This document shows positions 1 through 64,000 of a stretch of 64,000 nt of DNA, one piece after another. Position numbers and translations under genes: made by a program. The notes under the pieces were generated by a model. The model saw nothing but the letters and a program-made list of their open reading frames with translations. It was not told where the DNA came from and made no database searches. The stretch is from NCBI RefSeq assembly GCF_000010305.1, contig NC_012489.1:1364001-1428000 (forward strand), written 5' to 3'. The DNA is from Gemmatimonas aurantiaca T-27. Lineage in GTDB: Bacteria; Gemmatimonadota; Gemmatimonadetes; Gemmatimonadales; Gemmatimonadaceae. Numbering within the stretch: the first letter of the stretch is position 1; each line of letters starts with the position of its first letter.

Positions 1-740
1 GCCGAGTCGCCGACATTGATGCGCGCCACGTCGGTTTCGTCGACCTTCACCTTGGTCTCGAGCACGGCCATGTCGGAGATCGTCAGCAGGGTCGCCGCGT
101 CCTTGTTCAGCGTGCCCATGATCGCCGTTTCGCCTTCTTCCACGTTCAGGCGGGTGATCTTGCCGCTCATCGGCGCCACGATCGTGGTGCGGTTGAGGGC
201 CTGACGCGCGTCACGCACCGACGCCACGGCCTGCTCGACCGAGTAGTCGGCCGCTTCGGCGAGTGCCTTGTTCACTTCCATCTGCGTCTTGAGCTGCTCG
301 ATCTGTTCGACGCTCACCAGCGTGGGCGTGGACTGCTGGATCTTGAGCGAACGCTCGTAGTTGCGCTCGGCCTGGATCAGATTGGCGCGCGCCTGCGCCG
401 CCTGCGCCTTGGCCGACGCCTGTCCGGCTTCGGACCGCTGCAAGGCCGCCGTGGGCTGCTCCGGATCGATCTGCAGCAGGAACTGTCCCTTCTTCACGAT
501 GTCGCCTTCCTTCACGGACAGGCGCACGATCTTGCCGGTCACGTCAGCCGAGACGTTGACCATGGTGCGGGGCTGGATCTGTCCGCTGGCGGTCACCGAC
601 GCCACGAGATCCCGCGCTTCCACCGCCTCGGTGCGCACTTCGACCGGCTTGGTGGTGTTCTTCTTGGCGGCGACAAAGGCCAGGGCGGCCACAGCGACGA
701 CGACAGCACCGCCGATGCCGTACTTCACGGTCTTGGTCAT
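1..740 (-). CDS. Efflux periplasmic adaptor (HlyD/MacA-type membrane fusion protein), 3' end cut off
   Basis: My own translation from the ATG complementary to 738-740 gives 246 residues and runs off the window at base 1. It opens with MTKTVKYGIGG and a single hydrophobic segment (about residues 10-26), as expected for an inner-membrane-anchored adaptor. Then come a beta-barrel/lipoyl half (KEGDIVKKGQFLLQIDPEQP), an Ala/Gln-rich alpha-helical hairpin (about 85-165) and the second lipoyl half (TTIVAPMSGKITRLNVEEGE). Members of this family bridge an inner-membrane ABC or RND pump to a TolC channel. Here the TolC gene lies 12 bp upstream on the same strand, so the two are probably one transcript, with the pump gene expected beyond the window edge. 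The sequence resembles MacA more than AcrA, but without the C-terminus and the pump gene I cannot choose between them. Confidence 0.9.
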   Translation of the reverse strand, partial: MTKTVKYGIGGAVVVAVAALAFVAAKKNTTKPVEVRTEAVEARDLVASVTASGQIQPRTMVNVSADVTGKIVRLSVKEGDIVKKGQFLLQIDPEQPTAALQRSEAGQASAKAQAAQARANLIQAERNYERSLKIQQSTPTLVSVEQIEQLKTQMEVNKALAEAADYSVEQAVASVRDARQALNRTTIVAPMSGKITRLNVEEGETAIMGTLNKDAATLLTISDMAVLETKVKVDETDVARINVGDS

Positions 741-752
741 GAATGATCTCAG

Positions 753-2270
753 TTAGCGAAGGGGGCGACCGACGGCGTTCTCGAGTGCCGCGAAGGCCCG
801 TTGCACGTCGTAAATGGCGGTGATGCGATCCGTGGCAGCGCGCTCGTAGTCACCACGCGCCTGCACGAGGTCCACGATGCTGATCGCGCCGACGCGATAG
901 CGTTCCTGGGCCAGTTCGAGCGCCGTGCGCGCGCTGCGCACGTTCTCTTCCTGCATGGTGACCGTCTGCTGCGCGGTATTGAGCTGCAGATAGGCCGCCG
1001 TGACGTCCGACGAGATGCGCAGTTCCTGATTGCGCACTTCGATCTGGGCGTTACGCTGATTCACGCTCGCCTGTTCGATCTGCTGCTCGCGGCGGAAACC
1101 GTTGAAGATCGGCAGAGAAAACGTCGCGCTCAGGCCGTACGGGTTGCGCGTGAAATCGAGGGGATACTTGCCCTGCGAATCCCGAATCGCCTGTTCGTCG
1201 GCCGGTGTGAAGGCCATGCCCTGACACTGCGTGAGCCGGTTGTCGAGATTCAGGCGGGCCCGGACTTCTTCCGTGCGAATGCAGGAGGCCTGCGACGACA
1301 GCACACCAGCCAGTCCCTGTTGGATGAGGGCGTTGGTGTTGGTGTAGCGGTTGGTGAAGCCCGAGATGTTGGCCGACAGCGCCAGCGTCGGGATGTACCC
1401 GCTGCGGGCGGACGCGATCGAACGCCGCGCACTTTCCTGGCGCGTCCGTGCGGCATCGAGCGTGGGGTTGTCGCTGCGTGCGCTGGCGAGCACCGACTGC
1501 AGATCGAGCGTCGGCGTGGGAGCCAGGGCGGTGTCGAGTCGGGTCTCCAGCACCGGCGGCAAGCCGATCTGCTGATAGAGACGCACGATTTCGATGGCGG
1601 CCTGATTGCGTGCATTGAGCGCGGCCACGCGCTGCTGTCCGTGCGTGACCTCGGCCCGCTGCACATCGAGCTGCGTGCCGGAGCCCACCTGCAGGCGCGC
1701 CTGGGCCAACTGCAACTGCGCCGACGTGGTGGTCAGCAACGTGTCCTGTAGCTGCGCGCGTGCCTGCTGCTGCAGCGCCGCCATGTACTGCACCGTCACG
1801 TCGTTGCGCACCCGCTGTTCGGCGGCCTGGATGTCCGACTCGGTCGCGTCCTGGTTGGCCTTGACCGCCCGGCGGTCATTGAGCGCCGCCATGGACAGGT
1901 TCAGGCTCGCACCGGCGGAGACGTCGGTGGACAACTGATCGTTGGTCGAACCGAACCCCTGACCCTGGAAGAACGTCTGACGGCCTTCGCGATAGCTGCC
2001 GCCCAACGACGTGTTCACGGAAGGCAGGAACGCGCCGTTCGCGGCACGCACATTGGCCGCCGCGATGCGCCGTGAATTCAGGGACGTCTGCAGCGTCGGG
2101 TTGTTGCGACGGGCCAGAGCCAGAGCGTCCGACAAGGTCAGAATCGCACCGGCAGCCGGAGCGGCGGGTGCAGCCTGCGCTGCGGCCACCGAGGGCACCA
2201 CTGGGCCGAGAAGGCCAGCGGCCAGCGCGACCGTCCTGAAGAGCACGTGAGATTTCACGGAAATCGTCAT
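753..2270 (-). CDS. TolC-family outer membrane efflux channel
   Basis: 505 aa. An N-terminal signal peptide (hydrophobic stretch about residues 11-30, cleavage after AAAQA) is followed by two outer-membrane-efflux repeats rich in Ala, Gln and Arg, with the family's long helices. Landmarks are LSDALALARRNNPTLQ at the start of repeat 1 and NPTLDAARTRQESARRSI in repeat 2. An NPYGLSATFSLPIFNGF-type segment marks the barrel strand before the last coiled region. Family members form trimeric outer-membrane/periplasmic tunnels for type I secretion or efflux. The length fits TolC (about 450-500 aa). It is the first gene of an operon with the adaptor at 1-740. The start at 2270 has no clear Shine-Dalgarno sequence, and the upstream DNA is C-rich on the coding strand. 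The substrate cannot be inferred. Confidence 0.93.
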   Translation of the reverse strand: MTISVKSHVLFRTVALAAGLLGPVVPSVAAAQAAPAAPAAGAILTLSDALALARRNNPTLQTSLNSRRIAAANVRAANGAFLPSVNTSLGGSYREGRQTFFQGQGFGSTNDQLSTDVSAGASLNLSMAALNDRRAVKANQDATESDIQAAEQRVRNDVTVQYMAALQQQARAQLQDTLLTTTSAQLQLAQARLQVGSGTQLDVQRAEVTHGQQRVAALNARNQAAIEIVRLYQQIGLPPVLETRLDTALAPTPTLDLQSVLASARSDNPTLDAARTRQESARRSIASARSGYIPTLALSANISGFTNRYTNTNALIQQGLAGVLSSQASCIRTEEVRARLNLDNRLTQCQGMAFTPADEQAIRDSQGKYPLDFTRNPYGLSATFSLPIFNGFRREQQIEQASVNQRNAQIEVRNQELRISSDVTAAYLQLNTAQQTVTMQEENVRSARTALELAQERYRVGAISIVDLVQARGDYERAATDRITAIYDVQRAFAALENAVGRPLR

Positions 2271-2369
2271 GGGACAAGCTGGGGGAGGGGAATGGACAGG
2301 GGGGCCTACGCCCCTCTCCAGTCGATTGTTTCAGGTGCGATCGATCAATGTTCGCATCGGGTTGGCGCG

Positions 2370-3173
2370 CTACCGTGGCACGTCGTCGCGCCGGGCATCC
2401 AGTCCACGGGCTGGAATGGAAATCCGCAGCAGATGCCCGTCGGGATCGGCCCACACCAGGCGGACTTCGCTGGAGGCCGTGACCACCCGCCACCGTTGGG
2501 CCATACGTCGCCCACCGGCAATGGTCACCGTGTCGGCAATGGATTCGAGCACGATGTGCACCGCCCCCTGACTGTTGGCCGCCGGGGTCAGGCTGGGTCG
2601 TGTCACCCCGTCACCTGGCATCCGCAGGGGCTGGCGGACAAACAGGGCATGTTGAATCAGACCGTCTTCTTCCACCACGACGGCGCCCGGGCGCAGCAGG
2701 TACTCACGTGCCGCCTCGCCCGTCAGGCTGCGGGCCAACGTGGTGAATCGGCCGCGCACCCGCTGCCCGCCGAGGCGGAGCGTCTGTTCCGTGCCCTGTC
2801 GCTCCTCCAGGGTGTACCGCATGGGGGTGCCTGCAGAATCCGCCTCCAGCCGCATGGCCGTGCGCCGATCACCCGTCGCCGACTCGGCGCGCAGCTCAAG
2901 GGCCGTGCCGTCCGCTCCCTTGAGCTGGTGGACGGAGAACTGCTCGCGTCCGACCCGCTGGCCACGCACCACAATGGTGAAGCTGCCCTCGTCGAGGCGC
3001 TGGGGCAGCGCACTGGTGGGCGGACTCGTGGACGCAGTGGCCTGCGCCTGCACCGCGGCGGCCGGCACGACCGAGGCGATCACCGCGAGGGCCGCAGCCC
3101 GGGTCCGGAGCGCGCGGGGGCGCGAAACGGGCAGGAACCGGGGGCGCAGGGCGGGGATGCGCGGAAAGGGCAT
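2370..3173 (-). CDS. Secreted protein of unknown function
   Basis: 267 aa from the ATG at 3173. The reading frame is open further upstream to 3290, but that extension would overlap the divergent kinase gene. The 3173 ATG also has a TATCTT box exactly 6 nt in front of it (3180-3185), so it is the better start. The N-terminus has an Arg-rich head, a hydrophobic stretch and an AVQAQA cleavage site, so the protein is probably exported. The mature part starts with SFTIVVRGQRVGREQFSVHQ and looks like a beta-rich single-domain protein with no membrane segment and no recognisable catalytic motif. I do not recognise the family. It is divergent from the histidine kinase and 99 bp upstream of the efflux operon on the same strand, so it could share a transcript with tolC. 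Confidence 0.7.
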   Translation of the reverse strand: MPFPRIPALRPRFLPVSRPRALRTRAAALAVIASVVPAAAVQAQATASTSPPTSALPQRLDEGSFTIVVRGQRVGREQFSVHQLKGADGTALELRAESATGDRRTAMRLEADSAGTPMRYTLEERQGTEQTLRLGGQRVRGRFTTLARSLTGEAAREYLLRPGAVVVEEDGLIQHALFVRQPLRMPGDGVTRPSLTPAANSQGAVHIVLESIADTVTIAGGRRMAQRWRVVTASSEVRLVWADPDGHLLRISIPARGLDARRDDVPR

Positions 3174-3179
3174 CCATGA

Positions 3180-3185
3180 AAGATA
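3180..3185 (-). promoter_or_regulatory. Candidate leaderless -10 box for the gene at 2370-3173
   Basis: TATCTT on the minus strand, with exactly 6 nt between it and the ATG at 3173 and no Shine-Dalgarno sequence. This spacing fits transcription starting at the start codon. No -35 hexamer is obvious. Confidence 0.4.
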
Positions 3186-3252
3186 ATCAGCGGACAGCCT
3201 CGGCTCCGGTGGCAGAGTTTGGGCCCCCTTCGCCCTGTGGGTGACTCCGGGG

Positions 3253-3258
3253 TATTGT
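3253..3258 (+). promoter_or_regulatory. Candidate leaderless -10 box for the NtrY-like kinase
   Basis: TATTGT, with exactly 6 nt (GGGGCA) before the ATG at 3265. It is one of several identically spaced TAtnnT boxes in the window and lies opposite the box serving the divergent gene at 2370-3173. Confidence 0.4.
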
Positions 3259-3264
3259 GGGGCA

Positions 3265-6200
3265 ATGCGCCCCAGACTCCCCGTTGCCACACCATCCGAT
3301 CGCTGGCCCGTCGCCTGGGTGTCGGCGTCGGCCGGGGCATTGGTCGCGCTCGCCTATTGGCAGCAGGATCCGGGCTGGCTGCGCCTCGCCGCCGCCGTGG
3401 CGGTGACCGCGTGGGCGGCTTGGTTGGTACCCACCGTCCGGCAGCCGCGCACGGTGGCGGTGCTCAGTGTCGCCGCCATTGCCACGGGCCTCCTGATCGC
3501 GTCCAGCGACACGGCCACGCTGGTGGCCTTGCGCAGCAATTGGGCCGGCTGGTCGGCGGCCGAACGGGAGTCGCGCGCGCAGCGGGTTGCCGCCAGCGTT
3601 ACGGATGTGGCGGGGGTACTGCGCGACCTCACGCGACAACTGGCCGCCGATTCGACACTGATGGCCGAAGTGTCGACGGGACGGATTCGCTCGTTGAGTG
3701 CTCCGCTGCCACGCGGAGTGGAATCGGCACTATTGGTCTATCACCGGGGGGATCTGGTGGCCCGGGCCGGGCAGGCGCATACGGAGTTTCCGGCCTCCGA
3801 TGTGCCGGGCGTGCGTCTGATCGATGGAGCATTCCACACATCGCTGGTGGCCCGCGATCGCTCGCCCGATGGACAGATGGAAGTGGTGGCCCTGGCTCTG
3901 GTGTCTTCGGCACCTCCAGCGGATCGTTTCGCCCGTCCGCTGCTGCAGACACTGCCCGGTGGCTTCGATGTAGCGCATACCGTCGTGGAGTCGCCGGACA
4001 GCGTGCATGTCGAGCTGGGTACCACCGTCGTCGTGGTGCCTGATGGCGCGCGTCGATTGGCCCGGGTGCGCGCCACCACGTTCACCGAAGGTGAGACGCG
4101 GTTGCGCTTCGAGCAGCGCGCGCGCATGCGCACGAGTGTGGCACTGGCGATTGCGATGGTCGGGATCCTGGTGGTGGCCTGGCGTCGACCGGCTGGCACG
4201 CCGGAGCGGATGGCGGCGGCGATTGCCGTGTTGGCGGGTGTATCGATGGCCCCGCTGACGGGGTTGTCCAACGTGTCTCCGTTGTTCGACCCGGCGAGTT
4301 ATTTCGCACCCATGGGTGGCTCGCTCACGGCGACCATTGCGGCACTGCTGATCACGGCGGCGCTGGTGCTCGCGGTGCTGCTGTTTGCGCTCCGCACACG
4401 CGACGGTCGCTATTCCCGTCTGCTCTCGGGTGGGTTGGTGATCGCGCTGGCCTTTGGGGGGCCATTCCTGCTGCGCGATCTGGCCCGTGGTATTGCCCTG
4501 CCGGCGGCCGGCGCCGGATTTGGTCTCTGGGTGTCGTGGCAGCTCGCCCTCGCGCTGGTGGGGGCGGCGATTCTGCTGGCTGGTGCATCCGCCGGGCGTG
4601 CGGTGCTGGGGGGGCGGCGCGGACTGCCGCCGGTGGTGACCCTCCTGATCGCCGCCATCGCGGGTGGTCTGGCGCCTGCGCTGTGGGAAGCGCCAGGCAC
4701 ATGGCCGGCGTGGTATCCGGCGCTCTGGATCCTGGCCATTGTGACGTTGGCGCTCACGCGTCGCGGTCTGTCGCAGATCATGGCCGCGGCCGTGGTGGCC
4801 GGGGCCGGAGCCGCTACGCTGACCTGGGGCGCCACGGTGCGTGCGCGACTGGCGCTGGCCCAGCACGATCTCGAACGCCTGGCGGTGGTGGACGACAATG
4901 CGTTGCGCCTGCTGGAGCGTTTTGCCACGACGCTGCGTGACGAGACCCGCCCCGTGCAGCGCAGTGACGCGCTGCTGCGCCGCTATGCCGCCAGCGAACT
5001 CGCGTTGGCCGGCTATCCGGCCCGACTGGCGCGGTGGAGTGCCGAACACCCGGACAGCGCGGTGTCGGTCCTCGAACTGGCGCCGGTCAATGACACGTTG
5101 GGCGCGCAGGCGTATCTCGCCCAGTTGGCACGTCAGAGTGGGGCATTGGAGCTGCGTTTTGTGGACGACGGACCCACCACGCTGCTCATGGCGGCCGTAC
5201 CGGCTATCGATGGCACCGTCACGACCATCGCGGTGCCACCACGCACCCGTCTCCTGCCCACCGATCCATTCGCCGCCTATACCGGTGTCACCGGATCCCG
5301 TGGCAGTGCGCCGCCGTATCGTCTCGAATTTTCCGGTGTGACGGCAGGCGACAGTGTGCCACGGGCGCTCAGTTGGCGACGACGGGGGGAAGCCATGCAT
5401 GGCGATGGCGTGGCCGGTGGGGCATCCGGTGTGCGCGGCGTGCATGTGGAGGTGGACCTGCGTGGGCTCGATGCCTTGGTGCCGCGTGGGGCGCTGCTCG
5501 TGTTGCTCGATGTGGGTGTGGTGATGCTGCTGTGGTCGGCCACGGCATTGGCGGATGGCGCGCTCGGTCGGTGGTTGCGGGTGCGCCGCGTGCGCTGGTC
5601 CCGCTCGTATCGGGTGCGACTCTCAGGCGCTCTGCTGATGTTCTTCATCGCGCCCGCGGCCATCTTCGCCCTGTGGGCTTGGTATCGATTGCAGGATGAC
5701 GACCGGGCCGCCCGTGAGCTCCTGCTGCGCGAGACGCTGCGTGTCGCGTCGACCGAACAGGAACAACGCATGCTGGGCACGGCCCCTTCGAGTACCGGTG
5801 CCCCGTTGTTCCTCTATCATCGCGGGATGCTCACTACGGCCAGCGATTCTCTGCTCGACGCGCTGGCGCCGCTCGGCCGACTGTCGCCGGTCACCTTCGT
5901 GGACGATGCGGCTGCCAGTGAAGAAGTGTTCACGACACGCCGGATTGCCGCCGGTCCGATCAGTGCATTGGTTGGCTATCGTCGCCTGGGCCGCAGTGAC
6001 GATGCCGCACGCGCCGAATCGATGCTGGCCACACCGGCACGCGGTGATGAATTTGCACTCGACGCACGGCGTGAAGACCTGGGTGTGCTGGTGCTGTTCG
6101 CCACGATGCTGGGCGCGCTGGCGGCCGTGTGGTCGAGCGGCATTGCGGCGCGCGCGCTGGCGCGACCGGTGGGTGTGTTGCGGGAAGCGGCACTGGCCGT

Positions 6201-7434
6201 GGCGGCGGGCCGCGATGCACCCATGCTGGGCGCAGCACCGGCCACCGAGTTTGCCCCGGTGTATCGGGCCTTCGGACGCATGGCAGAAGATCTCGCGACG
6301 AGTCGCGCCGCACTCGAGGCCGCGCAACAACGCACCGCGGCCGTGTTGCAGCACGTGGCTTCCGGTGTGCTCGCCATTGTCGCGAACGGCGACATCATCC
6401 TCGCCAATCCGCGCGCTGAAGCGATGCTGGGCGTGGCCTTGCCCGCCGGACGGGCCTCGTTGTGGCAATTGCCGCGCCTCTTCGATGATCTCGTGGCACG
6501 AGCCCGTCGTTTTCTGGCCAGCGACGCAGAAGAAGACGCCTTCGACCTTGCGCTTCCGGCGCGCCAATTGCGTGCGCGTCTGACCCGCCTGCCCACCGGT
6601 GCTGTGCTCACGCTCGACGACGTGACCGAACTCGCGTCCGCACAGCGCGTGCTGGCCTGGGGCGAGATGGCCCGACAGATCGCGCACGAGATCAAGAACC
6701 CGCTCACGCCGATCCGTCTCGGCGTGCAGCATCTGCGTCGTGCGTTCCGCGACGGACGCAGTGACTTCGGACAGATTCTCGATACGAACGTCGGGCGTGT
6801 GCTGGCGGAGATCGATCATCTCGACGAGATCGCGCGCGCGTTCAGCAAGTACGGTACGGCGCCCGAAGACCGCATGCCGGCCGTGTCGGTGGACGTGGTG
6901 GAGGTGGTGCACGATGTCATCGCACTCGAACAGTTGGGTGATGAAGAGCGTCGTGACACCGTGCACTGGCTGGTGGAGCGTGACACCACACTGGCAGAGG
7001 GCGACACGGTGGCCTTTGCGCTGCGTGACGAGTTGCGCGAGGTGATGATCAACCTGCTCGAAAATGCCCGCCTGGCAGGGGCCCGCACTGTCACCGTGCG
7101 GGTGTCGCCGGCATCCGCGCCAGGGGGGTACGACCACGAGACACCACACCTCCCGCGCCTTGCCGATGAGCGCAGTCACGGGCTGGCTATCGAGGTGACC
7201 GACGATGGTGTCGGCATCGCCCCGGAGACCCTGCCGCGGGTGTTCGAACCGCACTTCTCGACGCGTACCAGCGGGAGTGGCCTGGGGCTCGCCATCAGCC
7301 GCCGACTGATCGAAGGGTGGGGCGGAGCGATTGGTCTGACCAGCGAACCGGGTGTGGGAACCGCTGTTCGCATCGTCCTGCGCCGCGCGCCCGAAGGCGC
7401 TGAGGCGGGACGCACGCTTCCGCGTTACTCTTGA
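3265..7434 (+). CDS. Very large NtrY-like multi-TM sensor histidine kinase
   Basis: 1389 aa from ATG 3265; a GTG at 3241 is also in frame but less likely. Layout: N-terminal TM helices (about 15-85); a first extracytoplasmic region (about 90-285); a block of about eight TM helices (290-545); a second extracytoplasmic region (545-740); TM helices near 750 and 805; a third extracytoplasmic loop (815-940); a final TM near 950; HAMP; a PAS-like domain (about 1030-1110, VLQHVASGVLAIVANGDII); HisKA; and HATPase. The phospho-acceptor is His1141 in IAHEIKNPLTP, followed by an N box (NLLENARLAGA), G1 (DDGVGIAP) and G2 (SGSGLGLAISRRL). HAMP-PAS-HisKA with IAHEIKNPLTPIRL is the NtrY pattern, but NtrY proteins are about 700-770 aa, so the three extracytoplasmic sections are a large elaboration. 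Its end overlaps the Ser/Thr kinase gene by 4 nt, and no response regulator is adjacent. The NtrX-like activator at 26021 is the nearest plausible partner (inference). Confidence 0.88.
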   Translation: MRPRLPVATPSDRWPVAWVSASAGALVALAYWQQDPGWLRLAAAVAVTAWAAWLVPTVRQPRTVAVLSVAAIATGLLIASSDTATLVALRSNWAGWSAAERESRAQRVAASVTDVAGVLRDLTRQLAADSTLMAEVSTGRIRSLSAPLPRGVESALLVYHRGDLVARAGQAHTEFPASDVPGVRLIDGAFHTSLVARDRSPDGQMEVVALALVSSAPPADRFARPLLQTLPGGFDVAHTVVESPDSVHVELGTTVVVVPDGARRLARVRATTFTEGETRLRFEQRARMRTSVALAIAMVGILVVAWRRPAGTPERMAAAIAVLAGVSMAPLTGLSNVSPLFDPASYFAPMGGSLTATIAALLITAALVLAVLLFALRTRDGRYSRLLSGGLVIALAFGGPFLLRDLARGIALPAAGAGFGLWVSWQLALALVGAAILLAGASAGRAVLGGRRGLPPVVTLLIAAIAGGLAPALWEAPGTWPAWYPALWILAIVTLALTRRGLSQIMAAAVVAGAGAATLTWGATVRARLALAQHDLERLAVVDDNALRLLERFATTLRDETRPVQRSDALLRRYAASELALAGYPARLARWSAEHPDSAVSVLELAPVNDTLGAQAYLAQLARQSGALELRFVDDGPTTLLMAAVPAIDGTVTTIAVPPRTRLLPTDPFAAYTGVTGSRGSAPPYRLEFSGVTAGDSVPRALSWRRRGEAMHGDGVAGGASGVRGVHVEVDLRGLDALVPRGALLVLLDVGVVMLLWSATALADGALGRWLRVRRVRWSRSYRVRLSGALLMFFIAPAAIFALWAWYRLQDDDRAARELLLRETLRVASTEQEQRMLGTAPSSTGAPLFLYHRGMLTTASDSLLDALAPLGRLSPVTFVDDAAASEEVFTTRRIAAGPISALVGYRRLGRSDDAARAESMLATPARGDEFALDARREDLGVLVLFATMLGALAAVWSSGIAARALARPVGVLREAALAVAAGRDAPMLGAAPATEFAPVYRAFGRMAEDLATSRAALEAAQQRTAAVLQHVASGVLAIVANGDIILANPRAEAMLGVALPAGRASLWQLPRLFDDLVARARRFLASDAEEDAFDLALPARQLRARLTRLPTGAVLTLDDVTELASAQRVLAWGEMARQIAHEIKNPLTPIRLGVQHLRRAFRDGRSDFGQILDTNVGRVLAEIDHLDEIARAFSKYGTAPEDRMPAVSVDVVEVVHDVIALEQLGDEERRDTVHWLVERDTTLAEGDTVAFALRDELREVMINLLENARLAGARTVTVRVSPASAPGGYDHETPHLPRLADERSHGLAIEVTDDGVGIAPETLPRVFEPHFSTRTSGSGLGLAISRRLIEGWGGAIGLTSEPGVGTAVRIVLRRAPEGAEAGRTLPRYS

Positions 7435-9218
7435 GCATGACCCGGACATCACCCCTCCCTGACCATGCATCTACGCCGTGTCCGCCACCGCATTTGACGT
7501 CGTGGACATTGCCGCCGGGGTGGTCGTGGGGTGACGAAGGGGTGCAGCGCGAGCACCGTCACTATCAGGAAGTGGTGGACGCGCTGGGACGCTCGCTGTC
7601 ACTGGTCAGTGCGCTCGATCCGGAACACAGCGAGTGGCTCAAGTACGAAGCGCGCGCGCTCGCGCACCGGAACCATCCGTCCATCCCCACGACGTATCAC
7701 TACTGGGCGTCCTATGACGAAAGTCGGCGCGGCCCCGGGTATCTGCGTCGCTGGATCGGTGGAGAAACGGTCTATTCCCGGGTGTCGCGTCTCGGCACCG
7801 AGACCATTCCCTTCGCGTTCCAGGTTTTTCGCGAAGCTGCGAGCGCTTTGGCGTACCTGCACGACACGGCCGCCGCGCACGGTGCCGTGTCGCCCAGCAC
7901 GGTATGGCTCACACCCGGCGGTCGTCTCTGGTTGTTGGGATGGGAGTGGGTGTTGCCCAAAGAGCAGCGTCCCGCGGGCCTGATTCCCGATCCCCAGTTC
8001 ACCCCGTGGGCACCGGAGTGGGAGCCGGGTGAATGGCGCCCGACCGCATTGTCCGATCAGTGGCAGTTGGCCGCGATGATGTTTCTCATCGTCACGGGTG
8101 AAACGGCCCCGGAACGGAACGCGCCGCCGCTGTCGCTGCTGCGCCCCGATTGTCCGCAGGCGCTGGCCAATGTGCTCGAACGTGCGTTGTCGGCCGATCC
8201 CGCACATCGTTATCCGAGTATCGCGACGATGTTGCGTGAACTCGATCGCCATGTGTCGGTGCGTCCGGTCATCATCGGGCCGGAAGACGACGAACTGCCG
8301 AAAGAGTTCGATTCGCCGGAAACGCGTCTGCGCTGGGTCACGGCCGACGACTACGAAATCCTCTCGCCACTCGGCAAGGGTATGTTCGGCAGTGTCTGGC
8401 GCGCGCGCGATCTGTCCTTGTCGCGCGAAGTGGCCATCAAGGTGCTGCATCCGCACATCGCCAAAGATGATGTGGCCGTGGCGCGTTTCCGTCGCGAAGC
8501 CCGGCTGGCGGCTGGTCTGGCGCATGCGGCCATTGTGCCGATCTACGACAGCGACAGTCGCGGCGGTGTGGTGTGGTACACGATGGAGCTGGCCGAAGGC
8601 GGCTCGGTGGCAAATCTCGTGTCCCGCAGTGGTCCGCGTCCCTTCGAGGAGATCGCACCGCAGGTGGACGAAGTGCTCGAGGCACTCCATGCTGCGCATA
8701 CCAGTGGCATCATCCACCGCGACCTCAAGCCGGAAAACATCCTCATCGATCGCTATCGTCGTTGGCGCATCGGTGACTTTGGTATCGCGTACGCCTTGGG
8801 TGACGAGAAGGCGGGCACCTCCGGCACGCCGTCCTTTGCCGCACCCGAACAGTTGCTGGGAGAATCGCAGGGACCGGCGACGGACTGTTATGCGCTGGCC
8901 AGCATCGTGTTCTTCGTACTCACCGGCCGTCCGCCGTTTGGTGATGGACCGGCAGAAACAGTGCTGGCACATCAGCTCTCCGATGATCTGCCGGCGCAGT
9001 TGCGCGAAGAAGGATTCCCCGAGGAGCTGGGCTCATGGCTCGTGCGTGGGCTCGCCCAGCGTGTGGAAGACCGTTTCGAAGACGCCGAGGAGATGCGGGC
9101 GGCGTGGCGTCAGGTGGTGCGCAGCATGCGTCGGGCGGGCGATCAGCGCCCGTGGTGGCGCCGTTTGCTGGAAGGCAGTCACGACGACGAAGAGCGCGAG
9201 TCCGGGCAGGATTGGTAA
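7431..9218 (+). CDS. Tandem pseudokinase-Ser/Thr protein kinase
   Basis: 595 aa from TTG 7431, which overlaps the upstream stop as TTGA; ATG 7437 is an alternative giving 593 aa. The C-terminal half (about 308-570) is a complete Hanks-type kinase, with Gly loop LGKGMFGSVWRA, Lys337 in VAIKVLH, Asp431 in IIHRDLKPENIL, Asp449 of DFG, and an APEQLLG motif. The N-terminal half (about 25-275) also follows a kinase fold: it has a YLHDTAAAHGAVSPSTVWL segment at the catalytic-loop position and a DQWQLAAMMFLIVTG helix F. However, HRDLKP is HGAVSP (starting at His150) and DFG is replaced by LGW, so it should be catalytically dead. There is no transmembrane or PASTA segment and the tail is charged, so it is cytoplasmic. 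Coupling to the histidine kinase suggests a joint signalling module. The pseudokinase reading is mine, from motif positions. Confidence 0.88.
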   Translation: MSMTRTSPLPDHASTPCPPPHLTSWTLPPGWSWGDEGVQREHRHYQEVVDALGRSLSLVSALDPEHSEWLKYEARALAHRNHPSIPTTYHYWASYDESRRGPGYLRRWIGGETVYSRVSRLGTETIPFAFQVFREAASALAYLHDTAAAHGAVSPSTVWLTPGGRLWLLGWEWVLPKEQRPAGLIPDPQFTPWAPEWEPGEWRPTALSDQWQLAAMMFLIVTGETAPERNAPPLSLLRPDCPQALANVLERALSADPAHRYPSIATMLRELDRHVSVRPVIIGPEDDELPKEFDSPETRLRWVTADDYEILSPLGKGMFGSVWRARDLSLSREVAIKVLHPHIAKDDVAVARFRREARLAAGLAHAAIVPIYDSDSRGGVVWYTMELAEGGSVANLVSRSGPRPFEEIAPQVDEVLEALHAAHTSGIIHRDLKPENILIDRYRRWRIGDFGIAYALGDEKAGTSGTPSFAAPEQLLGESQGPATDCYALASIVFFVLTGRPPFGDGPAETVLAHQLSDDLPAQLREEGFPEELGSWLVRGLAQRVEDRFEDAEEMRAAWRQVVRSMRRAGDQRPWWRRLLEGSHDDEERESGQDW

Positions 9219-9248
9219 GAAGAGCTGCGGGCCTTTCTCACGGACGCC

Positions 9249-9284
9249 ATCGCGCCCACGAGGACGATTCCCCGTGGGCGCGAT
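9249..9284. terminator. Strong hairpin between convergent kinase and diguanylate cyclase genes
   Basis: A perfect 12-bp inverted repeat (ATCGCGCCCACG / CGTGGGCGCGAT) with a 12-nt loop lies 30 bp after the kinase stop and 51 bp after the convergent GGDEF gene's stop. There is no T tract on either side, so it is a probable but not classical terminator. Confidence 0.55.
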
Positions 9285-9302
9285 CAACTCAGTGCAATAG
9301 GG

Positions 9303-9318
9303 ACAATGCACACATTGT
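9303..9318. repeat. Short inverted repeat
   Basis: ACAATG-CACA-CATTGT, a 6-bp perfect stem in the same convergent intergenic region, directly after the larger hairpin. Its function is unknown; it could be part of the terminator region. Confidence 0.4.
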
Positions 9319-9334
9319 GTGTACCCGGGCCTCG

Positions 9335-10675
9335 TCAGGCCACGTGTGAAGCCGAGTGCGAGGGGGTGCCATAGCCGGACGACGTGCCGGTTCCGGTGAT
9401 CGGTGTGACATTGGGCAGCGCCATGGCTGTGGCGCGCGCGACAGCGGCCACGTTGGCGGGAATCGTGTCGACCGACAGCGACGGCGCAATGTTCGAACCC
9501 ACGCGAGTGCTCCGCCGCGGTGTGCGGGTCGCGCTCGGCGCCGGTGCCTTGGTGGCAGTTGGTACGGCGGCGCCATTCACTTTTGTCAGGCGACGGCGAC
9601 GCTTGCGTTGATAGAGCAGTTGATCGGCACGGGCCAGCAGCTCAGAAATGCCGGCCGTGTCGGTTGGGCGCACGCGGGTGAAGCCGACGGTGAGACTGAT
9701 CGTGGTCGGGAACGCTTCCGAAGCATTGAGGACGGCCAGGCGTTCGTCTACACGACGCTGGATGGCACGCGCACCGGCACCATCGGCATCGAGGGCGAGC
9801 ACGGTGAATTCGTCACCGCCGAGTCGTGCGACGACGTCGCAATCGCGCACCGTGTCGGCGAGCAATCGCCCCACGGCCACCAGCGCCCGATCACCGACGG
9901 CGTGTCCGTACGTGTCGTTGATCTGCTTGAAGTCATCCATGTCGGCGTACATCACGACGGCGTCCTTGCCATGACGACGGGCCACACGAAGCTGCTGTTC
10001 AGCGAGGGCCAAGAAGCCACGGCGGTTGTAGAGACCTGTGAGATCGTCGGTGAGTGACGCCCGACGCAGACGACGCTCTTCACGCTTGTGCATGGAGATG
10101 TCGTGTACTGTCACGGCGAGACCATCCGATGTCGGCACGGCCTGATGCAATAGCCAGCTCGCCGACATGAGGCGACGGCTGACGCGCGTTTCTTCGACGA
10201 GCGGCGTGCGCATGGTGAGCACATCCGCGTAGCGCTCGAACAACGACGCGCCGATACGAATGGGGAGATCACGACGCAGGCGCTGTCCCACCAGTTCGCG
10301 GCCACCGCCGTAGACGAGCTGTGCACCGCTGTCATTCACGTCGGTGATCTCGAAGTCGACCAGCTCGCCGTCCGCTTCGCGTACCGCCTGCAGCAGGAAC
10401 ATGGCATCGACACTGCCGTGCATGGCCTCCTGCAAACGCCGCATGCGATCGTGCAACGCCGCATCGTCCTGCATCCGATGCAGCAGCTCCCGGTGCAGCA
10501 AGCGCCATCCCGCGATCGCCATCAACATGGCCAACCCGGCGAGGAACGGCGCCGTGCTGACCAAGCCAGGCACACCCAGGGTGCTGGCGGAGACGAAGAT
10601 GATGATGGCGGAGAGCAGTGTGAGTGCGCTCCAGAAGGGAGCACGCAGGGCGATGCGGTCTAACATGGAAGACAT
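9335..10675 (-). CDS. Diguanylate cyclase: two TM helices, PAS-like domain, GGDEF
   Basis: 446 aa. There are two N-terminal hydrophobic helices (about 12-60) with almost no loop. A PAS-like sensor (about 80-195, DFEITDVNDSGAQLVYGGG, ending TVHDISMHKREERRLRR) follows. The GGDEF domain (about 205-365) begins DDLTGLYNRRGFLALAE. The active site is an intact RLGGDEF, so cyclic-di-GMP synthesis from two GTP is expected. An RDCD inhibitory I-site lies five residues before GGDEF, so product feedback is also expected. The last 80 residues are low-complexity and Thr/Ala/Pro-rich and probably disordered. It stands alone on the minus strand. The c-di-GMP-binding protein YajQ is also in the window (31462) but not linked. 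Confidence 0.92.
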   Translation of the reverse strand: MSSMLDRIALRAPFWSALTLLSAIIIFVSASTLGVPGLVSTAPFLAGLAMLMAIAGWRLLHRELLHRMQDDAALHDRMRRLQEAMHGSVDAMFLLQAVREADGELVDFEITDVNDSGAQLVYGGGRELVGQRLRRDLPIRIGASLFERYADVLTMRTPLVEETRVSRRLMSASWLLHQAVPTSDGLAVTVHDISMHKREERRLRRASLTDDLTGLYNRRGFLALAEQQLRVARRHGKDAVVMYADMDDFKQINDTYGHAVGDRALVAVGRLLADTVRDCDVVARLGGDEFTVLALDADGAGARAIQRRVDERLAVLNASEAFPTTISLTVGFTRVRPTDTAGISELLARADQLLYQRKRRRRLTKVNGAAVPTATKAPAPSATRTPRRSTRVGSNIAPSLSVDTIPANVAAVARATAMALPNVTPITGTGTSSGYGTPSHSASHVA

Positions 10676-11036
10676 GCGAGAGGGAGTGAGGAGTCAGCCA
10701 ACCGTGATGGGTGGCGGGCTGCTTCCTCCAAGCCGTGGAGGACCGGCGACACGTCCCTCTTGGGCAACAGGCATGCCATTCATTAAGCAATAACCGACAG
10801 ACCGCAGAAAATGGTGTCGGTGAGTGTGCGTAAACTATTGTGCAGTAGTCGATTGTAATTTTTCACGAGACAGGAAGGCGGTCCCGTGATTCGAGGCAAA
10901 ATCCGGCATCAGCGGGGCAGTACCCCCGGGCATTACTGCCGAGTTCAGGAGGATGGAGAGGCGGAAAAAACGTCCGCCCGTCCATGCGCTCACGTCACCA
11001 AGTAGGGAATGAGCTGCCGCCCTTGCATGACCTGCA
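10676..11036. other. 361-bp intergenic region between actP 3' end and the diguanylate cyclase 5' end
   Basis: I see no credible gene here; the short reading frames lack coding character. On the minus strand it holds the downstream hairpins of actP (listed separately). An AT-rich stretch around 10840-10866, low in GC for this genome, probably contains the promoter of the GGDEF gene. No Shine-Dalgarno sequence is visible before the GGDEF start. Confidence 0.5.
10916..10978 (-). terminator. Two hairpins downstream of actP
   Basis: Read on the minus strand, actP is followed about 60 nt later by GGCGGA / TCCGCC (10960-10978), whose loop carries a T run. Next comes GGCAGTA / TACTGCC (10916-10940, 7-bp perfect stem, 11-nt loop). 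Neither has a trailing T tract. Together they are candidate transcription terminators or mRNA 3' end stabilisers. Confidence 0.4.
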
Positions 11037-12590
11037 TCACTCTTCGCCGAGCAAAAGCCGGGTTTCCAGCGCCGCATAGCGCTGGGCGGATTCACGATCG
11101 GGGGTCAGCAGCGATACCACGATGCCCGTGAGAAAGGACAGCGGGATCGTGATCAGCGCCGGGTTCTTGAGCGGGAAGATGGCGCTGCTCTTGTGCAGCA
11201 GGTCCACCTGGACGGCGGGTGACAGCGCGATGAGCACCAGCGTGGCTGTGGTGCCGACCACCATGCTGGAGGCCGCACCGATGGTGCTCGTGCGTCGCCA
11301 GAACACGCTCAACACGAGCGCCGGGAAGTTGGCACTGGCGGCGATCGCAAACGCGAGGCCCACCATGAAGGCCACGTTCTGCCCCTTGAACGCCACGCCG
11401 AGCGCGATCGCTACCAGGGCCAGGACAATGGTGGCGAGGCGCGCGACTTTCAGTTCTTCACCCGGCAACGGATGGCCTTTGCGGATCACGCTCGACCACA
11501 GGTCATGTGAGATGGCGGCCGCGCCCGAGAGTGCGAGACCCGCGACGACGGCCAGGATGGTCGCAAATGCCACCGCAGCGATGAAGCCCAGAAACGCACG
11601 TCCACCCAACAACTCGGCGAGCATCGGCGCAGCCATGTTGCCGCCAGCGTCGATGGACTTGATCACATCCGGCGTGACCAGCACCATCGCACCGAAACCC
11701 AGCACAAAGGTCATCAGGTAGAAGAGGCCGATGAGTCCTGTGGCGATGAACACCGACCGACGGGCGGCGCCGGCATCGGGCACGGTGTAGAAGCGCATCA
11801 GGATGTGCGGCAGGCCGGCAGTGCCGAACATCAGCGCGAGTCCCAGCGAGATGGCGTCGAGGGGATTGGAAACCAGGGATCCCGGTGCCAACACGCGGTC
11901 GCCGTACTGTTGTGCCGCAGCGGCAAAAAGCGCCCGCGGATCGAACCCGAAGCGGGCCAGCACCATGGTTGCCAACAGCGCTGCGCCGGCGAGCAGCAGC
12001 ACCGCTTTCACGATCTGCACCCACGTGGTGGCGAGCATACCGCCGAAGAGCACGTAGGCCATCATGGCGAGTCCCACGATGATGACCGCCGTTTCGTAGG
12101 GGATGCCAAAGAGCAGACGAATCAGGCTCCCGGCGCCCACCATCTGCGCGATGAGGTAAAACGCGATGGTGGCCAGTGTGCCGTATGCGGCGCTGATCCG
12201 CACCGGCACCGGATTGAGGCGCGCGGCCACGACATCGGCAAAGGTGTAGCGTCCGAGATTGCGCAGCGGTTCGGCAATGAGGAACAACACGATGGGCCAC
12301 CCTACCAGCCAGCCGGTGGAGTAGATCAATCCGTCGAATCCACTGGTGGATACCAGCCCGGCAATACCGAGGAACGACGCCGCGCTCATGTAGTCACCGG
12401 CGAGGGCAAACCCATTCTGCCCGGCCGTGACCGAGCGCCCCGCCGCATAGAAGTGTTCCGCCGTCTGTGTGCGGCGCGCCGCCCACCACGTAATGCCCAG
12501 CGTGATGACGATGAACACGCCAAAAAACCCGATGGCGACGGGGTCGGGTGTGCCGAACGTCGTGGCGGCGGCCTGCAACAGCGTGGTCAT
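11037..12590 (-). CDS. actP: Cation/acetate symporter (sodium:solute symporter family)
   Basis: 517 aa with about 13 hydrophobic helices. Family landmarks include AEHFYAAGRSVTAGQNGFAL, GDYMSAASFLGIAGLVS and LMFGTAGLPHILMRFYTVPD, matching ActP-type symporters that import acetate and other short monocarboxylates with a cation across the inner membrane. The start is supported by GGGAGGTG (12595-12602), which lies inside the end of the upstream DUF485 gene. The two genes overlap by 4 nt (ATGA), reproducing the classic yjcH-actP arrangement. Acetate is the best-known substrate of the family but is not proved here; pyruvate or propionate are alternatives. Confidence 0.92.
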   Translation of the reverse strand: MTTLLQAAATTFGTPDPVAIGFFGVFIVITLGITWWAARRTQTAEHFYAAGRSVTAGQNGFALAGDYMSAASFLGIAGLVSTSGFDGLIYSTGWLVGWPIVLFLIAEPLRNLGRYTFADVVAARLNPVPVRISAAYGTLATIAFYLIAQMVGAGSLIRLLFGIPYETAVIIVGLAMMAYVLFGGMLATTWVQIVKAVLLLAGAALLATMVLARFGFDPRALFAAAAQQYGDRVLAPGSLVSNPLDAISLGLALMFGTAGLPHILMRFYTVPDAGAARRSVFIATGLIGLFYLMTFVLGFGAMVLVTPDVIKSIDAGGNMAAPMLAELLGGRAFLGFIAAVAFATILAVVAGLALSGAAAISHDLWSSVIRKGHPLPGEELKVARLATIVLALVAIALGVAFKGQNVAFMVGLAFAIAASANFPALVLSVFWRRTSTIGAASSMVVGTTATLVLIALSPAVQVDLLHKSSAIFPLKNPALITIPLSFLTGIVVSLLTPDRESAQRYAALETRLLLGEE

Positions 12591-12907
12591 GGCGCACCTC
12601 CCTGGCTGGCCGCCCGATGCTGTTCCCGCAGTGCGCGCAGCGCCGGGTCATACACGCGGTTGGCCCACGACACGTAGGTGAAGGTGAGCAGCCAGGCGGC
12701 CACGATCACGAGTGCGCCCAGTACAATGCCGAGTGACAGTCCCTCGCCCACGCGCCGTCCCAGCAAAGCCGGGTTGAAGGCGACGAGCAGGATGAAGCCG
12801 AAGTAGACCAGCACCATCGAGATGGTGAGCAGCAGCGCCGTGCGCCACCGCTGGGCCGCGAGCTGACGGGTGGCCGCCAACGCGGCAGACTTGGGATCAG
12901 GCGTCAT
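12587..12907 (-). CDS. DUF485 inner-membrane protein (YjcH-like partner of ActP)
   Basis: 106 aa with two TM helices (about 25-47 and 58-82). The segment FNPALLGRRVGEGLSLGIV between them, followed by TFTYVSWANRVYDP, is typical of DUF485 proteins. Such proteins are almost always encoded directly before acetate-type sodium:solute symporters, and their role is not well defined. Here it is the first gene of the pair and overlaps actP by 4 nt. Upstream there is no Shine-Dalgarno sequence. A TACCTT hexamer sits 8 nt from the ATG (12916-12921), and a 6-bp hairpin (12951-12966) lies in the divergent spacer with the VKOR gene. Confidence 0.9.
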   Translation of the reverse strand: MTPDPKSAALAATRQLAAQRWRTALLLTISMVLVYFGFILLVAFNPALLGRRVGEGLSLGIVLGALVIVAAWLLTFTYVSWANRVYDPALRALREQHRAASQGGAP

Positions 12908-13006
12908 GGCGCGCGAAGGTACGGAGAGGCGATCTTATGCGATAGGGGATGGCGACAACCGTCGCCCGGCATTCACGGCACGACCTGATTCTTCGGTGAG
13001 TCTCTT

Positions 13007-13450
13007 GTGAGCATCCGCAAGTTCATGGCCATCGCGGCATTGGCCAACGCGATGGTAGCGCTGTACCTGCATCTCTGGAAACTTGGCCTGACCGGCTCGC
13101 TCGCCTGTACGGGCGCCGGTGGATGTGCCTACGTACAAGGCAGCCGCTATGGCTGGTTTCTCGGGGTCGACGTGGCCCTCATCGGGGCCATCGGCTACAC
13201 GCTCATTTTTCTGACAGCGGTCGTTGGCTCGCTGCCGCAATTCGAAGATGTGAAGTGGCCCAATCAGGCGCTGCAGGTACTGGTGTGGCCTGCGGTGCTG
13301 TTCACGGTGCGCCTCAAGTACGGCGAGTTCGTGGTGCTGAAGGGCTTCTGCCCCTGGTGTGCCGTGTCCGCGGTAACGATGGTCGTCTTCGCGGTGCTGG
13401 TCATCCTCGACGCCAAGCGCCTCAGGGAACCTCAGCCTCTCCCAGCATGA
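13007..13450 (+). CDS. Vitamin K epoxide reductase (VKOR) family protein
   Basis: 147 aa from GTG 13007, with four hydrophobic helices. The family's redox cysteines are present: Cys34 and Cys40 in SLACTGAGGCAY on the first periplasmic loop, and the CxxC at 115-118 (FCPWCAVSA) in the last helix. Bacterial VKOR homologues do the job of DsbB, passing electrons from a periplasmic thioredoxin-like oxidase to quinone. Many bacterial VKORs are fused to a thioredoxin domain. This one is not, but the convergent neighbour is a membrane-anchored CxxC thioredoxin-like protein, which is a natural partner. The 3' ends of the two genes overlap by 29 bp on opposite strands. Confidence 0.88.
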   Translation: MSIRKFMAIAALANAMVALYLHLWKLGLTGSLACTGAGGCAYVQGSRYGWFLGVDVALIGAIGYTLIFLTAVVGSLPQFEDVKWPNQALQVLVWPAVLFTVRLKYGEFVVLKGFCPWCAVSAVTMVVFAVLVILDAKRLREPQPLPA

Positions 13451-14018
13451 CGGCGTGCCAGAACTTGAGCTCTTCGCGGATCGGATAGCCCGGCATGGTG
13501 CGTACCACACGGCCATTGCGATCCACCGCGATGAACGTGGGGGTGCCGGCGTTCCGGAACGTGAGCAACACCTGCTCCGACGGCCCCGCTGGGCCAACCA
13601 GGGTGGCGCCGACAATCTTCTCCTTGGCGAGCATCGGTTCGCCTTCGGCGGCGCCCTCCAGCGTGAGCACGGTCAGGCGCGGCAACGCTCGGCCCTCTGA
13701 CAGTTCGCCAATATCCTTGAGCGACTTCTTGCACCACGAGCAGGTGCGGGAATTGATCATCACGATCGTCGGTTGCCCCTCGACGATCAGTGGCACGGTT
13801 TTCCCGGCCAGGTTCTTCACCTTGTAGACACCGATGGCGTCCTGCAGACGCGGCGCCGTTTCCGGCGCGGTATCGGTGCCCGCCACGACGTGATGATCGC
13901 GCGACAAGTCGACGGCCGATGTGCGCCGTTCTGCCGTCGCCCGACGGGCGATCAGGACGGCACAAGACAGCGCCACGAGGGTGAGCGCGAGATTGCCTGG
14001 GCGAATGGGAGTGGCCAT
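13422..14018 (-). CDS. Membrane-anchored thioredoxin-like protein
   Basis: 198 aa. An N-terminal hydrophobic segment (about 9-24) acts as signal or anchor, followed by about 50 linker residues. The thioredoxin-like fold carries a CxxC active site in INSRTCSWCKKSL and the cis-Pro region NAGTPTFIAVDRNGRV. It is expected to act in the periplasm in disulfide formation or reduction. The convergent VKOR gene overlaps its 3' end by 29 bp. Whether it is an oxidase (DsbA-like role) or a reductase (TlpA/ResA-like) cannot be decided; the active-site dipeptide SW is unusual compared with PH or EP. A GAGGT directly abuts the ATG, which is too close for an ideal ribosome binding site. Confidence 0.8.
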   Translation of the reverse strand: MATPIRPGNLALTLVALSCAVLIARRATAERRTSAVDLSRDHHVVAGTDTAPETAPRLQDAIGVYKVKNLAGKTVPLIVEGQPTIVMINSRTCSWCKKSLKDIGELSEGRALPRLTVLTLEGAAEGEPMLAKEKIVGATLVGPAGPSEQVLLTFRNAGTPTFIAVDRNGRVVRTMPGYPIREELKFWHAVMLGEAEVP

Positions 14019-14027
14019 ACCTCAAAT

Positions 14028-14942
14028 CTACCGTGTCAGGCCGCCGATGGATCCCGGCGCCGTGCCAGGCCCGACCTGCGCGTCGGACTCGGACGTGCTG
14101 AACGCCGTGGCCACGATCCAGTCGCCGTCCAGATGCCACTGCGCGCGTACGGCGATGTCGGTGTCCCGCAGTTCGGGCAGCAACAACTGCACCGGGGCCT
14201 CGCCCCGGTCGCCGCTCTCGAAGGGCAATTCGAGTTCCACTTCGGTAAAACGCACGTAGCGATGCACGAAGGGGTCGATGGCCTTGTAGATGGCCTCTTT
14301 CACGGCGAAGTGAATCAGCAGCGCTTCCCGTTCGTGCAGCGGGTCCGTGGCCCGAGCCTGCACCCAGACGATCTCCTGCGGGGTCAGGATCCGGCGGGCG
14401 ATCGAGGGGCGCCGCAGGTCGTCTGTGGTGGGACGGCGTTCGAGATCCACGCCGACATGCTGCAGCAAGCCCCCTTCGGGCACGCGTCGATGCCGAGGAG
14501 CAATCGCCGCCAAGGCGAGGGTGCGCTTGTGGCTCACCGATCCGGTGACGGCAGACGGAAGCTGTGGTCCGCCCCGAGCCGTGCGCAGAAACGCCATGTG
14601 CCGCAGCGACGCATCGGAGAGCAGACCGGACGTCTCGGCGCCCTTCGCGGTCGCCGTTTCTGTCGCCATCGGTATCGCGTCCCGCATCGCATGACGCAGT
14701 GCCATACGACCTGCGACGAACGTGCCGCGTCGTCCTTCGGGCATGGCAAGGGCGAGCTCCGCTTCATCACCGTGCAAGTGCCCGGCTTCCACCAATGCCC
14801 GGATGCCGGCATCGCTCATCAACGCATCGTCCACGGGGGCGCTGCGCAGCACACTGCCACCGAGTTGCGTCAGCAGCGGCGCGGACGCGAGGCGCGATGG
14901 TCCGGCCAACGATGCCTCATGATGCCGCATGCGCTCAGGCAT
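14028..14942 (-). CDS. 4'-phosphopantetheinyl transferase superfamily protein
   Basis: 304 aa. The conserved core is VGVDLERRPTT (Mg-binding Asp and Glu) followed about 55 residues later by HFAVKEAIYKAIDPF, the WxxKExxxKA motif with Phe replacing Trp. This is the Sfp/EntD type, which transfers phosphopantetheine from CoA to a Ser of carrier proteins. The N-terminal region carries the usual EntD-like segment (ELALAMPEGRRGTFVAGRMA). No polyketide, nonribosomal peptide or acyl carrier protein gene is nearby, so the substrate carrier is unknown. It lies 9 bp before the thioredoxin-like gene and 6 bp after the ThrE gene on the same strand, probably within one operon. Confidence 0.88.
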   Translation of the reverse strand: MPERMRHHEASLAGPSRLASAPLLTQLGGSVLRSAPVDDALMSDAGIRALVEAGHLHGDEAELALAMPEGRRGTFVAGRMALRHAMRDAIPMATETATAKGAETSGLLSDASLRHMAFLRTARGGPQLPSAVTGSVSHKRTLALAAIAPRHRRVPEGGLLQHVGVDLERRPTTDDLRRPSIARRILTPQEIVWVQARATDPLHEREALLIHFAVKEAIYKAIDPFVHRYVRFTEVELELPFESGDRGEAPVQLLLPELRDTDIAVRAQWHLDGDWIVATAFSTSESDAQVGPGTAPGSIGGLTR

Positions 14943-14948
14943 ACCGGA

Positions 14949-16253
14949 TCAGATGCGTACGCGATTCACGGAGCGTGTCACGACATTTCCAGCCAGCAGT
15001 CCGGCTGCCAGTGAAATGCCGATGATCGCGACCCGGAATGCCGTGGCAATGCCGGTTTCGACTTCCTGATCGAGTAGCGAGGTCACCGAGCGGAACCCGA
15101 TGGAGCCGGGAACCAGAATGAGCAGACCGGGGACCTGCGTGACCATCGCCACGCGACGTTTCATGCGCGCGAACAGGTTGCTGCCGGCGCTCACCACCAT
15201 CGCGCCCAGGAACGCCCCGAGTTGCTCGCCCATCGCGGCGCCGGCGAACTTCGACGTGAGATACGCCGCGGTGCTGGCCACGACGATGGGCAGCGCGTGT
15301 CGGGGCTGGGCCTTGAGCAGCACCATGAACCCGAGAGGCGCTACCAGCAGCGCCACCCATTCTGCCCAGTTGGGCAGGGGCGCGCGTGAGGACAGGTCGG
15401 CCAAGTTGGGGAGCCAACGGCTCAGATCTTCACCCAGGGCCGCGCCGGCCTTGGCACCAAGAGCCAGTCCAAATCCCAAACCGAGGAACGTCACCAGCGC
15501 ACCGCTCAAACGCGCCGTGCCCGAAGACAGGTGTCGGGTGGACAGTTCGGTCAGCGCCACGGTGAAGGTGAGCCCGGGCAGCATGATCACAAGCCCGGCC
15601 AGTGAGGTGGCATAGCCCGTCTTGGTGTGCAACACGCCGTCGAGGGTGAACGCCAACGCCGTGACCAGAAAGGCGGCGGTGGGTTCGACCACGTGCCGGG
15701 TGCTCTCCCGTCGGCTCGCGAAAATGGACACGATTGCGGTGACGAGGCCGAGCAAGGAGGCCACCACCACGTCGCCGGTGCGCACCTTGAGGAAACAGGC
15801 CACGGCCGCCGACGACATCACAAACGCCACCGGAACCAGCCAGGCCGCGTAGCGGGGAGGCTCCTTGGCCAGGGCGTTGATCTGGGCGAGGCCGGCGCGC
15901 GTGGAAATCTCCCCGTCCACGACCTGCCGCGTGATTTCTCCCAGGGTCGACAGGTGCCCGAGATTCGTGTCGCCCGGCTCCACGCGCAGCAGGTGGACCT
16001 GCTGCTGGTCGATGGGGCCAATGCCCACCATGATGCTGGTGGGGGTGGACATGAAATTGGTCTCGAGCCCGAGTTGCTGCGCGGCCGCAGAAAGGGCTGA
16101 CTCGAGCCGATGCGCCGGCGTGCCGTGCTGATGCAGCGCGCGTGCCAGCTCGAGAATGAAATGGCTGGCCGCCGCGACCCGTTCCGCGGTGGGTTCCTTG
16201 TGGCGCCCGTCGGCAAACAGCGGTGGTCCCAGATCGGCAGCACTTTCGCTCAT
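14949..16253 (-). CDS. Threonine/serine exporter (ThrE) family protein
   Basis: 434 aa from ATG 16253. The frame stays open to 16727, but that part runs antisense across the FKBP gene and is not credible; ATG 16322 is a second choice. The N-terminal domain (about 20-135) has the ThrE hallmark FILELARALHQHGTPAHRLE and TPTSIMVGIG. The C-terminal part holds about ten TM helices in two blocks separated by a polar segment near residue 300. Family members export threonine and serine in Corynebacterium, while others in this superfamily transport dicarboxylates. Neighbours give no clue to the substrate. The gene is the first of a probable three-gene minus-strand operon with the phosphopantetheinyl transferase and the thioredoxin-like gene. 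Confidence 0.85.
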   Translation of the reverse strand: MSESAADLGPPLFADGRHKEPTAERVAAASHFILELARALHQHGTPAHRLESALSAAAQQLGLETNFMSTPTSIMVGIGPIDQQQVHLLRVEPGDTNLGHLSTLGEITRQVVDGEISTRAGLAQINALAKEPPRYAAWLVPVAFVMSSAAVACFLKVRTGDVVVASLLGLVTAIVSIFASRRESTRHVVEPTAAFLVTALAFTLDGVLHTKTGYATSLAGLVIMLPGLTFTVALTELSTRHLSSGTARLSGALVTFLGLGFGLALGAKAGAALGEDLSRWLPNLADLSSRAPLPNWAEWVALLVAPLGFMVLLKAQPRHALPIVVASTAAYLTSKFAGAAMGEQLGAFLGAMVVSAGSNLFARMKRRVAMVTQVPGLLILVPGSIGFRSVTSLLDQEVETGIATAFRVAIIGISLAAGLLAGNVVTRSVNRVRI

Positions 16254-16490
16254 GGTGCGGAGCGTACGTGTGCCCAGACGCTCACGCAACCTCACCCGTG
16301 GCACATCGGGTGTTGGTGACATTGCCGTGTCGTGAACATGGCCCAATCCCGGGCCTCCGTGCTGTGGATCCGTCGACGTGACGGTATCTTGCAGGCACTG
16401 GTATCTCTGGCAGGAGTCGCGTGCGCCATGGCCGATGCCGGCTGCGCGACGGTGCGGTGCCCATTGCATCGCAGATCCACTGTATCCGAC

Positions 16491-16970
16491 ATGTTTCGTA
16501 CCCTGATCCGCCGAGTGGCGCCGCTGGTCGGCGCCGTGCTTCTCACCACGGCCTGTGGCTCCGACGCGACGCCCGACATTCCGTCCAATCCGGCGGTCGA
16601 GACGTATGCTGCTTCGCTGGGCGTCAACATTGCGCAGATGACGCGCAAGAGTGACAACCTGTTCATCCAGGATCTGGTGGTTGGCACGGGCGCCGAGGCG
16701 ATCGCCGGGCGTTCCATGGACGTGCACTACACCGGCTATTTCATCAACGGCAACCGCTTCGAGACCAGTGTGGGTCGCACGCCCATCAACCTCACGCTGG
16801 GCATCGGTCAGGTGATTCCCGGCTGGGATCAGGGATTGGCGGGCATGAAGGTGGGTGGCCGTCGCAAACTCGTGATCGGTTCGGCGTTGGCCTACGGACG
16901 TGGCGGATCGGGGTCCATCCCTCCCAACACCACGCTCGTCTTCGACGTGGAACTGGTCACGGTGCGGTAA
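16491..16970 (+). CDS. FKBP-type peptidyl-prolyl isomerase lipoprotein
   Basis: 159 aa from ATG 16491; longer in-frame extensions reach into the leader region. The N-terminus has basic residues, a hydrophobic core and the lipobox LLTTAC, so it is probably a lipoprotein exposed to the periplasm. The FKBP domain (about 55-159) shows VHYTGYFINGNRFETS, IGQVIPGWDQGLAGMKVGG, RKLVIGSALAYG and a C-terminal VFDVELVTVR, with most of the rapamycin-pocket positions. It should catalyse proline isomerisation in secreted proteins. Its stop and the next start share TAATG, so it is co-translated with the amidohydrolase downstream. About 237 bp upstream to the divergent ThrE start contain no gene. Confidence 0.92.
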   Translation: MFRTLIRRVAPLVGAVLLTTACGSDATPDIPSNPAVETYAASLGVNIAQMTRKSDNLFIQDLVVGTGAEAIAGRSMDVHYTGYFINGNRFETSVGRTPINLTLGIGQVIPGWDQGLAGMKVGGRRKLVIGSALAYGRGGSGSIPPNTTLVFDVELVTVR

Positions 16971-18631
16971 TGGCCGCGCGTGCGCTGTTCGTGGTGCCGG
17001 CGCTGGGGCTGCTCGTATTCGGAGCGCTCTCGTCGCACCTGCCGGAGCCGGTAGCGGGCCTGGGTGGTGACACGGCCGTCGCCACCCGTCTGCAGCCGCC
17101 GGTGGATTCGTTCGATGTACTGATCGTGGGTGGGTCAGTCATCGATGGAACGGGCAGCGCGTCGCGCACCGTGGATGTGGGGCTGAGGGGCGACCGGATC
17201 GTGGCCCTGGGCGCGAATCTGCCCCGCACGAAGGCGCGCACCGTCATCGAAGCGCGAGGGCGTGTGGTGACGCCCGGCTTCATCGATCTGCACGCGCATC
17301 TCGAACCGCTCCTGCAGTTGCCGCTCATGGAGAGCGCGTTGCGGCAGGGTGTGACGCTCGCAGTGGGCGGTCCTGATGGCAGCTCCTCGTTGCCGCTGGG
17401 CCCCTATCTCGACTCCGTGACCACTGCGAAGCCCGGCATCAACGTGGCGTATCTGGTGGGGCACAATGACGTGCGTCGCCGGGTGCTGGGCATGGCGGCG
17501 CGTGCGCCCGATGCCGCGGAGCTGGCCCGCATGAAGCAGTTGGTGGCCGAGGCGATGGGACAGGGCGCGTTTGGGCTGAGCACGGGGTTGTTGTATCTGC
17601 CGGGCACGTATTCCAACGTGGACGAAGTGGTGGCACTGGCCCAGGTGGCGAGCGACAGCAACGGCATCTACACGTCACACCTGCGCAAGGAAGGCATCGG
17701 TTTGCTCGATGGTGTGGGCGAGGCGATGGAGATCGGCCGCCGCGCGAAGATTCCGGTGGTGCTCACGCATCACAAGGCGGTGGGCCAGCAGATGTGGGGC
17801 AAGAGTGTGGTGACGCTGGCCATGGTCGACAGCGCACGGAAGGCTGGCATCGATGTGATGATCGACCAGTATCCCTACACGGCCACACACACCGGTATCA
17901 GTGTGCTGGTACCCAGTTGGGCGATGGCCGGTGGTGACGCCGAGTTCCGCAAGCGATTGGCCGTGCCGGCGCTCAAGGACAGCATCGTTCGTGGCATCGT
18001 CGACAACATCCTGAACGATCGTGGTGGTGGTGATCTGGCGCGTGTGCAGTTCTCGCGTGTGCCGTGGGATCGTTCGCTCGAAGGCAAGACGCTCAAGGAC
18101 TGGGCAACGCGCGAGAAACTCGAGCCCACGCCGGAGAACGGTGCGCAGTTGGTGCTGCAGGCCATGCTCAAGGGCGGTGGCAATGCCATCTACCATGTGC
18201 TCGACGAGCAGGACGTGCGGCGCATCATGACCCATCCGCAGACGATGATCGCCAGTGATGGCCGGCTGTCGCGTCCGGGGGATGGTCACCCGCACCCGCG
18301 CGCATACGGCACGTTCCCGCGGGTCCTCGGGCTGTATGTGCGCGAGCAGAAGTTGCTGTCGCTGGAAAGTGCTGTGCACAAGATGACCCAGATGCCAGCC
18401 CAGCGACTCGCCATGAGCGACCGCGGCGTGCTGCGGGTGGGCGCCCTGGCCGATGTGGTGGTGTTCGACGCCAGCACGGTGAAAGACCAGTCCACGTTCA
18501 CGGAACCCCATCAGTATCCGGTGGGCATCGAAACGGTGATCGTGAACGGCACGGTGGCTGTTCGGGATGGCAAACCCACCGGCGTGCGCGCCGGACGGGT
18601 GGTGCGACACGGGGCCAAGGCCAATAATTGA
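16970..18631 (+). CDS. Secreted D-aminoacylase-like amidohydrolase
   Basis: 553 aa. A signal/anchor segment (about 5-25) precedes the amidohydrolase fold. The protein has DVLIVGGSVIDGTG, the metal-binding PGFIDLHAHLE, a Lys/His region with TSHLRKEG and VVLTHHKAVG, the distal ASDGRLSRPGDGHPHPRAY segment, and the usual C-terminal VGALADVVVFDAST. These match N-acyl-D-amino-acid deacylases, which release D-amino acids from N-acylated forms. In the family the metal-bridging residue varies and I cannot confirm the exact acyl substrate. The signal segment suggests periplasmic or membrane-bound action. It overlaps the FKBP gene by 1 nt and is followed by a hairpin and an S9 peptidase. Confidence 0.88.
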   Translation: MAARALFVVPALGLLVFGALSSHLPEPVAGLGGDTAVATRLQPPVDSFDVLIVGGSVIDGTGSASRTVDVGLRGDRIVALGANLPRTKARTVIEARGRVVTPGFIDLHAHLEPLLQLPLMESALRQGVTLAVGGPDGSSSLPLGPYLDSVTTAKPGINVAYLVGHNDVRRRVLGMAARAPDAAELARMKQLVAEAMGQGAFGLSTGLLYLPGTYSNVDEVVALAQVASDSNGIYTSHLRKEGIGLLDGVGEAMEIGRRAKIPVVLTHHKAVGQQMWGKSVVTLAMVDSARKAGIDVMIDQYPYTATHTGISVLVPSWAMAGGDAEFRKRLAVPALKDSIVRGIVDNILNDRGGGDLARVQFSRVPWDRSLEGKTLKDWATREKLEPTPENGAQLVLQAMLKGGGNAIYHVLDEQDVRRIMTHPQTMIASDGRLSRPGDGHPHPRAYGTFPRVLGLYVREQKLLSLESAVHKMTQMPAQRLAMSDRGVLRVGALADVVVFDASTVKDQSTFTEPHQYPVGIETVIVNGTVAVRDGKPTGVRAGRVVRHGAKANN

Positions 18632-18678
18632 GTGTGGCGGTCTGACGTCGACCTGTGACACACCCTGCCCGCTTGTTC

Positions 18679-18706
18679 CCCGCCGACCGCCCCCTCGTTC
18701 GGCGGG
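18679..18706. repeat. GC-rich hairpin between amidohydrolase and S9 peptidase
   Basis: CCCGCCGA / TCGGCGGG forms an 8-bp perfect stem with a 12-nt loop in the 143-bp gap. There is no T tract. It could be a weak terminator for the upstream gene or a leader structure for the peptidase. Confidence 0.4.
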
Positions 18707-18774
18707 TCCGCATGATCGGAGCCACCCCGGTGCCTCCACGGCGGATTCTTTCCACCGAACGCGACGAAGGCCCC

Positions 18775-20877
18775 ATGATCTCCTCCCCTCGATCTCGCTC
18801 CCGCTCGTTCCATCGGCTGATGTGGCCGACCGTCGCCGCGACCTTCCTCGCGCCGGCGTTGCTGACGGCGCAGGCCCGCGGCATGGACGATTCCGACGTC
18901 ATGCGCCTCAAGGCGGTTGGCGGCGCGGCCATCTCGCCCGACGGTGCCCGTGTGCTGTACACGGTCACCGGTTGGGAGCACCCCGCCGCGAAGGGTGATA
19001 CCGCCCTCGGTGATCGTCACGATCGCCGCTCGCATGTGTTCATGGTCCCCGCAGCGGGCGGCGCCACGCGCCAGCTCACGTACGGGGAGCGTGGGGAATC
19101 GCAGCCCACCTGGTCGCCCGATGGCAAGACGGTGGCCTTCGTGGCCTCCCGTGGCGCCGGCACGGGCGATGACGCGCCCCGTGCCCAGATTTGGCTCCTG
19201 CCTGCCGATGGCGGCGAGGCCCGTCAGTTGTCGTCGTTGCGTGACGGCGTGTCGGGGTATGTGTGGTCACCTGATGGTTCGAAGATCGCCGTGACATCAC
19301 AGGACTCGATCTCCCGTGAGGACGACGCCAAGCGCCGCCGTCGTGACGATGCGCAGGTGTACGAAGGGCCCTCGCGTCTGAGCCACATCTGGGTGGTGGA
19401 CGTGGCCACGGGTGCGGCGACGCGTATCACGACCGGCAACTTCACCGTGAATGGCGTGCCTAGCTGGTCGCCCGATGGTGCCCGCCTGGCATTCCAGGCC
19501 GGTCCCACCACGCTCATTCGCGATGAACGCCACGATGCCTACGTCGTGGATGTTGCGACGAAGCAGCTCGATCGCATCACGTCGAATGGTGAAGTCGAGA
19601 CCACGCCGCAGTTCTCGCCCGACGGCAAGCTGCTGGCCTTCACGGTGGTGCCGCACGAATTTGCGGCGCACAAGGACGGCATCCCGCCGCGCACGCTGCG
19701 CAACGGCCGGGTGACCACGTTCGATCTGGCCACCCGCACGAGCACCAACCATGCGCGCCCCGATTTTGATGTGAGCGCTGGCGCCCTGCGCTGGTCGCCC
19801 GATGGCAAGGAGCTGTGGTTCACGGCCAGCGATCGGGTGTATCAGTCTGTCTATTCGTACGATTTTGCCAGCAAGCAGTACACCAAGCGCACCAAAGACC
19901 AGTTGGTGGCGGGGTTGTCGCACAATCGCGATGCGAGCCGTTTTGCCTTTGTGCTCAATACGGCGGCCTGGCCGTCGGAAGTGTACGTGCAGGACGGTTT
20001 CTCGGGCACACCGAAGCGCATCACGAACACCAATCCGTGGATTGCCGAGCGTTCGATCGGCGCGTCCCGCGTGATGACGTGGAAGAGCAAGGACGGCCGC
20101 GAAGTGGAAGGCGTGCTGCTCTTGCCGGTGGGCTATCAGGAAGGCAACAAGGTGCCGCTCGTGGTGTCGGCGCACGGTGGTCCGACTGGTGTGCACACCA
20201 ACGGCTTCAAGCTCGGCAACGATCCAGGGCAGACCTGGGCCGCGCGCGGCTGGGCGGTGCTCTATCCCAACCCGCGTGGCTCGACGGGGTACGGCGAGTG
20301 GTGGATGCGCGCCAACACCGGTGACTGGGGCGGCGGCGACTATCGCGACATCATGACCGGCGTGGATGATCTCATCAAGCGTGGCATCGCCGACTCGACG
20401 CGCATGGCGTTCGAAGGCTGGAGCTACGGTGGCTACATGACGAGCTGGGTGGTGTCGCAGACGGGTCGCTTCAAGGCGGCCATGATGGGCGCCGGTTTGC
20501 CGTCGCTGTTGTCGATGGCGGGCACCACGGATATTCCGGGCTACATCAACACGTTCTTCGGCCAGCCGCAGTACGATGGTTCGATCGTGAACCCGAGCAT
20601 CCGCAAGTTCCTCGAGCGTTCGGGCATTTCGTACAGCGATCGCATCACGACGCCGCTGCTCATCCTGCACGGCAGCAATGACGAGCGCGTACCGATCGGT
20701 CAGCCGATGGAGTTCTATCGCGCGCTCAAGGATCGCGGCAAGACCACGGAGCTGGTGTTTTATCCGCGCGAAGGCCACGGCTTCACCGAGTACTACCACC
20801 AGCTCGACCGCATGAAGCGTGAGTACGAGTGGATGGCGAAGTACACGCTCGGGACGCCGCAGAAGACGGCGATGTAG
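18775..20877 (+). CDS. Secreted S9 (prolyl oligopeptidase) family peptidase
   Basis: 700 aa from ATG 18775, chosen because GAAGG lies 4 nt upstream and the signal peptide (ending LLTAQARG) then falls at the N-terminus; an in-frame GTG at 18655 is less likely. Residues about 45-430 form a WD40/DPP-like beta-propeller with repeated SPDG turns (TWSPDGKTVAFVAS, VWSPDGSKIAV, SWSPDGARLAF). The C-terminal alpha/beta-hydrolase domain holds Ser550 in GWSYGGYMTSW, Asp636 in HGSNDERVP and His668 in REGHGFTEYYH. Members are acylaminoacyl- or dipeptidyl-peptidases, and this export form probably digests peptides in the periplasm. A strong terminator follows. Confidence 0.93.
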   Translation: MISSPRSRSRSFHRLMWPTVAATFLAPALLTAQARGMDDSDVMRLKAVGGAAISPDGARVLYTVTGWEHPAAKGDTALGDRHDRRSHVFMVPAAGGATRQLTYGERGESQPTWSPDGKTVAFVASRGAGTGDDAPRAQIWLLPADGGEARQLSSLRDGVSGYVWSPDGSKIAVTSQDSISREDDAKRRRRDDAQVYEGPSRLSHIWVVDVATGAATRITTGNFTVNGVPSWSPDGARLAFQAGPTTLIRDERHDAYVVDVATKQLDRITSNGEVETTPQFSPDGKLLAFTVVPHEFAAHKDGIPPRTLRNGRVTTFDLATRTSTNHARPDFDVSAGALRWSPDGKELWFTASDRVYQSVYSYDFASKQYTKRTKDQLVAGLSHNRDASRFAFVLNTAAWPSEVYVQDGFSGTPKRITNTNPWIAERSIGASRVMTWKSKDGREVEGVLLLPVGYQEGNKVPLVVSAHGGPTGVHTNGFKLGNDPGQTWAARGWAVLYPNPRGSTGYGEWWMRANTGDWGGGDYRDIMTGVDDLIKRGIADSTRMAFEGWSYGGYMTSWVVSQTGRFKAAMMGAGLPSLLSMAGTTDIPGYINTFFGQPQYDGSIVNPSIRKFLERSGISYSDRITTPLLILHGSNDERVPIGQPMEFYRALKDRGKTTELVFYPREGHGFTEYYHQLDRMKREYEWMAKYTLGTPQKTAM

Positions 20878-20906
20878 TTCACGAGGACCGCTGGACTGCA
20901 CGTCAG

Positions 20907-20969
20907 AAAAGGGGGATCCGGGAAGCGGGGTGTGGAGCGATCACACGGCCTTCCGGGTCCCCCTTTTTC
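20907..20969. terminator. Bidirectional rho-independent terminator
   Basis: AAAAGGGGGATCCGGGAAG pairs with CTTCCGGGTCCCCCTTTTT across a loop of about 25 nt. The T run on the plus strand and the A run at the other end allow it to serve both the S9 peptidase and the convergent monooxygenase. Confidence 0.85.
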
Positions 20970-20996
20970 TTGATGAAGCTGTTGCTGTCTTGGGAC

Positions 20997-22160
20997 TCAC
21001 CCCCTGCCAATCGCGCGCAAGACGTCGGGGTCTTCCTGCATCACGCGCAGTAGCGCGTTGGGCGTCGTCATCGCGTCGATGACAGGGAACAGCACCCGGT
21101 CGCGGATTCCACGCGCCACGGGGCTGGTCCATTCACCGAGTTGGCCCAGCAACGACGCCGTGCGTGCGACGGCGCCGACCTTCGGCTTGCGACGCCGCGT
21201 GTAGGCCTCGAGACCGTCGGCCATGGTCTCGGCGCGACGCAGCTCGTCCAGCAGCACCGCCGCATCGACCAAGGCGCTGTTGGCGCCCTGCCCGAGGTTG
21301 GGGGCCATGGCATGAGCCGCATCGCCCAGCAGTACCAGCTTGTCATGCCACCAGCGTCGACAATGCACACCAATGACTTCGTGAAGGAGCAACGATTGCC
21401 ACTGGTCGATCGCCTCGAGCAACGGCGCCGCAGCCGGATAGGCCTCACGCCAGGTGGCGCGCAGCACCTCCAGATCGCACCCACGCACCGCGGTGCGTAG
21501 ACGTGGCGTGTTGCATGAGGCGTAGAGATACGTGCCGTCGTCCACGTCGAACGACCCAAAGATGCCCGCCGAGGTCCACGCTTCGGATTGCTGGCCCAAT
21601 CCCGGTGGGAGGAGCGTGCGCAGGTAGTGGAGCCCGGTGCGTTCGATGCGCACACCGAAGTCGCCGCCGTCACGGACGCGCGAATGCACCCCGTCGGCGC
21701 CGATCACGAGGTCCGCTTCCAGGACCTCGTCGAGTGACCGGCCGTGGCGACGCATGGTGACCAGCCCGTCCGGGCGGGCGGCCACGAGCGAAGTGCCAAA
21801 GTGTGTCTCGATGAGCGGCTCTGCCGCCACCGCGTCGAGCAGGATGCCCTGCAGTGTTTCGCGTCGTACCATGTGCATCGATGGTGCCGGAGGGCGCGGT
21901 GTGAGCAGCGGCCGACCTGCCGCATCGGTGACCCGCCCGCCGACGACAGGAAGGGCCACCCGCAGTGCCGGCCCGAGTCCGATGGACTCGAGCACAGCCA
22001 ATCCATTTTCTGCCAAGGCAATGCCGGCGCCAACAGCGCGCGGGTGAGGCACTCGCTCGATGAGCGAGACGCGGGCACCAGCGCGTGCGAACAGCAAGGC
22101 TGCCGCGCAGCCGCCGGTGGCGCCGCCAATGATGATGATTCGCAAGGAAGACAGTCGCAT
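20997..22160 (-). CDS. FAD-dependent monooxygenase (PHBH type)
   Basis: 387 aa from ATG 22160 (MRLSSLRIIIIGG). The frame extends to 22205, but that part overlaps the divergent regulator. It has the N-terminal Rossmann motif in IIIIGGATGGCAAALLFARA, a mid-chain GADGVHSRVRDGG (the DG motif region) and the C-terminal FAD-ribityl motif GDAAHAMAPNLGQGANSALVDA. These are the marks of group A flavoprotein hydroxylases, which use NAD(P)H and oxygen on aromatic or related small molecules. The substrate is unknown. It faces the AraC-type regulator across only 23 bp, which makes that regulator its likely controller. Confidence 0.9.
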   Translation of the reverse strand: MRLSSLRIIIIGGATGGCAAALLFARAGARVSLIERVPHPRAVGAGIALAENGLAVLESIGLGPALRVALPVVGGRVTDAAGRPLLTPRPPAPSMHMVRRETLQGILLDAVAAEPLIETHFGTSLVAARPDGLVTMRRHGRSLDEVLEADLVIGADGVHSRVRDGGDFGVRIERTGLHYLRTLLPPGLGQQSEAWTSAGIFGSFDVDDGTYLYASCNTPRLRTAVRGCDLEVLRATWREAYPAAAPLLEAIDQWQSLLLHEVIGVHCRRWWHDKLVLLGDAAHAMAPNLGQGANSALVDAAVLLDELRRAETMADGLEAYTRRRKPKVGAVARTASLLGQLGEWTSPVARGIRDRVLFPVIDAMTTPNALLRVMQEDPDVLRAIGRG

Positions 22161-22183
22161 ATGAAGGCAATCACTGGTGTGTT

Positions 22184-23317
22184 GTGGACACCGGATATTC
22201 GCCACCTCACATCCGTCCGTCTGTGGCCGATATCGCCACGCTTGTGACTCCCGCTGCCATCGCTGAACTTTGGGAGATGGCCGATCCTCTTCTCGATCAC
22301 ACGATGCTGGCCGCCATTCCTGGCGGCGTGGTGCGCGCGGCGCTCGAGCTGGGATGGCATCGCGAAACGCTGGCCCGCGACACCGGATTCGATCTGCAGC
22401 GCTTCGACGATCCCGATGCGCGGGTGCCCGTCACCGACAACCTGGCGTTGTGGGCGGTGCTCGCTCGCCGTCCCCTCGGACTCGAGATTGGTGAACGCCT
22501 CACCTTCGCCGAAACCGGTGCGGTGGGGTTTGCGATGATGCACGGCGGCACTGTGCGCGAAGCCCTCGACTGGTTACAGCGCTATCGGGCGGTCTTGCAT
22601 CCGGCACTGGTTCCCATGGTCGACGTGCGCACCGATCCGGCGGGCGATCGTCTCGTGTTTTCCAAGCCCGTTGCACCACCGTTCCTGCAACTGCGCGAGC
22701 CGGTCTATGCGCAGGCGGCGGCTACGGTGGTTTCGCTGCGCGCACTCGCTGGACGGCCGCAACTCGGTGCCCGCTACGTGGCGTATCCCATGGCACGTCC
22801 CGACGATGCGGATCGTCAGGAACGGTGGTTCGGTTGTCCGGTGGCGTGGGGCAGTGCACAGTTGGAAATCGCTTTCGATGCGGCCGTGCTGGATTGGCCA
22901 CTGCCGCTCGCCAATCCACAACTGTCCAGCTATCTCGCGCGTCGCGCCGACGAACTGCACTCGGCGTTGCCGGTGCCTACGGGCGATGCCGGGCGCGTAC
23001 GTCTGGAGATCGCGGCGCTGCTGGCCTTTGGGGAACCGAACATCGGTGACGTTGCAAAACGGTTGGCGATGTCTGCCCGCACGTTGCACCGACGACTGCA
23101 AGCTGAATCCACAAGTTTTTCCGCCATCGTGGAATCGCTGCGACGAGAGCGGGCCGAACTGCTGCTTGCCGATTCCACGATGAGCGCCTCGCAGGTGGCC
23201 ATGCTGCTCGGGTTTGCGGAACCGGCCACGTTTTTTCGCGCGTTTCGGCGGTGGACCGGCATGACACCATCGGCCTGGCGTGTGCGAGCGGCCAGCGATC
23301 GCCTGCCATCGGATTGA
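22184..23317 (+). CDS. AraC-family transcriptional regulator with arabinose-binding-like N-terminal domain
   Basis: 377 aa from GTG 22184; ATG 22277, giving 346 aa closer to family size, is a real alternative. The N-terminal domain (about 45-240) matches the arabinose-binding-like fold of OruR/ArgR-type AraC proteins (LGWHRETLARDTGFDLQRF, FGCPVAWGSAQLEIAFDAAVL). The C-terminal domain has two helix-turn-helix units (IGDVAKRLAMSARTLHRRLQ and ASQVAMLLGFAEPATFFRAF) and the signature RRWTGMTPSAWR. It is transcribed divergently from the monooxygenase with starts 23 bp apart, so its operator would overlap both promoters. Such pairs usually act as substrate-induced activators. The inducer is unknown. 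Confidence 0.88.
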   Translation: MDTGYSPPHIRPSVADIATLVTPAAIAELWEMADPLLDHTMLAAIPGGVVRAALELGWHRETLARDTGFDLQRFDDPDARVPVTDNLALWAVLARRPLGLEIGERLTFAETGAVGFAMMHGGTVREALDWLQRYRAVLHPALVPMVDVRTDPAGDRLVFSKPVAPPFLQLREPVYAQAAATVVSLRALAGRPQLGARYVAYPMARPDDADRQERWFGCPVAWGSAQLEIAFDAAVLDWPLPLANPQLSSYLARRADELHSALPVPTGDAGRVRLEIAALLAFGEPNIGDVAKRLAMSARTLHRRLQAESTSFSAIVESLRRERAELLLADSTMSASQVAMLLGFAEPATFFRAFRRWTGMTPSAWRVRAASDRLPSD

Positions 23318-23444
23318 TGGCGTCGGTTTTATGGCGTCGGACGGATGGCTTCTGATCGATGAATTCGGATTGAAGGCTGGTGACGATGCGGTGGTGAGAT
23401 GATGTCGGCGTATTTTCGATGACACACACGGCATCGGTGCGCAC

Positions 23445-23450
23445 TATCGT
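23445..23450 (+). promoter_or_regulatory. Candidate leaderless -10 box for the ComM/YifB gene
   Basis: TATCGT with exactly 6 nt (GACCCC) before the ATG at 23457 and no Shine-Dalgarno sequence. The rest of the 139-bp gap after the AraC gene shows nothing else I recognise. Confidence 0.4.
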
Positions 23451-23456
23451 GACCCC

Positions 23457-25013
23457 ATGCTGGCCGCCGCTCCTTCCGCCGCCGTACTCGGCATCGATGC
23501 CCTCGACGTACTCGTCGAGGTGCATGTAGCCAATGGGCTACCACAATGGACGCTCGTCGGATTGGCGGCGACGGCCGTGAAAGAAAGCCGCGACCGCGTT
23601 CATGCGGCGCTGGTGAATAGTGGGTTTGCTGCGCCCAGCAAGAGAATCACCATCTCTTTGACACCTGGGGACGTCCCGAAAAATGGGACCAGTTTCGATC
23701 TGCCCATCGCGCTCGCGGTACTCGCCGCCAGCGGGCAACTCCCGGCCGATGTCCTCACCGCCACCTGCGCGCTGGGTGAACTCGGTCTCGATGGACAACT
23801 CCGGCCGGTGCGTGGGGTGCTCGCCGTGGCGCGGCATGTCGCTGCGACCAGCGACGCCCTGCTCATCGTGCCACCAGACAATCTGCAGGAAGCACTCCGC
23901 GTTCCCGGCGCACGCGCCATGGCCCCGCGCACGCTCGCGGAGTTGGTGGCGGCCCTGCGTGACGGCACGGCCCGCAGTGACACCCGTCGACGCGCCCAAC
24001 CGATGGCCACCAACGACATCCCCGACCTCGGCGATGTCGTTGGACAGGAGCTTGCCGTACGCGCCGTGGAGATCGCCGCCGCGGGCGCGCACAATCTCTT
24101 CTTGCAGGGGCCACCAGGTGCCGGCAAAACCATGCTGGCCCGACGTCTGCCCGGCGTGCTTCCGCCCCTGAGCGAGCAGGAAGCGCTCGAGGTGTTGGCC
24201 ATTCACTCGGTGGCCGGACTGCTGGGGCCAGATCAGCACGCGCTTGCCGATCTCGCTCGCCCGTTTCGTGCACCACATCACTCGGTGAGTACCGCCGGAT
24301 TGATTGGCGGTGGTGGATGGCCCCGTCCGGGCGAAGTCAGTCTTGCGCACCATGGTGTGCTCTTTCTCGATGAACTGTCCCTCTTCCCCCGCCACACACT
24401 CGAAGCCCTGCGCCAGCCGCTCGAAGATGGCGCCGTGGTGGTCGCACGAGCCGCGCGCGCTCTGCGATTCCCATCCCGCTTCTCACTCATCGCCGCCAGC
24501 AACCCATGCCCCTGTGGATACGCCGGCGCAGAGGATCGCGCCTGTCGTTGCTCGGTCGCCGAACTCGAGCGTCATCGGGCGCGCCTGTCCGGACCACTGG
24601 CCGACCGGATCGATCTGCACGTGCACGTGCATCGCGTGCCGCCGGAGGCGCTGGCACAGCACGCGTCCGCTGAACGGTCTGGCACCGTGCGCGCCCGCGT
24701 GACCGCCGCGCGGCATCGGCAGCGCGAGCGATATGCCCATGTCGCCACAATCGGAGCGGTGGGCCTGCCTCTGACAAACGCCAGCGCGCCGTCGCGCCTG
24801 ATCGCTCCCGCCTCGCGACTGGAGCCCGACGCCCGTGCACTCCTGGTACGGGCCGCCGATCGTCTCACCCTGTCCGCGCGCGCCTATCACCGCGTACTGC
24901 GCGTGGCCCGCACCATTGCCGATCTCGACGACCTCGACACCGTCACCATCCAGCACATCGGCGAAGCCCTGCGCTATCGTCCTGTCGGGGAGGATCACAG
25001 CGTGGCCGCCTGA
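23457..25013 (+). CDS. YifB/ComM-family Mg-chelatase-like AAA+ ATPase
   Basis: 518 aa. The N-terminal ChlI-like domain (about 5-170, including ISLTPGDVPKNGTSFDLPIA) is followed by the AAA+ core with Walker A GPPGAGKTMLARRLPG, Walker B LFLDELSLF, and a Cys-rich insertion CPCGYAGAEDRACRCS before LERHRARLSGPLADRIDLHV. The C-terminal helical domain ends with HIGEALRYRP. This architecture is diagnostic of YifB/ComM. ComM in naturally transformable bacteria is a helicase that extends heteroduplex during integration of incoming DNA. The family is also very widespread in non-competent bacteria, so competence is not implied on its own. Confidence 0.95.
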   Translation: MLAAAPSAAVLGIDALDVLVEVHVANGLPQWTLVGLAATAVKESRDRVHAALVNSGFAAPSKRITISLTPGDVPKNGTSFDLPIALAVLAASGQLPADVLTATCALGELGLDGQLRPVRGVLAVARHVAATSDALLIVPPDNLQEALRVPGARAMAPRTLAELVAALRDGTARSDTRRRAQPMATNDIPDLGDVVGQELAVRAVEIAAAGAHNLFLQGPPGAGKTMLARRLPGVLPPLSEQEALEVLAIHSVAGLLGPDQHALADLARPFRAPHHSVSTAGLIGGGGWPRPGEVSLAHHGVLFLDELSLFPRHTLEALRQPLEDGAVVVARAARALRFPSRFSLIAASNPCPCGYAGAEDRACRCSVAELERHRARLSGPLADRIDLHVHVHRVPPEALAQHASAERSGTVRARVTAARHRQRERYAHVATIGAVGLPLTNASAPSRLIAPASRLEPDARALLVRAADRLTLSARAYHRVLRVARTIADLDDLDTVTIQHIGEALRYRPVGEDHSVAA

Positions 25014-25094
25014 ACTTTCGGCGCAAAGCTGCCCACACCCTGCCGCCCGCCGTCTGCGTGTCATAGCTTCCCGCACGACCCCAACCCCTCCGAC

Positions 25095-26024
25095 GTGGGC
25101 TGTCTCACTCGAATCGGCTGTGCGGTGATCCTCGTGGCCGGGGGCGCCGTCGGATACTGGCTCTACGGCGACCGTTTGCCGGCAGTGCTCACCCGTGCGG
25201 CCTCTGGCGCCGCGAATCGTGTGACGGATGCCGCCGTGCGTGCCAGTGAGCGCTACGACAGCAATGACGGCCCGCGCATCGAGGCCGAAGAGGAAGGACG
25301 ACGTCAGGAGGCGCGGTCCGCGCGCGACCGAAAGGTCGGCTGGGTGGGTGTGGCGTCACCTCTGCCAGCGACACAGGGATCCGCTGCCAGCAGCTCGGCG
25401 GCCAGTCGCGCGGCCGTGCTCAACCGCACGCTCGCCCCCCTCAGCGCCAAGAGTGGTCCCGCCTACCTCTCATTTTCCGCCCAACAGATCGCGGGGCTGC
25501 TCGCGCCATTGGTGCAGCAACTGCCGCCGTCCGCACAATCGGTGCAACTCGCCCTCGAGGGTGATCGGTTGCTGGTGCGTGCAGTGGTTTCACTGCGCGA
25601 TTTTGCCGGAGCAGGAACCATTGGCACGGTTCTGGGCGGGGCACTCGATGGTACCGACACGTTGTATGTGGCCGGCCCCATTGAACCCGTCCAGCCTGGA
25701 CTCGCCCAGTTCCGCGTGAAGGAACTGCGCCTCAAGGGCATCGAAGTGCCCGGCCGTGTCATCCCGCCACTGGTGCGCAATCTGCGGCAGTACGGAGAAC
25801 GCCGGATACGCGAGCAACTCGCGGCCCATGCCCGAAGTGAACGCGCAGCCACCTCGGCGGGTAGCAGGGCAGATCGCACGGCCGATCTCTCGGCCCTGGC
25901 CGACGACGGCCTGCCGATTCCGCTGCCAGCCGCCGTCAGCGACGCCCGCGTCGTGAATGGCAAGCTGACGTTGTATCGCGCGACGCCCGCTTCCGGGGTC
26001 GCTCCCACTTCTCGGACACCATGA
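25095..26024 (+). CDS. Membrane-anchored hypothetical protein
   Basis: 309 aa from GTG 25095 (MGCLTRIGCAVILVAGG). One N-terminal TM helix (about 6-24) is followed by a charged, low-complexity stretch rich in Glu, Arg, Ala and Ser (45-115). A globular part (about 120-240) contains YLSFSAQQIAGLLAPLVQQL and ELRLKGIEVPGRVIPPLVRNL. The Ser/Ala/Arg-rich tail ends in TPASGVAPTSRTP. The globular part gives a weak impression of a lipid-binding DUF2993-like fold, but I cannot assign it. The stop overlaps the sigma-54 activator gene by 4 nt (ATGA), so the two are translated together. It could be a membrane sensor or accessory of that regulator (inference only). Confidence 0.75.
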   Translation: MGCLTRIGCAVILVAGGAVGYWLYGDRLPAVLTRAASGAANRVTDAAVRASERYDSNDGPRIEAEEEGRRQEARSARDRKVGWVGVASPLPATQGSAASSSAASRAAVLNRTLAPLSAKSGPAYLSFSAQQIAGLLAPLVQQLPPSAQSVQLALEGDRLLVRAVVSLRDFAGAGTIGTVLGGALDGTDTLYVAGPIEPVQPGLAQFRVKELRLKGIEVPGRVIPPLVRNLRQYGERRIREQLAAHARSERAATSAGSRADRTADLSALADDGLPIPLPAAVSDARVVNGKLTLYRATPASGVAPTSRTP

Positions 26025-27394
26025 CCCGACGCATCCTCGTCATCGACGACGAACCCGGCATCCGGCAGGCCCTCGGCCAGCTCCTCGAATACGAAGGGTT
26101 CGATGTTCGCACGGCGAGTGGTGGTGCCGAAGGCATCACGCTGTACGACAGCTTCCGCCCGCAGTTGGTCTTCCTCGATGTGAAGATGGCGGGGCTCGAT
26201 GGCCTCGAAGTGCTCAAGCGTCTGCGGCAGGCCGACCCCAACGCCACCGTGGTGATGATCAGTGGCCACGCCACCATTCAGACGGCGGTGGAGGCCACCC
26301 AGCTCGGCGCATACGATATCCTCGAGAAGCCGCTCGATACCGATCGGGTGCTGGTGCTGCTGCGCAACGCATTCACGAATCGCCAGCTCACCGAAGAAAA
26401 CGACCGGCTCCGCGAGACCATCGAGTCACGCTATGAAATCGTGGGTCGCTCTTTCGGCATCCGCTCGTTGCTCGAACGCATCGAACGTGTCACCGGCACA
26501 CCGGCCCGTGTGCTGATCACCGGCGAAAACGGCACCGGCAAGGAACTCGTCGCGCGAGCCATTCACCGCGGATCGCAGCGCGCGCGCAAACCGTTCATCG
26601 AAGTGAACTGCGCCGCCATTCCGAGTGAACTCATCGAGAGTGAACTCTTTGGCCACATGAAGGGTTCGTTCACCGGCGCCATTGCCGATCGCGCCGGCAA
26701 GTTCGAGCAGGCCCATGGTGGAACCCTGTTCCTCGACGAAATCGGCGATATGTCGCAGAGCGCGCAGGCCAAGGTGCTGCGCGTATTGCAGGACGGTTTT
26801 GTCACACGCATCGGCGGCAGCAAGCCCGTGCAGGTGGACGTGCGTGTGCTGGCGGCCACCAACAAGGACCTCGAGGAAGAGATCGCCGCTGGCCGGTTCC
26901 GAGAAGATCTCTACTATCGCCTCAACGTCGTCCCCATCACCGTGCCCGCCCTGCGGGAGCGTCGGGAAGACATCCCGTTGCTGGTTCGCCATTTCCTGCA
27001 GCAATTCGCCGAGCGCGATGGACTGCCGGCGCGATCGATCAGCGACGAAGCGCTGCAGCGACTGTCCGAGCTCGACTGGCCCGGCAACGTGCGCGAATTG
27101 CGTAACACCATGGAACGGCTTGTCATCCTCGCCAGCGCCGCGTCGATTTCCGTTGCCGATATCGACCGCCTCGCCGGGCGCCGCACGGCAGAGCCGTCGG
27201 GCATCGGCAGTTTGCTCGACTGCAATACGTTCGAGGAGTTCAAGCAGGCAGCGGAACGGGCGTTCCTGCTCGCCAAGCTGCGGGCATTCGACTGGAATGT
27301 GTCGGAGACGGCCCGGGCGCTCGATATGCCCCGATCGAATCTCTACAAGAAGATCGAGCGTTATGCTTTGACCAGGGAAAGCCTGCCGGGCTGA
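26021..27394 (+). CDS. Sigma-54-dependent response regulator (NtrC/NtrX family)
   Basis: 457 aa in three domains. The receiver (1-120) has acidic pocket D9, D10 and phospho-acceptor Asp53 in LVFLDVKMAG. The AAA+ domain (about 140-370) has Walker A GENGTGKELVARAIH, Walker B GGTLFLDEIGDM and an arginine finger region YRLNVVPITVPALRERREDI. A Fis-type HTH (about 415-450) reads VSETARALDMPRSNLYKKIE. The sigma-54 contact loop reads GSFTGA rather than the consensus GAFTGA. Such proteins remodel sigma-54 RNA polymerase after phosphorylation. The C-terminal segment resembles NtrX, and the NtrY-like kinase at 3265-7434 is the only histidine kinase in the window, though 18 kb away. It is coupled to the anchored protein upstream. 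Confidence 0.92.
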   Translation: MTRRILVIDDEPGIRQALGQLLEYEGFDVRTASGGAEGITLYDSFRPQLVFLDVKMAGLDGLEVLKRLRQADPNATVVMISGHATIQTAVEATQLGAYDILEKPLDTDRVLVLLRNAFTNRQLTEENDRLRETIESRYEIVGRSFGIRSLLERIERVTGTPARVLITGENGTGKELVARAIHRGSQRARKPFIEVNCAAIPSELIESELFGHMKGSFTGAIADRAGKFEQAHGGTLFLDEIGDMSQSAQAKVLRVLQDGFVTRIGGSKPVQVDVRVLAATNKDLEEEIAAGRFREDLYYRLNVVPITVPALRERREDIPLLVRHFLQQFAERDGLPARSISDEALQRLSELDWPGNVRELRNTMERLVILASAASISVADIDRLAGRRTAEPSGIGSLLDCNTFEEFKQAAERAFLLAKLRAFDWNVSETARALDMPRSNLYKKIERYALTRESLPG

Positions 27395-27416
27395 CCCACC
27401 CCTCACGCCGCACCAC

Positions 27417-27965
27417 ATGTCCAACAAGAACTGGGACGCCGAACTCGCGAAGATCGACAAGCAGCTCGCGTCCATCTCCGATGAGCAGTTGTTGGCGACT
27501 CCCGCCAATGCGCCAGCGCCGGGCGCTGCTCCCACACGCGGCGCGCCGACACGATCGCTGCCCGCCGGCAACGCCCCCGCGCCGGCTGCGACCGTCGCGG
27601 CTGGCCGCAGTTGGGTCTCCTGGGTGAAGGTGATCATCGCCGTGGCCGCCGCAGCCGGCATGATGTTCTGGCCATGGCCCGCGCGTTGTGGCGGACCATT
27701 GATGGGTTTCACGGCCGCGACGGGTGTGGTGGCGTTGCTCGGCGCGTGGAGTGCGATCGGGACATGGCGGCATCGACTGGGATTGGCGCATGTCGCCTCG
27801 CTGCTGGTGACGGTCTGGGGGTTGGCGCTGGGTGCCCGGGAAGTGCTCCCGCGGGTGGGATATGCTATTCCCACCGAAGCCCGTGCGGCCACCTGGTCCT
27901 GCGAAGGCTTGCCGCTGTTCGCGCCGCCGGCGGAAGCACCGGTTCCCACGGGCATCACGCCGTAG
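27417..27965 (+). CDS. Hypothetical membrane protein
   Basis: 182 aa. A soluble N-terminus (MSNKNWDAELAKIDKQLAS) is followed by an Ala/Pro-rich linker (30-62) and three hydrophobic helices (about 68-88, 95-114 and 122-140). A short C-terminal segment has a Cys (WSCEGLPLF), as does the loop after helix 1 (ARCGGPL). It follows the sigma-54 regulator by 22 bp and probably belongs to its transcript. I do not recognise the family. The two Cys residues on apparently exposed loops are the only distinctive feature. Confidence 0.7.
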   Translation: MSNKNWDAELAKIDKQLASISDEQLLATPANAPAPGAAPTRGAPTRSLPAGNAPAPAATVAAGRSWVSWVKVIIAVAAAAGMMFWPWPARCGGPLMGFTAATGVVALLGAWSAIGTWRHRLGLAHVASLLVTVWGLALGAREVLPRVGYAIPTEARAATWSCEGLPLFAPPAEAPVPTGITP

Positions 27966-28018
27966 CGTCGGTGCCGGGTCTACGACGGGTTCGGGATCAT
28001 CTCCCCGTCCTGTGCTGC

Positions 28019-28041
28019 GGGTCACGAGTCACGCGTGACCC
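28019..28041. repeat. Inverted repeat upstream of the aldehyde dehydrogenase
   Basis: GGGTCACG-AGTCACG-CGTGACCC, an 8-bp perfect stem with a 7-nt loop that itself repeats GTCACG. It lies 73 bp before the dehydrogenase start and 54 bp after the previous stop. It could be a terminator of the upstream gene or an operator; no T tract is present. Confidence 0.4.
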
Positions 28042-28101
28042 ATATCCCGTTGCCCGCACCCCGACCGTTCATCCCTGAACCCACCCCAGGCGACTCGCCA
28101 C

Positions 28102-28107
28102 TATCTT
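28102..28107 (+). promoter_or_regulatory. Candidate leaderless -10 box for the aldehyde dehydrogenase
   Basis: TATCTT with exactly 6 nt (TCCCTG) before the ATG at 28114; there is no Shine-Dalgarno sequence. Confidence 0.42.
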
Positions 28108-28113
28108 TCCCTG

Positions 28114-29598
28114 ATGACCACCTTCAAAAATTTCATCGGCGGCCAGTGGGTGGCGCCGTCGACCGATGCGTATTTCGACAATCGTAATCCTGCCAACCAG
28201 GACGATCTGATCGGGCGATTCCCGGCCAGTGGTGTGGCCGATGTGGAAGCGGCCGTGGCCAGCGCGTTGCGCGGCTTCGAGCGTTGGAAGCGCACGCCGG
28301 CCCCGGCACGTGGTGATGTGCTGCGTCGTGTGGGCGATCTGCTCGCCTCGCGCAAGGAAGAGCTGGCCGACATCATGACGCGCGAAATGGGCAAGCCGCT
28401 CGCGGAAACGCGCGGTGATGTCCAGGAAGGCATCGATACGGCGTACTACGCCGCCACTGAAGGGCGTCGTCTGTTCGGGCACACGGTGCCAAGTGAACTG
28501 GCCAACAAATGGGCGATGAGCATGCGTCGTCCGATCGGTGTGTGTGGACTCATCACGCCGTTCAACTTTCCGTTGGCGATTCCCACGTGGAAGGCGTTCC
28601 CGGCGCTGCTCTGCGGCAACTCGGTGATTCTCAAGCCCGCCGAGGACGTGCCGCATACCGCCACGGTGCTGGTGGAGATTCTGCTCGAAGCCGGTTTGCC
28701 GCCCGAAGTCATCCAGCTCGTGCACGGCATGGGCGAAGTGGTCGGCAAGGCGCTGGTCGAACATCCGCAGGTGCCGGTGATCTCATTCACGGGCAGCACG
28801 GAAACGGGTCGGTTCGTGGGCGAGACCTGTGGCCGGATGCACAAGCGTTTGTCCCTCGAGATGGGTGGCAAGAACGCACAGATCGTGCTCGACGATGCCG
28901 ACCTCGATCTGGCCCTCGATGGCGTGCTGTGGGGAGCCTTTGGCACCACGGGTCAGCGGTGCACCGCCACCAGCCGATTGATCGTGCAGTCCGGCGTCCA
29001 CGATGCGCTCGTTGCGCGACTGGCCGAACGGGCCAAGGCGTTGCGCTTGGGTGATGGCCGCGTCGCCGGAACGGATGTGGGGCCGCTGGTGAGCGAAGCC
29101 GCGCGGGAAAAGGTCGAACGGTACATCGGCATTGGCAAAGAGCAGGGCGCGACGCTGGTGTGTGGTGGTGAACGGGCCACCGGTGGTGCACTCGACAAGG
29201 GCTTCTTCTTTCAGCCCACCATCTTCTCCGGTGTCACGGCTGGCTCGCGGCTCGATCAGGAAGAGATCTTTGGGCCGGTGCTGTCGGTCATTCGGGTCGA
29301 ATCGGTCGAAGAGGCCTTTGCCGTCAACAACGGCGTGCGCTACGGCCTCTCCAGTGCGGTGTACACGGGCAATGTGAACGTGGCCTTCCGTGCGCTGCAG
29401 GACCTCGACAACGGTATCACCTACATCAACGCGCCCACGATTGGTGCCGAAGCGCACATGCCGTTTGGCGGTGTGAAAGAAACCGGTAACGGACACCGCG
29501 AAGGTGGTTGGGAAGTGTACGAGTTCTACTCCGAGACCAAGGTCGGATACGTCGACTATTCGGGCGCGTTGCAGCGCGCACAGATCGACAATTACTAG
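28114..29598 (+). CDS. NAD(P)-dependent aldehyde dehydrogenase
   Basis: 494 aa, full length for the ALDH superfamily. It has the NAD-binding and catalytic motifs ITPFNFPLAIPTWKAFPAL, the ISFTGSTETGRF loop, catalytic Glu249 in LEMGGKNAQIV and nucleophile Cys283 in TTGQRCTATSRL. The late PFGGVKETGNGHREGG segment is also present. It oxidises an aldehyde to the acid in the cytoplasm. The general look is that of semialdehyde dehydrogenases (alpha-ketoglutarate or aminoadipate semialdehyde types), but the substrate cannot be fixed from motifs. It is first in a run with signal peptidase I, whose GTG start lies two bases after this stop. Confidence 0.93.
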   Translation: MTTFKNFIGGQWVAPSTDAYFDNRNPANQDDLIGRFPASGVADVEAAVASALRGFERWKRTPAPARGDVLRRVGDLLASRKEELADIMTREMGKPLAETRGDVQEGIDTAYYAATEGRRLFGHTVPSELANKWAMSMRRPIGVCGLITPFNFPLAIPTWKAFPALLCGNSVILKPAEDVPHTATVLVEILLEAGLPPEVIQLVHGMGEVVGKALVEHPQVPVISFTGSTETGRFVGETCGRMHKRLSLEMGGKNAQIVLDDADLDLALDGVLWGAFGTTGQRCTATSRLIVQSGVHDALVARLAERAKALRLGDGRVAGTDVGPLVSEAAREKVERYIGIGKEQGATLVCGGERATGGALDKGFFFQPTIFSGVTAGSRLDQEEIFGPVLSVIRVESVEEAFAVNNGVRYGLSSAVYTGNVNVAFRALQDLDNGITYINAPTIGAEAHMPFGGVKETGNGHREGGWEVYEFYSETKVGYVDYSGALQRAQIDNY

Positions 29599-29600
29599 GC

Positions 29601-30362
29601 GTGACGCCAGTAAATGTTGGCCGGCGGGCGGATGCGCTCCGCGCCGCCAATCGTTCGCGGCGGGGAACGGGTTGGCTTTCCCGGCTGGTGCGTCGGCGCA
29701 GCACGAATGCGCCGCCCATCAGGCCGTTCCGCCGCGAGCGCGGTAGCCTCTGGCGTGTGCTGCTGTTTGCGGTCCTACTGGCCGTAGCGATTCGCACGTT
29801 CGTGGTCGAGGCGTACCGCATCCCGAGCCGCAGCATGGAGCGTACCCTGCTGTCCGGCGATTTCCTGTTGGTCAACAAGCTGGCCTACGGCGCCGAGGTA
29901 CCAGTGCTGAACCGGCGCGTGCCGGCCATGCGCGCGCCGCAGCGTGACGAGCTGGTCGTCTTCGACTGGCCGGTCGATCCGAGTGTCGCATTCGTGAAAC
30001 GGCTTGTCGGTATGCCGGGCGATACGGTGGCCATGGCGGCCGGCGTTTTTGTCCGCAATGGCACACCGCAGAGTGAACAATGGGTGTTTCGTGGTGGTGA
30101 TGCCGACCCCGGTCCACAGGACTTGCAAGAGGGGTCGGCGCGTCGCGATTGGGGGCCGCTTGTGGTGCCGCCGCGACACTATTTCGTGCTCGGTGACAAT
30201 CGCGACAATTCGCTCGATAGCCGCGCCTGGGGATTTGTGCCGGACTCTCTGCTGCGGGGCGCACCGTTGTTCGTGTACTACAGCTTCGAGCCCGATTCCA
30301 CCGTGCGCGCGCCATGGCTGACCCGGATTCGCTGGCACCGGCTCGGCGCTGCGGTGCACTAG
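29601..30362 (+). CDS. lepB: Signal peptidase I
   Basis: 253 aa from GTG 29601, chosen because it directly follows the dehydrogenase stop; the frame is open further upstream inside that gene. A long basic N-terminus (about 50 residues) precedes one TM helix (about 52-70). Catalytic Ser78 lies in YRIPSRSMERTLLSGD and the general base Lys133 in VAFVKRLVGMPGD, and the family box GDNRDNSLDSRAWG is present. It cleaves signal peptides on the outer face of the inner membrane. Only one N-terminal TM is evident, as in Gram-positive SipS-like enzymes rather than E. coli LepB. It is translationally linked to the aldehyde dehydrogenase. Confidence 0.93.
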   Translation: MTPVNVGRRADALRAANRSRRGTGWLSRLVRRRSTNAPPIRPFRRERGSLWRVLLFAVLLAVAIRTFVVEAYRIPSRSMERTLLSGDFLLVNKLAYGAEVPVLNRRVPAMRAPQRDELVVFDWPVDPSVAFVKRLVGMPGDTVAMAAGVFVRNGTPQSEQWVFRGGDADPGPQDLQEGSARRDWGPLVVPPRHYFVLGDNRDNSLDSRAWGFVPDSLLRGAPLFVYYSFEPDSTVRAPWLTRIRWHRLGAAVH

Positions 30363-30591
30363 GCTGCGTGCACGCAGATTTTCCGCGCATTTTTACGGGG
30401 ATGCGTTGACGAACGAATCGAGCTAGTTCACCCTTAACGATGTCTTGATACCGGCGTGTCGGTCGGTGCGGATCGACTTCGGATTCCCCCGCTGCATTCG
30501 TGAGTTTTTCGCAGATGTAGCCGTTCAGGACCACCGCGTCTCCCCCAGCGCGGTGCTCGCACGATCTTCCAGCGCCTCGAGCCGATTCGCC

Positions 30592-31452
30592 ATGGCGGTC
30601 ACCCCCCCGAAGAAGAAGGCGTCGTACGATGAAGGGTCCCTCGATCAGTATTTGCGCGACATCAGCGCCTATCCGCTGATCTCGAGGGAAGAAGAAGCGG
30701 AACTCGCACGACGCATTCGTCAGGGGGATCAGGAGGCGCTCGACAAGTTGGTGCGCTCCAATCTGCGCTTCGTCGTTTCCGTCGCGAAGAAATACCAGAA
30801 TCAGGGCGTGTCGCTGTCCGACCTGATCAATGAGGGCAACCTCGGCCTCATTCGCGCGGCCCGGAAGTTCGACGAAACGAAGGGCATCAAGTTCATCTCG
30901 TATGCCGTGTGGTGGATCCGTCAGGCCATCCTGCAGGCGCTCGCTGAGCAGTCGCGTATCGTACGCGTGCCGCTCAACCGGGCCGGCACCTTGCACCGGA
31001 TCGGCAAGCGCGCGAATGCGCTGCTGCAGGAACTCGGTCGCGAAGCCACACACGCCGAGATCGCCCACGGGATGGACATCACGGAGGAGGAGGTGGCCAA
31101 GACCATGTCCATCTCCCAGGTGCACCTGTCGCTCGATGCGCCGCTCACACCCGGCGAAGACAACCGGCTGCTGGATTATTTGCCGGACACGGTGCACCCC
31201 ACCCCCGAAGACCAGACCTTCGACAAGGCGCTCACCGAGGCCATCGAAGAGTCGCTGGGCGGACTCAAGGAGCGCGAGGCGAAAATCCTCCGACTCTACT
31301 TCGGCATCGACGGGGCCGACCCGATGACGCTCGAAGAAATCGGCTCGCAGCTCGGCATCACCCGCGAGCGTGTGCGACAGATCAAGGAAAAGGCGCTCTC
31401 GCGCCTGCGGCATGTCTCTCGTTCCAAGTCACTCGAAAGTTTTCTCGGATAA
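30592..31452 (+). CDS. RpoD-like sigma factor (sigma-70 family, without long region 1.1)
   Basis: 286 aa from ATG 30592 (MAVTPPKKKASYDEG). It has region 1.2 (DQYLRDISAYPLISREEE), region 2 (SNLRFVVSVAKKYQNQGVSLSDLINEGNLGL split over 2.1-2.2, then KFISYAVWWIRQAI in 2.3-2.4), region 3 (GREATHAEIAHGMDITEEEV) and region 4 with the HTH MTLEEIGSQLGITRERVRQI. Absence of a long acidic region 1.1 and of the non-conserved insert makes it a short, primary-like or group 2 sigma factor. Whether it is the housekeeping factor depends on what else the genome encodes. A 229-bp leader separates it from lepB. It contains a TTGACG (30408) but no convincing -10 at a normal distance, and no Shine-Dalgarno sequence precedes the start. 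Confidence 0.92.
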   Translation: MAVTPPKKKASYDEGSLDQYLRDISAYPLISREEEAELARRIRQGDQEALDKLVRSNLRFVVSVAKKYQNQGVSLSDLINEGNLGLIRAARKFDETKGIKFISYAVWWIRQAILQALAEQSRIVRVPLNRAGTLHRIGKRANALLQELGREATHAEIAHGMDITEEEVAKTMSISQVHLSLDAPLTPGEDNRLLDYLPDTVHPTPEDQTFDKALTEAIEESLGGLKEREAKILRLYFGIDGADPMTLEEIGSQLGITRERVRQIKEKALSRLRHVSRSKSLESFLG

Positions 31453-31461
31453 CAGGCAGTC

Positions 31462-31962
31462 ATGGCATCGACGTATTCGTTTGACGTCACCACTGAGTGT
31501 GACCTGCAGGAAGTCGACAACGCGGTGAATCAGGCGCAAAAAGAAGTGGCGCAGCGATTCGACTTCAAGGGCTCGGAAGTCCTCATCGACTTCAAGCGGG
31601 CCGAAAATGTCATCAAGCTGGAAGCCGAGGGCGAGATGCGCGCCGAGGCACTGCTCGATGTGCTGCGCGGCAAGCTGCTCAAGCGCGGTGTGCCGGTGAA
31701 GAACCTCGATATCACCGAGCTCAAGCCGGGTGGTGGCGAGATCATGCGTCGCGACATCAAGCTCAAGATGGCGCTCGACAGCGACACCGCGAAGAAGGTG
31801 AGCGCGGCCGTGAAGGACGCGAAGCTCAAGAAGGTGACGGCGAGCATTCAGGGCGAGCAGGTGCGTGTGTCGAGCCCCGACAAGGACGCGCTGCAGGATG
31901 CCATCGCCCTGCTGCGAAAGGGCGAATACGGCGTGGAACTGCAGTTCGGGAATTTCCGCTGA
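31462..31962 (+). CDS. yajQ: YajQ-family nucleotide-binding protein
   Basis: 166 aa. It has the family opening STYSFDVTTECDLQEVDNAVNQA, the RFDFKGS box, and the two-domain repeat ending in KGEYGVELQFGNFR, all typical of YajQ (UPF0234). Members bind cyclic di-GMP or nucleotides, and in Xanthomonas a YajQ protein acts as a c-di-GMP effector controlling virulence genes. Here it starts 9 bp after the sigma factor stop and is almost certainly cotranscribed with it. The window also encodes a diguanylate cyclase (9335-10675), but nothing links them directly. Confidence 0.93.
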   Translation: MASTYSFDVTTECDLQEVDNAVNQAQKEVAQRFDFKGSEVLIDFKRAENVIKLEAEGEMRAEALLDVLRGKLLKRGVPVKNLDITELKPGGGEIMRRDIKLKMALDSDTAKKVSAAVKDAKLKKVTASIQGEQVRVSSPDKDALQDAIALLRKGEYGVELQFGNFR

Positions 31963-31966
31963 GCGG

Positions 31967-32362
31967 TTGTTGACACGCGACTACGCCGCCGACGTGCGTC
32001 TGCTGCGGCAACAATCGAACGAGGCCATTGCTGCACGTGACGCGGATCGGGTGGTGTCGTTCATGGATGCGTCTATCGAGGTGGCTGTCGCCGGTGGTCC
32101 TGCGCTGCGGGGCATTCCGGCCAACCGTGACGCGTTTGCGCAGCAGATGGCGGAGCCAGGGTTCGGTGGGTATGTGCGCACCCCCGAACAGGTGACGGTC
32201 CACGAGTCACCATTGCGGGCCGATGAACGTGGGATGTGGGTCGGTCGCTGGCGTGTGCAGGGGCGGGTGCATGAACAGCGCGGCGCCTATTCGGCGGAAT
32301 GGCGCGTCACACCCGCCGGTTGGCGTATCGTGCGGGAAGTGTATCGCGAACTGCCCGACTGA
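31967..32362 (+). CDS. NTF2/SnoaL-like (DUF4440-type) small protein
   Basis: 131 aa from TTG 31967, 4 nt after the yajQ stop; TTG 31970 is equivalent, and the longer frame upstream is antisense-like coding of yajQ and not credible. The sequence DYAADVRLLRQQSNEAIAARDADRVVSFMDASIEV, with a conserved Trp-rich C-terminal sheet (GMWVGRWRVQG, AEWRVTPAGWRIVREVY), fits the cone-shaped NTF2-like fold seen in DUF4440 proteins. These are often small-molecule binders or isomerase-like. There is no signal peptide. The non-ATG start should be treated with caution. Its operon with the sigma factor and yajQ gives no specific role. Confidence 0.75.
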   Translation: MLTRDYAADVRLLRQQSNEAIAARDADRVVSFMDASIEVAVAGGPALRGIPANRDAFAQQMAEPGFGGYVRTPEQVTVHESPLRADERGMWVGRWRVQGRVHEQRGAYSAEWRVTPAGWRIVREVYRELPD

Positions 32363-32394
32363 CCGCACGTCGTGCGCAGCGGCGTTATTCGCTC

Positions 32395-32985
32395 TCAGCG
32401 TGCGCCAAGCCGCAACGAGAGCAATATCGACAGGCTCTGATTGTAAGTCGGACCAGACAGGGACAGATAACGCACGGTGAGGCGCGGGCCGACACCGGTG
32501 ATCGCCCCCGCCGAGGCTGACAGGCCAGCGCCCACGCGATCACCCGCGATGGTAGAGCGCGACAAGGTCGGCCCCACGAGCACACCCCAGTCGTTCGGGA
32601 GTTGTCCCGCCAGCCAGGACGCTGAGAGATCGGTGTTCACACCAGAGCCGGGACACCAGTCCGCACACCCGCCCAGATGAAACCCCACGGTGGCGCTGAC
32701 ATCGAAAAACACGCGTGGTGCAGCCCGCATTTCGAGTCCACCGCCGAGCAGGTAGATCCCCGCCGACGTCGGCCCGATACCAGCGGTGCGTGGGATCGCG
32801 GGGAATCGGCCCGTGCCCACATGGGCCAGCAACGCGAAGGGATCGCGGCGGCGGCCGTCGGCCTCATCGTGGTCCGCCGCGACACCTGCCGGGCGCTGAG
32901 CAGGGAGTGTGGTGGAGATCGCCAGCATGAGCGCGGCCACACGACAGAGGGCCAGGACGCTGCGGCTGCCCGAGGATGAAATCAT
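32395..32985 (-). CDS. Small secreted, probably outer-membrane-associated protein
   Basis: 196 aa from ATG 32985, preceded on its strand by GGGAG about 8 nt upstream; starts at 33018 and 33048 are in frame but lack this. A signal peptide (ISSSGSRSVLALCRVAALMLAISTTLPAQ) is followed by alternating short beta-type stretches with Gly and aromatic residues (GIYLLGGGLEMRAAP, VFFDVSATVGFHLGG). The C-terminal repeat-like strands (LTVRYLSLSGPTYNQSLSI) end in Arg, reminiscent of small beta-barrels. Two Cys residues (GGCADWCPG) could pair. I recognise no family. It is convergent with the NTF2-like gene, with 32 bp between the stops. Confidence 0.7.
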   Translation of the reverse strand: MISSSGSRSVLALCRVAALMLAISTTLPAQRPAGVAADHDEADGRRRDPFALLAHVGTGRFPAIPRTAGIGPTSAGIYLLGGGLEMRAAPRVFFDVSATVGFHLGGCADWCPGSGVNTDLSASWLAGQLPNDWGVLVGPTLSRSTIAGDRVGAGLSASAGAITGVGPRLTVRYLSLSGPTYNQSLSILLSLRLGAR

Positions 32986-33124
32986 GAACGAAACTCCCAA
33001 GAGGGGCAGACTCGACATACCGCCACCGATCCACGGAAAGCCCGGCAAAGGTAGGGGGTCGGATCACATTCCGCCGGGTTTCCGCAGGATACTCCATTTC
33101 TGTGCCCCGGGATCCCTGTTTCGC

Positions 33125-33130
33125 TATCTT
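33125..33130 (+). promoter_or_regulatory. Candidate leaderless -10 box for rimO
   Basis: TATCTT with exactly 6 nt (ACTTGA) before the ATG at 33137 and no Shine-Dalgarno sequence; the same hexamer and spacing as at the aldehyde dehydrogenase gene. Confidence 0.42.
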
Positions 33131-33136
33131 ACTTGA

Positions 33137-34558
33137 ATGCTCAAGTTTGGCTTGGTCACCCTCGGGTGCGACAAAAATACGGTGGACTCCGAACGGTACC
33201 TTGCCGACCTCGTCGCGCATGGCGCCGAAGCGGTGCAGGATCTGCGCGACGCCGACGTGGTGGTGGTCAACACCTGTGGTTTCATCGATGCCGCGAAGGC
33301 CGAATCCATCGAAGCCATTGTCGATGCCGCACGGCTCAAGGACGAAGGCCGCTGCAAGGCCGTCTTTGCGATCGGCTGCATGGTGGAGCGTCACAAAGAC
33401 GAGCTGCTCGAAGCGTTGCCCGAAGTCGATGTCTTCCTCGGCAACTCCGAGACCGACCGTCTGGTGCCCGAGCTGGTCGAACGTGGTCTGATCGGTGGCT
33501 CGCTCGTGGAGCATCCGGGGGTGCGCCTGTTTTCCGGCGACGCGGCCCATGTCCGCTACCTGAAGATCTCCGAAGGCTGCGATCACGGTTGCGCCTTTTG
33601 TGCGATTCCGCTCATGCGCGGCAAACACCGCTCGTTTGCCCTGGACGAACTCGTGCGGGAAGCGCAGTTGCTGGAAGTGCAGGGCGCGCGGGAGATCAAT
33701 CTCGTCGCGCAGGATCTGGCGCACTACGGACGCGATCGTCGCGATGGTCACGGTCTTCCCGAGCTGCTCGAAGCACTGGTGCGCGAAACGAGCATCCCGT
33801 GGATCCGCAACATGTACCTCTACAGCACCGGCATCACGCCGCGACTGCTCGAGGTGATTGCGGCCCATCCGCGCATTGTGCGATACCTCGACACGCCCAT
33901 GCAGCACGGCAGCGACGCCGTGCTCACGCGCATGCGTCGACCGGAACGCCAGAAGACCATTCGGGAGCGTCTCGCACGGTATCGGGACATCGTGCCCGAT
34001 CTCGCGGTGCGCACCAGTGTCATCGTGGGTTTCCCCGGTGAAACGGAAGACGATTTCAACATCCTCTGCGATTTCCTGGAAGAGATGCAGTTCGATCGTG
34101 TCGGCGTGTTCACGTATTCGCCGCAGGAAGGCACGCGCGCGCATGCCATGGAAGACGACGTAGCCGACTCCATCAAGCAGGAACGCAAGGAGCGCATCGA
34201 GGAGTTGCAGCGCGCCATCACGGCCGAACGCTACGAGCGGTTTCTCGGTCGTGAAGCGCGGGTGCTGGTGGAGCGTCGCGGTGACTACCCCGATGTGTGG
34301 ATGGCCCGCGCACCCTGGCAGGCCGATGACATCGATGGCCTCGTGCACGTGGATGTCCCGGAGTCGATGCGGAAAGTGCTCGTGTCTCCGGGCGCGTTCG
34401 TCGACGTGACCATCGATCATGTGGTCGACGACTACGATTTTGCCGCCACGTTGCAGCGGGTGGTGGATACACCGGCCGTTGCCGCTTCTGTCAAACCATC
34501 GCGGCAGCTCCCGCTCGTGGGACTGGGTGTGAGCTCTGCGGGCAGCTTTGGACGCTGA
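33137..34558 (+). CDS. rimO: Ribosomal protein S12 methylthiotransferase
   Basis: 473 aa. The UPF0004 domain (LVTLGCDKNTVDSERYLADL, NTCGFIDAAKAES, IGCMVERH) is followed by a radical SAM core with the cluster motif CDHGCAFCAIP. A MiaB-like region carries MYLYSTGITPRLLEV and the signature TSVIVGFPGETEDDF, and the C-terminus holds a TRAM domain (about 375-440). The opening GCDKNTVDSE is the RimO rather than MiaB form. It methylthiolates the conserved Asp of ribosomal protein S12 using two iron-sulfur clusters. The last 30 residues are a non-conserved tail. It begins a long plus-strand run continuing into hemL and beyond. Confidence 0.95.
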   Translation: MLKFGLVTLGCDKNTVDSERYLADLVAHGAEAVQDLRDADVVVVNTCGFIDAAKAESIEAIVDAARLKDEGRCKAVFAIGCMVERHKDELLEALPEVDVFLGNSETDRLVPELVERGLIGGSLVEHPGVRLFSGDAAHVRYLKISEGCDHGCAFCAIPLMRGKHRSFALDELVREAQLLEVQGAREINLVAQDLAHYGRDRRDGHGLPELLEALVRETSIPWIRNMYLYSTGITPRLLEVIAAHPRIVRYLDTPMQHGSDAVLTRMRRPERQKTIRERLARYRDIVPDLAVRTSVIVGFPGETEDDFNILCDFLEEMQFDRVGVFTYSPQEGTRAHAMEDDVADSIKQERKERIEELQRAITAERYERFLGREARVLVERRGDYPDVWMARAPWQADDIDGLVHVDVPESMRKVLVSPGAFVDVTIDHVVDDYDFAATLQRVVDTPAVAASVKPSRQLPLVGLGVSSAGSFGR

Positions 34559-34561
34559 ATC

Positions 34562-35869
34562 ATGACTGAGATGGTCCCTCATGCGCGCTCCGCCGAAATC
34601 ATGGCCCGGGCGCGCATGCGTTTTCCCGGCGGTGTGAATTCACCCGTTCGGGCGTTTCGTGGTGTCGGCGGTGAGCCTTTTGTCGCTGCCCGTGGCAAGG
34701 GCGCGCGTATCTGGGACGTCGACGGCAACGAATATTTCGACTACGTGCTGTCGTGGGGCCCGCTGGTGCTGGGTCACGCCCCCGATGTGGTGCTCCATGC
34801 GGTCAGTCAGGCCATGCTGGAGGGCACCAGCTTTGGTATGCCCACGGCGCGTGAGGTGGAGCTGGCCGATGCCATCGCCGGTCGTATGCCGCACCTCGAA
34901 ATGGTGCGCTTCACGTCGAGTGGCACCGAAGCCACCATGAGCATTGCACGGCTGGCCCGTGCTGTCACAAAGCGCGAACACATCCTCAAGTTCGATGGGT
35001 GTTATCACGGCCACGGCGACAGCTTTCTGGTTCGCGCCGGCAGCGGCGTTGCCACATTGGGACTGCCCGATTCACCGGGAGTGCCGGAGGCGCTGGCCAA
35101 GCTGACACTCACCTGTGCCTTCAATGATCTCGACGCCGTGGAGCGCATTGCGCGCGATGTACCACTGGCGGCCATCATGCTCGAACCCATCGTGGGCAAC
35201 AGTGGGTTCATCGAGCCGACACCGGGGTTCATCCAGGGGCTGCGGCGGATCGCTGACGAAACGGGGGCATTGCTCGTCTTCGATGAAGTTATGACCGGCT
35301 TCCGCATCGCCTTCGGGGGCGCCACCGAGTACTTCGGTGTGACGCCCGATCTGACCGCACTCGGCAAGGTGATCGGTGGCGGCTTGCCCGTGGCCGCCTA
35401 CGGTGGCTCGCGCACGCTGATGGAACACATCGCCCCCACGGGACCTGTGTACCAGGCGGGCACGCTGTCAGGCAACCCGCTCGCGATGGCGGCAGGCATT
35501 GCCACGCTGGGCGCGCTCACCCGTTCGGTGCACGACGAGATCACCAACCAGACGGCGGCGCTGGTGGACGGCTTGCGTGGCATCGCGACGCGCCGCGGCG
35601 TGCCGCTCAGTGCCCGGCATGTGGGATCGATGTGGGGCTTCTTCTTCCGTGATGGCGACGTGCACAGCTTCGACGATGCCAAACAGTCGGACGTGGCGCT
35701 GTTCCGTCGGTTTTTTCACGCGGCGCGCACCCGGGGCGTCAGCCTCGCGCCGTCCGCGTTCGAGGCGGCGTTCATGTCGGCGGCGCATGGACCGGCGGAA
35801 GTTGGCGAAACGCTCTCCCGTCTCGATGACGCGCTGGGCGCCGCACTGACCGACACCGCAGGCCACTGA
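34562..35869 (+). CDS. hemL: Glutamate-1-semialdehyde 2,1-aminomutase
   Basis: 435 aa, normal family length. It has FPGGVNSPVRAFRGVGG near the N-terminus, the PLP-site segments SSGTEATMSIARLARA and DEVMTGFRIAFGGA, and the PLP lysine in LGKVIGGGLPVAAYGG. A TGPVYQAGTLSGNPLAMAAG block completes the signature. It converts glutamate-1-semialdehyde to 5-aminolevulinate, the C5 route into heme and, where present, bacteriochlorophyll. No other tetrapyrrole gene is in the window. It starts 3 bp after rimO, so both are probably on one transcript. Confidence 0.96.
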   Translation: MTEMVPHARSAEIMARARMRFPGGVNSPVRAFRGVGGEPFVAARGKGARIWDVDGNEYFDYVLSWGPLVLGHAPDVVLHAVSQAMLEGTSFGMPTAREVELADAIAGRMPHLEMVRFTSSGTEATMSIARLARAVTKREHILKFDGCYHGHGDSFLVRAGSGVATLGLPDSPGVPEALAKLTLTCAFNDLDAVERIARDVPLAAIMLEPIVGNSGFIEPTPGFIQGLRRIADETGALLVFDEVMTGFRIAFGGATEYFGVTPDLTALGKVIGGGLPVAAYGGSRTLMEHIAPTGPVYQAGTLSGNPLAMAAGIATLGALTRSVHDEITNQTAALVDGLRGIATRRGVPLSARHVGSMWGFFFRDGDVHSFDDAKQSDVALFRRFFHAARTRGVSLAPSAFEAAFMSAAHGPAEVGETLSRLDDALGAALTDTAGH

Positions 35870-35874
35870 CGCCG

Positions 35875-37245
35875 ATGTCGAACACGCGCACGCAACGCCT
35901 CGCGAAGTGGCTGGCGCCATCGATGTTTGGTGGCGTCGTCATTGCCGCTGTGGTGGTTGCCTGCGCGCCGCTGCAACCGGGCATTGTGCCGCCGGTGCAG
36001 CCGCCAGCGCCGACGCCTGCCGAAGGGGGACGGGCACCGGTCGTGCGCGGCGAAGCCTCCGGACGGCTCGCGCCCGATCGCACGGTACTCATCGCCCTCG
36101 AAGGGCGTGCCGCGGCACCCATTGTGACGGCCACCGGTGCATGGCGCATCGACGAGCAGGGCGGGCGGGTCGCGTTGGTACGCGGCAGTGGCACCGAGCG
36201 CTGGCGCATTGAACAGCGCGGCGGGCTGCTGCGGGTGGCCGGTGATGGCAGTGATGCCACGCCCTGGCGCGAAGGGCCGTTCGTGGCCCGTCCGGCCAAT
36301 GGGGAAAGTCATCTCCGGTTCGGCAATCGGCGGTACCGCGGAGAGCTGCTCTTCACTGCGACCGACAGTGGGGTGTTGGTGGTGAATCGGCTCCCGGTGG
36401 AAGACTACCTGCGCGGTGTGGTGCCCATCGAGATTGGCACGCGACAGGAAGGTGATCTGGCCGCCATCGAGGCGCAGACCATCGCGGCTCGCAGTTACAC
36501 GTATATGCGCGTGCCGAGTGATGGGGCGCAGCAACCTGCGCGCGGTTGGCACATGACCGGCACCGTACAGTACCAGGTGTATGCGGGCATGGACGTGGAG
36601 CATCCGGTGATCAACGAGGCGGTCGATGCCACGGCCGGCCTTGTGCTGCGTTATGGCGGACTCATCGTGGATGCACCGTATTTTTCGTCGTGTGGTGGTC
36701 GCACGGCTGGGCCGCGCGAAGCCTGGCGCGGCGTGCGCGATGAACCCTACCTGCAACCGGTGGACGATATCGATCCACGCACCGGTCGTGCCTACTGTGA
36801 CCTCTCGCCGCGCAATCATTGGCACGCGGAGTTCGACGAGGCCCGGCTCCGCGACGTTGTCCGGCGTGCACTGCAGGCCGGTGGCGCGCGCGACCCACGT
36901 CCGGCGGCGGTCCGGAAGCTCGAAATCGGGGCACGCACACCCTCCGGTCGAGCCGAAACGGTGGTGTTGCGCACCGAACGCGGAACAGTGACCGTGCCGG
37001 CGCGTGATATTCGCAGCGTTCTCGCCGATACGCGTGGCGCGATACTGGCCAGCACGTATTTTTCCGTGGACCGCGAATCACGTACACGGGGGCAGCTCAC
37101 GGCTGTCACGTTGCGTGGTGCTGGCAACGGCCACGGAGTAGGGATGTGTCAGTGGGGAGCGATCGGGCGCGCACGCGCCGGCATCGATGCCCGCTCCATC
37201 TTGCGCCACTACTACCCGGGGACGGTCGTCGGTTTCGCGGACTGA
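35875..37245 (+). CDS. SpoIID/LytB-domain lipoprotein
   Basis: 456 aa. The N-terminus carries a hydrophobic stretch and a lipobox VVVACAP, so export and lipidation are likely. A proline-rich linker and a beta-rich region (about 60-165) precede the SpoIID domain (about 170-450). That domain has LPVEDYLRGVVPIEIG, AIEAQTIAARSYTY, YFSSCGGRTAGP, and GNGHGVGMCQWGAIGRARAG near the end. SpoIID-type proteins are lytic transglycosylases that act on peptidoglycan stripped of stem peptides. In a non-sporulating diderm this one would remodel denuded glycan, for example at division sites. It follows hemL by 5 bp. Confidence 0.9.
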   Translation: MSNTRTQRLAKWLAPSMFGGVVIAAVVVACAPLQPGIVPPVQPPAPTPAEGGRAPVVRGEASGRLAPDRTVLIALEGRAAAPIVTATGAWRIDEQGGRVALVRGSGTERWRIEQRGGLLRVAGDGSDATPWREGPFVARPANGESHLRFGNRRYRGELLFTATDSGVLVVNRLPVEDYLRGVVPIEIGTRQEGDLAAIEAQTIAARSYTYMRVPSDGAQQPARGWHMTGTVQYQVYAGMDVEHPVINEAVDATAGLVLRYGGLIVDAPYFSSCGGRTAGPREAWRGVRDEPYLQPVDDIDPRTGRAYCDLSPRNHWHAEFDEARLRDVVRRALQAGGARDPRPAAVRKLEIGARTPSGRAETVVLRTERGTVTVPARDIRSVLADTRGAILASTYFSVDRESRTRGQLTAVTLRGAGNGHGVGMCQWGAIGRARAGIDARSILRHYYPGTVVGFAD

Positions 37246-37314
37246 TTGTATGCCGGATCTCGGCAGCCGGTGTTCGGCACACGATCAGACGGATCGACAT
37301 CCCTGGAGGCGTGA

Positions 37315-38319
37315 ATGAAGGACGGCGTTCGCATCGCCGTGGTCGGCACAGGCGCTATCGCCCAACTGACGCACATCCCGGTTCTGTCCAAGCTGCGTGG
37401 CGCATCGCTGGTGGCGCTGTGCGACAATGACGGCGCCAAGGCGCGCGCGCTCGCCGACCGGTTCGGCGTTCCCGACGTGTTCACCGACTTCGAGGAACTG
37501 CTCGACAGCGACGAACTCGACGCCGTCGTCATCGCCACGCCCAATCACCTGCACGAGCCGCACGTGCTCAGCGCGCTGCGCCAGAAGCTGCACGTGTTGT
37601 GCGAGCGGCCGCTGGCCCTGTCACCGCGCGGCGTGGAACGCTGCCTTGCTGCGGCGCAACGGGCCGAACGGGTGTTGGCGGTGGGGCACAATCATCGGTT
37701 CCGGACCGATGTGCAGGCGCTGGATCAGTTCATTCGGAACTCGGAACTGGGGCAGGTGACATCCATCCGCGCCGGCTCGCTGCAGGTGCGTCGCAACGCG
37801 GACGGCTGGCGCAATCGTCGGGCCGAATCGGGTGGTGGCGTGTTTCTCGAGCAGGGGTTTCCGTTGCTCGACCTGGCTCTCTGGCTGGCGGACCAGCCGG
37901 CGCCGGTGCGCGTGAGTGCCAACATGCGCCGCGGTCGTGGCGCGGGCGCGGTGGAAGACACCATGCAGGTCTTTCTCGAATGCGAGAATGGTCTGGTGTT
38001 CATCATGGACCTGTCCTGGTCGCATGTCGGCGACGAAGATCGCTGGTGGTTCGAAGTGCACGCCACACGCGGTTCGGCGCGCCTGTCGCCATTGCGCGTC
38101 ACGAAGGAGCTCAACGGCCGCGCCGTCGATGTGTCACCATCCGGTGCGGCGTCGCGCGAAAGCCCGTTCCTGCAGAGCTATCGCGCAGAAATTGCGCACT
38201 TCCTGGCGATGATCCGCGGGGAAGTGGCGTACGAGCCACCCGCCGAACAGGTGATGGTGCAGCGCATTGTCGATGCGGTGTACAAGGCGGCGGATGACGG
38301 AAAGGAGATTCGGTTCTGA
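37315..38319 (+). CDS. Gfo/Idh/MocA-family oxidoreductase
   Basis: 334 aa. The N-terminal Rossmann fold starts RIAVVGTGAIAQLTHIPVL and contains VVIATPNHLHEPHVL. The C-terminal alpha/beta substrate domain contains GHNHRFRTDVQALD and SGGGVFLEQGFPLLDLALWL. Family members oxidise or reduce sugars, inositols or related alcohols with NAD(P). The usual EKP motif, whose Lys contacts the nicotinamide or substrate, reads CERPLAL here, so Lys is replaced by Arg. This may alter or reduce activity. A good Shine-Dalgarno sequence (GGAGG, 6 nt from the ATG) is present. Its stop overlaps the DUF4105 gene (TGATG). Confidence 0.9.
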   Translation: MKDGVRIAVVGTGAIAQLTHIPVLSKLRGASLVALCDNDGAKARALADRFGVPDVFTDFEELLDSDELDAVVIATPNHLHEPHVLSALRQKLHVLCERPLALSPRGVERCLAAAQRAERVLAVGHNHRFRTDVQALDQFIRNSELGQVTSIRAGSLQVRRNADGWRNRRAESGGGVFLEQGFPLLDLALWLADQPAPVRVSANMRRGRGAGAVEDTMQVFLECENGLVFIMDLSWSHVGDEDRWWFEVHATRGSARLSPLRVTKELNGRAVDVSPSGAASRESPFLQSYRAEIAHFLAMIRGEVAYEPPAEQVMVQRIVDAVYKAADDGKEIRF

Positions 38320-39626
38320 TGCGTCGTGGGATGTGGTGCGCCGCGTGGACGCTGCTGGCCGGACTCGTGGCCTGCAGCCCCACCGGTCCAGCGGACAATG
38401 TGCCCGTGACCCCGCCGCCCCCGGCGCCCGGTGTGTCGGCGGCATTGGACAGCACCCGCGCATCCCGCGGCGAATCGCTCGAAGTGGCGGTGTACACGTA
38501 CGGACCCGGTACCGAGATCTTCGAACGTTTCGGTCACATCGCCCTGGCGGTGCATGATCGCACGACCGGTGAAGACGTGGCGTTCAACTGGGGGATGTTC
38601 GACTTCAACCAGCCGAATTTTCTCACCCGCTTTCTCACCGGCGACACGAAGTACTGGATGGTCGGCTATCGCACCGACCAGTTCAACGCCGCGTACCAGG
38701 GCGAAGATCGCACGATCCGCAAGCAGGTGGTGGCTTTGACACCGGTGCAGCGTGGCGCCTTGTACGATTTCCTGGCGTGGAATGCCCAGGAACAGAACAA
38801 GTACTATCGCTACGACTACTATCGTGACAACTGCTCCACCCGCGTACGGGATGCACTCGACTGGGCATTGGGTGGGGCGCTGAAGTCGGCATTCAGCACC
38901 ACGCAGGGACATCACACTTGGCGGGATGAAACGGCGCGGATCACGGCCACTGATGTGCCGGTGTATGCCGGCATCCAGGTTGCCCTGGGGCGCAACGCCG
39001 ATGCCCATCTCGACGCGTGGGGAGAGTCGTTTCTGCCGGAACGTCTGGCCGATCATCTGGCCACCACGCGCATCGGCAACAGCGCCATCGTGCAGAGCGA
39101 TTCGGTGATCTTCACGGCGCAACGCACTCCACTGCCCGCGGCCGCCCCACAACGGTTGTGGATGGGGGCTGCACTGGGGTTGCTGCTGGCCGCGTTGGTG
39201 GTCGCGCTGTCGCGTGCGGCGCATGGCGGAATGCGTGTGGCTGGAACGGCTCTCACGCTGTTTGGTGTGCTGTGGTATCTGGTGGGCGGCTTGGTGGGCA
39301 CGGCGTTGCTGCTGGCGGCGACGGTCACCAAACACGCGCCCTACATGGGGAGCAATCTCTCGCTGCTGCTCTTCCACCCGCTGCTGTTGCTCGTGGCGGT
39401 GTTGTGGGCCTGGCGAGCCGCCGCTGGACGCGCCGGGCGTGCGGTGCGCGCAATGGCGATCCTCTCGGCGGGGTTTGCGGTGGTTGCACTCGTCCTCATC
39501 CACATCCCCGGCTTTACGCAGGGCAGCATGATCGTGGTGTTTGCGGTGCTCCCGGTGCATGTCGCGTTGGCCTGGGCCGCGCGGAACGCCAAGATGAACG
39601 CAGCACCACGTTTGCCGCAGTCCTGA
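38319..39626 (+). CDS. DUF4105 lipoprotein with C-terminal membrane domain
   Basis: 435 aa. A short signal with lipobox GLVAC is followed by a periplasmic DUF4105 domain (about 45-260) containing TYGPGTEIFERFGHIALAVHD, NWGMFDFNQPNFLTRF and YYRDNCSTRVRDALDW. DUF4105 has a papain-like/NlpC look, and the His of FGHIAL and the Cys of DNCST are candidate catalytic residues. About five TM helices fill residues 285-425. The function is not established; the domain resembles that of Lnb-type lipoprotein acyltransferases. The coupling to a Gfo/Idh oxidoreductase (1-nt overlap) is noteworthy but unexplained. Confidence 0.85.
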   Translation: MRRGMWCAAWTLLAGLVACSPTGPADNVPVTPPPPAPGVSAALDSTRASRGESLEVAVYTYGPGTEIFERFGHIALAVHDRTTGEDVAFNWGMFDFNQPNFLTRFLTGDTKYWMVGYRTDQFNAAYQGEDRTIRKQVVALTPVQRGALYDFLAWNAQEQNKYYRYDYYRDNCSTRVRDALDWALGGALKSAFSTTQGHHTWRDETARITATDVPVYAGIQVALGRNADAHLDAWGESFLPERLADHLATTRIGNSAIVQSDSVIFTAQRTPLPAAAPQRLWMGAALGLLLAALVVALSRAAHGGMRVAGTALTLFGVLWYLVGGLVGTALLLAATVTKHAPYMGSNLSLLLFHPLLLLVAVLWAWRAAAGRAGRAVRAMAILSAGFAVVALVLIHIPGFTQGSMIVVFAVLPVHVALAWAARNAKMNAAPRLPQS

Positions 39627-39636
39627 GCCGGACGCC

Positions 39637-41568
39637 GTGAACACCAAAGCCGGAGAGGGCACACGGGCTGGCACCGTGGCCGTGGGTATCGATGTGGGCG
39701 GGACATTCACCGACCTTGCGGCGGTGCATGACGATGGCGCGGTCTCCACCAGCAAGGTGCTGAGCGTGCCGGGTGATCGCGCACAGGGAGTGCTCGATGC
39801 GCTGCAAGCGGCCGGCGTGGCCGCGTCGGCGGTGAGTTCCATCGCCCATGGCACCACGGTGGTGACCAACCTGCTGCTCGAACGACGTGGCGCCCGCGTG
39901 GTGGCCTGTGCCACCCGGGGGTTCACCGATCTGCTGGAGCTCCGTCGACAGGAACGGGCGGCGCTGTATGACCTGTCGCAACAACATCCCGCGCCACTTG
40001 TTGCGCCGGACCAGGTGTTCGGTGTGCCCGAACGCATGGCACCCGAAGGAGTCGTCGAACCGCTCACCGACGCTGGCATGCATGCCGTGGTGCACGCCGT
40101 GCTCGATGCCGATCCGGAGACGATTGCCGTCACGCTGCTGCATGCGTATGCGCACCCGGCACACGAGCAGCAATTGGCTGAGGCGCTGCGCGCGGAGAGC
40201 GCACGTCGTGGCACGGCGGTTGATGTGATCACCAGCCATGACGTGTTGCCGGAGATCCGCGAGTATGAACGCATGGCCAGCACGGTGGCGGAAGCGTACG
40301 CACGTCCTGCCGTGCGCCGGTATCTCGATGGATTGAGTAGTCGCTTGTCGGCACGTGGCTATCCGGCGCCCCGCGTGATGACCTCATCGGGTGGCACCCT
40401 CACCGCAGCCGTCGCCGCGCAGCATGCGGCGGCCTTGGCGCTCTCCGGACCGGCCGGCGGCGTGACCGGTGCGGCCGCCGTTGCTCGCGCCCTTGGTGTA
40501 GCGCGCGCGTTGACCATCGATATCGGCGGCACCAGCGCTGATGTGGGATTGATCGAAGACGGTGAACCGCTGGTGGAACGTGGCGGCAATGTCGCCGGCG
40601 TGCCGATTGCCTTGCCACGGGTGTTGGTGGAAGCGGTCGCCGCCGGCGGTGGCAGTATCGCGTGGTTGGACGATGGTGGTGCGCTCCGTGCTGGTCCCGA
40701 GAGTGCGGGTGCCGCGCCTGGCCCGGCGGCCTATGCTCGTGGCGGGGAACGGGCGACCGTTACCGATGCGCACGTCGTGCTGGGCACGATTGCCGCCGGC
40801 GACTGGAGTGGTGGGGTGCGCATCGATCGCAATCGTGCGCGTGCGGCCCTTGCCGCGATCGCCGATCCCCTCGGTGTTTCCGTGGAGCGTGCCGCGACCG
40901 CCGTGATTGCCACGGCCGATGCGACGATGGCCCGTGCGCTGCGTCGTGTCTCGGTGGAGCGGGGGGTGGATCCACGCGGTATTCCCCTGATCGCGTTTGG
41001 TGGCGGTGGCCCACTGCACGCCTGTGGTCTCGCACAACTGCTGGGCATGCGGCAAGTCATCGTGCCGCCACATGCTGGCGTGTTGAGTGCGGTGGGCCTC
41101 GCGCTTGCGCCGGAACGCCGTGAATCACTCACGAGCTGCACACGCGCCCTCTCGCAATGGTCCGACGACGAGATGCGCGTTCTGCTGCACCAGGCCGCCC
41201 GGGTATTGGCCGCAGGGGAGATGTCGCTCGAAGCACGATGGTCGTTGCGTGCTCGTTATGTTGGCCAGGGCTATGAACTGGATATTCCCGTGACACTCGA
41301 CGATAGCGTCTCGCAGGTGACCGACCGTTTTGTCGCGCGCCACGAACAACGCACCGGATTCACACTCGATCGCGAGGTGGAGTGCATCAGTGCGCGGACC
41401 ACGTTGAGCGGTGTTGCCCGCACGGTGCGCTGGCATCGCACGCAGCGCGCTGACACCGTGCATGGTGCGGCGGTGGTGCCATTGCCCGACGCGACGTTGC
41501 TCGTCGCTGCTGGGTGGACCGCGCGTCCCCTCGATATCGGTGGATGGATGCTGGAGGCCGACGTATGA
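39637..41568 (+). CDS. Hydantoinase/oxoprolinase subunit A
   Basis: 643 aa from GTG 39637. It opens with the ATP-binding VGIDVGGTFTDLAAV of the hydantoinase A family, then AHGTTVVTNLLLERRGARV, SGPAGGVTGAAAVARALG, TIDIGGTSADVGLIEDG, and a C-terminal FGGGGPLHACGLAQLLGM block. With subunit B such enzymes hydrolyse hydantoins or 5-oxoproline with ATP, and related pairs carboxylate acetone or acetophenone. The partner B gene is at 42245, separated by a DNA-glycosylase-like gene that overlaps both neighbours. The substrate is not predictable from the sequence. Confidence 0.92.
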   Translation: MNTKAGEGTRAGTVAVGIDVGGTFTDLAAVHDDGAVSTSKVLSVPGDRAQGVLDALQAAGVAASAVSSIAHGTTVVTNLLLERRGARVVACATRGFTDLLELRRQERAALYDLSQQHPAPLVAPDQVFGVPERMAPEGVVEPLTDAGMHAVVHAVLDADPETIAVTLLHAYAHPAHEQQLAEALRAESARRGTAVDVITSHDVLPEIREYERMASTVAEAYARPAVRRYLDGLSSRLSARGYPAPRVMTSSGGTLTAAVAAQHAAALALSGPAGGVTGAAAVARALGVARALTIDIGGTSADVGLIEDGEPLVERGGNVAGVPIALPRVLVEAVAAGGGSIAWLDDGGALRAGPESAGAAPGPAAYARGGERATVTDAHVVLGTIAAGDWSGGVRIDRNRARAALAAIADPLGVSVERAATAVIATADATMARALRRVSVERGVDPRGIPLIAFGGGGPLHACGLAQLLGMRQVIVPPHAGVLSAVGLALAPERRESLTSCTRALSQWSDDEMRVLLHQAARVLAAGEMSLEARWSLRARYVGQGYELDIPVTLDDSVSQVTDRFVARHEQRTGFTLDREVECISARTTLSGVARTVRWHRTQRADTVHGAAVVPLPDATLLVAAGWTARPLDIGGWMLEADV

Positions 41569-42245
41569 CCGCGACCCCACCACCACGCAACGAGGCGCGC
41601 ATCCGCGGGATTTCCGTACCGATGCTCGTGCCTGCTGATGGACCGGTGCATGTGTTGCTGGTGGGAGAAGCGCCGGGACCGCGGGGTGCCGACAAAAGTG
41701 GCTATCCGTTTTTTGGGGACGGCGCCGGGCAGCATCTCTATACCGCGCTTGGGCGTCTGGGGGCGATGTCATTGCCACCAGCGACGCGCACGATGCCGTG
41801 GGATGGCGCACGGTTTGCCGCGGCCGGGCTTCGGCCCGAGCCACACGGCGTGGCACTGGGCAATGCGCTCGATCGGTGTCCCACCGACAACGGCATGACG
41901 TTTCGCACGCCCACTCGGGCAGAGCTCGAGAACGATCTCAATCTCGCGCGCCTGCATGCCGAAATCGCGCGTCTGTTGCCACGCGACCTGCGTGGCATCG
42001 TAACCTTGGGCAAGGTTGCGGCACGCACTGTGGAAGCGTGCCTGACGCGGTATCCGGTGTTGGCGGCGAAGGTTGTCACGCGTGCGGTACCCCATCCGTC
42101 GGCGCAGGGGCTGCTGTCCATGGCGCCCAATCGTGGCAAGGGCGCACGATTGGCCGATCTGCAGGAAACGTGGATGCAGCAGTGTGTCGCCGCCGTGATC
42201 GAAGCGGGCTATCCCGCTCCCGACACCTCACCGGCATCACGCTGA
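41565..42245 (+). CDS. Uracil-DNA glycosylase superfamily protein
   Basis: 226 aa from ATG 41565, which overlaps the hyuA stop by 4 nt; an upstream in-frame extension lies inside hyuA and is rejected. Motif A is [20 protein letters not shown], followed by [14 protein letters not shown] central [13 protein letters not shown] sits at the position of the substrate segment, and motif B is HPSAQG near residue 190. These are the marks of family 4/5-like uracil-DNA glycosylases. The four-Cys iron-sulfur cluster of family 4 and 5 is not evident (few Cys), so the activity may differ. The gene sits between the two hydantoinase subunits, with an ATGA overlap before it and a TGATG overlap after it. Confidence 0.8.
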
Positions 42246-43831
42246 TGTCCACCCGTTTCGATGCACTCGAACTCACGGTCTTTTCGCAGGGTGTTGCGAT
42301 GCTCGCTGAGGAGATGGGTTCGTTGCTCGAACGCAGCGCCATCTCGCCCAACATCCGCGAACGACGGGATGCCTCGTGTGCCCTGTTCGATGCCCGTGGA
42401 CGTATGGTCGCACAGGCCGCGCACATCCCGGTGCACCTCGGCGCGATGCCGGAATCCGTCGCGGCGGTACGCGCCGCTGGTGCGCGGGCCGGCGAGGTGT
42501 TTCTGCTCAACGACCCGGCGCATGGTGGCTCGCATCTTCCGGATCTGACGATGGTGGAAGTGATCGCCGATGCGCGGGATGCCGCACGCATCATCGGCTA
42601 CGCGGCCGTGCGTGCGCATCACGCAGACGTGGGCGGGATGAGTCCAGGAAGCATGCCGTTTGGTGCCACGGAGCTGTTCCAGGAAGGACTGATTGTGCCG
42701 CCGGTGCGCATCGAAACCGATGGAGCCGCCCACGTCGATGTGCTGCGCTTGGTGCTGGCCAATGTGCGCACCCCGGCCGAACGCGAGGGCGACCTGCGGG
42801 CGCAGCGCGCCGCGTGTGCGGCCGGCACGCGCGGGTGGCAGGCGCTGCACGCCCGCATGGGGGAGTCCATGCTCGATGCCGCCATCGATGCGCTGCTTGA
42901 CTACACCGAGCGTCGTATTCGTGCGCGCCTCGCCATGCTCGAAGGCGCCAGTGGCGTGGCCCGTGATGTGCTCGAGAGCGACGGAGTGGACGATACGCCC
43001 ATTCCCATCGTTGTGTCCGCGCACGTGCGTGCGGGCACCCTGCATCTCGATCTCACCGGTACGTCCGGAGCGGTACGTGGCAATGTGAACGCACCGCCCG
43101 CCGTGGCGCGTGCTGCGGCGGTGTTTGTGTTGCGTGTGTTGTGCGATGACGATGTGCCCGTGAACGACGGTGTGGCACGCGCGGTGGCGCTGATCATTCC
43201 CGATGATTGTGTCGCCAACGCCAGGCGTCCAAGCGCGGTGGCCGCCGGCAACGTGGAGCTGTCACAGCGCCTGACAGACGTGTGTTTTGCGGCGCTTGCT
43301 GCCGCCGCCGCGTCTATTGGTGCTCACGGGGTGATCATCCCGGCCGCAGGGCAGGGCACCATGAACAATGTCACCCTGGGGGCACCCGGCTGGACGTTCT
43401 ACGAGACGCTGGGCGGAGGTCAGGGCGCGAGTCGTCGTGGTGACGGGCCGGATGCGGTGCACGTGGGCATGAGCAACACGCGCAATACGCCCATTGAATC
43501 ACTCGAGCGCGCGTATCCGTTGCGGGTGGTGGAGTACGCCGTGCGTCGCGGGAGTGGTGGGGAAGGCACCTACCGCGGCGGCGATGGTGTCGTGCGGCGC
43601 TATCAGGCCATGGAACCATGCACGGCAACGTTGTTGACGGAGCGTCGTGCCGTGGCACCACCAGGAGCGGAAGGTGGCGCCGCCGGCACGGTTGGCCGCA
43701 ACCTGCTGAATGGCGCCGTGCTTCCCGCCAAGACCCGCGTGGCGATGCGTGCCGGTGATGTCCTGACAATTGAAACACCAGGTGGAGGCGGCTGGGGCTC
43801 TTCGGCTACACCAGCGGCACCACTCGCCTAG
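42245..43831 (+). CDS. Hydantoinase/oxoprolinase subunit B
   Basis: 528 aa from ATG 42245, which shares TGATG with the upstream stop; the frame extends upstream through the glycosylase gene and is not coding there. Landmarks are the family opening [53 protein letters not shown] and [15 protein letters not shown] late [20 protein letters not shown] and a C-terminal [11 protein letters not shown] follow. It forms the catalytic complex with the A subunit (39637-41568). Its TAG and that of the convergent MBL gene interlock in the same CTAG. Confidence 0.92.
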
Positions 43832-44718
43832 ACAGACAGCGACAGACCTTCCCACGCGGCCAGCACTCTGAGTGCGCTGCCGGCTTCGGCGCCCTGGCGA
43901 CGTGCACTCTCCACGATGCGCTCTACTGCGTCGTCGTCGCGGTCGGGATGATGATGGAAAAGCGCGAGCGTGCCGACCCCACAGGCGATGGCCAGGCGCA
44001 CGGCCTCGCTGGCCGAGGAATGTCCCCAGCCGACGTGCGTGACCAGTTCGTCGTCGGTGTACGTGGCATCGTGCACGAGCAGTGGCACGTCGCGCAGAAA
44101 ATCGTACAACGACGCGAGCCATTCGAGATGCGCGGCATCGGAATTGGCATACGCCAACTCATTGTCCGGTGCGTAGGCCATCACCGGCCCGTTGGCATCG
44201 TCGATGCGAATGATGGCCGCTTCGCCCGGATGATTGGCACCGAATCGGTGCACCGTATACTCACCGACCGCAACACTCTTGCCCGGAGCCCACTCATGCG
44301 CCAACAGTTGGCCCACGAGGCCATCGACCTGCGGGAAGAGTGGCGGACTGACCAACGTGTTGAGGAAGGCTGGCAAGCTGTCCTCTCCACCATCACCACA
44401 CCACACATGCATGGTGCGGGTTCTGGCATGCAGCGGCGCAAAATGCGGCAAGCCGATGACATGATCCGCGTGCCGATGCGTCAGGAACAGGTGAATGGCG
44501 GCGTCTGTCTCGGGAGAGCGCTGCAAATGCTGCCCGAGGCAACGGATACCGGTGCCCGCATCGAGCACGAGCGCAGGCCCACCGGAACCCCGCACTTCCA
44601 CGCACGGGGTATTGCCCCCGTAACGCACGGTGCGAGGCCCCGGCGACGCGCAGGTGCCGCGGGTTCCCCAGAAGCGAACCCGCGCACGCGGTGACGGAGG
44701 TGTGGGAATGTCTGACAT
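43828..44718 (-). CDS. Metallo-beta-lactamase-fold hydrolase
   Basis: 296 aa. It opens with VRFWGTRGTCASPGPRTVRYGGNTPCVEV and has a zinc-binding THRHADHVIGLP, a His in NHPGEAAI and a late HDATYTDDEL. This is the group of MBL proteins that includes PhnP-like and class II cyclic-nucleotide phosphodiesterase-like enzymes. It probably hydrolyses phosphodiesters, but the substrate is open. It is downstream of the Crp/Fnr gene on the same strand (54 bp apart), so a cyclic-nucleotide substrate would be an attractive link but is only a guess. Its stop interlocks with the hyuB stop. Confidence 0.87.
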   Translation of the reverse strand: MSDIPTPPSPRARVRFWGTRGTCASPGPRTVRYGGNTPCVEVRGSGGPALVLDAGTGIRCLGQHLQRSPETDAAIHLFLTHRHADHVIGLPHFAPLHARTRTMHVWCGDGGEDSLPAFLNTLVSPPLFPQVDGLVGQLLAHEWAPGKSVAVGEYTVHRFGANHPGEAAIIRIDDANGPVMAYAPDNELAYANSDAAHLEWLASLYDFLRDVPLLVHDATYTDDELVTHVGWGHSSASEAVRLAIACGVGTLALFHHHPDRDDDAVERIVESARRQGAEAGSALRVLAAWEGLSLSV

Positions 44719-44772
44719 TGGACGCGACGTATGCCGGTAAGGGCGACGCGCTGAGAGTCGATTGGCTCTCGC

Positions 44773-45507
44773 TCAGGCCCGGGGACGAGCCCTGCTTTCC
44801 AATGCCCCACGATTGACGATCGTCACGACACGCCGCTGGACCATGATCATACCCTGATCCTGGAACTCCGACATGGCGCGCGAAACGGTTTCGCGACTCG
44901 CGCCGATCATTTGCGCGATCGTCTGGTGCGTGAGCTGCTTGACCAGCGATGCCGGTTCCCCGGGAGTCGCGTGTTCCAGTAACACCTTGGCCACACGTCC
45001 CGGCACATCGAGCAGCACCAGGCTGCCAATCGTGCCGTCGGCCTGACGCAGGCGACGCGACAGCTCCACCATGAGCTCCCAGGCCACCTTGGGGTTCTGC
45101 TCCACCTGCCGGCGGAATTCCGGCCGGCGCAGCACCAGCAGGCTGGACGCGTGTGTGGCCACGACGTGCGCTGAACGCGGACGCCCATCGATGAGCGCCA
45201 GCTCGCCGAAGTGGTCGCCAACGCCGAGCACCTGCAAAATCACCTCGCGACCGTCGTCACCGACGAGGACTACCTTTACCTCGCCGGATCGAACTACATA
45301 GAGGGCGTCACCGGCATCACCTTCGGAAACAATCAGCGCGCCCTTGGCGAACCGCTGTTCACGAGTGACTTCGGCGAAACCACGGACCGCCGAGCGCTCC
45401 AGCTCCCGGAAGAGTGGGACGGTGGAAAGAAAATCGGTGATGCGCTCGAGCGAGACGCTCATCGTGGGCGGCGTCATACGGAGTGGGGGAGAGCCAAAGG
45501 TCACCAT
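44773..45507 (-). CDS. Crp/Fnr-family transcription regulator
   Basis: 244 aa from ATG 45507, chosen because GAGGTGA (45514-45520) lies 6 nt upstream; later ATGs at 45477 and 45462 lack such a site. The cyclic-nucleotide-binding domain (about 30-150) has GALIVSEGDAGDALYVVRSG and GDHFGELALIDGRPRSA, including the FGELALIDGRPRSA phosphate-binding cassette typical of nucleotide-binding Crp members. The HTH (about 190-220) reads LTHQTIAQMIGASRETVSRAMS. No N-terminal Cys cluster is seen, so it is not an Fnr-type oxygen sensor. It is divergent from prfA across a 147-bp region with palindromes, one matching the Crp half-site pattern. Confidence 0.92.
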   Translation of the reverse strand: MVTFGSPPLRMTPPTMSVSLERITDFLSTVPLFRELERSAVRGFAEVTREQRFAKGALIVSEGDAGDALYVVRSGEVKVVLVGDDGREVILQVLGVGDHFGELALIDGRPRSAHVVATHASSLLVLRRPEFRRQVEQNPKVAWELMVELSRRLRQADGTIGSLVLLDVPGRVAKVLLEHATPGEPASLVKQLTHQTIAQMIGASRETVSRAMSEFQDQGMIMVQRRVVTIVNRGALESRARPRA

Positions 45508-45527
45508 ATGTAATCACCTCGTTTCGT

Positions 45528-45544
45528 GTATCTTTCCGTGATAC
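45528..45544. promoter_or_regulatory. Palindrome near the Crp/Fnr gene start
   Basis: GTATC-N7-GATAC, centred 29 nt upstream of the Crp/Fnr ATG. It is a candidate operator, possibly autoregulatory; the match is short. Confidence 0.3.
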
Positions 45545-45577
45545 CCGCAGTCTGCAGACGGGTCCGCGACAGGGGCG

Positions 45578-45609
45578 CTTCGGTTGGCACCGACGTACCC
45601 TAACCGAAG
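45578..45609. repeat. Inverted repeat in the crp-prfA intergenic region
   Basis: CTTCGGTT and AACCGAAG form an 8-bp perfect stem with a 16-nt loop. It lies between two smaller palindromes: GTCTGCAGAC at 45550-45559 and the Crp-like site at 45625. It could be an operator or a leader hairpin of prfA. Confidence 0.4.
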
Positions 45610-45624
45610 GGGCCGTCGGTCCGC

Positions 45625-45640
45625 CGTGACCGATATCACG
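45625..45640. promoter_or_regulatory. Crp-like operator (CGTGA-N6-TCACG)
   Basis: CGTGA-CCGATA-TCACG is a perfect inverted repeat with the half-site spacing of the classical Crp consensus TGTGA-N6-TCACA. It is centred 22 nt before the prfA start, in the interval shared with the divergent Crp/Fnr gene. Its position relative to the prfA start suggests repression or control at the promoter. Confidence 0.45.
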
Positions 45641-45654
45641 AATTTTATCCCAGT

Positions 45655-46725
45655 ATGCTGAGTCACCTTCGCGACCGAATGGCCGAGGCGCTGCAACGCG
45701 CCATCGAAGTGGAGCAGCTCCTCGCCGATCCTGAGACGACGAAGGATGCGCCCCGTCTGGCCGAGCTCGGTCGTGAGCACCACCGGCTGGCCCAGGTTGT
45801 GGCCCGGGCCACACGCCTGCAGAAGGCCGAACAAGAGCTGAACGAAGCCCGGGAACTCGCCAACGGTGACGACCCCGACTTTGCCGCGGAAGCCCGTACC
45901 GAAATGGTCCGTCTCGAGGAAGAGACCGCGGTTCTCGAGAAGGAATTGCTGCCGTTGCTCATCCCGCGGGATCCTCTGGACGAGCGTCCGGCAATCGTGG
46001 AAATCCGGGCCGGTACGGGTGGCGATGAAGCCGGTTTGTTTGCCGGCGACCTGCTCCGCATGTACACGCGGTTTCTCGAACGGCGTGGCTGGCGCATCGA
46101 ACCCATCTCCTATTCAGAAGGCACACTGGGTGGAGTGAAGGAATCCGTGTTCAAAGTGTCGGGTGACGGCGTTTTTGGTGTTTTGCGGTGGGAATCGGGT
46201 GTGCATCGGGTGCAACGTGTGCCCGCCACGGAATCCCAGGGGCGTATCCACACCTCGGCGGCCACGGTGGCCGTTCTGCCGGAAGCGGAGGAGCTGGACA
46301 TGCGCATCGAGGACAAGGATCTGCGCATCGACGTTTTCCGCTCGTCAGGCCCCGGCGGCCAGAGCGTGAACACCACCGATTCGGCCGTGCGTATCACGCA
46401 TATCCCCACCGGGATCGTGGTGTCCCAGCAGGACCAGAAGTCGCAACTGCAGAACAAGGCCAAGGCCATGGACGTGTTGCGCGCGCGTTTGCTCGACCTG
46501 CGTCTGTCCGAGCAGGAAGCGGAGCGGTCGCGCATGCGCAAGTCGCAGGTCTCCACAGGCGACCGGTCAGCCAAGATCCGGACCTACAACTTTCCGCAGG
46601 GCCGCGTCACCGATCATCGCGTGGGGCTGACACTGTATGACATCGACAGTGTGATGAACGGTGAGATCTCGTCGTTTCTCGATGCTCTCGCACTGGCGAA
46701 TGCAGAAGAGAAGCTGAGTGCCTGA
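45655..46725 (+). CDS. prfA: Peptide chain release factor 1
   Basis: 356 aa. The catalytic GGQ lies at residues 234-236 in [18 protein letters not shown]. The codon-recognition tripeptide PAT in [18 protein letters not shown] identifies RF1 (UAA/UAG) rather than RF2. The N-terminal coiled-coil and domain 2 ([20 protein letters not shown]) are complete. It releases the finished peptide at the ribosome. The last 8 nt overlap the prmC gene for its own methylase, a common pairing. The start at 45655 lacks a Shine-Dalgarno sequence, and an AT-rich TTTTAT box is 6 nt upstream. Confidence 0.97.
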
Positions 46726-47728
46726 GGGCGACCGCGCCGCCGCGTTGATGCGCGACGTGTCGATTCACGAGGCGTCGATTCGCGAGGTGTCGATTGGCGA
46801 GGTGTCGATTCGCGACGTGCTGATGCGGGTGACGCAGGCGTTGTCGGAGCACGGCCTCGCGGAGGAATCCGAGGGCGCGTTGATCGATCCGTCGCAGGAA
46901 GCGCGCTGGCTGGTGGCGGCCGTACTCGATTGTTCGCCGGCCGAACTGACCCACCGCCGTGTGGCTGGCGAATCGCTCGATGCGGCCACCCTCGGGCGTA
47001 TCGATGCGGCGCTCCACCGCCGCCTTGCCGGCGAGCCGCTGGCCTATGCGACAGGCAGCGCGGCGTTCCGGGAATTGGTGCTGCAGGTGGACCGCCGGGT
47101 GCTCATCCCGAGACCGGAAACGGAAGTGGTGGTGGGGGAGGCGCTGCGGGTGACGTCCATGCGTCCGGGTGGCATCGCCATCGACATCGGTACGGGGTCG
47201 GGGGCCATCGCGCTCAGTCTCGCGTGGGAAGGCCGGTTCGACCGCGTCGTAGCCACCGATCTCTCGCAGGATGCACTCGACGTGGCGAAGGCCAATGCCG
47301 AGCGTCTCGAGGCGATGGTGCATGGCTCACGGCACAGCCCACATGGCGTGGCGCCGGTCGAGTTCCGGCTCGGTGCGGATCTGGCCCCGGTGACCGAGCT
47401 GCGCGCCCGTGTGCTGGTATCAAACCCGCCGTACATTGCGTACGATGAAGCGCACGCGCTGCCGTCGAGTGTGCGTGACTGGGAACCCCCGGTGGCGCTT
47501 TTTGCGGCAGAGCAGGGTATGGCCCGGTATCAGGCAATCGTGTCTGGCGCGCGGGCGATTCTCGAGCCGGATGGTTGGATCGTGCTGGAGCTGGACGCCA
47601 GGCGTGCGCAGCAGACCGCTGCGCTGGCCCGGCAGGCGGGATTCGTGGACGTCCACGTCATCGCGGATCTTGCCGGCCGCGAGCGTGTGCTGGTGGCACG
47701 CAACGGCGACGGCGCCGCATCGCAGTAA
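46718..47728 (+). CDS. prmC: Release factor glutamine methyltransferase with repeat-expanded N-terminus
   Basis: 336 aa from GTG 46718, overlapping prfA by 8 nt; ATG 46748 or the ATG at 46823 are possible later starts. The core has PrmC hallmarks: [35 protein letters not shown], the SAM-binding [16 protein letters not shown], and the catalytic NPPY in [11 protein letters not shown]. It methylates the Gln of the release-factor GGQ motif. The family is about 280 aa long. The extra N-terminal segment is made of five near-identical 5-residue units ([25 protein letters not shown]), encoded by a 15-bp tandem repeat at 46751-46825. Confidence 0.93.
46751..46825 (+). repeat. 15-bp tandem repeat (5 units) inside prmC
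   Basis: There are five units related to CGCGAGGTGTCGATT: 46751-46765, 46766-46780, 46781-46795, 46796-46810 and the diverged 46811-46825. The period is a multiple of three, so changes in copy number would keep the reading frame. The units encode the N-terminal extension of PrmC. Confidence 0.85.
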
Positions 47729-47799
47729 GTACCACCTGCATCATCCGGCAGCACCCGACTACCGCCCACCTCGTTGTTCACGGCCAGGAGGCCGCATAC

Positions 47800-48150
47800 A
47801 TGCTGGAAGACAAGGCAAAGGAACTCGGCCGCATGATCGGCCAGAGTGACGAATACAAGGCCGTGAAGCGTTCGAGCGAAGGCCTCAACGCCGACCGTGA
47901 AGCCACGATGGTGCTGCAGCAGATGGAACAGATCCGTCAGCAGGCCCAGGCGATGTCCGAACGCGGGGAAGAGCCGACGGCCGAGATGGAGCATCAGCTC
48001 GAAGGGCTGTTCTCGCAGGTGCAGAGCAACAGCAACTATCAGCGCGCCATCTCGGCGCAGGACAATTTCGACAAGCTGATGTTGCGCGTGAACCAGTTGA
48101 TCGCCGAAGGCATCCGCGCTGGTGCCACCAGCCAGATCATTCTGGGCTGA
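47800..48150 (+). CDS. YlbF/YmcA-family regulator protein
   Basis: 116 aa from ATG 47800, set by a strong AGGAGG at 47786-47791. The protein is nearly all helical: MLEDKAKELGRMIGQSDEYK, then a segment beginning DREATMVLQQMEQIRQ, and a C-terminal helix (NYQRAISAQDNFDKLMLRVN). This matches the Com_YlbF family. In Bacillus YlbF, YmcA and YaaT form a complex that steers RNase Y specificity and affects competence and sporulation. No YmcA or YaaT partner is seen here, so the role in this organism is open. It lies between prmC (71 bp) and tmk, and is probably cotranscribed with tmk. Confidence 0.82.
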   Translation: MLEDKAKELGRMIGQSDEYKAVKRSSEGLNADREATMVLQQMEQIRQQAQAMSERGEEPTAEMEHQLEGLFSQVQSNSNYQRAISAQDNFDKLMLRVNQLIAEGIRAGATSQIILG

Positions 48151-48183
48151 CGCCACCGCATGCGCGCAGTGGAGGAAGACGTG

Positions 48184-48897
48184 ATGCACCACGGGTCGGG
48201 TGGCGCCGTGGAGGCGGTGCCCGGTCTGTTTGTGGTGCTCGAAGGCGGAGAAGGTGTGGGCAAAACCACACAATGGAACCGCCTGGCGTCGGCGTTGCGC
48301 GCCGTTGGTCATGAAGTGGTGGCGGTGCGCGAACCCGGAGGCACCCAGGCGGGTGATGCCATTCGCACGCTGTTGCTCGACCCCACGTCTTCGTTGTCTC
48401 CTGGCACGGAAGCCCTGTTGTTTGCGGCCTCCCGCGCGCAACTCGTGGCCGACGTGGTCGAGCCGGCGCTCGCGCGTGGTGCTGTGGTCCTGGTCGATCG
48501 TTTTTTGCTGTCCACGTACGCCTATCAGGGCGCAGGACGTGGGCTGCCGCTCGACATGCTGTCGAGTGTGAACCGATTGGCGACCGGTGGACGGGCGCCC
48601 GATCTCACGTTGTTGTTGAACGTCCCGCTCGATCTGGCCATGGCGCGCGTGCAGGCGCGCGGTGCGGCCGATCGCATGGAGCTCGAAGACGCGGCGTTTC
48701 ACGTACGGGTACAGGCGGCGTTTGTGGCCGCGCTTTCCTCGACGTGGCAGCAAGCGCATCCCGAAATCGGTCCGGTGATTGCCGTGCCGGCGCAGGGCGA
48801 CATCGATACGGTCACGGTGCGATGCCTCGAGGCGCTCGTGCAGCGCTGGCCCGCGCGATTCACCGCCGCAGCGACGTCGCTGCTGCACGCGCGGTAA
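48184..48897 (+). CDS. tmk: Thymidylate kinase
   Basis: 237 aa from ATG 48184, chosen because GGAGGA (48171-48176) lies 7 nt upstream; ATG 48160 and GTG 48181 are alternatives. It has P-loop LEGGEGVGKTTQWNRL, the DR(E/Y)-type REPGGTQAGDAIR motif, the LID region DRFLLSTYAYQGAGRGLP, and a late RGAADRMELED. It phosphorylates dTMP to dTDP. It is slightly longer than E. coli Tmk (213 aa), with the extra residues at both ends. It follows the YlbF-like gene closely. Confidence 0.93.
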   Translation: MHHGSGGAVEAVPGLFVVLEGGEGVGKTTQWNRLASALRAVGHEVVAVREPGGTQAGDAIRTLLLDPTSSLSPGTEALLFAASRAQLVADVVEPALARGAVVLVDRFLLSTYAYQGAGRGLPLDMLSSVNRLATGGRAPDLTLLLNVPLDLAMARVQARGAADRMELEDAAFHVRVQAAFVAALSSTWQQAHPEIGPVIAVPAQGDIDTVTVRCLEALVQRWPARFTAAATSLLHAR

Positions 48898-48982
48898 GGG
48901 GCACGCCAAGATGCTTACGCAGGTGATGTACACGCAGGTGCTGCAGGCACTGGTGCTGGTTCGTTTGCGCTTTCACTGACGC

Positions 48983-50632
48983 ATGCCGGATATTCTTCCC
49001 GACACTCCCCGTACGCCGCCCCGACGCATCCGCGCGGTTGCCGCGGCCATCTTTTTCGTGGCGCTGCTTTCGCTCGGTGGCTGGTGGGCCGGACGTGAAC
49101 TCACCGCTGGGGAGCAGCCCTCGCGCGCGCCACTGGGCGGCGCGCGCCTGTTCGATCAGGTGGTCGCCACCATCGCGCAGCGCTACGTCGATTCACTCGA
49201 CGCGACGCAGGTGTACGACAAGGCCGTCGCCGGCATGTTGCGCGAACTGGGCGACCCCTACACCACGTATCTCGCTGAAGACCGCCTGCGTCGGCTGAAT
49301 GAGCAGATCAGCGGGACTTATGCCGGTATCGGTCTGCAGATCGATATTCGCGAGAGCTGGCCGGTGGTGCTGGAGCCCATCAACGGGGGGCCGTCGGAAC
49401 GCGCGGGCATTCTCGCCGGCGACCGGATCATCCAGATCGGCAAGGAGTCGACGCGCGGCTGGACGCGGGACGAAGTGTCGCGCGTGGTTCGTGGACCTCA
49501 GGGCACCGCGGTGAGTTTTGTCATCGAGCGTGGCGATCAGCACATCCCGCTGTCGATCGTGCGCGACAAGGTGCATCTCCGCGCCGTGCAACGTGTCGCG
49601 TTGCTGCCCAATGGGGTGGGCTACGTGGATGTGAACGTGTTCAGCGCACAAACCGCCGATGAGTTGCGGGCGGCCGTGGATTCGGTCGTGCGGATGGGTG
49701 CGCGCGCGTTGGTCATGGATCTGCGCGGCAATCCGGGGGGATTGCTGGAGCAGGGCGTTGCGGTGGCGGAGTTGTTCCTCGACCGCGGGCAGAACATCGT
49801 GCAACTGCGCGGACGGCCAGGCACACCAAGCCAGTCCTACACCGATTCGGTGCCGCAGCGCTGGCCCACCCTGCCGCTGGCCGTGCTGCTCGACCGCTCG
49901 AGCGCGAGTGCGTCCGAGATCGTGGCCGGTGCGCTGCAGGACCATGACCGCGCCATCGTGCTTGGCATGACCAGCTTCGGCAAAGGCAGCGCGCAGAACG
50001 TGTATCCGTTGTCCTCCGGCGGCGCGCTGCGTCTGACGATTGCGCGGTGGTACACGCCGCTGGGACGCGGCATCAATCGCGCGCCGGCGGTGGATGCCGA
50101 TGGCGAACCAGAACTCGATACAGGACTCGTCACACTGCCCGATACCGTGAAGCCACGCTATCGCACGGATGCCGGGCGCACGGTGTTCGGCGGCGGTGGC
50201 ATCACGCCGGACATTGTGGTCGGCGACACGGTGCTGCCCATTCCGGTGCAGGCGCTGGCGCGGGCGATGGGCAAGAATCTTGGCGCCTATCGCGACGCAC
50301 TGGCGCGGGAAGCCCAGGCGCAGCGCCGCAATGTGAAGTCGCCCGGAGACCCGGTGACGATGGAGATGCTGAATGCGGTCTATCGGGAGCTGGAGCGCCG
50401 CAACGTGGCGCCGCCACGTGCGATCTTCGACGCGGCCACGCCATGGGTGTCACGTTCGCTCGGCTACGAAATGACCCGCGTGGCGTTTGGCAACGAGGCC
50501 GAGTTCCTGCGACGCACGCAGGACGATGCCACGCTGCAACGCGCGTCGTCGGTGCTGCAGGCATCCCGTACACCGCGCGATGTGTTTGGCAATATCGAGA
50601 AGCCCACGGTCACGGTGCCATTGCGTCCGTGA
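48983..50632 (+). CDS. S41 C-terminal processing protease
   Basis: 549 aa. An N-terminal signal anchor (about 14-36) is followed by the helical region (DATQVYDKAVAGMLRELGDP), a PDZ domain (about 105-190, INGGPSERAGILAGDRIIQI), and the protease core. The core has Ser309 in RSSASASEIVAG and Lys334 and Gln338 in SFGKGSAQ, the Ser-Lys-Gln arrangement of CtpA/CtpB. It cleaves C-termini of periplasmic proteins, and in many bacteria it controls cell-wall hydrolases. The C-terminal 120 residues are an added domain of unknown role. Its stop shares TGATG with the next gene. Confidence 0.93.
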   Translation: MPDILPDTPRTPPRRIRAVAAAIFFVALLSLGGWWAGRELTAGEQPSRAPLGGARLFDQVVATIAQRYVDSLDATQVYDKAVAGMLRELGDPYTTYLAEDRLRRLNEQISGTYAGIGLQIDIRESWPVVLEPINGGPSERAGILAGDRIIQIGKESTRGWTRDEVSRVVRGPQGTAVSFVIERGDQHIPLSIVRDKVHLRAVQRVALLPNGVGYVDVNVFSAQTADELRAAVDSVVRMGARALVMDLRGNPGGLLEQGVAVAELFLDRGQNIVQLRGRPGTPSQSYTDSVPQRWPTLPLAVLLDRSSASASEIVAGALQDHDRAIVLGMTSFGKGSAQNVYPLSSGGALRLTIARWYTPLGRGINRAPAVDADGEPELDTGLVTLPDTVKPRYRTDAGRTVFGGGGITPDIVVGDTVLPIPVQALARAMGKNLGAYRDALAREAQAQRRNVKSPGDPVTMEMLNAVYRELERRNVAPPRAIFDAATPWVSRSLGYEMTRVAFGNEAEFLRRTQDDATLQRASSVLQASRTPRDVFGNIEKPTVTVPLRP

Positions 50633-52278
50633 TGGGTGGGCTGGACGAGGCAATGACTGACATGAACGGCGCGGGCACATTGGCGAAGCAAGAGAAATCG
50701 CGGGCCCACCGATGGCATGCCCGGGTAGTGACCATGGCGTCGCTCGCGGTGTGCGCCGTTTCGATGAGCTGCGCATCGCGCGTCCGTGCACCGGGCGATT
50801 GGTTCGATGCGCCGAATGTCGTGGAACCCATCACGCTCGATGGGGACTTTGGGGATTGGTACGGCATCACGCCGCTTCTGCAGCAGCGCGACGCATCTCC
50901 GATCGTGGCTGTGTCGGCGGTCGATAGCCCGCACTACCTGTATCTGTCATTGTCGTTCCGCGACAGCGTCAATCTGCAGGCCATGCCGGGCACCCTGCAT
51001 CTGCTGTTTCGCACCGGCGCGGCAGGCGGAGCAGGGCATGCGGTCTATGGTGTGAACGACGTGGATTTTGCCGTGGACTTCTCGCGCCTCGACAAGGTGC
51101 AAGCGGGTCCGCGCGGTGCGGGGATGGCGGTGCGGGTCGCCACCGAACAGGGGCTCGGTGAGTTCCGGTCGCCCTACGATCTCGACGTGGCCGCGTTGCC
51201 AAGCTGGGAGGCGGATCGTTTCGAGGTCCGCATCGCGCGGGCGCCGCGGGGCTGGCTCGGTCACACGGAACACATCGTGCACATCACGCCAGTGTTCGTG
51301 ACGACCGATTCGGTGGTGCACCGCTCACCCACTATGCCGTATCGCCTGCGCACGGTGACATCGACGGCGCCGCGTCCGCGCATCGATACCATCTTTGCGC
51401 CGTCGCCCGGGGCATTGCGTGTGGCGCAATGGAACGTGTCCGAAGGATCGTTCCGGAAACCGGAGATGCACGCCCGCCTTCTGGCAGCGGTCATGCCGGA
51501 TGTGGTGATGCTCGACGAGGTCTATGAACAGGTCACGGCAGACTCCCTGCGTCGATTCTTCGATTTGCCGGCGCTGCGTGCTCTGGGGCCCTGGCAGTTT
51601 GTCCTCGGTGGAAGTGGTGGTCGGCAACGCACGGTGGTGGCCGCACGGCGGCGCGCGGTTCGGCCCGTGGAGAGCATGGCTGCCATGCGATACATCGACG
51701 GCTCACTCGACAGCCTGCGGCGCATCACACCACCAGCGGGACATCGCCTCATCGACATCGAAGAAGCCGCACAGATCTCGAGTGTCGGCGCTTGGGTGGA
51801 TGTGCATGGCACCGAGACGATGTTCGTCCCACTGGATCTGCAGAGTGGGGGATACGCCGGCAGTGTGCACGACAATCTGCGGGTGCTGCAGGTAGAGGCC
51901 ATTCGTCGATACATTCGCGCGGAGATCGCGCAGCGCGGCGATTTTCCACTGGTGGTTGGCGGTGACTTCAATGCGGTGGGCAGCTTTCGGTCCGTGCGGT
52001 CGCTGATCCCTGAGCCCACCGAACATCCGAGCCTCAGGCTGGCGCAGGTCCTGCGGCTTGCGGAACAGTCCATGGTCACCTGGCAGAGTGTGGAGGCCGC
52101 CCAATTCTCTCCGGGTCAGCTCGATCTCACGCTGTTCCGCGGGTTCAATCAGAACGGCGGGTTCGTGTTCACCACTGAAGACCTGAGTGATCGCCTGCTC
52201 GCCAAGCTGCGCATGACCCGCGAGACATCCGCCAGCGTCAGTGATCACCTCATCGTGGTGACCGATCTGGTGCGATAG
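50632..52278 (+). CDS. Lipoprotein with N-terminal beta domain and endonuclease/exonuclease/phosphatase domain
   Basis: 548 aa from ATG 50632, overlapping the S41 stop by 1 nt; the frame upstream is not coding. The N-terminus has a hydrophobic stretch with lipobox SMSCAS, so it is probably lipidated. Residues about 65-240 (ITLDGDFGDWYGITPLLQQ, DVDFAVDFSRLDKV) resemble the CBM9/DOMON-like domains that bind sugars or heme. The C-terminal domain (about 260-548) is EEP: LRVAQWNVSEGSFRKPEMHA, PDVVMLDEVYE, VVGGDFNAVGS and SDHLIVVTDL supply the usual Glu, Asp-Asn and Asp-His metal-site residues. It may cleave extracellular DNA, RNA or a phospholipid; the substrate is open. Confidence 0.85.
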   Translation: MGGLDEAMTDMNGAGTLAKQEKSRAHRWHARVVTMASLAVCAVSMSCASRVRAPGDWFDAPNVVEPITLDGDFGDWYGITPLLQQRDASPIVAVSAVDSPHYLYLSLSFRDSVNLQAMPGTLHLLFRTGAAGGAGHAVYGVNDVDFAVDFSRLDKVQAGPRGAGMAVRVATEQGLGEFRSPYDLDVAALPSWEADRFEVRIARAPRGWLGHTEHIVHITPVFVTTDSVVHRSPTMPYRLRTVTSTAPRPRIDTIFAPSPGALRVAQWNVSEGSFRKPEMHARLLAAVMPDVVMLDEVYEQVTADSLRRFFDLPALRALGPWQFVLGGSGGRQRTVVAARRRAVRPVESMAAMRYIDGSLDSLRRITPPAGHRLIDIEEAAQISSVGAWVDVHGTETMFVPLDLQSGGYAGSVHDNLRVLQVEAIRRYIRAEIAQRGDFPLVVGGDFNAVGSFRSVRSLIPEPTEHPSLRLAQVLRLAEQSMVTWQSVEAAQFSPGQLDLTLFRGFNQNGGFVFTTEDLSDRLLAKLRMTRETSASVSDHLIVVTDLVR

Positions 52279-52290
52279 GTGCCGGAAAAC

Positions 52291-52326
52291 ACGACGGGCC
52301 TGCTCTCGAGTGAGCAGGCCCGTCGT
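52291..52326. terminator. Rho-independent terminator between convergent genes
   Basis: A perfect 15-bp stem (ACGACGGGCCTGCTC / GAGCAGGCCCGTCGT) has a 6-nt loop. On the minus strand it is followed by GTTTT, so it fits best as the lolA terminator. It also lies just after the plus-strand EEP gene. Confidence 0.8.
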
Positions 52327-52359
52327 GCCTTCACATGGCATACATCAGGAAGGTATGCA

Positions 52360-53052
52360 TCACATCTTGGATGCGACCTTCACGCCCTTGGGCACGTTGA
52401 AACGAAAAGCATCGGCAGGAAGCGTGGCCTCAGGCGACCAGGTCGTGAGCGTGATGGTGCGATCGACGCCCTGACCATCGACTACCTGTACCCGCAGTGG
52501 TCGTGGATCCTTTTCATCGAGCCAGAGCACGGCCTTCTGGAAAGGCGCCGTGCCCGCGGCCTTCGGGATCAACTGCACCCGTCGCGCCGCACGCCCATCG
52601 ACCGGTGACGATTCACCACCACTGATGGTGAATGCCTTCTTCGGCGTGTCGAGCAACTGGCTCAACAGGTCGGCGACAATGGCGCCGTCGGCGTCGGCAG
52701 GCAGCTTGAGAACCTGACCGGGCGCACTGCTGGGCAGGTACACCCACAACCACTTGCCGTCACCCACGATACGATCGCCGGCTGGTTGCGTGAAGGTGAT
52801 GGAGAGCTTGCCCGGGCGCTCCTGCAGGAACACACCCTTCGAATTCACCGTGCGCGCCAGCAGCGGGTTGGTGATTTTCTGTTCGAAGTCCGCCCGCAAG
52901 GTGTGTGTGCCGGCCCACGCCTTGGCGACACGCTCATACGACGCGTCGGCCGTTCCCTGCGCGCCAACACTCGTGGTCATGAGAGCCGCCACGCATGCAG
53001 CCGTGACGGCCATCACGACGGATGGTCTGGAAGTCATCGTCATTGTGATCAT
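52360..53052 (-). CDS. lolA: Outer membrane lipoprotein carrier protein LolA
   Basis: 230 aa. A signal peptide ends SVGAQG. The LolA fold shows VAKAWAGTHTLRADFEQKI, GVFLQERPGKLSITFTQPAGDR, the Trp-rich GDGKWLWVYLP, and a C-terminal LTTWSPEATLPADAFRFNVPKGV. LolA carries lipoproteins from the LolCDE complex through the periplasm to the outer membrane, consistent with the many lipobox proteins in this window. The start at 53052 has no Shine-Dalgarno sequence. A TATTTT box 5 nt upstream resembles the leaderless boxes elsewhere. It is 32 bp downstream of the DAHP synthase gene. Confidence 0.92.
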   Translation of the reverse strand: MITMTMTSRPSVVMAVTAACVAALMTTSVGAQGTADASYERVAKAWAGTHTLRADFEQKITNPLLARTVNSKGVFLQERPGKLSITFTQPAGDRIVGDGKWLWVYLPSSAPGQVLKLPADADGAIVADLLSQLLDTPKKAFTISGGESSPVDGRAARRVQLIPKAAGTAPFQKAVLWLDEKDPRPLRVQVVDGQGVDRTITLTTWSPEATLPADAFRFNVPKGVKVASKM

Positions 53053-53084
53053 GACGAAAAATACCCCGACAGCCCGTACCGGGT

Positions 53085-54113
53085 TCAGGTGAGCGTGGGC
53101 ACGGACCGGCCAATCGCCTGCGCGATCGTGCGCAGTTGTAGCACCAGCTCCGCAAACTGTTCCGGATAGAGCGATTGCGCGCCATCGGACAGTGCCTTGT
53201 CGGGCTGCGGATGCATTTCCACGAGAATGCCATCGGCACCAGCCGCCACCGCCGCGCGTGCCATCGGCGTAACCTTGTCGCGCAGGCCCGTGCCATGGCT
53301 CGGGTCGGCCACGATGGGCAGGTGCGAAAGCTTGTGCACCACCGGGATGGCCGTGAGATCGAACAGATTCCGCGTGGCGCTATCGAACGTGCGCACGCCA
53401 CGTTCGCACAGGATCACGTTCGGATTGCCTTCCGCCAACACGTACTCGGCGCTCAGCAGCAGATCGTTGATGGTGGCCGCCATGCCGCGCTTCAGCATCA
53501 CCGGCTTGCCCAACGTGCCCACGTATCGCAGCAACGAGTAGTTCTGCATGTTGCGCGCGCCGATCTGAATGCAGTCGGCATACTCGGCCACGAGATCGGC
53601 ACCCCGTTCATCCATCGCTTCCGTCACGATGGCCAGCCCGGTCTCACGACGCGCGAGCGCCAACAGCTCGAGCCCCTGCTTGCCGAGTCCCTGAAAGGCA
53701 TACGGCGACGAGCGCGGCTTGAAGGCACCACCACGCAGGGCGGTGCCTCCAGCGGCACGCACCAGACGCGCCGACGTGAGGATCTGCTCCTCCGACTCCA
53801 CCGAGCACGGACCGGACACGATGGGTACTTCGTCGCCGCCAAAGCGCACGCCCGGCGCAATCTCCACGATCGTGTTGTCGCCCTTCCATTCACGCGACGC
53901 CTGGCGATACGGCTTCTGCACAATGAGCACGCTGGCGACGCCTGGAAGCCCCTCGATGTACGACCAATCCACCTTGGCATCATCACCAAGCAGACCGACC
54001 GCCGTGCGCACTTCGCCCGGCATGGGGAGGGGCTTGAAGCCCTGACGCGTGATCTCTTCGCATACCCGATCGATTTCGGACGAAGAGGCGTTGGGCTGCA
54101 TCACGACCAGCAT
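53085..54113 (-). CDS. DAHP synthase, type I-beta with N-terminal ferredoxin-like domain
   Basis: 342 aa from ATG 54113, preceded by GAGGA at 6 nt. The N-terminal domain (1-70, [20 protein letters not shown]) is the ferredoxin-like regulatory domain that in Thermotoga mediates Tyr/Phe feedback. The TIM-barrel core holds [50 protein letters not shown] and [11 protein letters not shown], with metal-binding and PEP-site residues in place. It makes 3-deoxy-7-phosphoheptulonate, the first step of aromatic amino acid synthesis. No chorismate mutase domain is attached. It starts 9 bp downstream of an MBL gene on the same strand. Confidence 0.94.
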
Positions 54114-54122
54114 GTCACGTCC

Positions 54123-54881
54123 TCAGAAATGTGTAGACCAGCCGTCGGTGGCCACGATCGTGGGACCGGCGTATTGCTCCGCGACTTCGGCGTGGATATC
54201 CACGGCCTCGACGGGCGGATAGAAGTGCGTGAGCACGAGCTGACGAGTCTGCGCGCGGGCGGCCAAAGCCCCTACCTGGCGTGGTGTCAGGTGCTCGCCG
54301 ATGGCCATGTCGTCCGGCAGCGAGCATTCCGCCAACAGCAGATCGCAATCCCGCGACCAGTCACCGAGTGCCTCGCTGACACCGGTGTCCCCGGTGTACA
54401 CGAGCCGTCGATTTCCCTCACTGATTGAATATGCCACGCTCTCCGGGGTGTGTGGTACCGGATGGGAGCTCAGCTCCACCCCACCGGGCAGTCTCACGAT
54501 CTCGTCGCTGCCAAGATCACGTACCGTCACGGGAAAGCCGGGGGCGAGCATCCAGCCGCCATGCACGGCCGCCATGCGCTCGATCAGTGCTCCGGTCCCG
54601 ACCGGGCCATAGATCGTCACTGGAGTCGAACGTGGCGGCAGTTGCCCCCAGCGCCACCCCATGATCAGCAGGGGCAGATCCGCGATGTGGTCGGTGTGAA
54701 AGTGCGTGAGGGCCACATGCGTGATGTCCTGCCACGCGACACCGAGGTGCGCCATCCGGTGCACGGCCCCACTGCCACAATCGAGCAGCAGGCGAATGTC
54801 GCCCGCTTCGACGAGGTGGGCGGCGGAAACCCGTGACGGGTGCGGAGCAGCGGTGCCCGTGCCGATCGTAGTGAGCTTCAT
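54123..54881 (-). CDS. MBL-fold hydrolase (RNase Z-like)
   Basis: 252 aa from ATG 54881; the longer frame lies antisense to the adjacent T9SS-like gene and is rejected. It has MKLTTIGTGTAAPHPSR at the N-terminus, zinc motif LTHFHTDHIADLPLL, a conserved PHTPESVAY, RLVYTGDTG and a C-terminal LTHFYPP. This matches the RNase Z/ElaC-like MBL subgroup, but it is shorter than most RNase Z and lacks a recognisable exosite arm. It could process tRNA 3' ends or small phosphodiesters. It is followed by the DAHP synthase 9 bp downstream, probably in one transcript with lolA. Confidence 0.85.
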   Translation of the reverse strand: MKLTTIGTGTAAPHPSRVSAAHLVEAGDIRLLLDCGSGAVHRMAHLGVAWQDITHVALTHFHTDHIADLPLLIMGWRWGQLPPRSTPVTIYGPVGTGALIERMAAVHGGWMLAPGFPVTVRDLGSDEIVRLPGGVELSSHPVPHTPESVAYSISEGNRRLVYTGDTGVSEALGDWSRDCDLLLAECSLPDDMAIGEHLTPRQVGALAARAQTRQLVLTHFYPPVEAVDIHAEVAEQYAGPTIVATDGWSTHF

Positions 54882-54900
54882 GACGAAAGGGAGTCGCTGG

Positions 54901-55965
54901 TCAGCGGCCGCGGAAGACGATGCGGCGAAACAAGGGCGCGCCCCGGTCAGCCTGGAAGCGGGCCAGGTACACCCCTGGCGCGACAGTCCGCCCATCGGAG
55001 GCCGTGCCGTTCCACACGAATCGGCCATCACAATTGCTGTTGCCACCGGCCACGCCCCGGCCATAACGGCCGGCTTCGAAGCGCGAGGTGCCGGACTCAC
55101 CGGGTACGATGGCGCGCACGAGGTTACCCCGCAGGTCCAGGATATCGAGCTTGACGTTGGCGCCCGGCTCCTTCACATCGAACCAGAAGCAGGTGTCGAA
55201 TGACGTCGCCGATGGGAAGGGATTGGGAAAATTCTGGAAGAGCAGCGTCGTCGTGGGAACCAACTGATCGGTGATCACGATGGAGCCGAGGTTCATCACC
55301 TTGTAGGACGCGCCATTCGGCAGCCATGCGCGCACGGACCAGCGATACGACGTATTGGCTTGAAGGTCGGTCGCCGGTCGAAAGGTCGTTTCCGTCAGGC
55401 CACTGACACCCAGCTTCGGTTCGTTTTCATTCTCCAGTACTTCGATGTCATAGCGCCATGGGCCAATGAGTGGCGTGACCTCGGGGCTGTGCCACTTGAA
55501 CAACGGCCGACGGATGTCGAGCGGATTGCCGCTGGGCGAGTTGAGCGTGTCCAGTGTCACCCAGGCCGGAACGGCTTTCGGGCCAATCGGCGCCGATTCG
55601 AAGACGAGGCCGGCCAGTGCTCGCACGCGAGCACGCCAATACACCGCGGACACCGGCGGCAGGGGACGTGTCACCTGGATGGTGAACGACGTATCCATCG
55701 ACGTGAACGTGCTGTCGAGCACCAGTCCGATGAAGTCCGACGATGTCGATACCTGAAACGTGATTTGCAGCGGACGTGCCGGTCCGAGCCCCACGGCCAG
55801 GAAGTTGATGGCCGGCGTGACCGTCGTGAGCAACGTTTCCCGCGGACCCTCCAGGAAGATCCCCTGCGCATCCAGCGCCCGTGGCGCCAACGCAGGAACG
55901 ACAAGCCCCGCCACCAGAAGCAGCAGGGCCTTCGTCACACGCCGCAGCCACGCCGCCGCCGTCAT
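54901..55965 (-). CDS. Secreted protein with C-terminal FlgD/T9SS-type sorting-like domain
   Basis: 354 aa. A signal peptide (about 13-34) is followed by two fibronectin-like beta regions (about 45-130 and 140-245, the second with WRYDIEVLENENEPKLG and TSYRWSVRAWLPNG). The C-terminal domain begins TLLFQNFPNPFPSATSF and ends GVYLARFQADRGAPLFRRIV. The pattern of NFPNPF, a central ILDLRGNLVRAIV and a final GVYLxRF-type strand is that of type IX secretion (Por) C-terminal or FlgD-like domains. It suggests transport across the outer membrane and cell-surface attachment. It overlaps the smc stop by 4 nt. T9SS components are not in this window. Confidence 0.8.
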   Translation of the reverse strand: MTAAAWLRRVTKALLLLVAGLVVPALAPRALDAQGIFLEGPRETLLTTVTPAINFLAVGLGPARPLQITFQVSTSSDFIGLVLDSTFTSMDTSFTIQVTRPLPPVSAVYWRARVRALAGLVFESAPIGPKAVPAWVTLDTLNSPSGNPLDIRRPLFKWHSPEVTPLIGPWRYDIEVLENENEPKLGVSGLTETTFRPATDLQANTSYRWSVRAWLPNGASYKVMNLGSIVITDQLVPTTTLLFQNFPNPFPSATSFDTCFWFDVKEPGANVKLDILDLRGNLVRAIVPGESGTSRFEAGRYGRGVAGGNSNCDGRFVWNGTASDGRTVAPGVYLARFQADRGAPLFRRIVFRGR

Positions 55966-58900
55966 GCCGGCAGGGGTTCCGGCTCCGATGAATCGCTGGC
56001 GTCCGGTACATCGTCCACCGAGTCTGCTGGTGCCTCCGCCGAGGTGGTGTTCGATGTCTTCTCGTCCACCGCCGGTCCGTTGCGCAGACGCACGCTGACG
56101 ATGGAGGACACGCCAGGCTCCTGCATCGTGACACCGTACACCGAATCGGCCGCTTCGGAGGTGGTGCGCGGGTTGTGCGTGATCACGATGAACTGGGTTC
56201 GCGACTTGAAGTCGTTCAGCATCTTCACGAAACGCCCGATGTTCTGGTCGTCGAGCGGCGCGTCCACTTCGTCCATGAGGCAGAAGGGGCTCGGCTTGGT
56301 GAGGAAAATGCCGAACAGCAACGACAGCGCGACCAGTGCCCGTTCACCGCTCGAAAGCAGGTGAATACGCTGGGTCTTCTTGCCACGCGGCGAGGCATGT
56401 ACTTCGATATCGCAATCGAGCGGCGCGTCGGGGTTCTCGAGGCGCAGGTCGCACTCGCCACCGCCGAACATCCGCAGGAAGATCTGTCGGAAATTCTCAC
56501 GCACCTGCGAGAACGTCGCCAGGAACAACTCGCGCGCGGTGCTGTCGATTTCGCGGATGGCCTGGTGCAATGACTGCTTGGCCGCCACGAGATCGTTGCG
56601 CTGTGAGGTGAGGAACTCGAGACGACGCTGTTCTTCCTCGTGTTCTTCGATCGCCAGCGGATTCACGGGGCCCAGCTCGTCGAGCGCCGTGCGCAACTGC
56701 GTGGCTTCGACGCGCAGGTCGTCCGTGCTGAGATCCAGCTCTTCGAAGCCGGCCAGCAGATCATCGAGGGAACGCCGCCACTCGGTTTCGAGGCGCTGAC
56801 GGATCGCTTCACGACGTCCCGACAACTCGGTGTGGCGCAACTGCGCACCGTGCAACTGTTCGCCCAGCGCGCTGGCGCGGCGACGGGCTTCGTCGAGTGC
56901 GGTTTCGCAGCCATCCAACGCGGCGTTGGCCGCGGCCACCGCGCGCTCGGCCTCCCCAAGCCGCCCATCGGCATCGGCCAGCGACTTCCGCTCGGTCTCG
57001 AGCTCGGCCCGCCAGGTGTCGAGCTGCGTCACGAGATGCTGGTCGGCATCCGACAACGTCGACAGCTCACGCGCCAACGATTCGAGACGAGCGGCGGCCG
57101 TGCTGTCTTCTTCCGACAAACGCTTTTCGCGATCGATGGCCACCGACAGACGCGCCTGCGCCTGGGCCTGCGCCACCTGCCAGGTGGCACGCGCTTCACG
57201 CGCCTGCTCCTGCTCACGCTCGGCAATCGACAAGGCCTCACGTGCCTGATCGATGTCGCTGTCGGCCTCTCCGGCCCGTGCATGCAGTACATCGGCCTGC
57301 TGCGCGAGCTGCTGCATGCGCTGCTCGAGTTCCTGCAAGCGCGAAACCAGTCGCTCGGCCAGTGCACTGCTTTGTGCGAGCTCCCGCTCGGCGCGTTCGC
57401 GACGCCGCTCCACTTCCTGCTGAACTTCGGTGGCGCGGCGTGCTTCCTGCTGCGCACGATTGTGGCCTTCGGTGGCCGCCTGCTGCGCCCGTTCGGCTTC
57501 GCCAAGGGCCAAACGCGCCGCTTCGGCGGTCAGTGCCGCTTCATCGCGCCGGGCATCGGCGGCGGCCAGGTCCGACTCGAGACGATTGAGTTCGGCGCGG
57601 CGCTGCAGTGGGCCGGGGCCCGTTGCCGTACCAGGCAGAAACACAGCGCCGTGTTCGTCCACGAACGCTTCGCCGCTGTCCACCGCGCGGACCTTGCCGA
57701 GCAACGCCCGCACCCAGCGCGACGTGGGGCCACTGGCCTGCACGCTGCCAGCGAGCGCGCCGTCATCGGCACCGAGTTCCGTGACCACATCGAGCGGCAG
57801 CAGCAGCAGGGGACCAGGCTGCGTTTCCGTGTGCCAGCGACGCACCGCCGCCGCCGCATCGGCATCACGCACCACGATCGCGTGCATGGTGGCGCCGAGA
57901 TACCGCTCCACGAGACGCGCCGCGTCACCATCCGCGGTGACGAAGTCAGTGAGCGGCCCCAATACCGCGCCTTCCCCGAAGCGCTCACGTTCCTTGAGCA
58001 GCTTCGCGCTCGATGGCGCCAGACCCACACGCTCACGTTCGAGCGCGGCCAGCGCGTTCATGCGCGCTTCGAGCTCGGTGCGCAGCTCCACGGCGCTGGC
58101 GAGCGCACTGCGTGATTCCGCGTCGGCAATACGCGCCGTGGCGGCAGCCAGACGGGCGCCCTCGAGATCGTCGAGTGCCTCCTGTGCGGCCAAACGCGAC
58201 GTTTCCACTTGATCGCGCGCGGCCAGCAGTTCGCGTTCGATGGTGTCCAACGTATCGGCCAGCGTCTGCCGTTCCAGTTCGAGCGCATCACGGCGCTGTT
58301 CTGTTTCGGTCTGCTCGCGCGCGGCACTGTCGCGGTCGAGTTCCAGGCGACGGGCCTGATCGCGATGCTCACGCACCTGGCGCTCGAGCTGGTCGAGCAC
58401 CGAACGTTCCCGCTGCACACCCTCACGCGCCGTCTGTTCGGCGGTCAGACGTTCCTGCAGCGCTTCACCGGCATCGCGCAGATCCTGCTCGAGCGTCGTG
58501 CGATCGGTGGCCGCACGCTCACGGTCTTCGCGCAGGCGACGGCCAAACGCTTCGTTTTCCTTGCGTTCTTCTTCGGCCCGCTCGCGACGCATGGTCGTGC
58601 TGCGCTGCCGTTCTTCCGACACGGCCAGTTCGCGCTCGAGCTTTTGCGTGCGGTCGCGCTGTTCGCTCGCCAGACGCGCCAACTCCAGGCGGCTCGCTTC
58701 CGCGGTGGAACGTGCAACATGGGCTTCTTCGCGCTGCAGTTCGGCACCGGCAATGGCTTCTTCCGATCCCGGCACATCTTCGCGCAAGGTGATCAGGCGA
58801 CCATCGAGCGCTTCGAGTTCGTCGCGCCAGGCGGCCATTTCGCGCGTGGCCAGCGAGATCTCCACCTGGAACCGGCGCGACGTGAGCTCGGCATGGCGCT

Positions 58901-59537
58901 CCGCACGACGACGCTGACGCGCCAGCGAACGCACCTGGCTCTGCACTTCCGCAATGAGATCGTCGAGACGCGCGAGATCGACCGTGGTCTCCTCGAGGCG
59001 ACGTTCGGCGCTGCGGCGACGGTCCCGATACAAGCCTACGCCCGCTGCTTCTTCGAACAGCTCGCGACGATCATCCGGTCGATCGGAGAGCAGGGCATCG
59101 ATCATCTTGCTTTCGATGACCACACCCGAGTCGGCACCGAGGCCGGTGCCACGCACCAGATCCTGAATGTCGCGCAGACGGCACGGCGCGCGGTTGAGCA
59201 GGTACTCGCTTTCGCCCGAACGCAGCAGGCGCCGCGTGATCACCACTTCCTTGAACGGGACGGGCAGCTCGCCTTCGGTGTTGTCGAAGTGCAGCGAGAC
59301 TTCGGCCATGTTCACGGCCTTGCGCGCGGACGAGCCGTGGAAGATGACGTCTTCCATCTTTGCGCCACGCATCGCGCGCGCGCGCTGCTCGCCGAGCACC
59401 CACCGCACGGCATCGGACACGTTCGACTTGCCGGACCCATTGGGTCCGACGATGGCCGTCACACCTTTTTCGAACACAAACTCCAGGTGATCGGCAAAGG
59501 CTTTGAAGCCATGGACTTCGAGCTTCGTCAAACGCAC
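55962..59537 (-). CDS. smc: Chromosome segregation protein SMC
   Basis: 1191 aa, full length. N-terminal head: VGPNGSGKSNVSDAVRWVLGE (Walker A). Two long coiled coils (about 165-500 and 670-1010) flank a hinge (about 515-660, VLGPLTDFVTADGDAARLVERYLGA). C-terminal head: ABC signature LLSSGERALVALSLLFGIFL and Walker B in FCLMDEVDAPLDD. The GTG start shares one base with the upstream stop (TAGTG), and the stop overlaps the next gene by 4 nt. SMC organises and segregates chromosomes with ScpA and ScpB, which are not here. The two genes ahead of it encode SPOR-domain envelope proteins, an unusual coupling. Confidence 0.97.
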   Translation of the reverse strand: MRLTKLEVHGFKAFADHLEFVFEKGVTAIVGPNGSGKSNVSDAVRWVLGEQRARAMRGAKMEDVIFHGSSARKAVNMAEVSLHFDNTEGELPVPFKEVVITRRLLRSGESEYLLNRAPCRLRDIQDLVRGTGLGADSGVVIESKMIDALLSDRPDDRRELFEEAAGVGLYRDRRRSAERRLEETTVDLARLDDLIAEVQSQVRSLARQRRRAERHAELTSRRFQVEISLATREMAAWRDELEALDGRLITLREDVPGSEEAIAGAELQREEAHVARSTAEASRLELARLASEQRDRTQKLERELAVSEERQRSTTMRRERAEEERKENEAFGRRLREDRERAATDRTTLEQDLRDAGEALQERLTAEQTAREGVQRERSVLDQLERQVREHRDQARRLELDRDSAAREQTETEQRRDALELERQTLADTLDTIERELLAARDQVETSRLAAQEALDDLEGARLAAATARIADAESRSALASAVELRTELEARMNALAALERERVGLAPSSAKLLKERERFGEGAVLGPLTDFVTADGDAARLVERYLGATMHAIVVRDADAAAAVRRWHTETQPGPLLLLPLDVVTELGADDGALAGSVQASGPTSRWVRALLGKVRAVDSGEAFVDEHGAVFLPGTATGPGPLQRRAELNRLESDLAAADARRDEAALTAEAARLALGEAERAQQAATEGHNRAQQEARRATEVQQEVERRRERAERELAQSSALAERLVSRLQELEQRMQQLAQQADVLHARAGEADSDIDQAREALSIAEREQEQAREARATWQVAQAQAQARLSVAIDREKRLSEEDSTAAARLESLARELSTLSDADQHLVTQLDTWRAELETERKSLADADGRLGEAERAVAAANAALDGCETALDEARRRASALGEQLHGAQLRHTELSGRREAIRQRLETEWRRSLDDLLAGFEELDLSTDDLRVEATQLRTALDELGPVNPLAIEEHEEEQRRLEFLTSQRNDLVAAKQSLHQAIREIDSTARELFLATFSQVRENFRQIFLRMFGGGECDLRLENPDAPLDCDIEVHASPRGKKTQRIHLLSSGERALVALSLLFGIFLTKPSPFCLMDEVDAPLDDQNIGRFVKMLNDFKSRTQFIVITHNPRTTSEAADSVYGVTMQEPGVSSIVSVRLRNGPAVDEKTSNTTSAEAPADSVDDVPDASDSSEPEPLPA

Positions 59538-60922
59538 TAGAACCCTCTCCCCGTTCGATATGCCAGCACAGGCGCCACGCCGACGGCGCGCAAGGAATCC
59601 GCAAGCGCCATAGCCTGCGTCGGTGATTCGAACGCGCCGGTGTACACCGACGCACTGCCGTCCGCCTGACGGAGTGCGTAGGCCATGATGCCCCGCGTGC
59701 TCAACGCCGCCAGACGTGCCGACACCAGCGCTGGTGTCACACGCGTCTCGAGGCGCAATGCAAACGGCACGGAGACGATGCTCCCCGCGCCAATGATCTT
59801 TTCACTGCGCAGGCGTGCCAGCAGCGCCTCCGCTTCGGGTCGGGACGCGGAGGCGCCAACGGTCACCCGGAACCACTGTTCGCCACTCTCCACCACCGGC
59901 GACAACGCCACGGCTTCCAGCGCCCGGACCTTGCTGTCGGGCATGGCGGCCGCGCGTGTATTCGCGGTGGCGAAGTAGATCGCATAGCGTGCCGCCACCG
60001 TACTGTCGGACAGATTGTCCACCGGCAGCGGCGGTGAGACCGGCGCCACGGACGAATCCAGTGGCACCACACCACTGTCCGATACGGGCGTCTGTCCCGG
60101 CGCGGTGGAATCGGGGCGCAACGCACTGTCCATCGGCGTCGGCGGCACCACGGTGGCAGCGCTGTCGGGTGCAACACGGCCCAGCAGAGCGCGTACGGGC
60201 GCCGGAAGCTGGGTCAACATCTGTGGCCACATGGCGCCAATGCCGATGGCCACGGCGCCCAGCACCAGCAGCAACGCGAGGATACGGTTGCGACGGCTGA
60301 CCACGTCCACCTGCGCAGCTTCCCGTGCACGACGCGCGCTCTCGCGCTCAGGCGGCGGAGTGGGTTCCGGTTGCGGTGGTGGTGGAGCCGGCGGTGCCAG
60401 CAACGGGACACCAGGAGGCGTCGGAAACGCCGAATCTCCAGTGGGCATCAACGCGCCCATGAAGCCACAGAGCTCGGCAAACCCCGCGGTGGAAGGACGT
60501 GCCACCACGATCAGCAGTGCGCCGACCTGATGGAAACCGGCGGCCAGACGACGCCAGCGATCGTTGGCGTACACGGACTCATGATCCACCGGCTCGGTGC
60601 CGCTGGGCATGACGAACACGTTCTCCGCATCCCGCATCGGGCGCGCAATCTTGTTGAGCGACACCCCATACAAAAAACTGTCGGCGATACCGTGCGGATC
60701 ATCGCCAGTGAGCAGCGCTTCCAGCGCCGGCGATTCACCCAGCAGATCCGCGATCGCCACACGCCGTCGCTGTCCCTGCGTGCGCGCCACACCGATCGCG
60801 ACCTGCGTGGACACCGCCGGATCGTTGGCCGCAATCACCACCGCGCACACACTGTCCAGCAGCGGCGCGAGTCGGCGACCCTCCAATTCCCACTTCTCCG
60901 GAATCAACCCCGGACCACTCAT
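59537..60922 (-). CDS. Membrane protein with degenerate ParA/CpsD-like N-terminus and two SPOR-like repeats
   Basis: 461 aa from ATG 60922, which overlaps the upstream stop by 4 nt. The N-terminal part (about 15-150) follows a ParA/MinD/CpsD pattern: an opening strand VCAVVIAA, IADLLGESPALEALL, VFVMPSGTEPVDH and ALLIVVARPSTAG. The Walker A lysines and glycines are missing (AANDPAVSTQ), so ATP hydrolysis is unlikely. A Pro-rich linker (about 172-192), one TM helix (about 210-230), a Pro/Ser/Thr/Asp-rich spacer and two SPOR-like repeats (WFRVTVGASASRPEAEALLA and SVYTGAFESPTQAMALADSL) complete it. SPOR domains bind denuded septal peptidoglycan. It therefore would span the membrane from a cytoplasmic pseudo-ATPase to the septum. 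It is coupled to smc (TAGTG). Confidence 0.85.
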   Translation of the reverse strand: MSGPGLIPEKWELEGRRLAPLLDSVCAVVIAANDPAVSTQVAIGVARTQGQRRRVAIADLLGESPALEALLTGDDPHGIADSFLYGVSLNKIARPMRDAENVFVMPSGTEPVDHESVYANDRWRRLAAGFHQVGALLIVVARPSTAGFAELCGFMGALMPTGDSAFPTPPGVPLLAPPAPPPPQPEPTPPPERESARRAREAAQVDVVSRRNRILALLLVLGAVAIGIGAMWPQMLTQLPAPVRALLGRVAPDSAATVVPPTPMDSALRPDSTAPGQTPVSDSGVVPLDSSVAPVSPPLPVDNLSDSTVAARYAIYFATANTRAAAMPDSKVRALEAVALSPVVESGEQWFRVTVGASASRPEAEALLARLRSEKIIGAGSIVSVPFALRLETRVTPALVSARLAALSTRGIMAYALRQADGSASVYTGAFESPTQAMALADSLRAVGVAPVLAYRTGRGF

Positions 60923-62484
60923 GGTGCGCCCTCGAAGATCCAATAATTCTGTCCTGCCTGTTTGCCCACACGCTCGGCTTCGGCGCGTGTGGGGAACGGG
61001 CCGAGGACGACTCGATACACCGTGGTGCCATCACGATCAGTGGTCGTGATACGTGGCACGAGACCATCCACACGAATGCGCCCGGCCAACGCGCGTGCCT
61101 GGCGTTCATCGAGCAGTGCGGCAAATGACACCGTGAACGTGGACGCCACCGCCGGTGCGGTTGGCGCGGTCGAATCACCACGGGCGGCCCCTGTCGTGTC
61201 GGGAGCGGTGACTGCTCCTCCGGTCGCGGACACGCTGGTGTCCCGCGGCGCACTGTTGCGGAACTGCACGGGCTGATCGAGACCAGCCGCACGGGGACGC
61301 AGACCGTTCCAACGCAACGTGTGCCAGAACTGTTTGGCGCCGCCTTCGATGGTGCGCATATCGGCCAAGGAAGACGGATGCGCGAGCACGACATCATCGC
61401 CCCGCGTGATGGCAATCGATCCATCGGCCATCACGAGTGGCAGGTCGGCGCGCCATTCGCTGCGCACCACACCAATGACGGCATCACCGCCCAGGCTGAC
61501 CACATACACGGAGTCACCCGCGCCACGCGCCAGCAACATGCGTCCCATCGGATCCATGCGCAGCGCGCTGGCCGGTGAGGGCAGGCGGATGCGACCGGTG
61601 ACACCCTCCTCGAACCGATCGACGATACGCAGCACCGATTCATCTTCCAGCGCCACGAACAGACGGTCGCCACTCGGCGTGGCCGCGATCGCCATCACCG
61701 GATCGCCCATGTCCACGTTGAGCGCGATACCGAGGTCGCGCGTACGAATCGCGATCACGTGTTCATCGGCCGCGAAGTACACACGGTCGCCCACGGTCCC
61801 TGCGGTGGCGCTGATCGTACGCCGGATGGTTTCCACTTCTCCGGACGCCTTGATCGACACGCTGTCCGACACCGCCTGATTGGGAGGGCGTACCCGTCGC
61901 ACCTGTACATCGTTGTCTTCCGCGCCGATCAGGATCACCGACCCATCGGGTTGCGAAAAGAGCGCGTCGACGGGATGGATGGGGCGATAACGCCAGTCGC
62001 TGCCACTCGGCGTATATCGCGTGACCTCACCACTGCGGGTCAAACCATAGATCGCCCCACCGTCCGCCGACACGAGAGACCGTACGGTGTCGGCACGCGA
62101 CGTGGTGACCGTCCCCAGGCGCAAGTCGATGCGGACCGGACTGCCCCCGGTATCGATCGCGGCGAGATACCCGTCCTCCGCGCCAAACGCGATGACTTCG
62201 GTGAGGGGCGGGACGCGTGACGCCGAGCGCCAGATCGTCGTATCGAGGGCCGGGTAGCGGACAGCCGTCAGGATGCCGCCGTCTCTCGACAGCCGCAGCA
62301 CCAGGGGGTCAGGGCCACCGGGGATAGTGGGGGCGGCGTCGGCTCCGGCAGGGCGGGACGAGCGATCGGCACAGCCGCCGGCAACACCGCACGCGAGGAG
62401 CACGAGCGCCGACGCGAGAAGCGTGCGCACGGGGGTAAAGTACCCGACCGGGGACGGTGGAGGGAGGGGCTGACGGTCAGGCAT
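60919..62484 (-). CDS. Lipoprotein with beta-propeller and C-terminal SPOR-like domain
   Basis: 521 aa from ATG 62484; the longer frame runs antisense across the sigma factor gene and is rejected. A TATGCT box exactly 6 nt upstream supports the start. The lipobox is GVAGGCAD. Residues about 50-370 form WD/PQQ-like propeller blades (GEVTRYTPSGSDWRYRPI, PSGDRLFVALEDESVLRI, GRMLLARGAGDSVYVVSLGG). A Thr/Ala/Pro-rich linker precedes a SPOR-like domain (about 440-520) with FTVSFAALLDERQARALAGR and TVYRVVLGPFPTRAEAERVG. It probably sits in the periplasm at sites of cell-wall remodelling. It is the first gene of the smc operon. Confidence 0.85.
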   Translation of the reverse strand: MPDRQPLPPPSPVGYFTPVRTLLASALVLLACGVAGGCADRSSRPAGADAAPTIPGGPDPLVLRLSRDGGILTAVRYPALDTTIWRSASRVPPLTEVIAFGAEDGYLAAIDTGGSPVRIDLRLGTVTTSRADTVRSLVSADGGAIYGLTRSGEVTRYTPSGSDWRYRPIHPVDALFSQPDGSVILIGAEDNDVQVRRVRPPNQAVSDSVSIKASGEVETIRRTISATAGTVGDRVYFAADEHVIAIRTRDLGIALNVDMGDPVMAIAATPSGDRLFVALEDESVLRIVDRFEEGVTGRIRLPSPASALRMDPMGRMLLARGAGDSVYVVSLGGDAVIGVVRSEWRADLPLVMADGSIAITRGDDVVLAHPSSLADMRTIEGGAKQFWHTLRWNGLRPRAAGLDQPVQFRNSAPRDTSVSATGGAVTAPDTTGAARGDSTAPTAPAVASTFTVSFAALLDERQARALAGRIRVDGLVPRITTTDRDGTTVYRVVLGPFPTRAEAERVGKQAGQNYWIFEGAP

Positions 62485-62490
62485 TCCGGT

Positions 62491-62496
62491 AGCATA
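62491..62496 (-). promoter_or_regulatory. Candidate leaderless -10 box for the propeller-SPOR gene
   Basis: TATGCT on the minus strand, with exactly 6 nt before the ATG at 62484. It overlaps by two bases a TATTCG on the plus strand (62495-62500) that lies 7 nt before the ECF sigma factor start, so the two promoters would compete directly. Confidence 0.42.
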
Positions 62497-62507
62497 TTCG
62501 GCGACAT

Positions 62508-63089
62508 ATGCCCGCGCCCGCTTCGCCCCCCTCCTTGACCGAACTGCTGCGCGCGGCCCAGGCCGGCGATACCGGTGCGCGCGACCGGGCGGGAACCGTG
62601 GTCTACGAGGAGCTCTACAGCCTGGCGCGGGCCTACCTGAGCCGCGAACGGGGCGACCATACCCTCCAGCCCACCGCCCTGGTCCATGAGGCCTACCTGC
62701 GTCTGGTGGGCCAGATGGCGCCCTGGAAGAACCGGGGGCACTTCTTCGGTATCGCCGCGCAGATGATGCGCCGGGTGTTGGTCGATCACGCCCGGCGCGC
62801 CACGGCCGATCGTCGGGACCGGCAACGCTCCGTTCCCCTGGAGGCTGCGGAAACGGTGTCGCTGGATGACCTGGCCACGGGGGGCGCCGAGGACGTGCTG
62901 GCGGTGCATGATGCGCTCGAACAGCTCGAACGGCTCGATCCCCGGCAGGCCCGCATCGTGGAATTGCGATTCTTCGTTGGACTGTCGCTCGAAGAAATCG
63001 CCGAATTGCTCGACATCTCGCCTGCCACGGTGTCCCGCGACTGGGCCATGGCACGTGCCTGGCTACGGGTGCAGCTCCGGGACAGTTGA
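62508..63089 (+). CDS. ECF-type sigma factor of the Ser/Thr-kinase-linked class
   Basis: 193 aa. Region 2 reads VVYEELYSLARAYLSRER then LQPTALVHEAYLRLVG, and region 4 has the HTH LEEIAELLDISPATVSRDW. It looks like the TIGR02999 type. Most ECF factors have an acidic DAED-type motif in region 2.2 that contacts the polymerase clamp. Here that place has no acidic residue upstream of HEAYLRL and carries Thr56 instead. In the kinase-linked ECF class (EcfP of Vibrio parahaemolyticus), phosphorylation of a Thr at this place by PknT activates the factor. A Ser/Thr kinase gene starts 123 bp downstream, and no anti-sigma factor is seen. The start is 23 bp from the divergent propeller-SPOR gene. Confidence 0.9.
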   Translation: MPAPASPPSLTELLRAAQAGDTGARDRAGTVVYEELYSLARAYLSRERGDHTLQPTALVHEAYLRLVGQMAPWKNRGHFFGIAAQMMRRVLVDHARRATADRRDRQRSVPLEAAETVSLDDLATGGAEDVLAVHDALEQLERLDPRQARIVELRFFVGLSLEEIAELLDISPATVSRDWAMARAWLRVQLRDS

Positions 63090-63212
63090 TCTCACACGGT
63101 CGGCACTGGGCTTCAGCATGACCATGGTGATGTACGACACATCCTGGATGAGGAGTTCCGGCGCCGCGTCACGCGTGTGGTCCATGGAGCACATGCGCAG
63201 GAATGACTCGGC

Positions 63213-64000
63213 ATGATCGACGACCGCGTGACACCAGCCGAATGGGCTGAGCTCAAGGTCTTGTGGGCCCAATCCGAATCGCTGGATGGGGCAGGGCAGG
63301 CGCACCTGCTCGCCACCGCGTCCTCAGCCCGTGTGCGGCGGGAACTCGCCAAGCTGCTGGCGGTCGCGGAGGAACAGGATGCGCTCGATCGTCCGGCCCA
63401 TGAACTGCTGGGACTCGCGATGGACGGCGCGTTCAGCGCCACAGGTGAGCGGGACAGCGTGGAAGCGCTGGCCGCACCGAGTCTGGTGGGTCGACGCGTC
63501 GGGCCCTATCGGGTGCTTCGGCTCATTGGCCGCGGTGGCATGGGCGCCGTGTACCTCGCTGAACGCGCCGACAATGCGTTCCGTCAGCAGGTCGCGATCA
63601 AGACGCTCTGGCGCGGTGCGGACTCCGATGTGCTGCTTCAGCGTTTTCGGTCCGAGCGACAGATCCTCGCGCAGTTGCAGCACCCCAACATCGCGCAGTT
63701 GCTCGACGGTGGTGCCACGGACGATGGCATGCCATGGCTGGCCATGGAGTATGTGGATGGCACACCGATCGATGCCTGGTGCGACCAGCAGTCGCTGACG
63801 ATCAATGCACGACTCGACCTGTTTCGTCAGGCCTGCGCGGCGGTACATCATGCGCATCAACGCCTCGTCATTCATCGCGATCTCAAGCCCAACAACATCC
63901 TCGTGACGCACGATGGTGTGGTGAAGCTGCTCGACTTCGGTGTGGCCAAGTTGATCGCCACCGAGGAGCACGAAAGCACACTGACCGGTGCTGGCCTGTC
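63213..64000 (+). CDS. Ser/Thr protein kinase, 3' end cut off
   Basis: My own translation from ATG 63213 gives 262 residues and runs off the window. An N-terminal extension of about 95 residues (MIDDRVTPAEWAELKVLWAQ) precedes the kinase domain. The glycine loop is LIGRGGMGAVYLAE, Lys130 lies in VAIKTLW, catalytic Asp223 in VIHRDLKPNNIL, and Asp241 is the D of DFG. It is an active-looking Hanks-type kinase. In this family further sensor or TPR repeats often follow, and would be beyond the end. It follows the ECF sigma factor, its probable substrate (inference). AGGAA lies upstream of the start at a rather long spacing. A start at 63203 is in another frame and not credible. Confidence 0.9.
   Translation, partial: MIDDRVTPAEWAELKVLWAQSESLDGAGQAHLLATASSARVRRELAKLLAVAEEQDALDRPAHELLGLAMDGAFSATGERDSVEALAAPSLVGRRVGPYRVLRLIGRGGMGAVYLAERADNAFRQQVAIKTLWRGADSDVLLQRFRSERQILAQLQHPNIAQLLDGGATDDGMPWLAMEYVDGTPIDAWCDQQSLTINARLDLFRQACAAVHHAHQRLVIHRDLKPNNILVTHDGVVKLLDFGVAKLIATEEHESTLTGAGL

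Follow-up and report, generated by a model that had tools for sequence, protein, structure and literature searches.

A BY pseudokinase with a transmembrane helix and two SPOR domains encoded between a propeller-SPOR lipoprotein and smc in Gemmatimonas aurantiaca T-27

Several described systems resemble parts of the locus analyzed here. In gammaproteobacteria, smc occurs in the gene order smc-zipA-ligA, beside the gene of a division protein with one transmembrane (TM) helix; ZipA, encoded downstream of smc, lacks both SPOR and BY-kinase domains, and the literature search retrieved nothing on this gene order. The bacterial condensin itself is usually regarded as a cytoplasmic machine. FtsN and DamX contain, to our knowledge, no BY-kinase-like domain, and neither is encoded with smc. 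BY pseudokinases are represented by EcpK of Myxococcus and HfsB of Caulobacter, which have polysaccharide co-polymerase partners and are considered to work by touching other proteins directly; for EcpK, a scaffold role of this kind has been proposed (PMC12004946). For the BY-kinase CpsD of Streptococcus pneumoniae, binding to ParB and an effect on chromosome segregation have been reported (PMC4574921). Similarly, RocS of streptococci links the chromosome to the membrane and binds ParB (PMC11500499, PMC13042908). For the Gemmatimonadota, a canonical fts set without MinCDE, MipZ, PomZ, MapZ, and SsgAB has been reported, and ParA-like proteins outside parAB have been proposed as division-site candidates (PMC11271474).

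The genome of G. aurantiaca T-27 consists of a single contig of 4,636,964 bases, of which a stretch of 64,000 nucleotides (positions 1,364,001 - 1,428,000; hereafter the window, to which coordinates refer unless a locus is named) was analyzed. Three overlapping genes were located on its minus strand in the order PROP, MID, and SMC, with the overlaps described in a first-pass annotation of the same sequence. PROP and MID overlap by 4 bases, the stop codon TGA of PROP lying within ATGA and the ATG start codon of MID at 60922; MID and SMC overlap by 1 base, the GTG start codon of SMC beginning on the last base of the MID stop codon TAG (TAGTG; 59539 - 59535). A promoter scan, uninformative in itself, gave no sigma-70-like site in the region. 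The first gene, PROP (60919 - 62430), encodes a predicted lipoprotein of 503 amino acids (aa) with a beta-propeller and a C-terminal SPOR domain, in line with the initial description. Its lipobox Cys (LLAC; 62389 - 62391) is conserved in at least 90% of the PROP family, which suggests a start at GTG 62430 rather than at ATG 62484; the latter, possible too, had been taken as the outer boundary of the locus before. The propeller was modelled with about 31 strands in 7 - 8 blades (61312 - 62307; pLDDT mostly >90). Its nearest folds were many unrelated propellers, and nothing was inferred about its function. The SPOR domain (60958 - 61143) was found by Pfam (E = 1.1e-10).

The last gene, SMC (55962 - 59537), encodes a canonical bacterial condensin of 1191 aa, which is full length as annotated (TIGR02168, 864.5 bits versus a cut-off of 567; SMC_N and hinge in Pfam). 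The SMC of Gemmatimonas ends in an acidic tail of about 35 residues (55962 - 56070); of the other families for which a tail could be retrieved, most have a shorter one. A pairing of this tail with MID as a docking element was considered and dropped, as the tails found in other MID-bearing families are shorter and many tails were missing from the comparison. The gene after smc (54901 - 55965) encodes a product with a C-terminal FlgD-like/T9SS-sorting-like Ig domain and is kept beside smc in many Gemmatimonadales. ScpA and ParB are encoded in the genome; another protein of the ParB family is encoded outside the main parB locus (G000:C1:2669204-2669707).

The middle gene, MID (59537 - 60922), encodes a bitopic protein of 461 aa, consisting of a BY pseudokinase domain, a TM helix, a linker, and two SPOR domains. 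The length of 461 aa had been assigned to its N-terminal domain alone, which in fact spans about residues 10 - 183 (60374 - 60895). An AlphaFold model built from 39 sequences contained three confident domains (block pLDDT mostly 84 - 98). The N-terminal half gave no Pfam match above threshold; VpsO was the best fold match of the N-terminal domain (Z 16.8, rmsd 2.8 over 175 residues), followed by Wzc, CapB, Etk, and BceF (Z 12.6 - 15.2), whereas MinD, ParA, and Soj scored below these BY-kinases (Z ~10.6 - 12.2). Similarly, a profile built from the domain in 20 lineages matched BceF (1.3e-11), VpsO (2.8e-11), and Wzc (1.1e-10), and Soj at just 1.4e-4. The domain, described as ParA/CpsD-like in the first-pass annotation, thus has the ParA/MinD/BY-kinase fold, but its closest relatives are BY-kinases and not ParA.

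The reported lack of Walker A residues extends well beyond the window. Indeed, the Walker A P-loop GK[ST] was absent in all 20 aligned MID lineages, as was the deviant Walker A of ParA and MinD (KGGxxK[ST]). Concerning Walker A' (DxD), the first Asp (D59) is invariant and the second unconserved among these lineages. The Walker B strand of MID (e.g. GALLIVVARP) holds no Walker B Asp, and residues 160 - 213, where a C-terminal Tyr cluster would be expected, are free of Tyr. The conserved positions are non-catalytic (GhxDxFLYGxSL and RW; G78, D81, F83, G86, S88, and RW122-123). Loss of the P-loop in every lineage, together with retention of non-catalytic positions, is the pattern expected for a docking domain. 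The N-terminal domain of MID is a degenerate BY-kinase, closer to BY-kinases than to ParA or MinD, and, because it combines BY-kinase fold and homology with missing catalytic motifs, it qualifies, by its sequence and fold, as a BY pseudokinase in the sense applied to EcpK (PMC12004946). It corresponds to a ParA-like protein outside parAB only structurally, as the motifs for the usual ATP binding are missing.

The single TM helix of MID comprises residues 214 - 232 (60227 - 60283) and is preceded by six Lys or Arg residues within 20 residues, which places the N-terminal domain in the cytoplasm, the topology being derived from hydropathy and charge only. Residues 249 - 292 are disordered in the model. 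Both SPOR-like repeats noticed initially fold as SPOR domains in the model, SPOR1 at about residues 311 - 385 (59768 - 59992) and SPOR2 at about residues 386 - 458 (59549 - 59767). Pfam detected SPOR in MID with E = 2.3e-9; SPOR2 alone was sub-threshold (E 0.025), its model showing a confident beta-alpha-beta-beta-alpha-beta fold (block pLDDT mostly 93 - 97), and two SPOR stretches were called by Pfam in several MID relatives. Related SPOR domains in the PDB are those of CwlC, FtsN, and DamX (1uta and 2lfv matched); no match of MID to the FtsN equivalog models or to any other NCBIfam model was obtained. Among the proteins of the genome that pass the Pfam cut-off for SPOR, MID alone is bitopic. 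Besides PROP and MID there is just one such protein, a TPR-SPOR protein of 332 aa encoded next to mutS (G000:C1:4611462-4611671, L001), which has no clear bitopic layout. In one Gemmatimonas relative, MID carries a large insertion between the pseudokinase and SPOR regions, giving 628 aa in total (L033:1495-3381 and L086).

The Gln residue through which SPOR domains contact denuded glycan corresponds to Q270 of RlpA (PMC6895207); it is a binding determinant and not a family definition. At this site, the window encodes Tyr in SPOR1 of MID, Leu in SPOR2, and Ser in the SPOR domain of PROP. Among relatives, Gln was present in 18 of 39 SPOR1 domains of MID and in 23 of 41 SPOR domains of PROP, and it was missing from SPOR2 throughout. 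The beta-3 Arg was retained in nearly all SPOR1 domains of MID and in all SPOR domains of PROP compared. As Gln is replaced in the window and kept in many relatives, glycan targeting is better supported in the relatives than in Gemmatimonas.

Compared with the systems mentioned above, MID shares with EcpK and HfsB a BY-kinase fold without Walker motifs, but the latter proteins stand alone, whereas in MID the kinase-like part is joined to a TM helix and SPOR domains, and MID is encoded with smc. It shares with FtsN and DamX a cytoplasmic N-terminus, one TM helix, a linker, and a C-terminal SPOR domain; unlike these, it has two SPOR domains, the second lacking the key Gln in every relative. Like CpsC/CpsD of S. 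pneumoniae, a membrane-associated BY-kinase system that joins envelope synthesis to the cell cycle (PMC4574921), MID has a BY-kinase-type domain at the membrane. However, the kinase CpsD is active and belongs to capsule synthesis; it carries no SPOR domain, and its gene does not accompany smc. RocS, consisting of a DNA-binding domain, a coiled coil, and an amphipathic helix, is unrelated to MID in architecture. Parts of the system are thus known already. Concerning the combination, the first-pass annotation knew of no such system, and no counterpart was found in the open-access literature searched either, be it for the BY pseudokinase-TM-SPOR architecture, its pairing with a propeller-SPOR lipoprotein, or its coupling to smc, descriptions elsewhere being possible.

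A neighbourhood search, as had been suggested, found the gene order kept throughout the class and, in part, in a sister class. By single-sequence search, MID was found in 47 of 61 genomes (G. aurantiaca T-27 and 60 relatives), and in the loci from these genomes the order PROP-MID-SMC holds wherever the sequence reaches. The overlaps (4 bp for PROP/MID; 1 or 4 bp for MID/SMC) are nearly always kept, across deep divergence. A phylum-wide MID profile matched 164 of 200 genomes, the weak matches being partly to SPOR alone. In an independent set, for which SMC was retrieved with TIGR02168 from 81 genomes, MID lies directly upstream of smc in all 49 genomes that carry both genes on one contig and strand. 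The gap between match ends is at most 60 bp in 44 of these genomes; in the other five, it is occupied by the remainder of the MID frame or is <100 bp. Conservation throughout the class indicates that the PROP-MID-SMC arrangement is not due to chance, and the MID-smc gene order is ancient. In many lineages, DAHP synthase and metallo-hydrolase genes likewise lie downstream of smc, about as well conserved as MID, so that proximity alone is no proof of function. Whether a genome has MID partly governed the choice of loci for this neighbour survey, which makes them a biased sample, the count over 49 genomes being the better figure.

In the sister class, family f10 encodes a protein with a BY-kinase-like domain, a long acidic linker, a TM helix, and two SPOR domains, convergent with smc and 3.9 - 4.4 kb from it. 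This result comes from five loci, in two of which just the C-terminal part of the protein was within reach; no further shared smc neighbour was found there among those tested. It speaks most for a link between MID and SMC, counting as one evolutionary event. The sister class also contains a second TM-2xSPOR protein, fused to an ExeA/GspA-type AAA+ ATPase (PF13401, 5e-27; L138:8682-10610, minus strand, and L139). Its gene adjoins a PilO-like gene, a secretin gene, and uvrC, and the architecture resembles that of DamX/ExeA, which suggests that NTPase domains have been joined to SPOR repeatedly. A single-sequence scan of genome contigs gave no matches. An alignment-based scan returned 63 loci, labelled Gemmatimonadota or unspecifically except for one labelled Candidatus Kuenenia; as it used a single peptide pattern, relatives outside the Gemmatimonadota may have been missed.

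The system is modular across lineages. Several genera of family f2 have lost MID while smc stays, and in ten f2 genomes, picked for missing MID, PROP abuts smc upstream. Some genomes of family f5 lack recognizable SPOR domains in MID, and one of these has the order rpsF-rplI-rsfS-MID-smc, with MID cut down to the pseudokinase domain and TM helix. In the f5 genera g56 and g65, both MID and PROP were lost, leaving rpsF-rplI-rsfS-smc (gene names in both orders read from the sequence). Three genomes of these genera tested hold 0 - 1 SPOR matches (L151, L152, and L153), and the loss of MID, PROP, and nearly all SPOR domains provides a natural experiment on the role of the system. Further, no match to the pseudokinase domain was found in genus g2 (G030 and G161), and MID of G036 lacks SPOR2. 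As MID, PROP, the SPOR domains, and the kinase part are each lost somewhere, no single part is indispensable; some part of the system precedes smc in nearly all lineages sampled.

The gene order, folds, loss of catalytic motifs, predicted topology, and phylum-wide conservation were established by computation. As to the role of the locus, the reading that we tentatively prefer, at somewhat less than an even chance, is that MID acts as an FtsN/DamX-like septal protein whose pseudokinase domain docks the segregation machinery and that, with PROP, may link the septal wall to SMC-ScpAB or ParB. MID would reside in the inner membrane, with its cytoplasmic domain, one TM helix, disordered periplasmic linker, and two SPOR domains; the latter may recognize denuded glycan at the septal wall, a location and binding suggested by the families concerned. 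The cytoplasmic domain probably descends from a BY-kinase/ParA-type ATPase that lost its nucleotide-binding motifs, and the dead kinase domain may serve as a nucleotide-independent protein-docking surface. By analogy, binding by BY-kinase folds has precedents in EcpK with its co-polymerase and in CpsD with ParB. MID would be co-translated with SMC and PROP, the latter adding a SPOR domain on a lipid-anchored propeller. The wall at the constricting septum would in this manner be tied to SMC-ScpAB or ParB, and condensin action and constriction would be coordinated; we infer both the contact of MID with SMC or ParB and the coordination of segregation with division. In a farther-reaching version, which seems unlikely, MID and PROP would form the phylum's own coordination system, the pseudo-ParA/BY-kinase domain holding SMC-ScpAB or ParB-bound origins at the septal wall and helping to set the place and time of division. 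The trans-envelope link between septal wall, membrane, and chromosome via SMC, proposed in the first-pass annotation, came through the three refuting conditions named there (on gene order, the SPOR fold of the repeats, and the fold of the N-terminal domain); it is kept conditional here, since downstream metabolic genes are conserved too, each module can be lost, and the SPOR Gln is absent in the window.

Alternatively, PROP and MID may belong to the divisome or envelope, with MID as the FtsN/DamX equivalent of the phylum, and may be encoded in one cell-cycle operon with smc while making no contact with SMC, the pseudokinase domain docking FtsA, FtsZ, or FtsK, for example. This is quite conceivable, if doubtful: the FtsN-like topology, the SPOR homology to FtsN and DamX, and the absence of another bitopic SPOR protein over threshold from the genome are in agreement with it, as are the unrelated metabolic genes kept in the same gene string and the ability of PROP to abut smc without MID. 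Mere co-expression accounts less well for MID being the only shared neighbour found near smc in the sister class, and for the pseudokinase-TM part remaining beside smc in f5 without recognizable SPOR. A further possibility is constriction or wall remodelling similar to that by Tol-Pal or RlpA, in which PROP on the outer membrane would meet MID of the inner membrane at denuded glycan, the link to SMC being incidental. SPOR domains on both proteins, the overlap of their genes, and the conserved predicted lipoprotein nature of PROP with its propeller, a fold that TolB has as well, would suit such a role. However, PROP was undetected in families f4, f5, f6, and f8, where MID-smc persists, and the large cytoplasmic domain of MID would have no role, making this explanation rather improbable. 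Finally, the pseudokinase domain could partner a polysaccharide co-polymerase, as in EcpK and HfsB, MID then tuning surface polysaccharide export at the septum. Although its nearest relatives in fold and sequence are Wzc, VpsO, CapB, and BceF, and the BY pseudokinases described work on partners of this kind (PMC12004946), this is very improbable, as MID has its own TM helix and SPOR domains and no co-polymerase or Wzx/Wzy gene was noticed in an unsystematic look at the neighbourhoods read.

Given that Min, MipZ, PomZ, and MapZ are reported to be missing from the phylum, MID is a testable candidate for coupling division to the chromosome. It provides a specific ParA-like candidate, with orthologues across the phylum, for the division-site question in Gemmatimonadota. 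As far as the literature searched shows, it would be the first BY-kinase fold fused to SPOR, and, if the preferred reading is true, it would be the first BY pseudokinase in segregation or division rather than in polysaccharide export. A protein joining condensin through the inner membrane to the septal wall would, if true, connect segregation with constriction in a new way.
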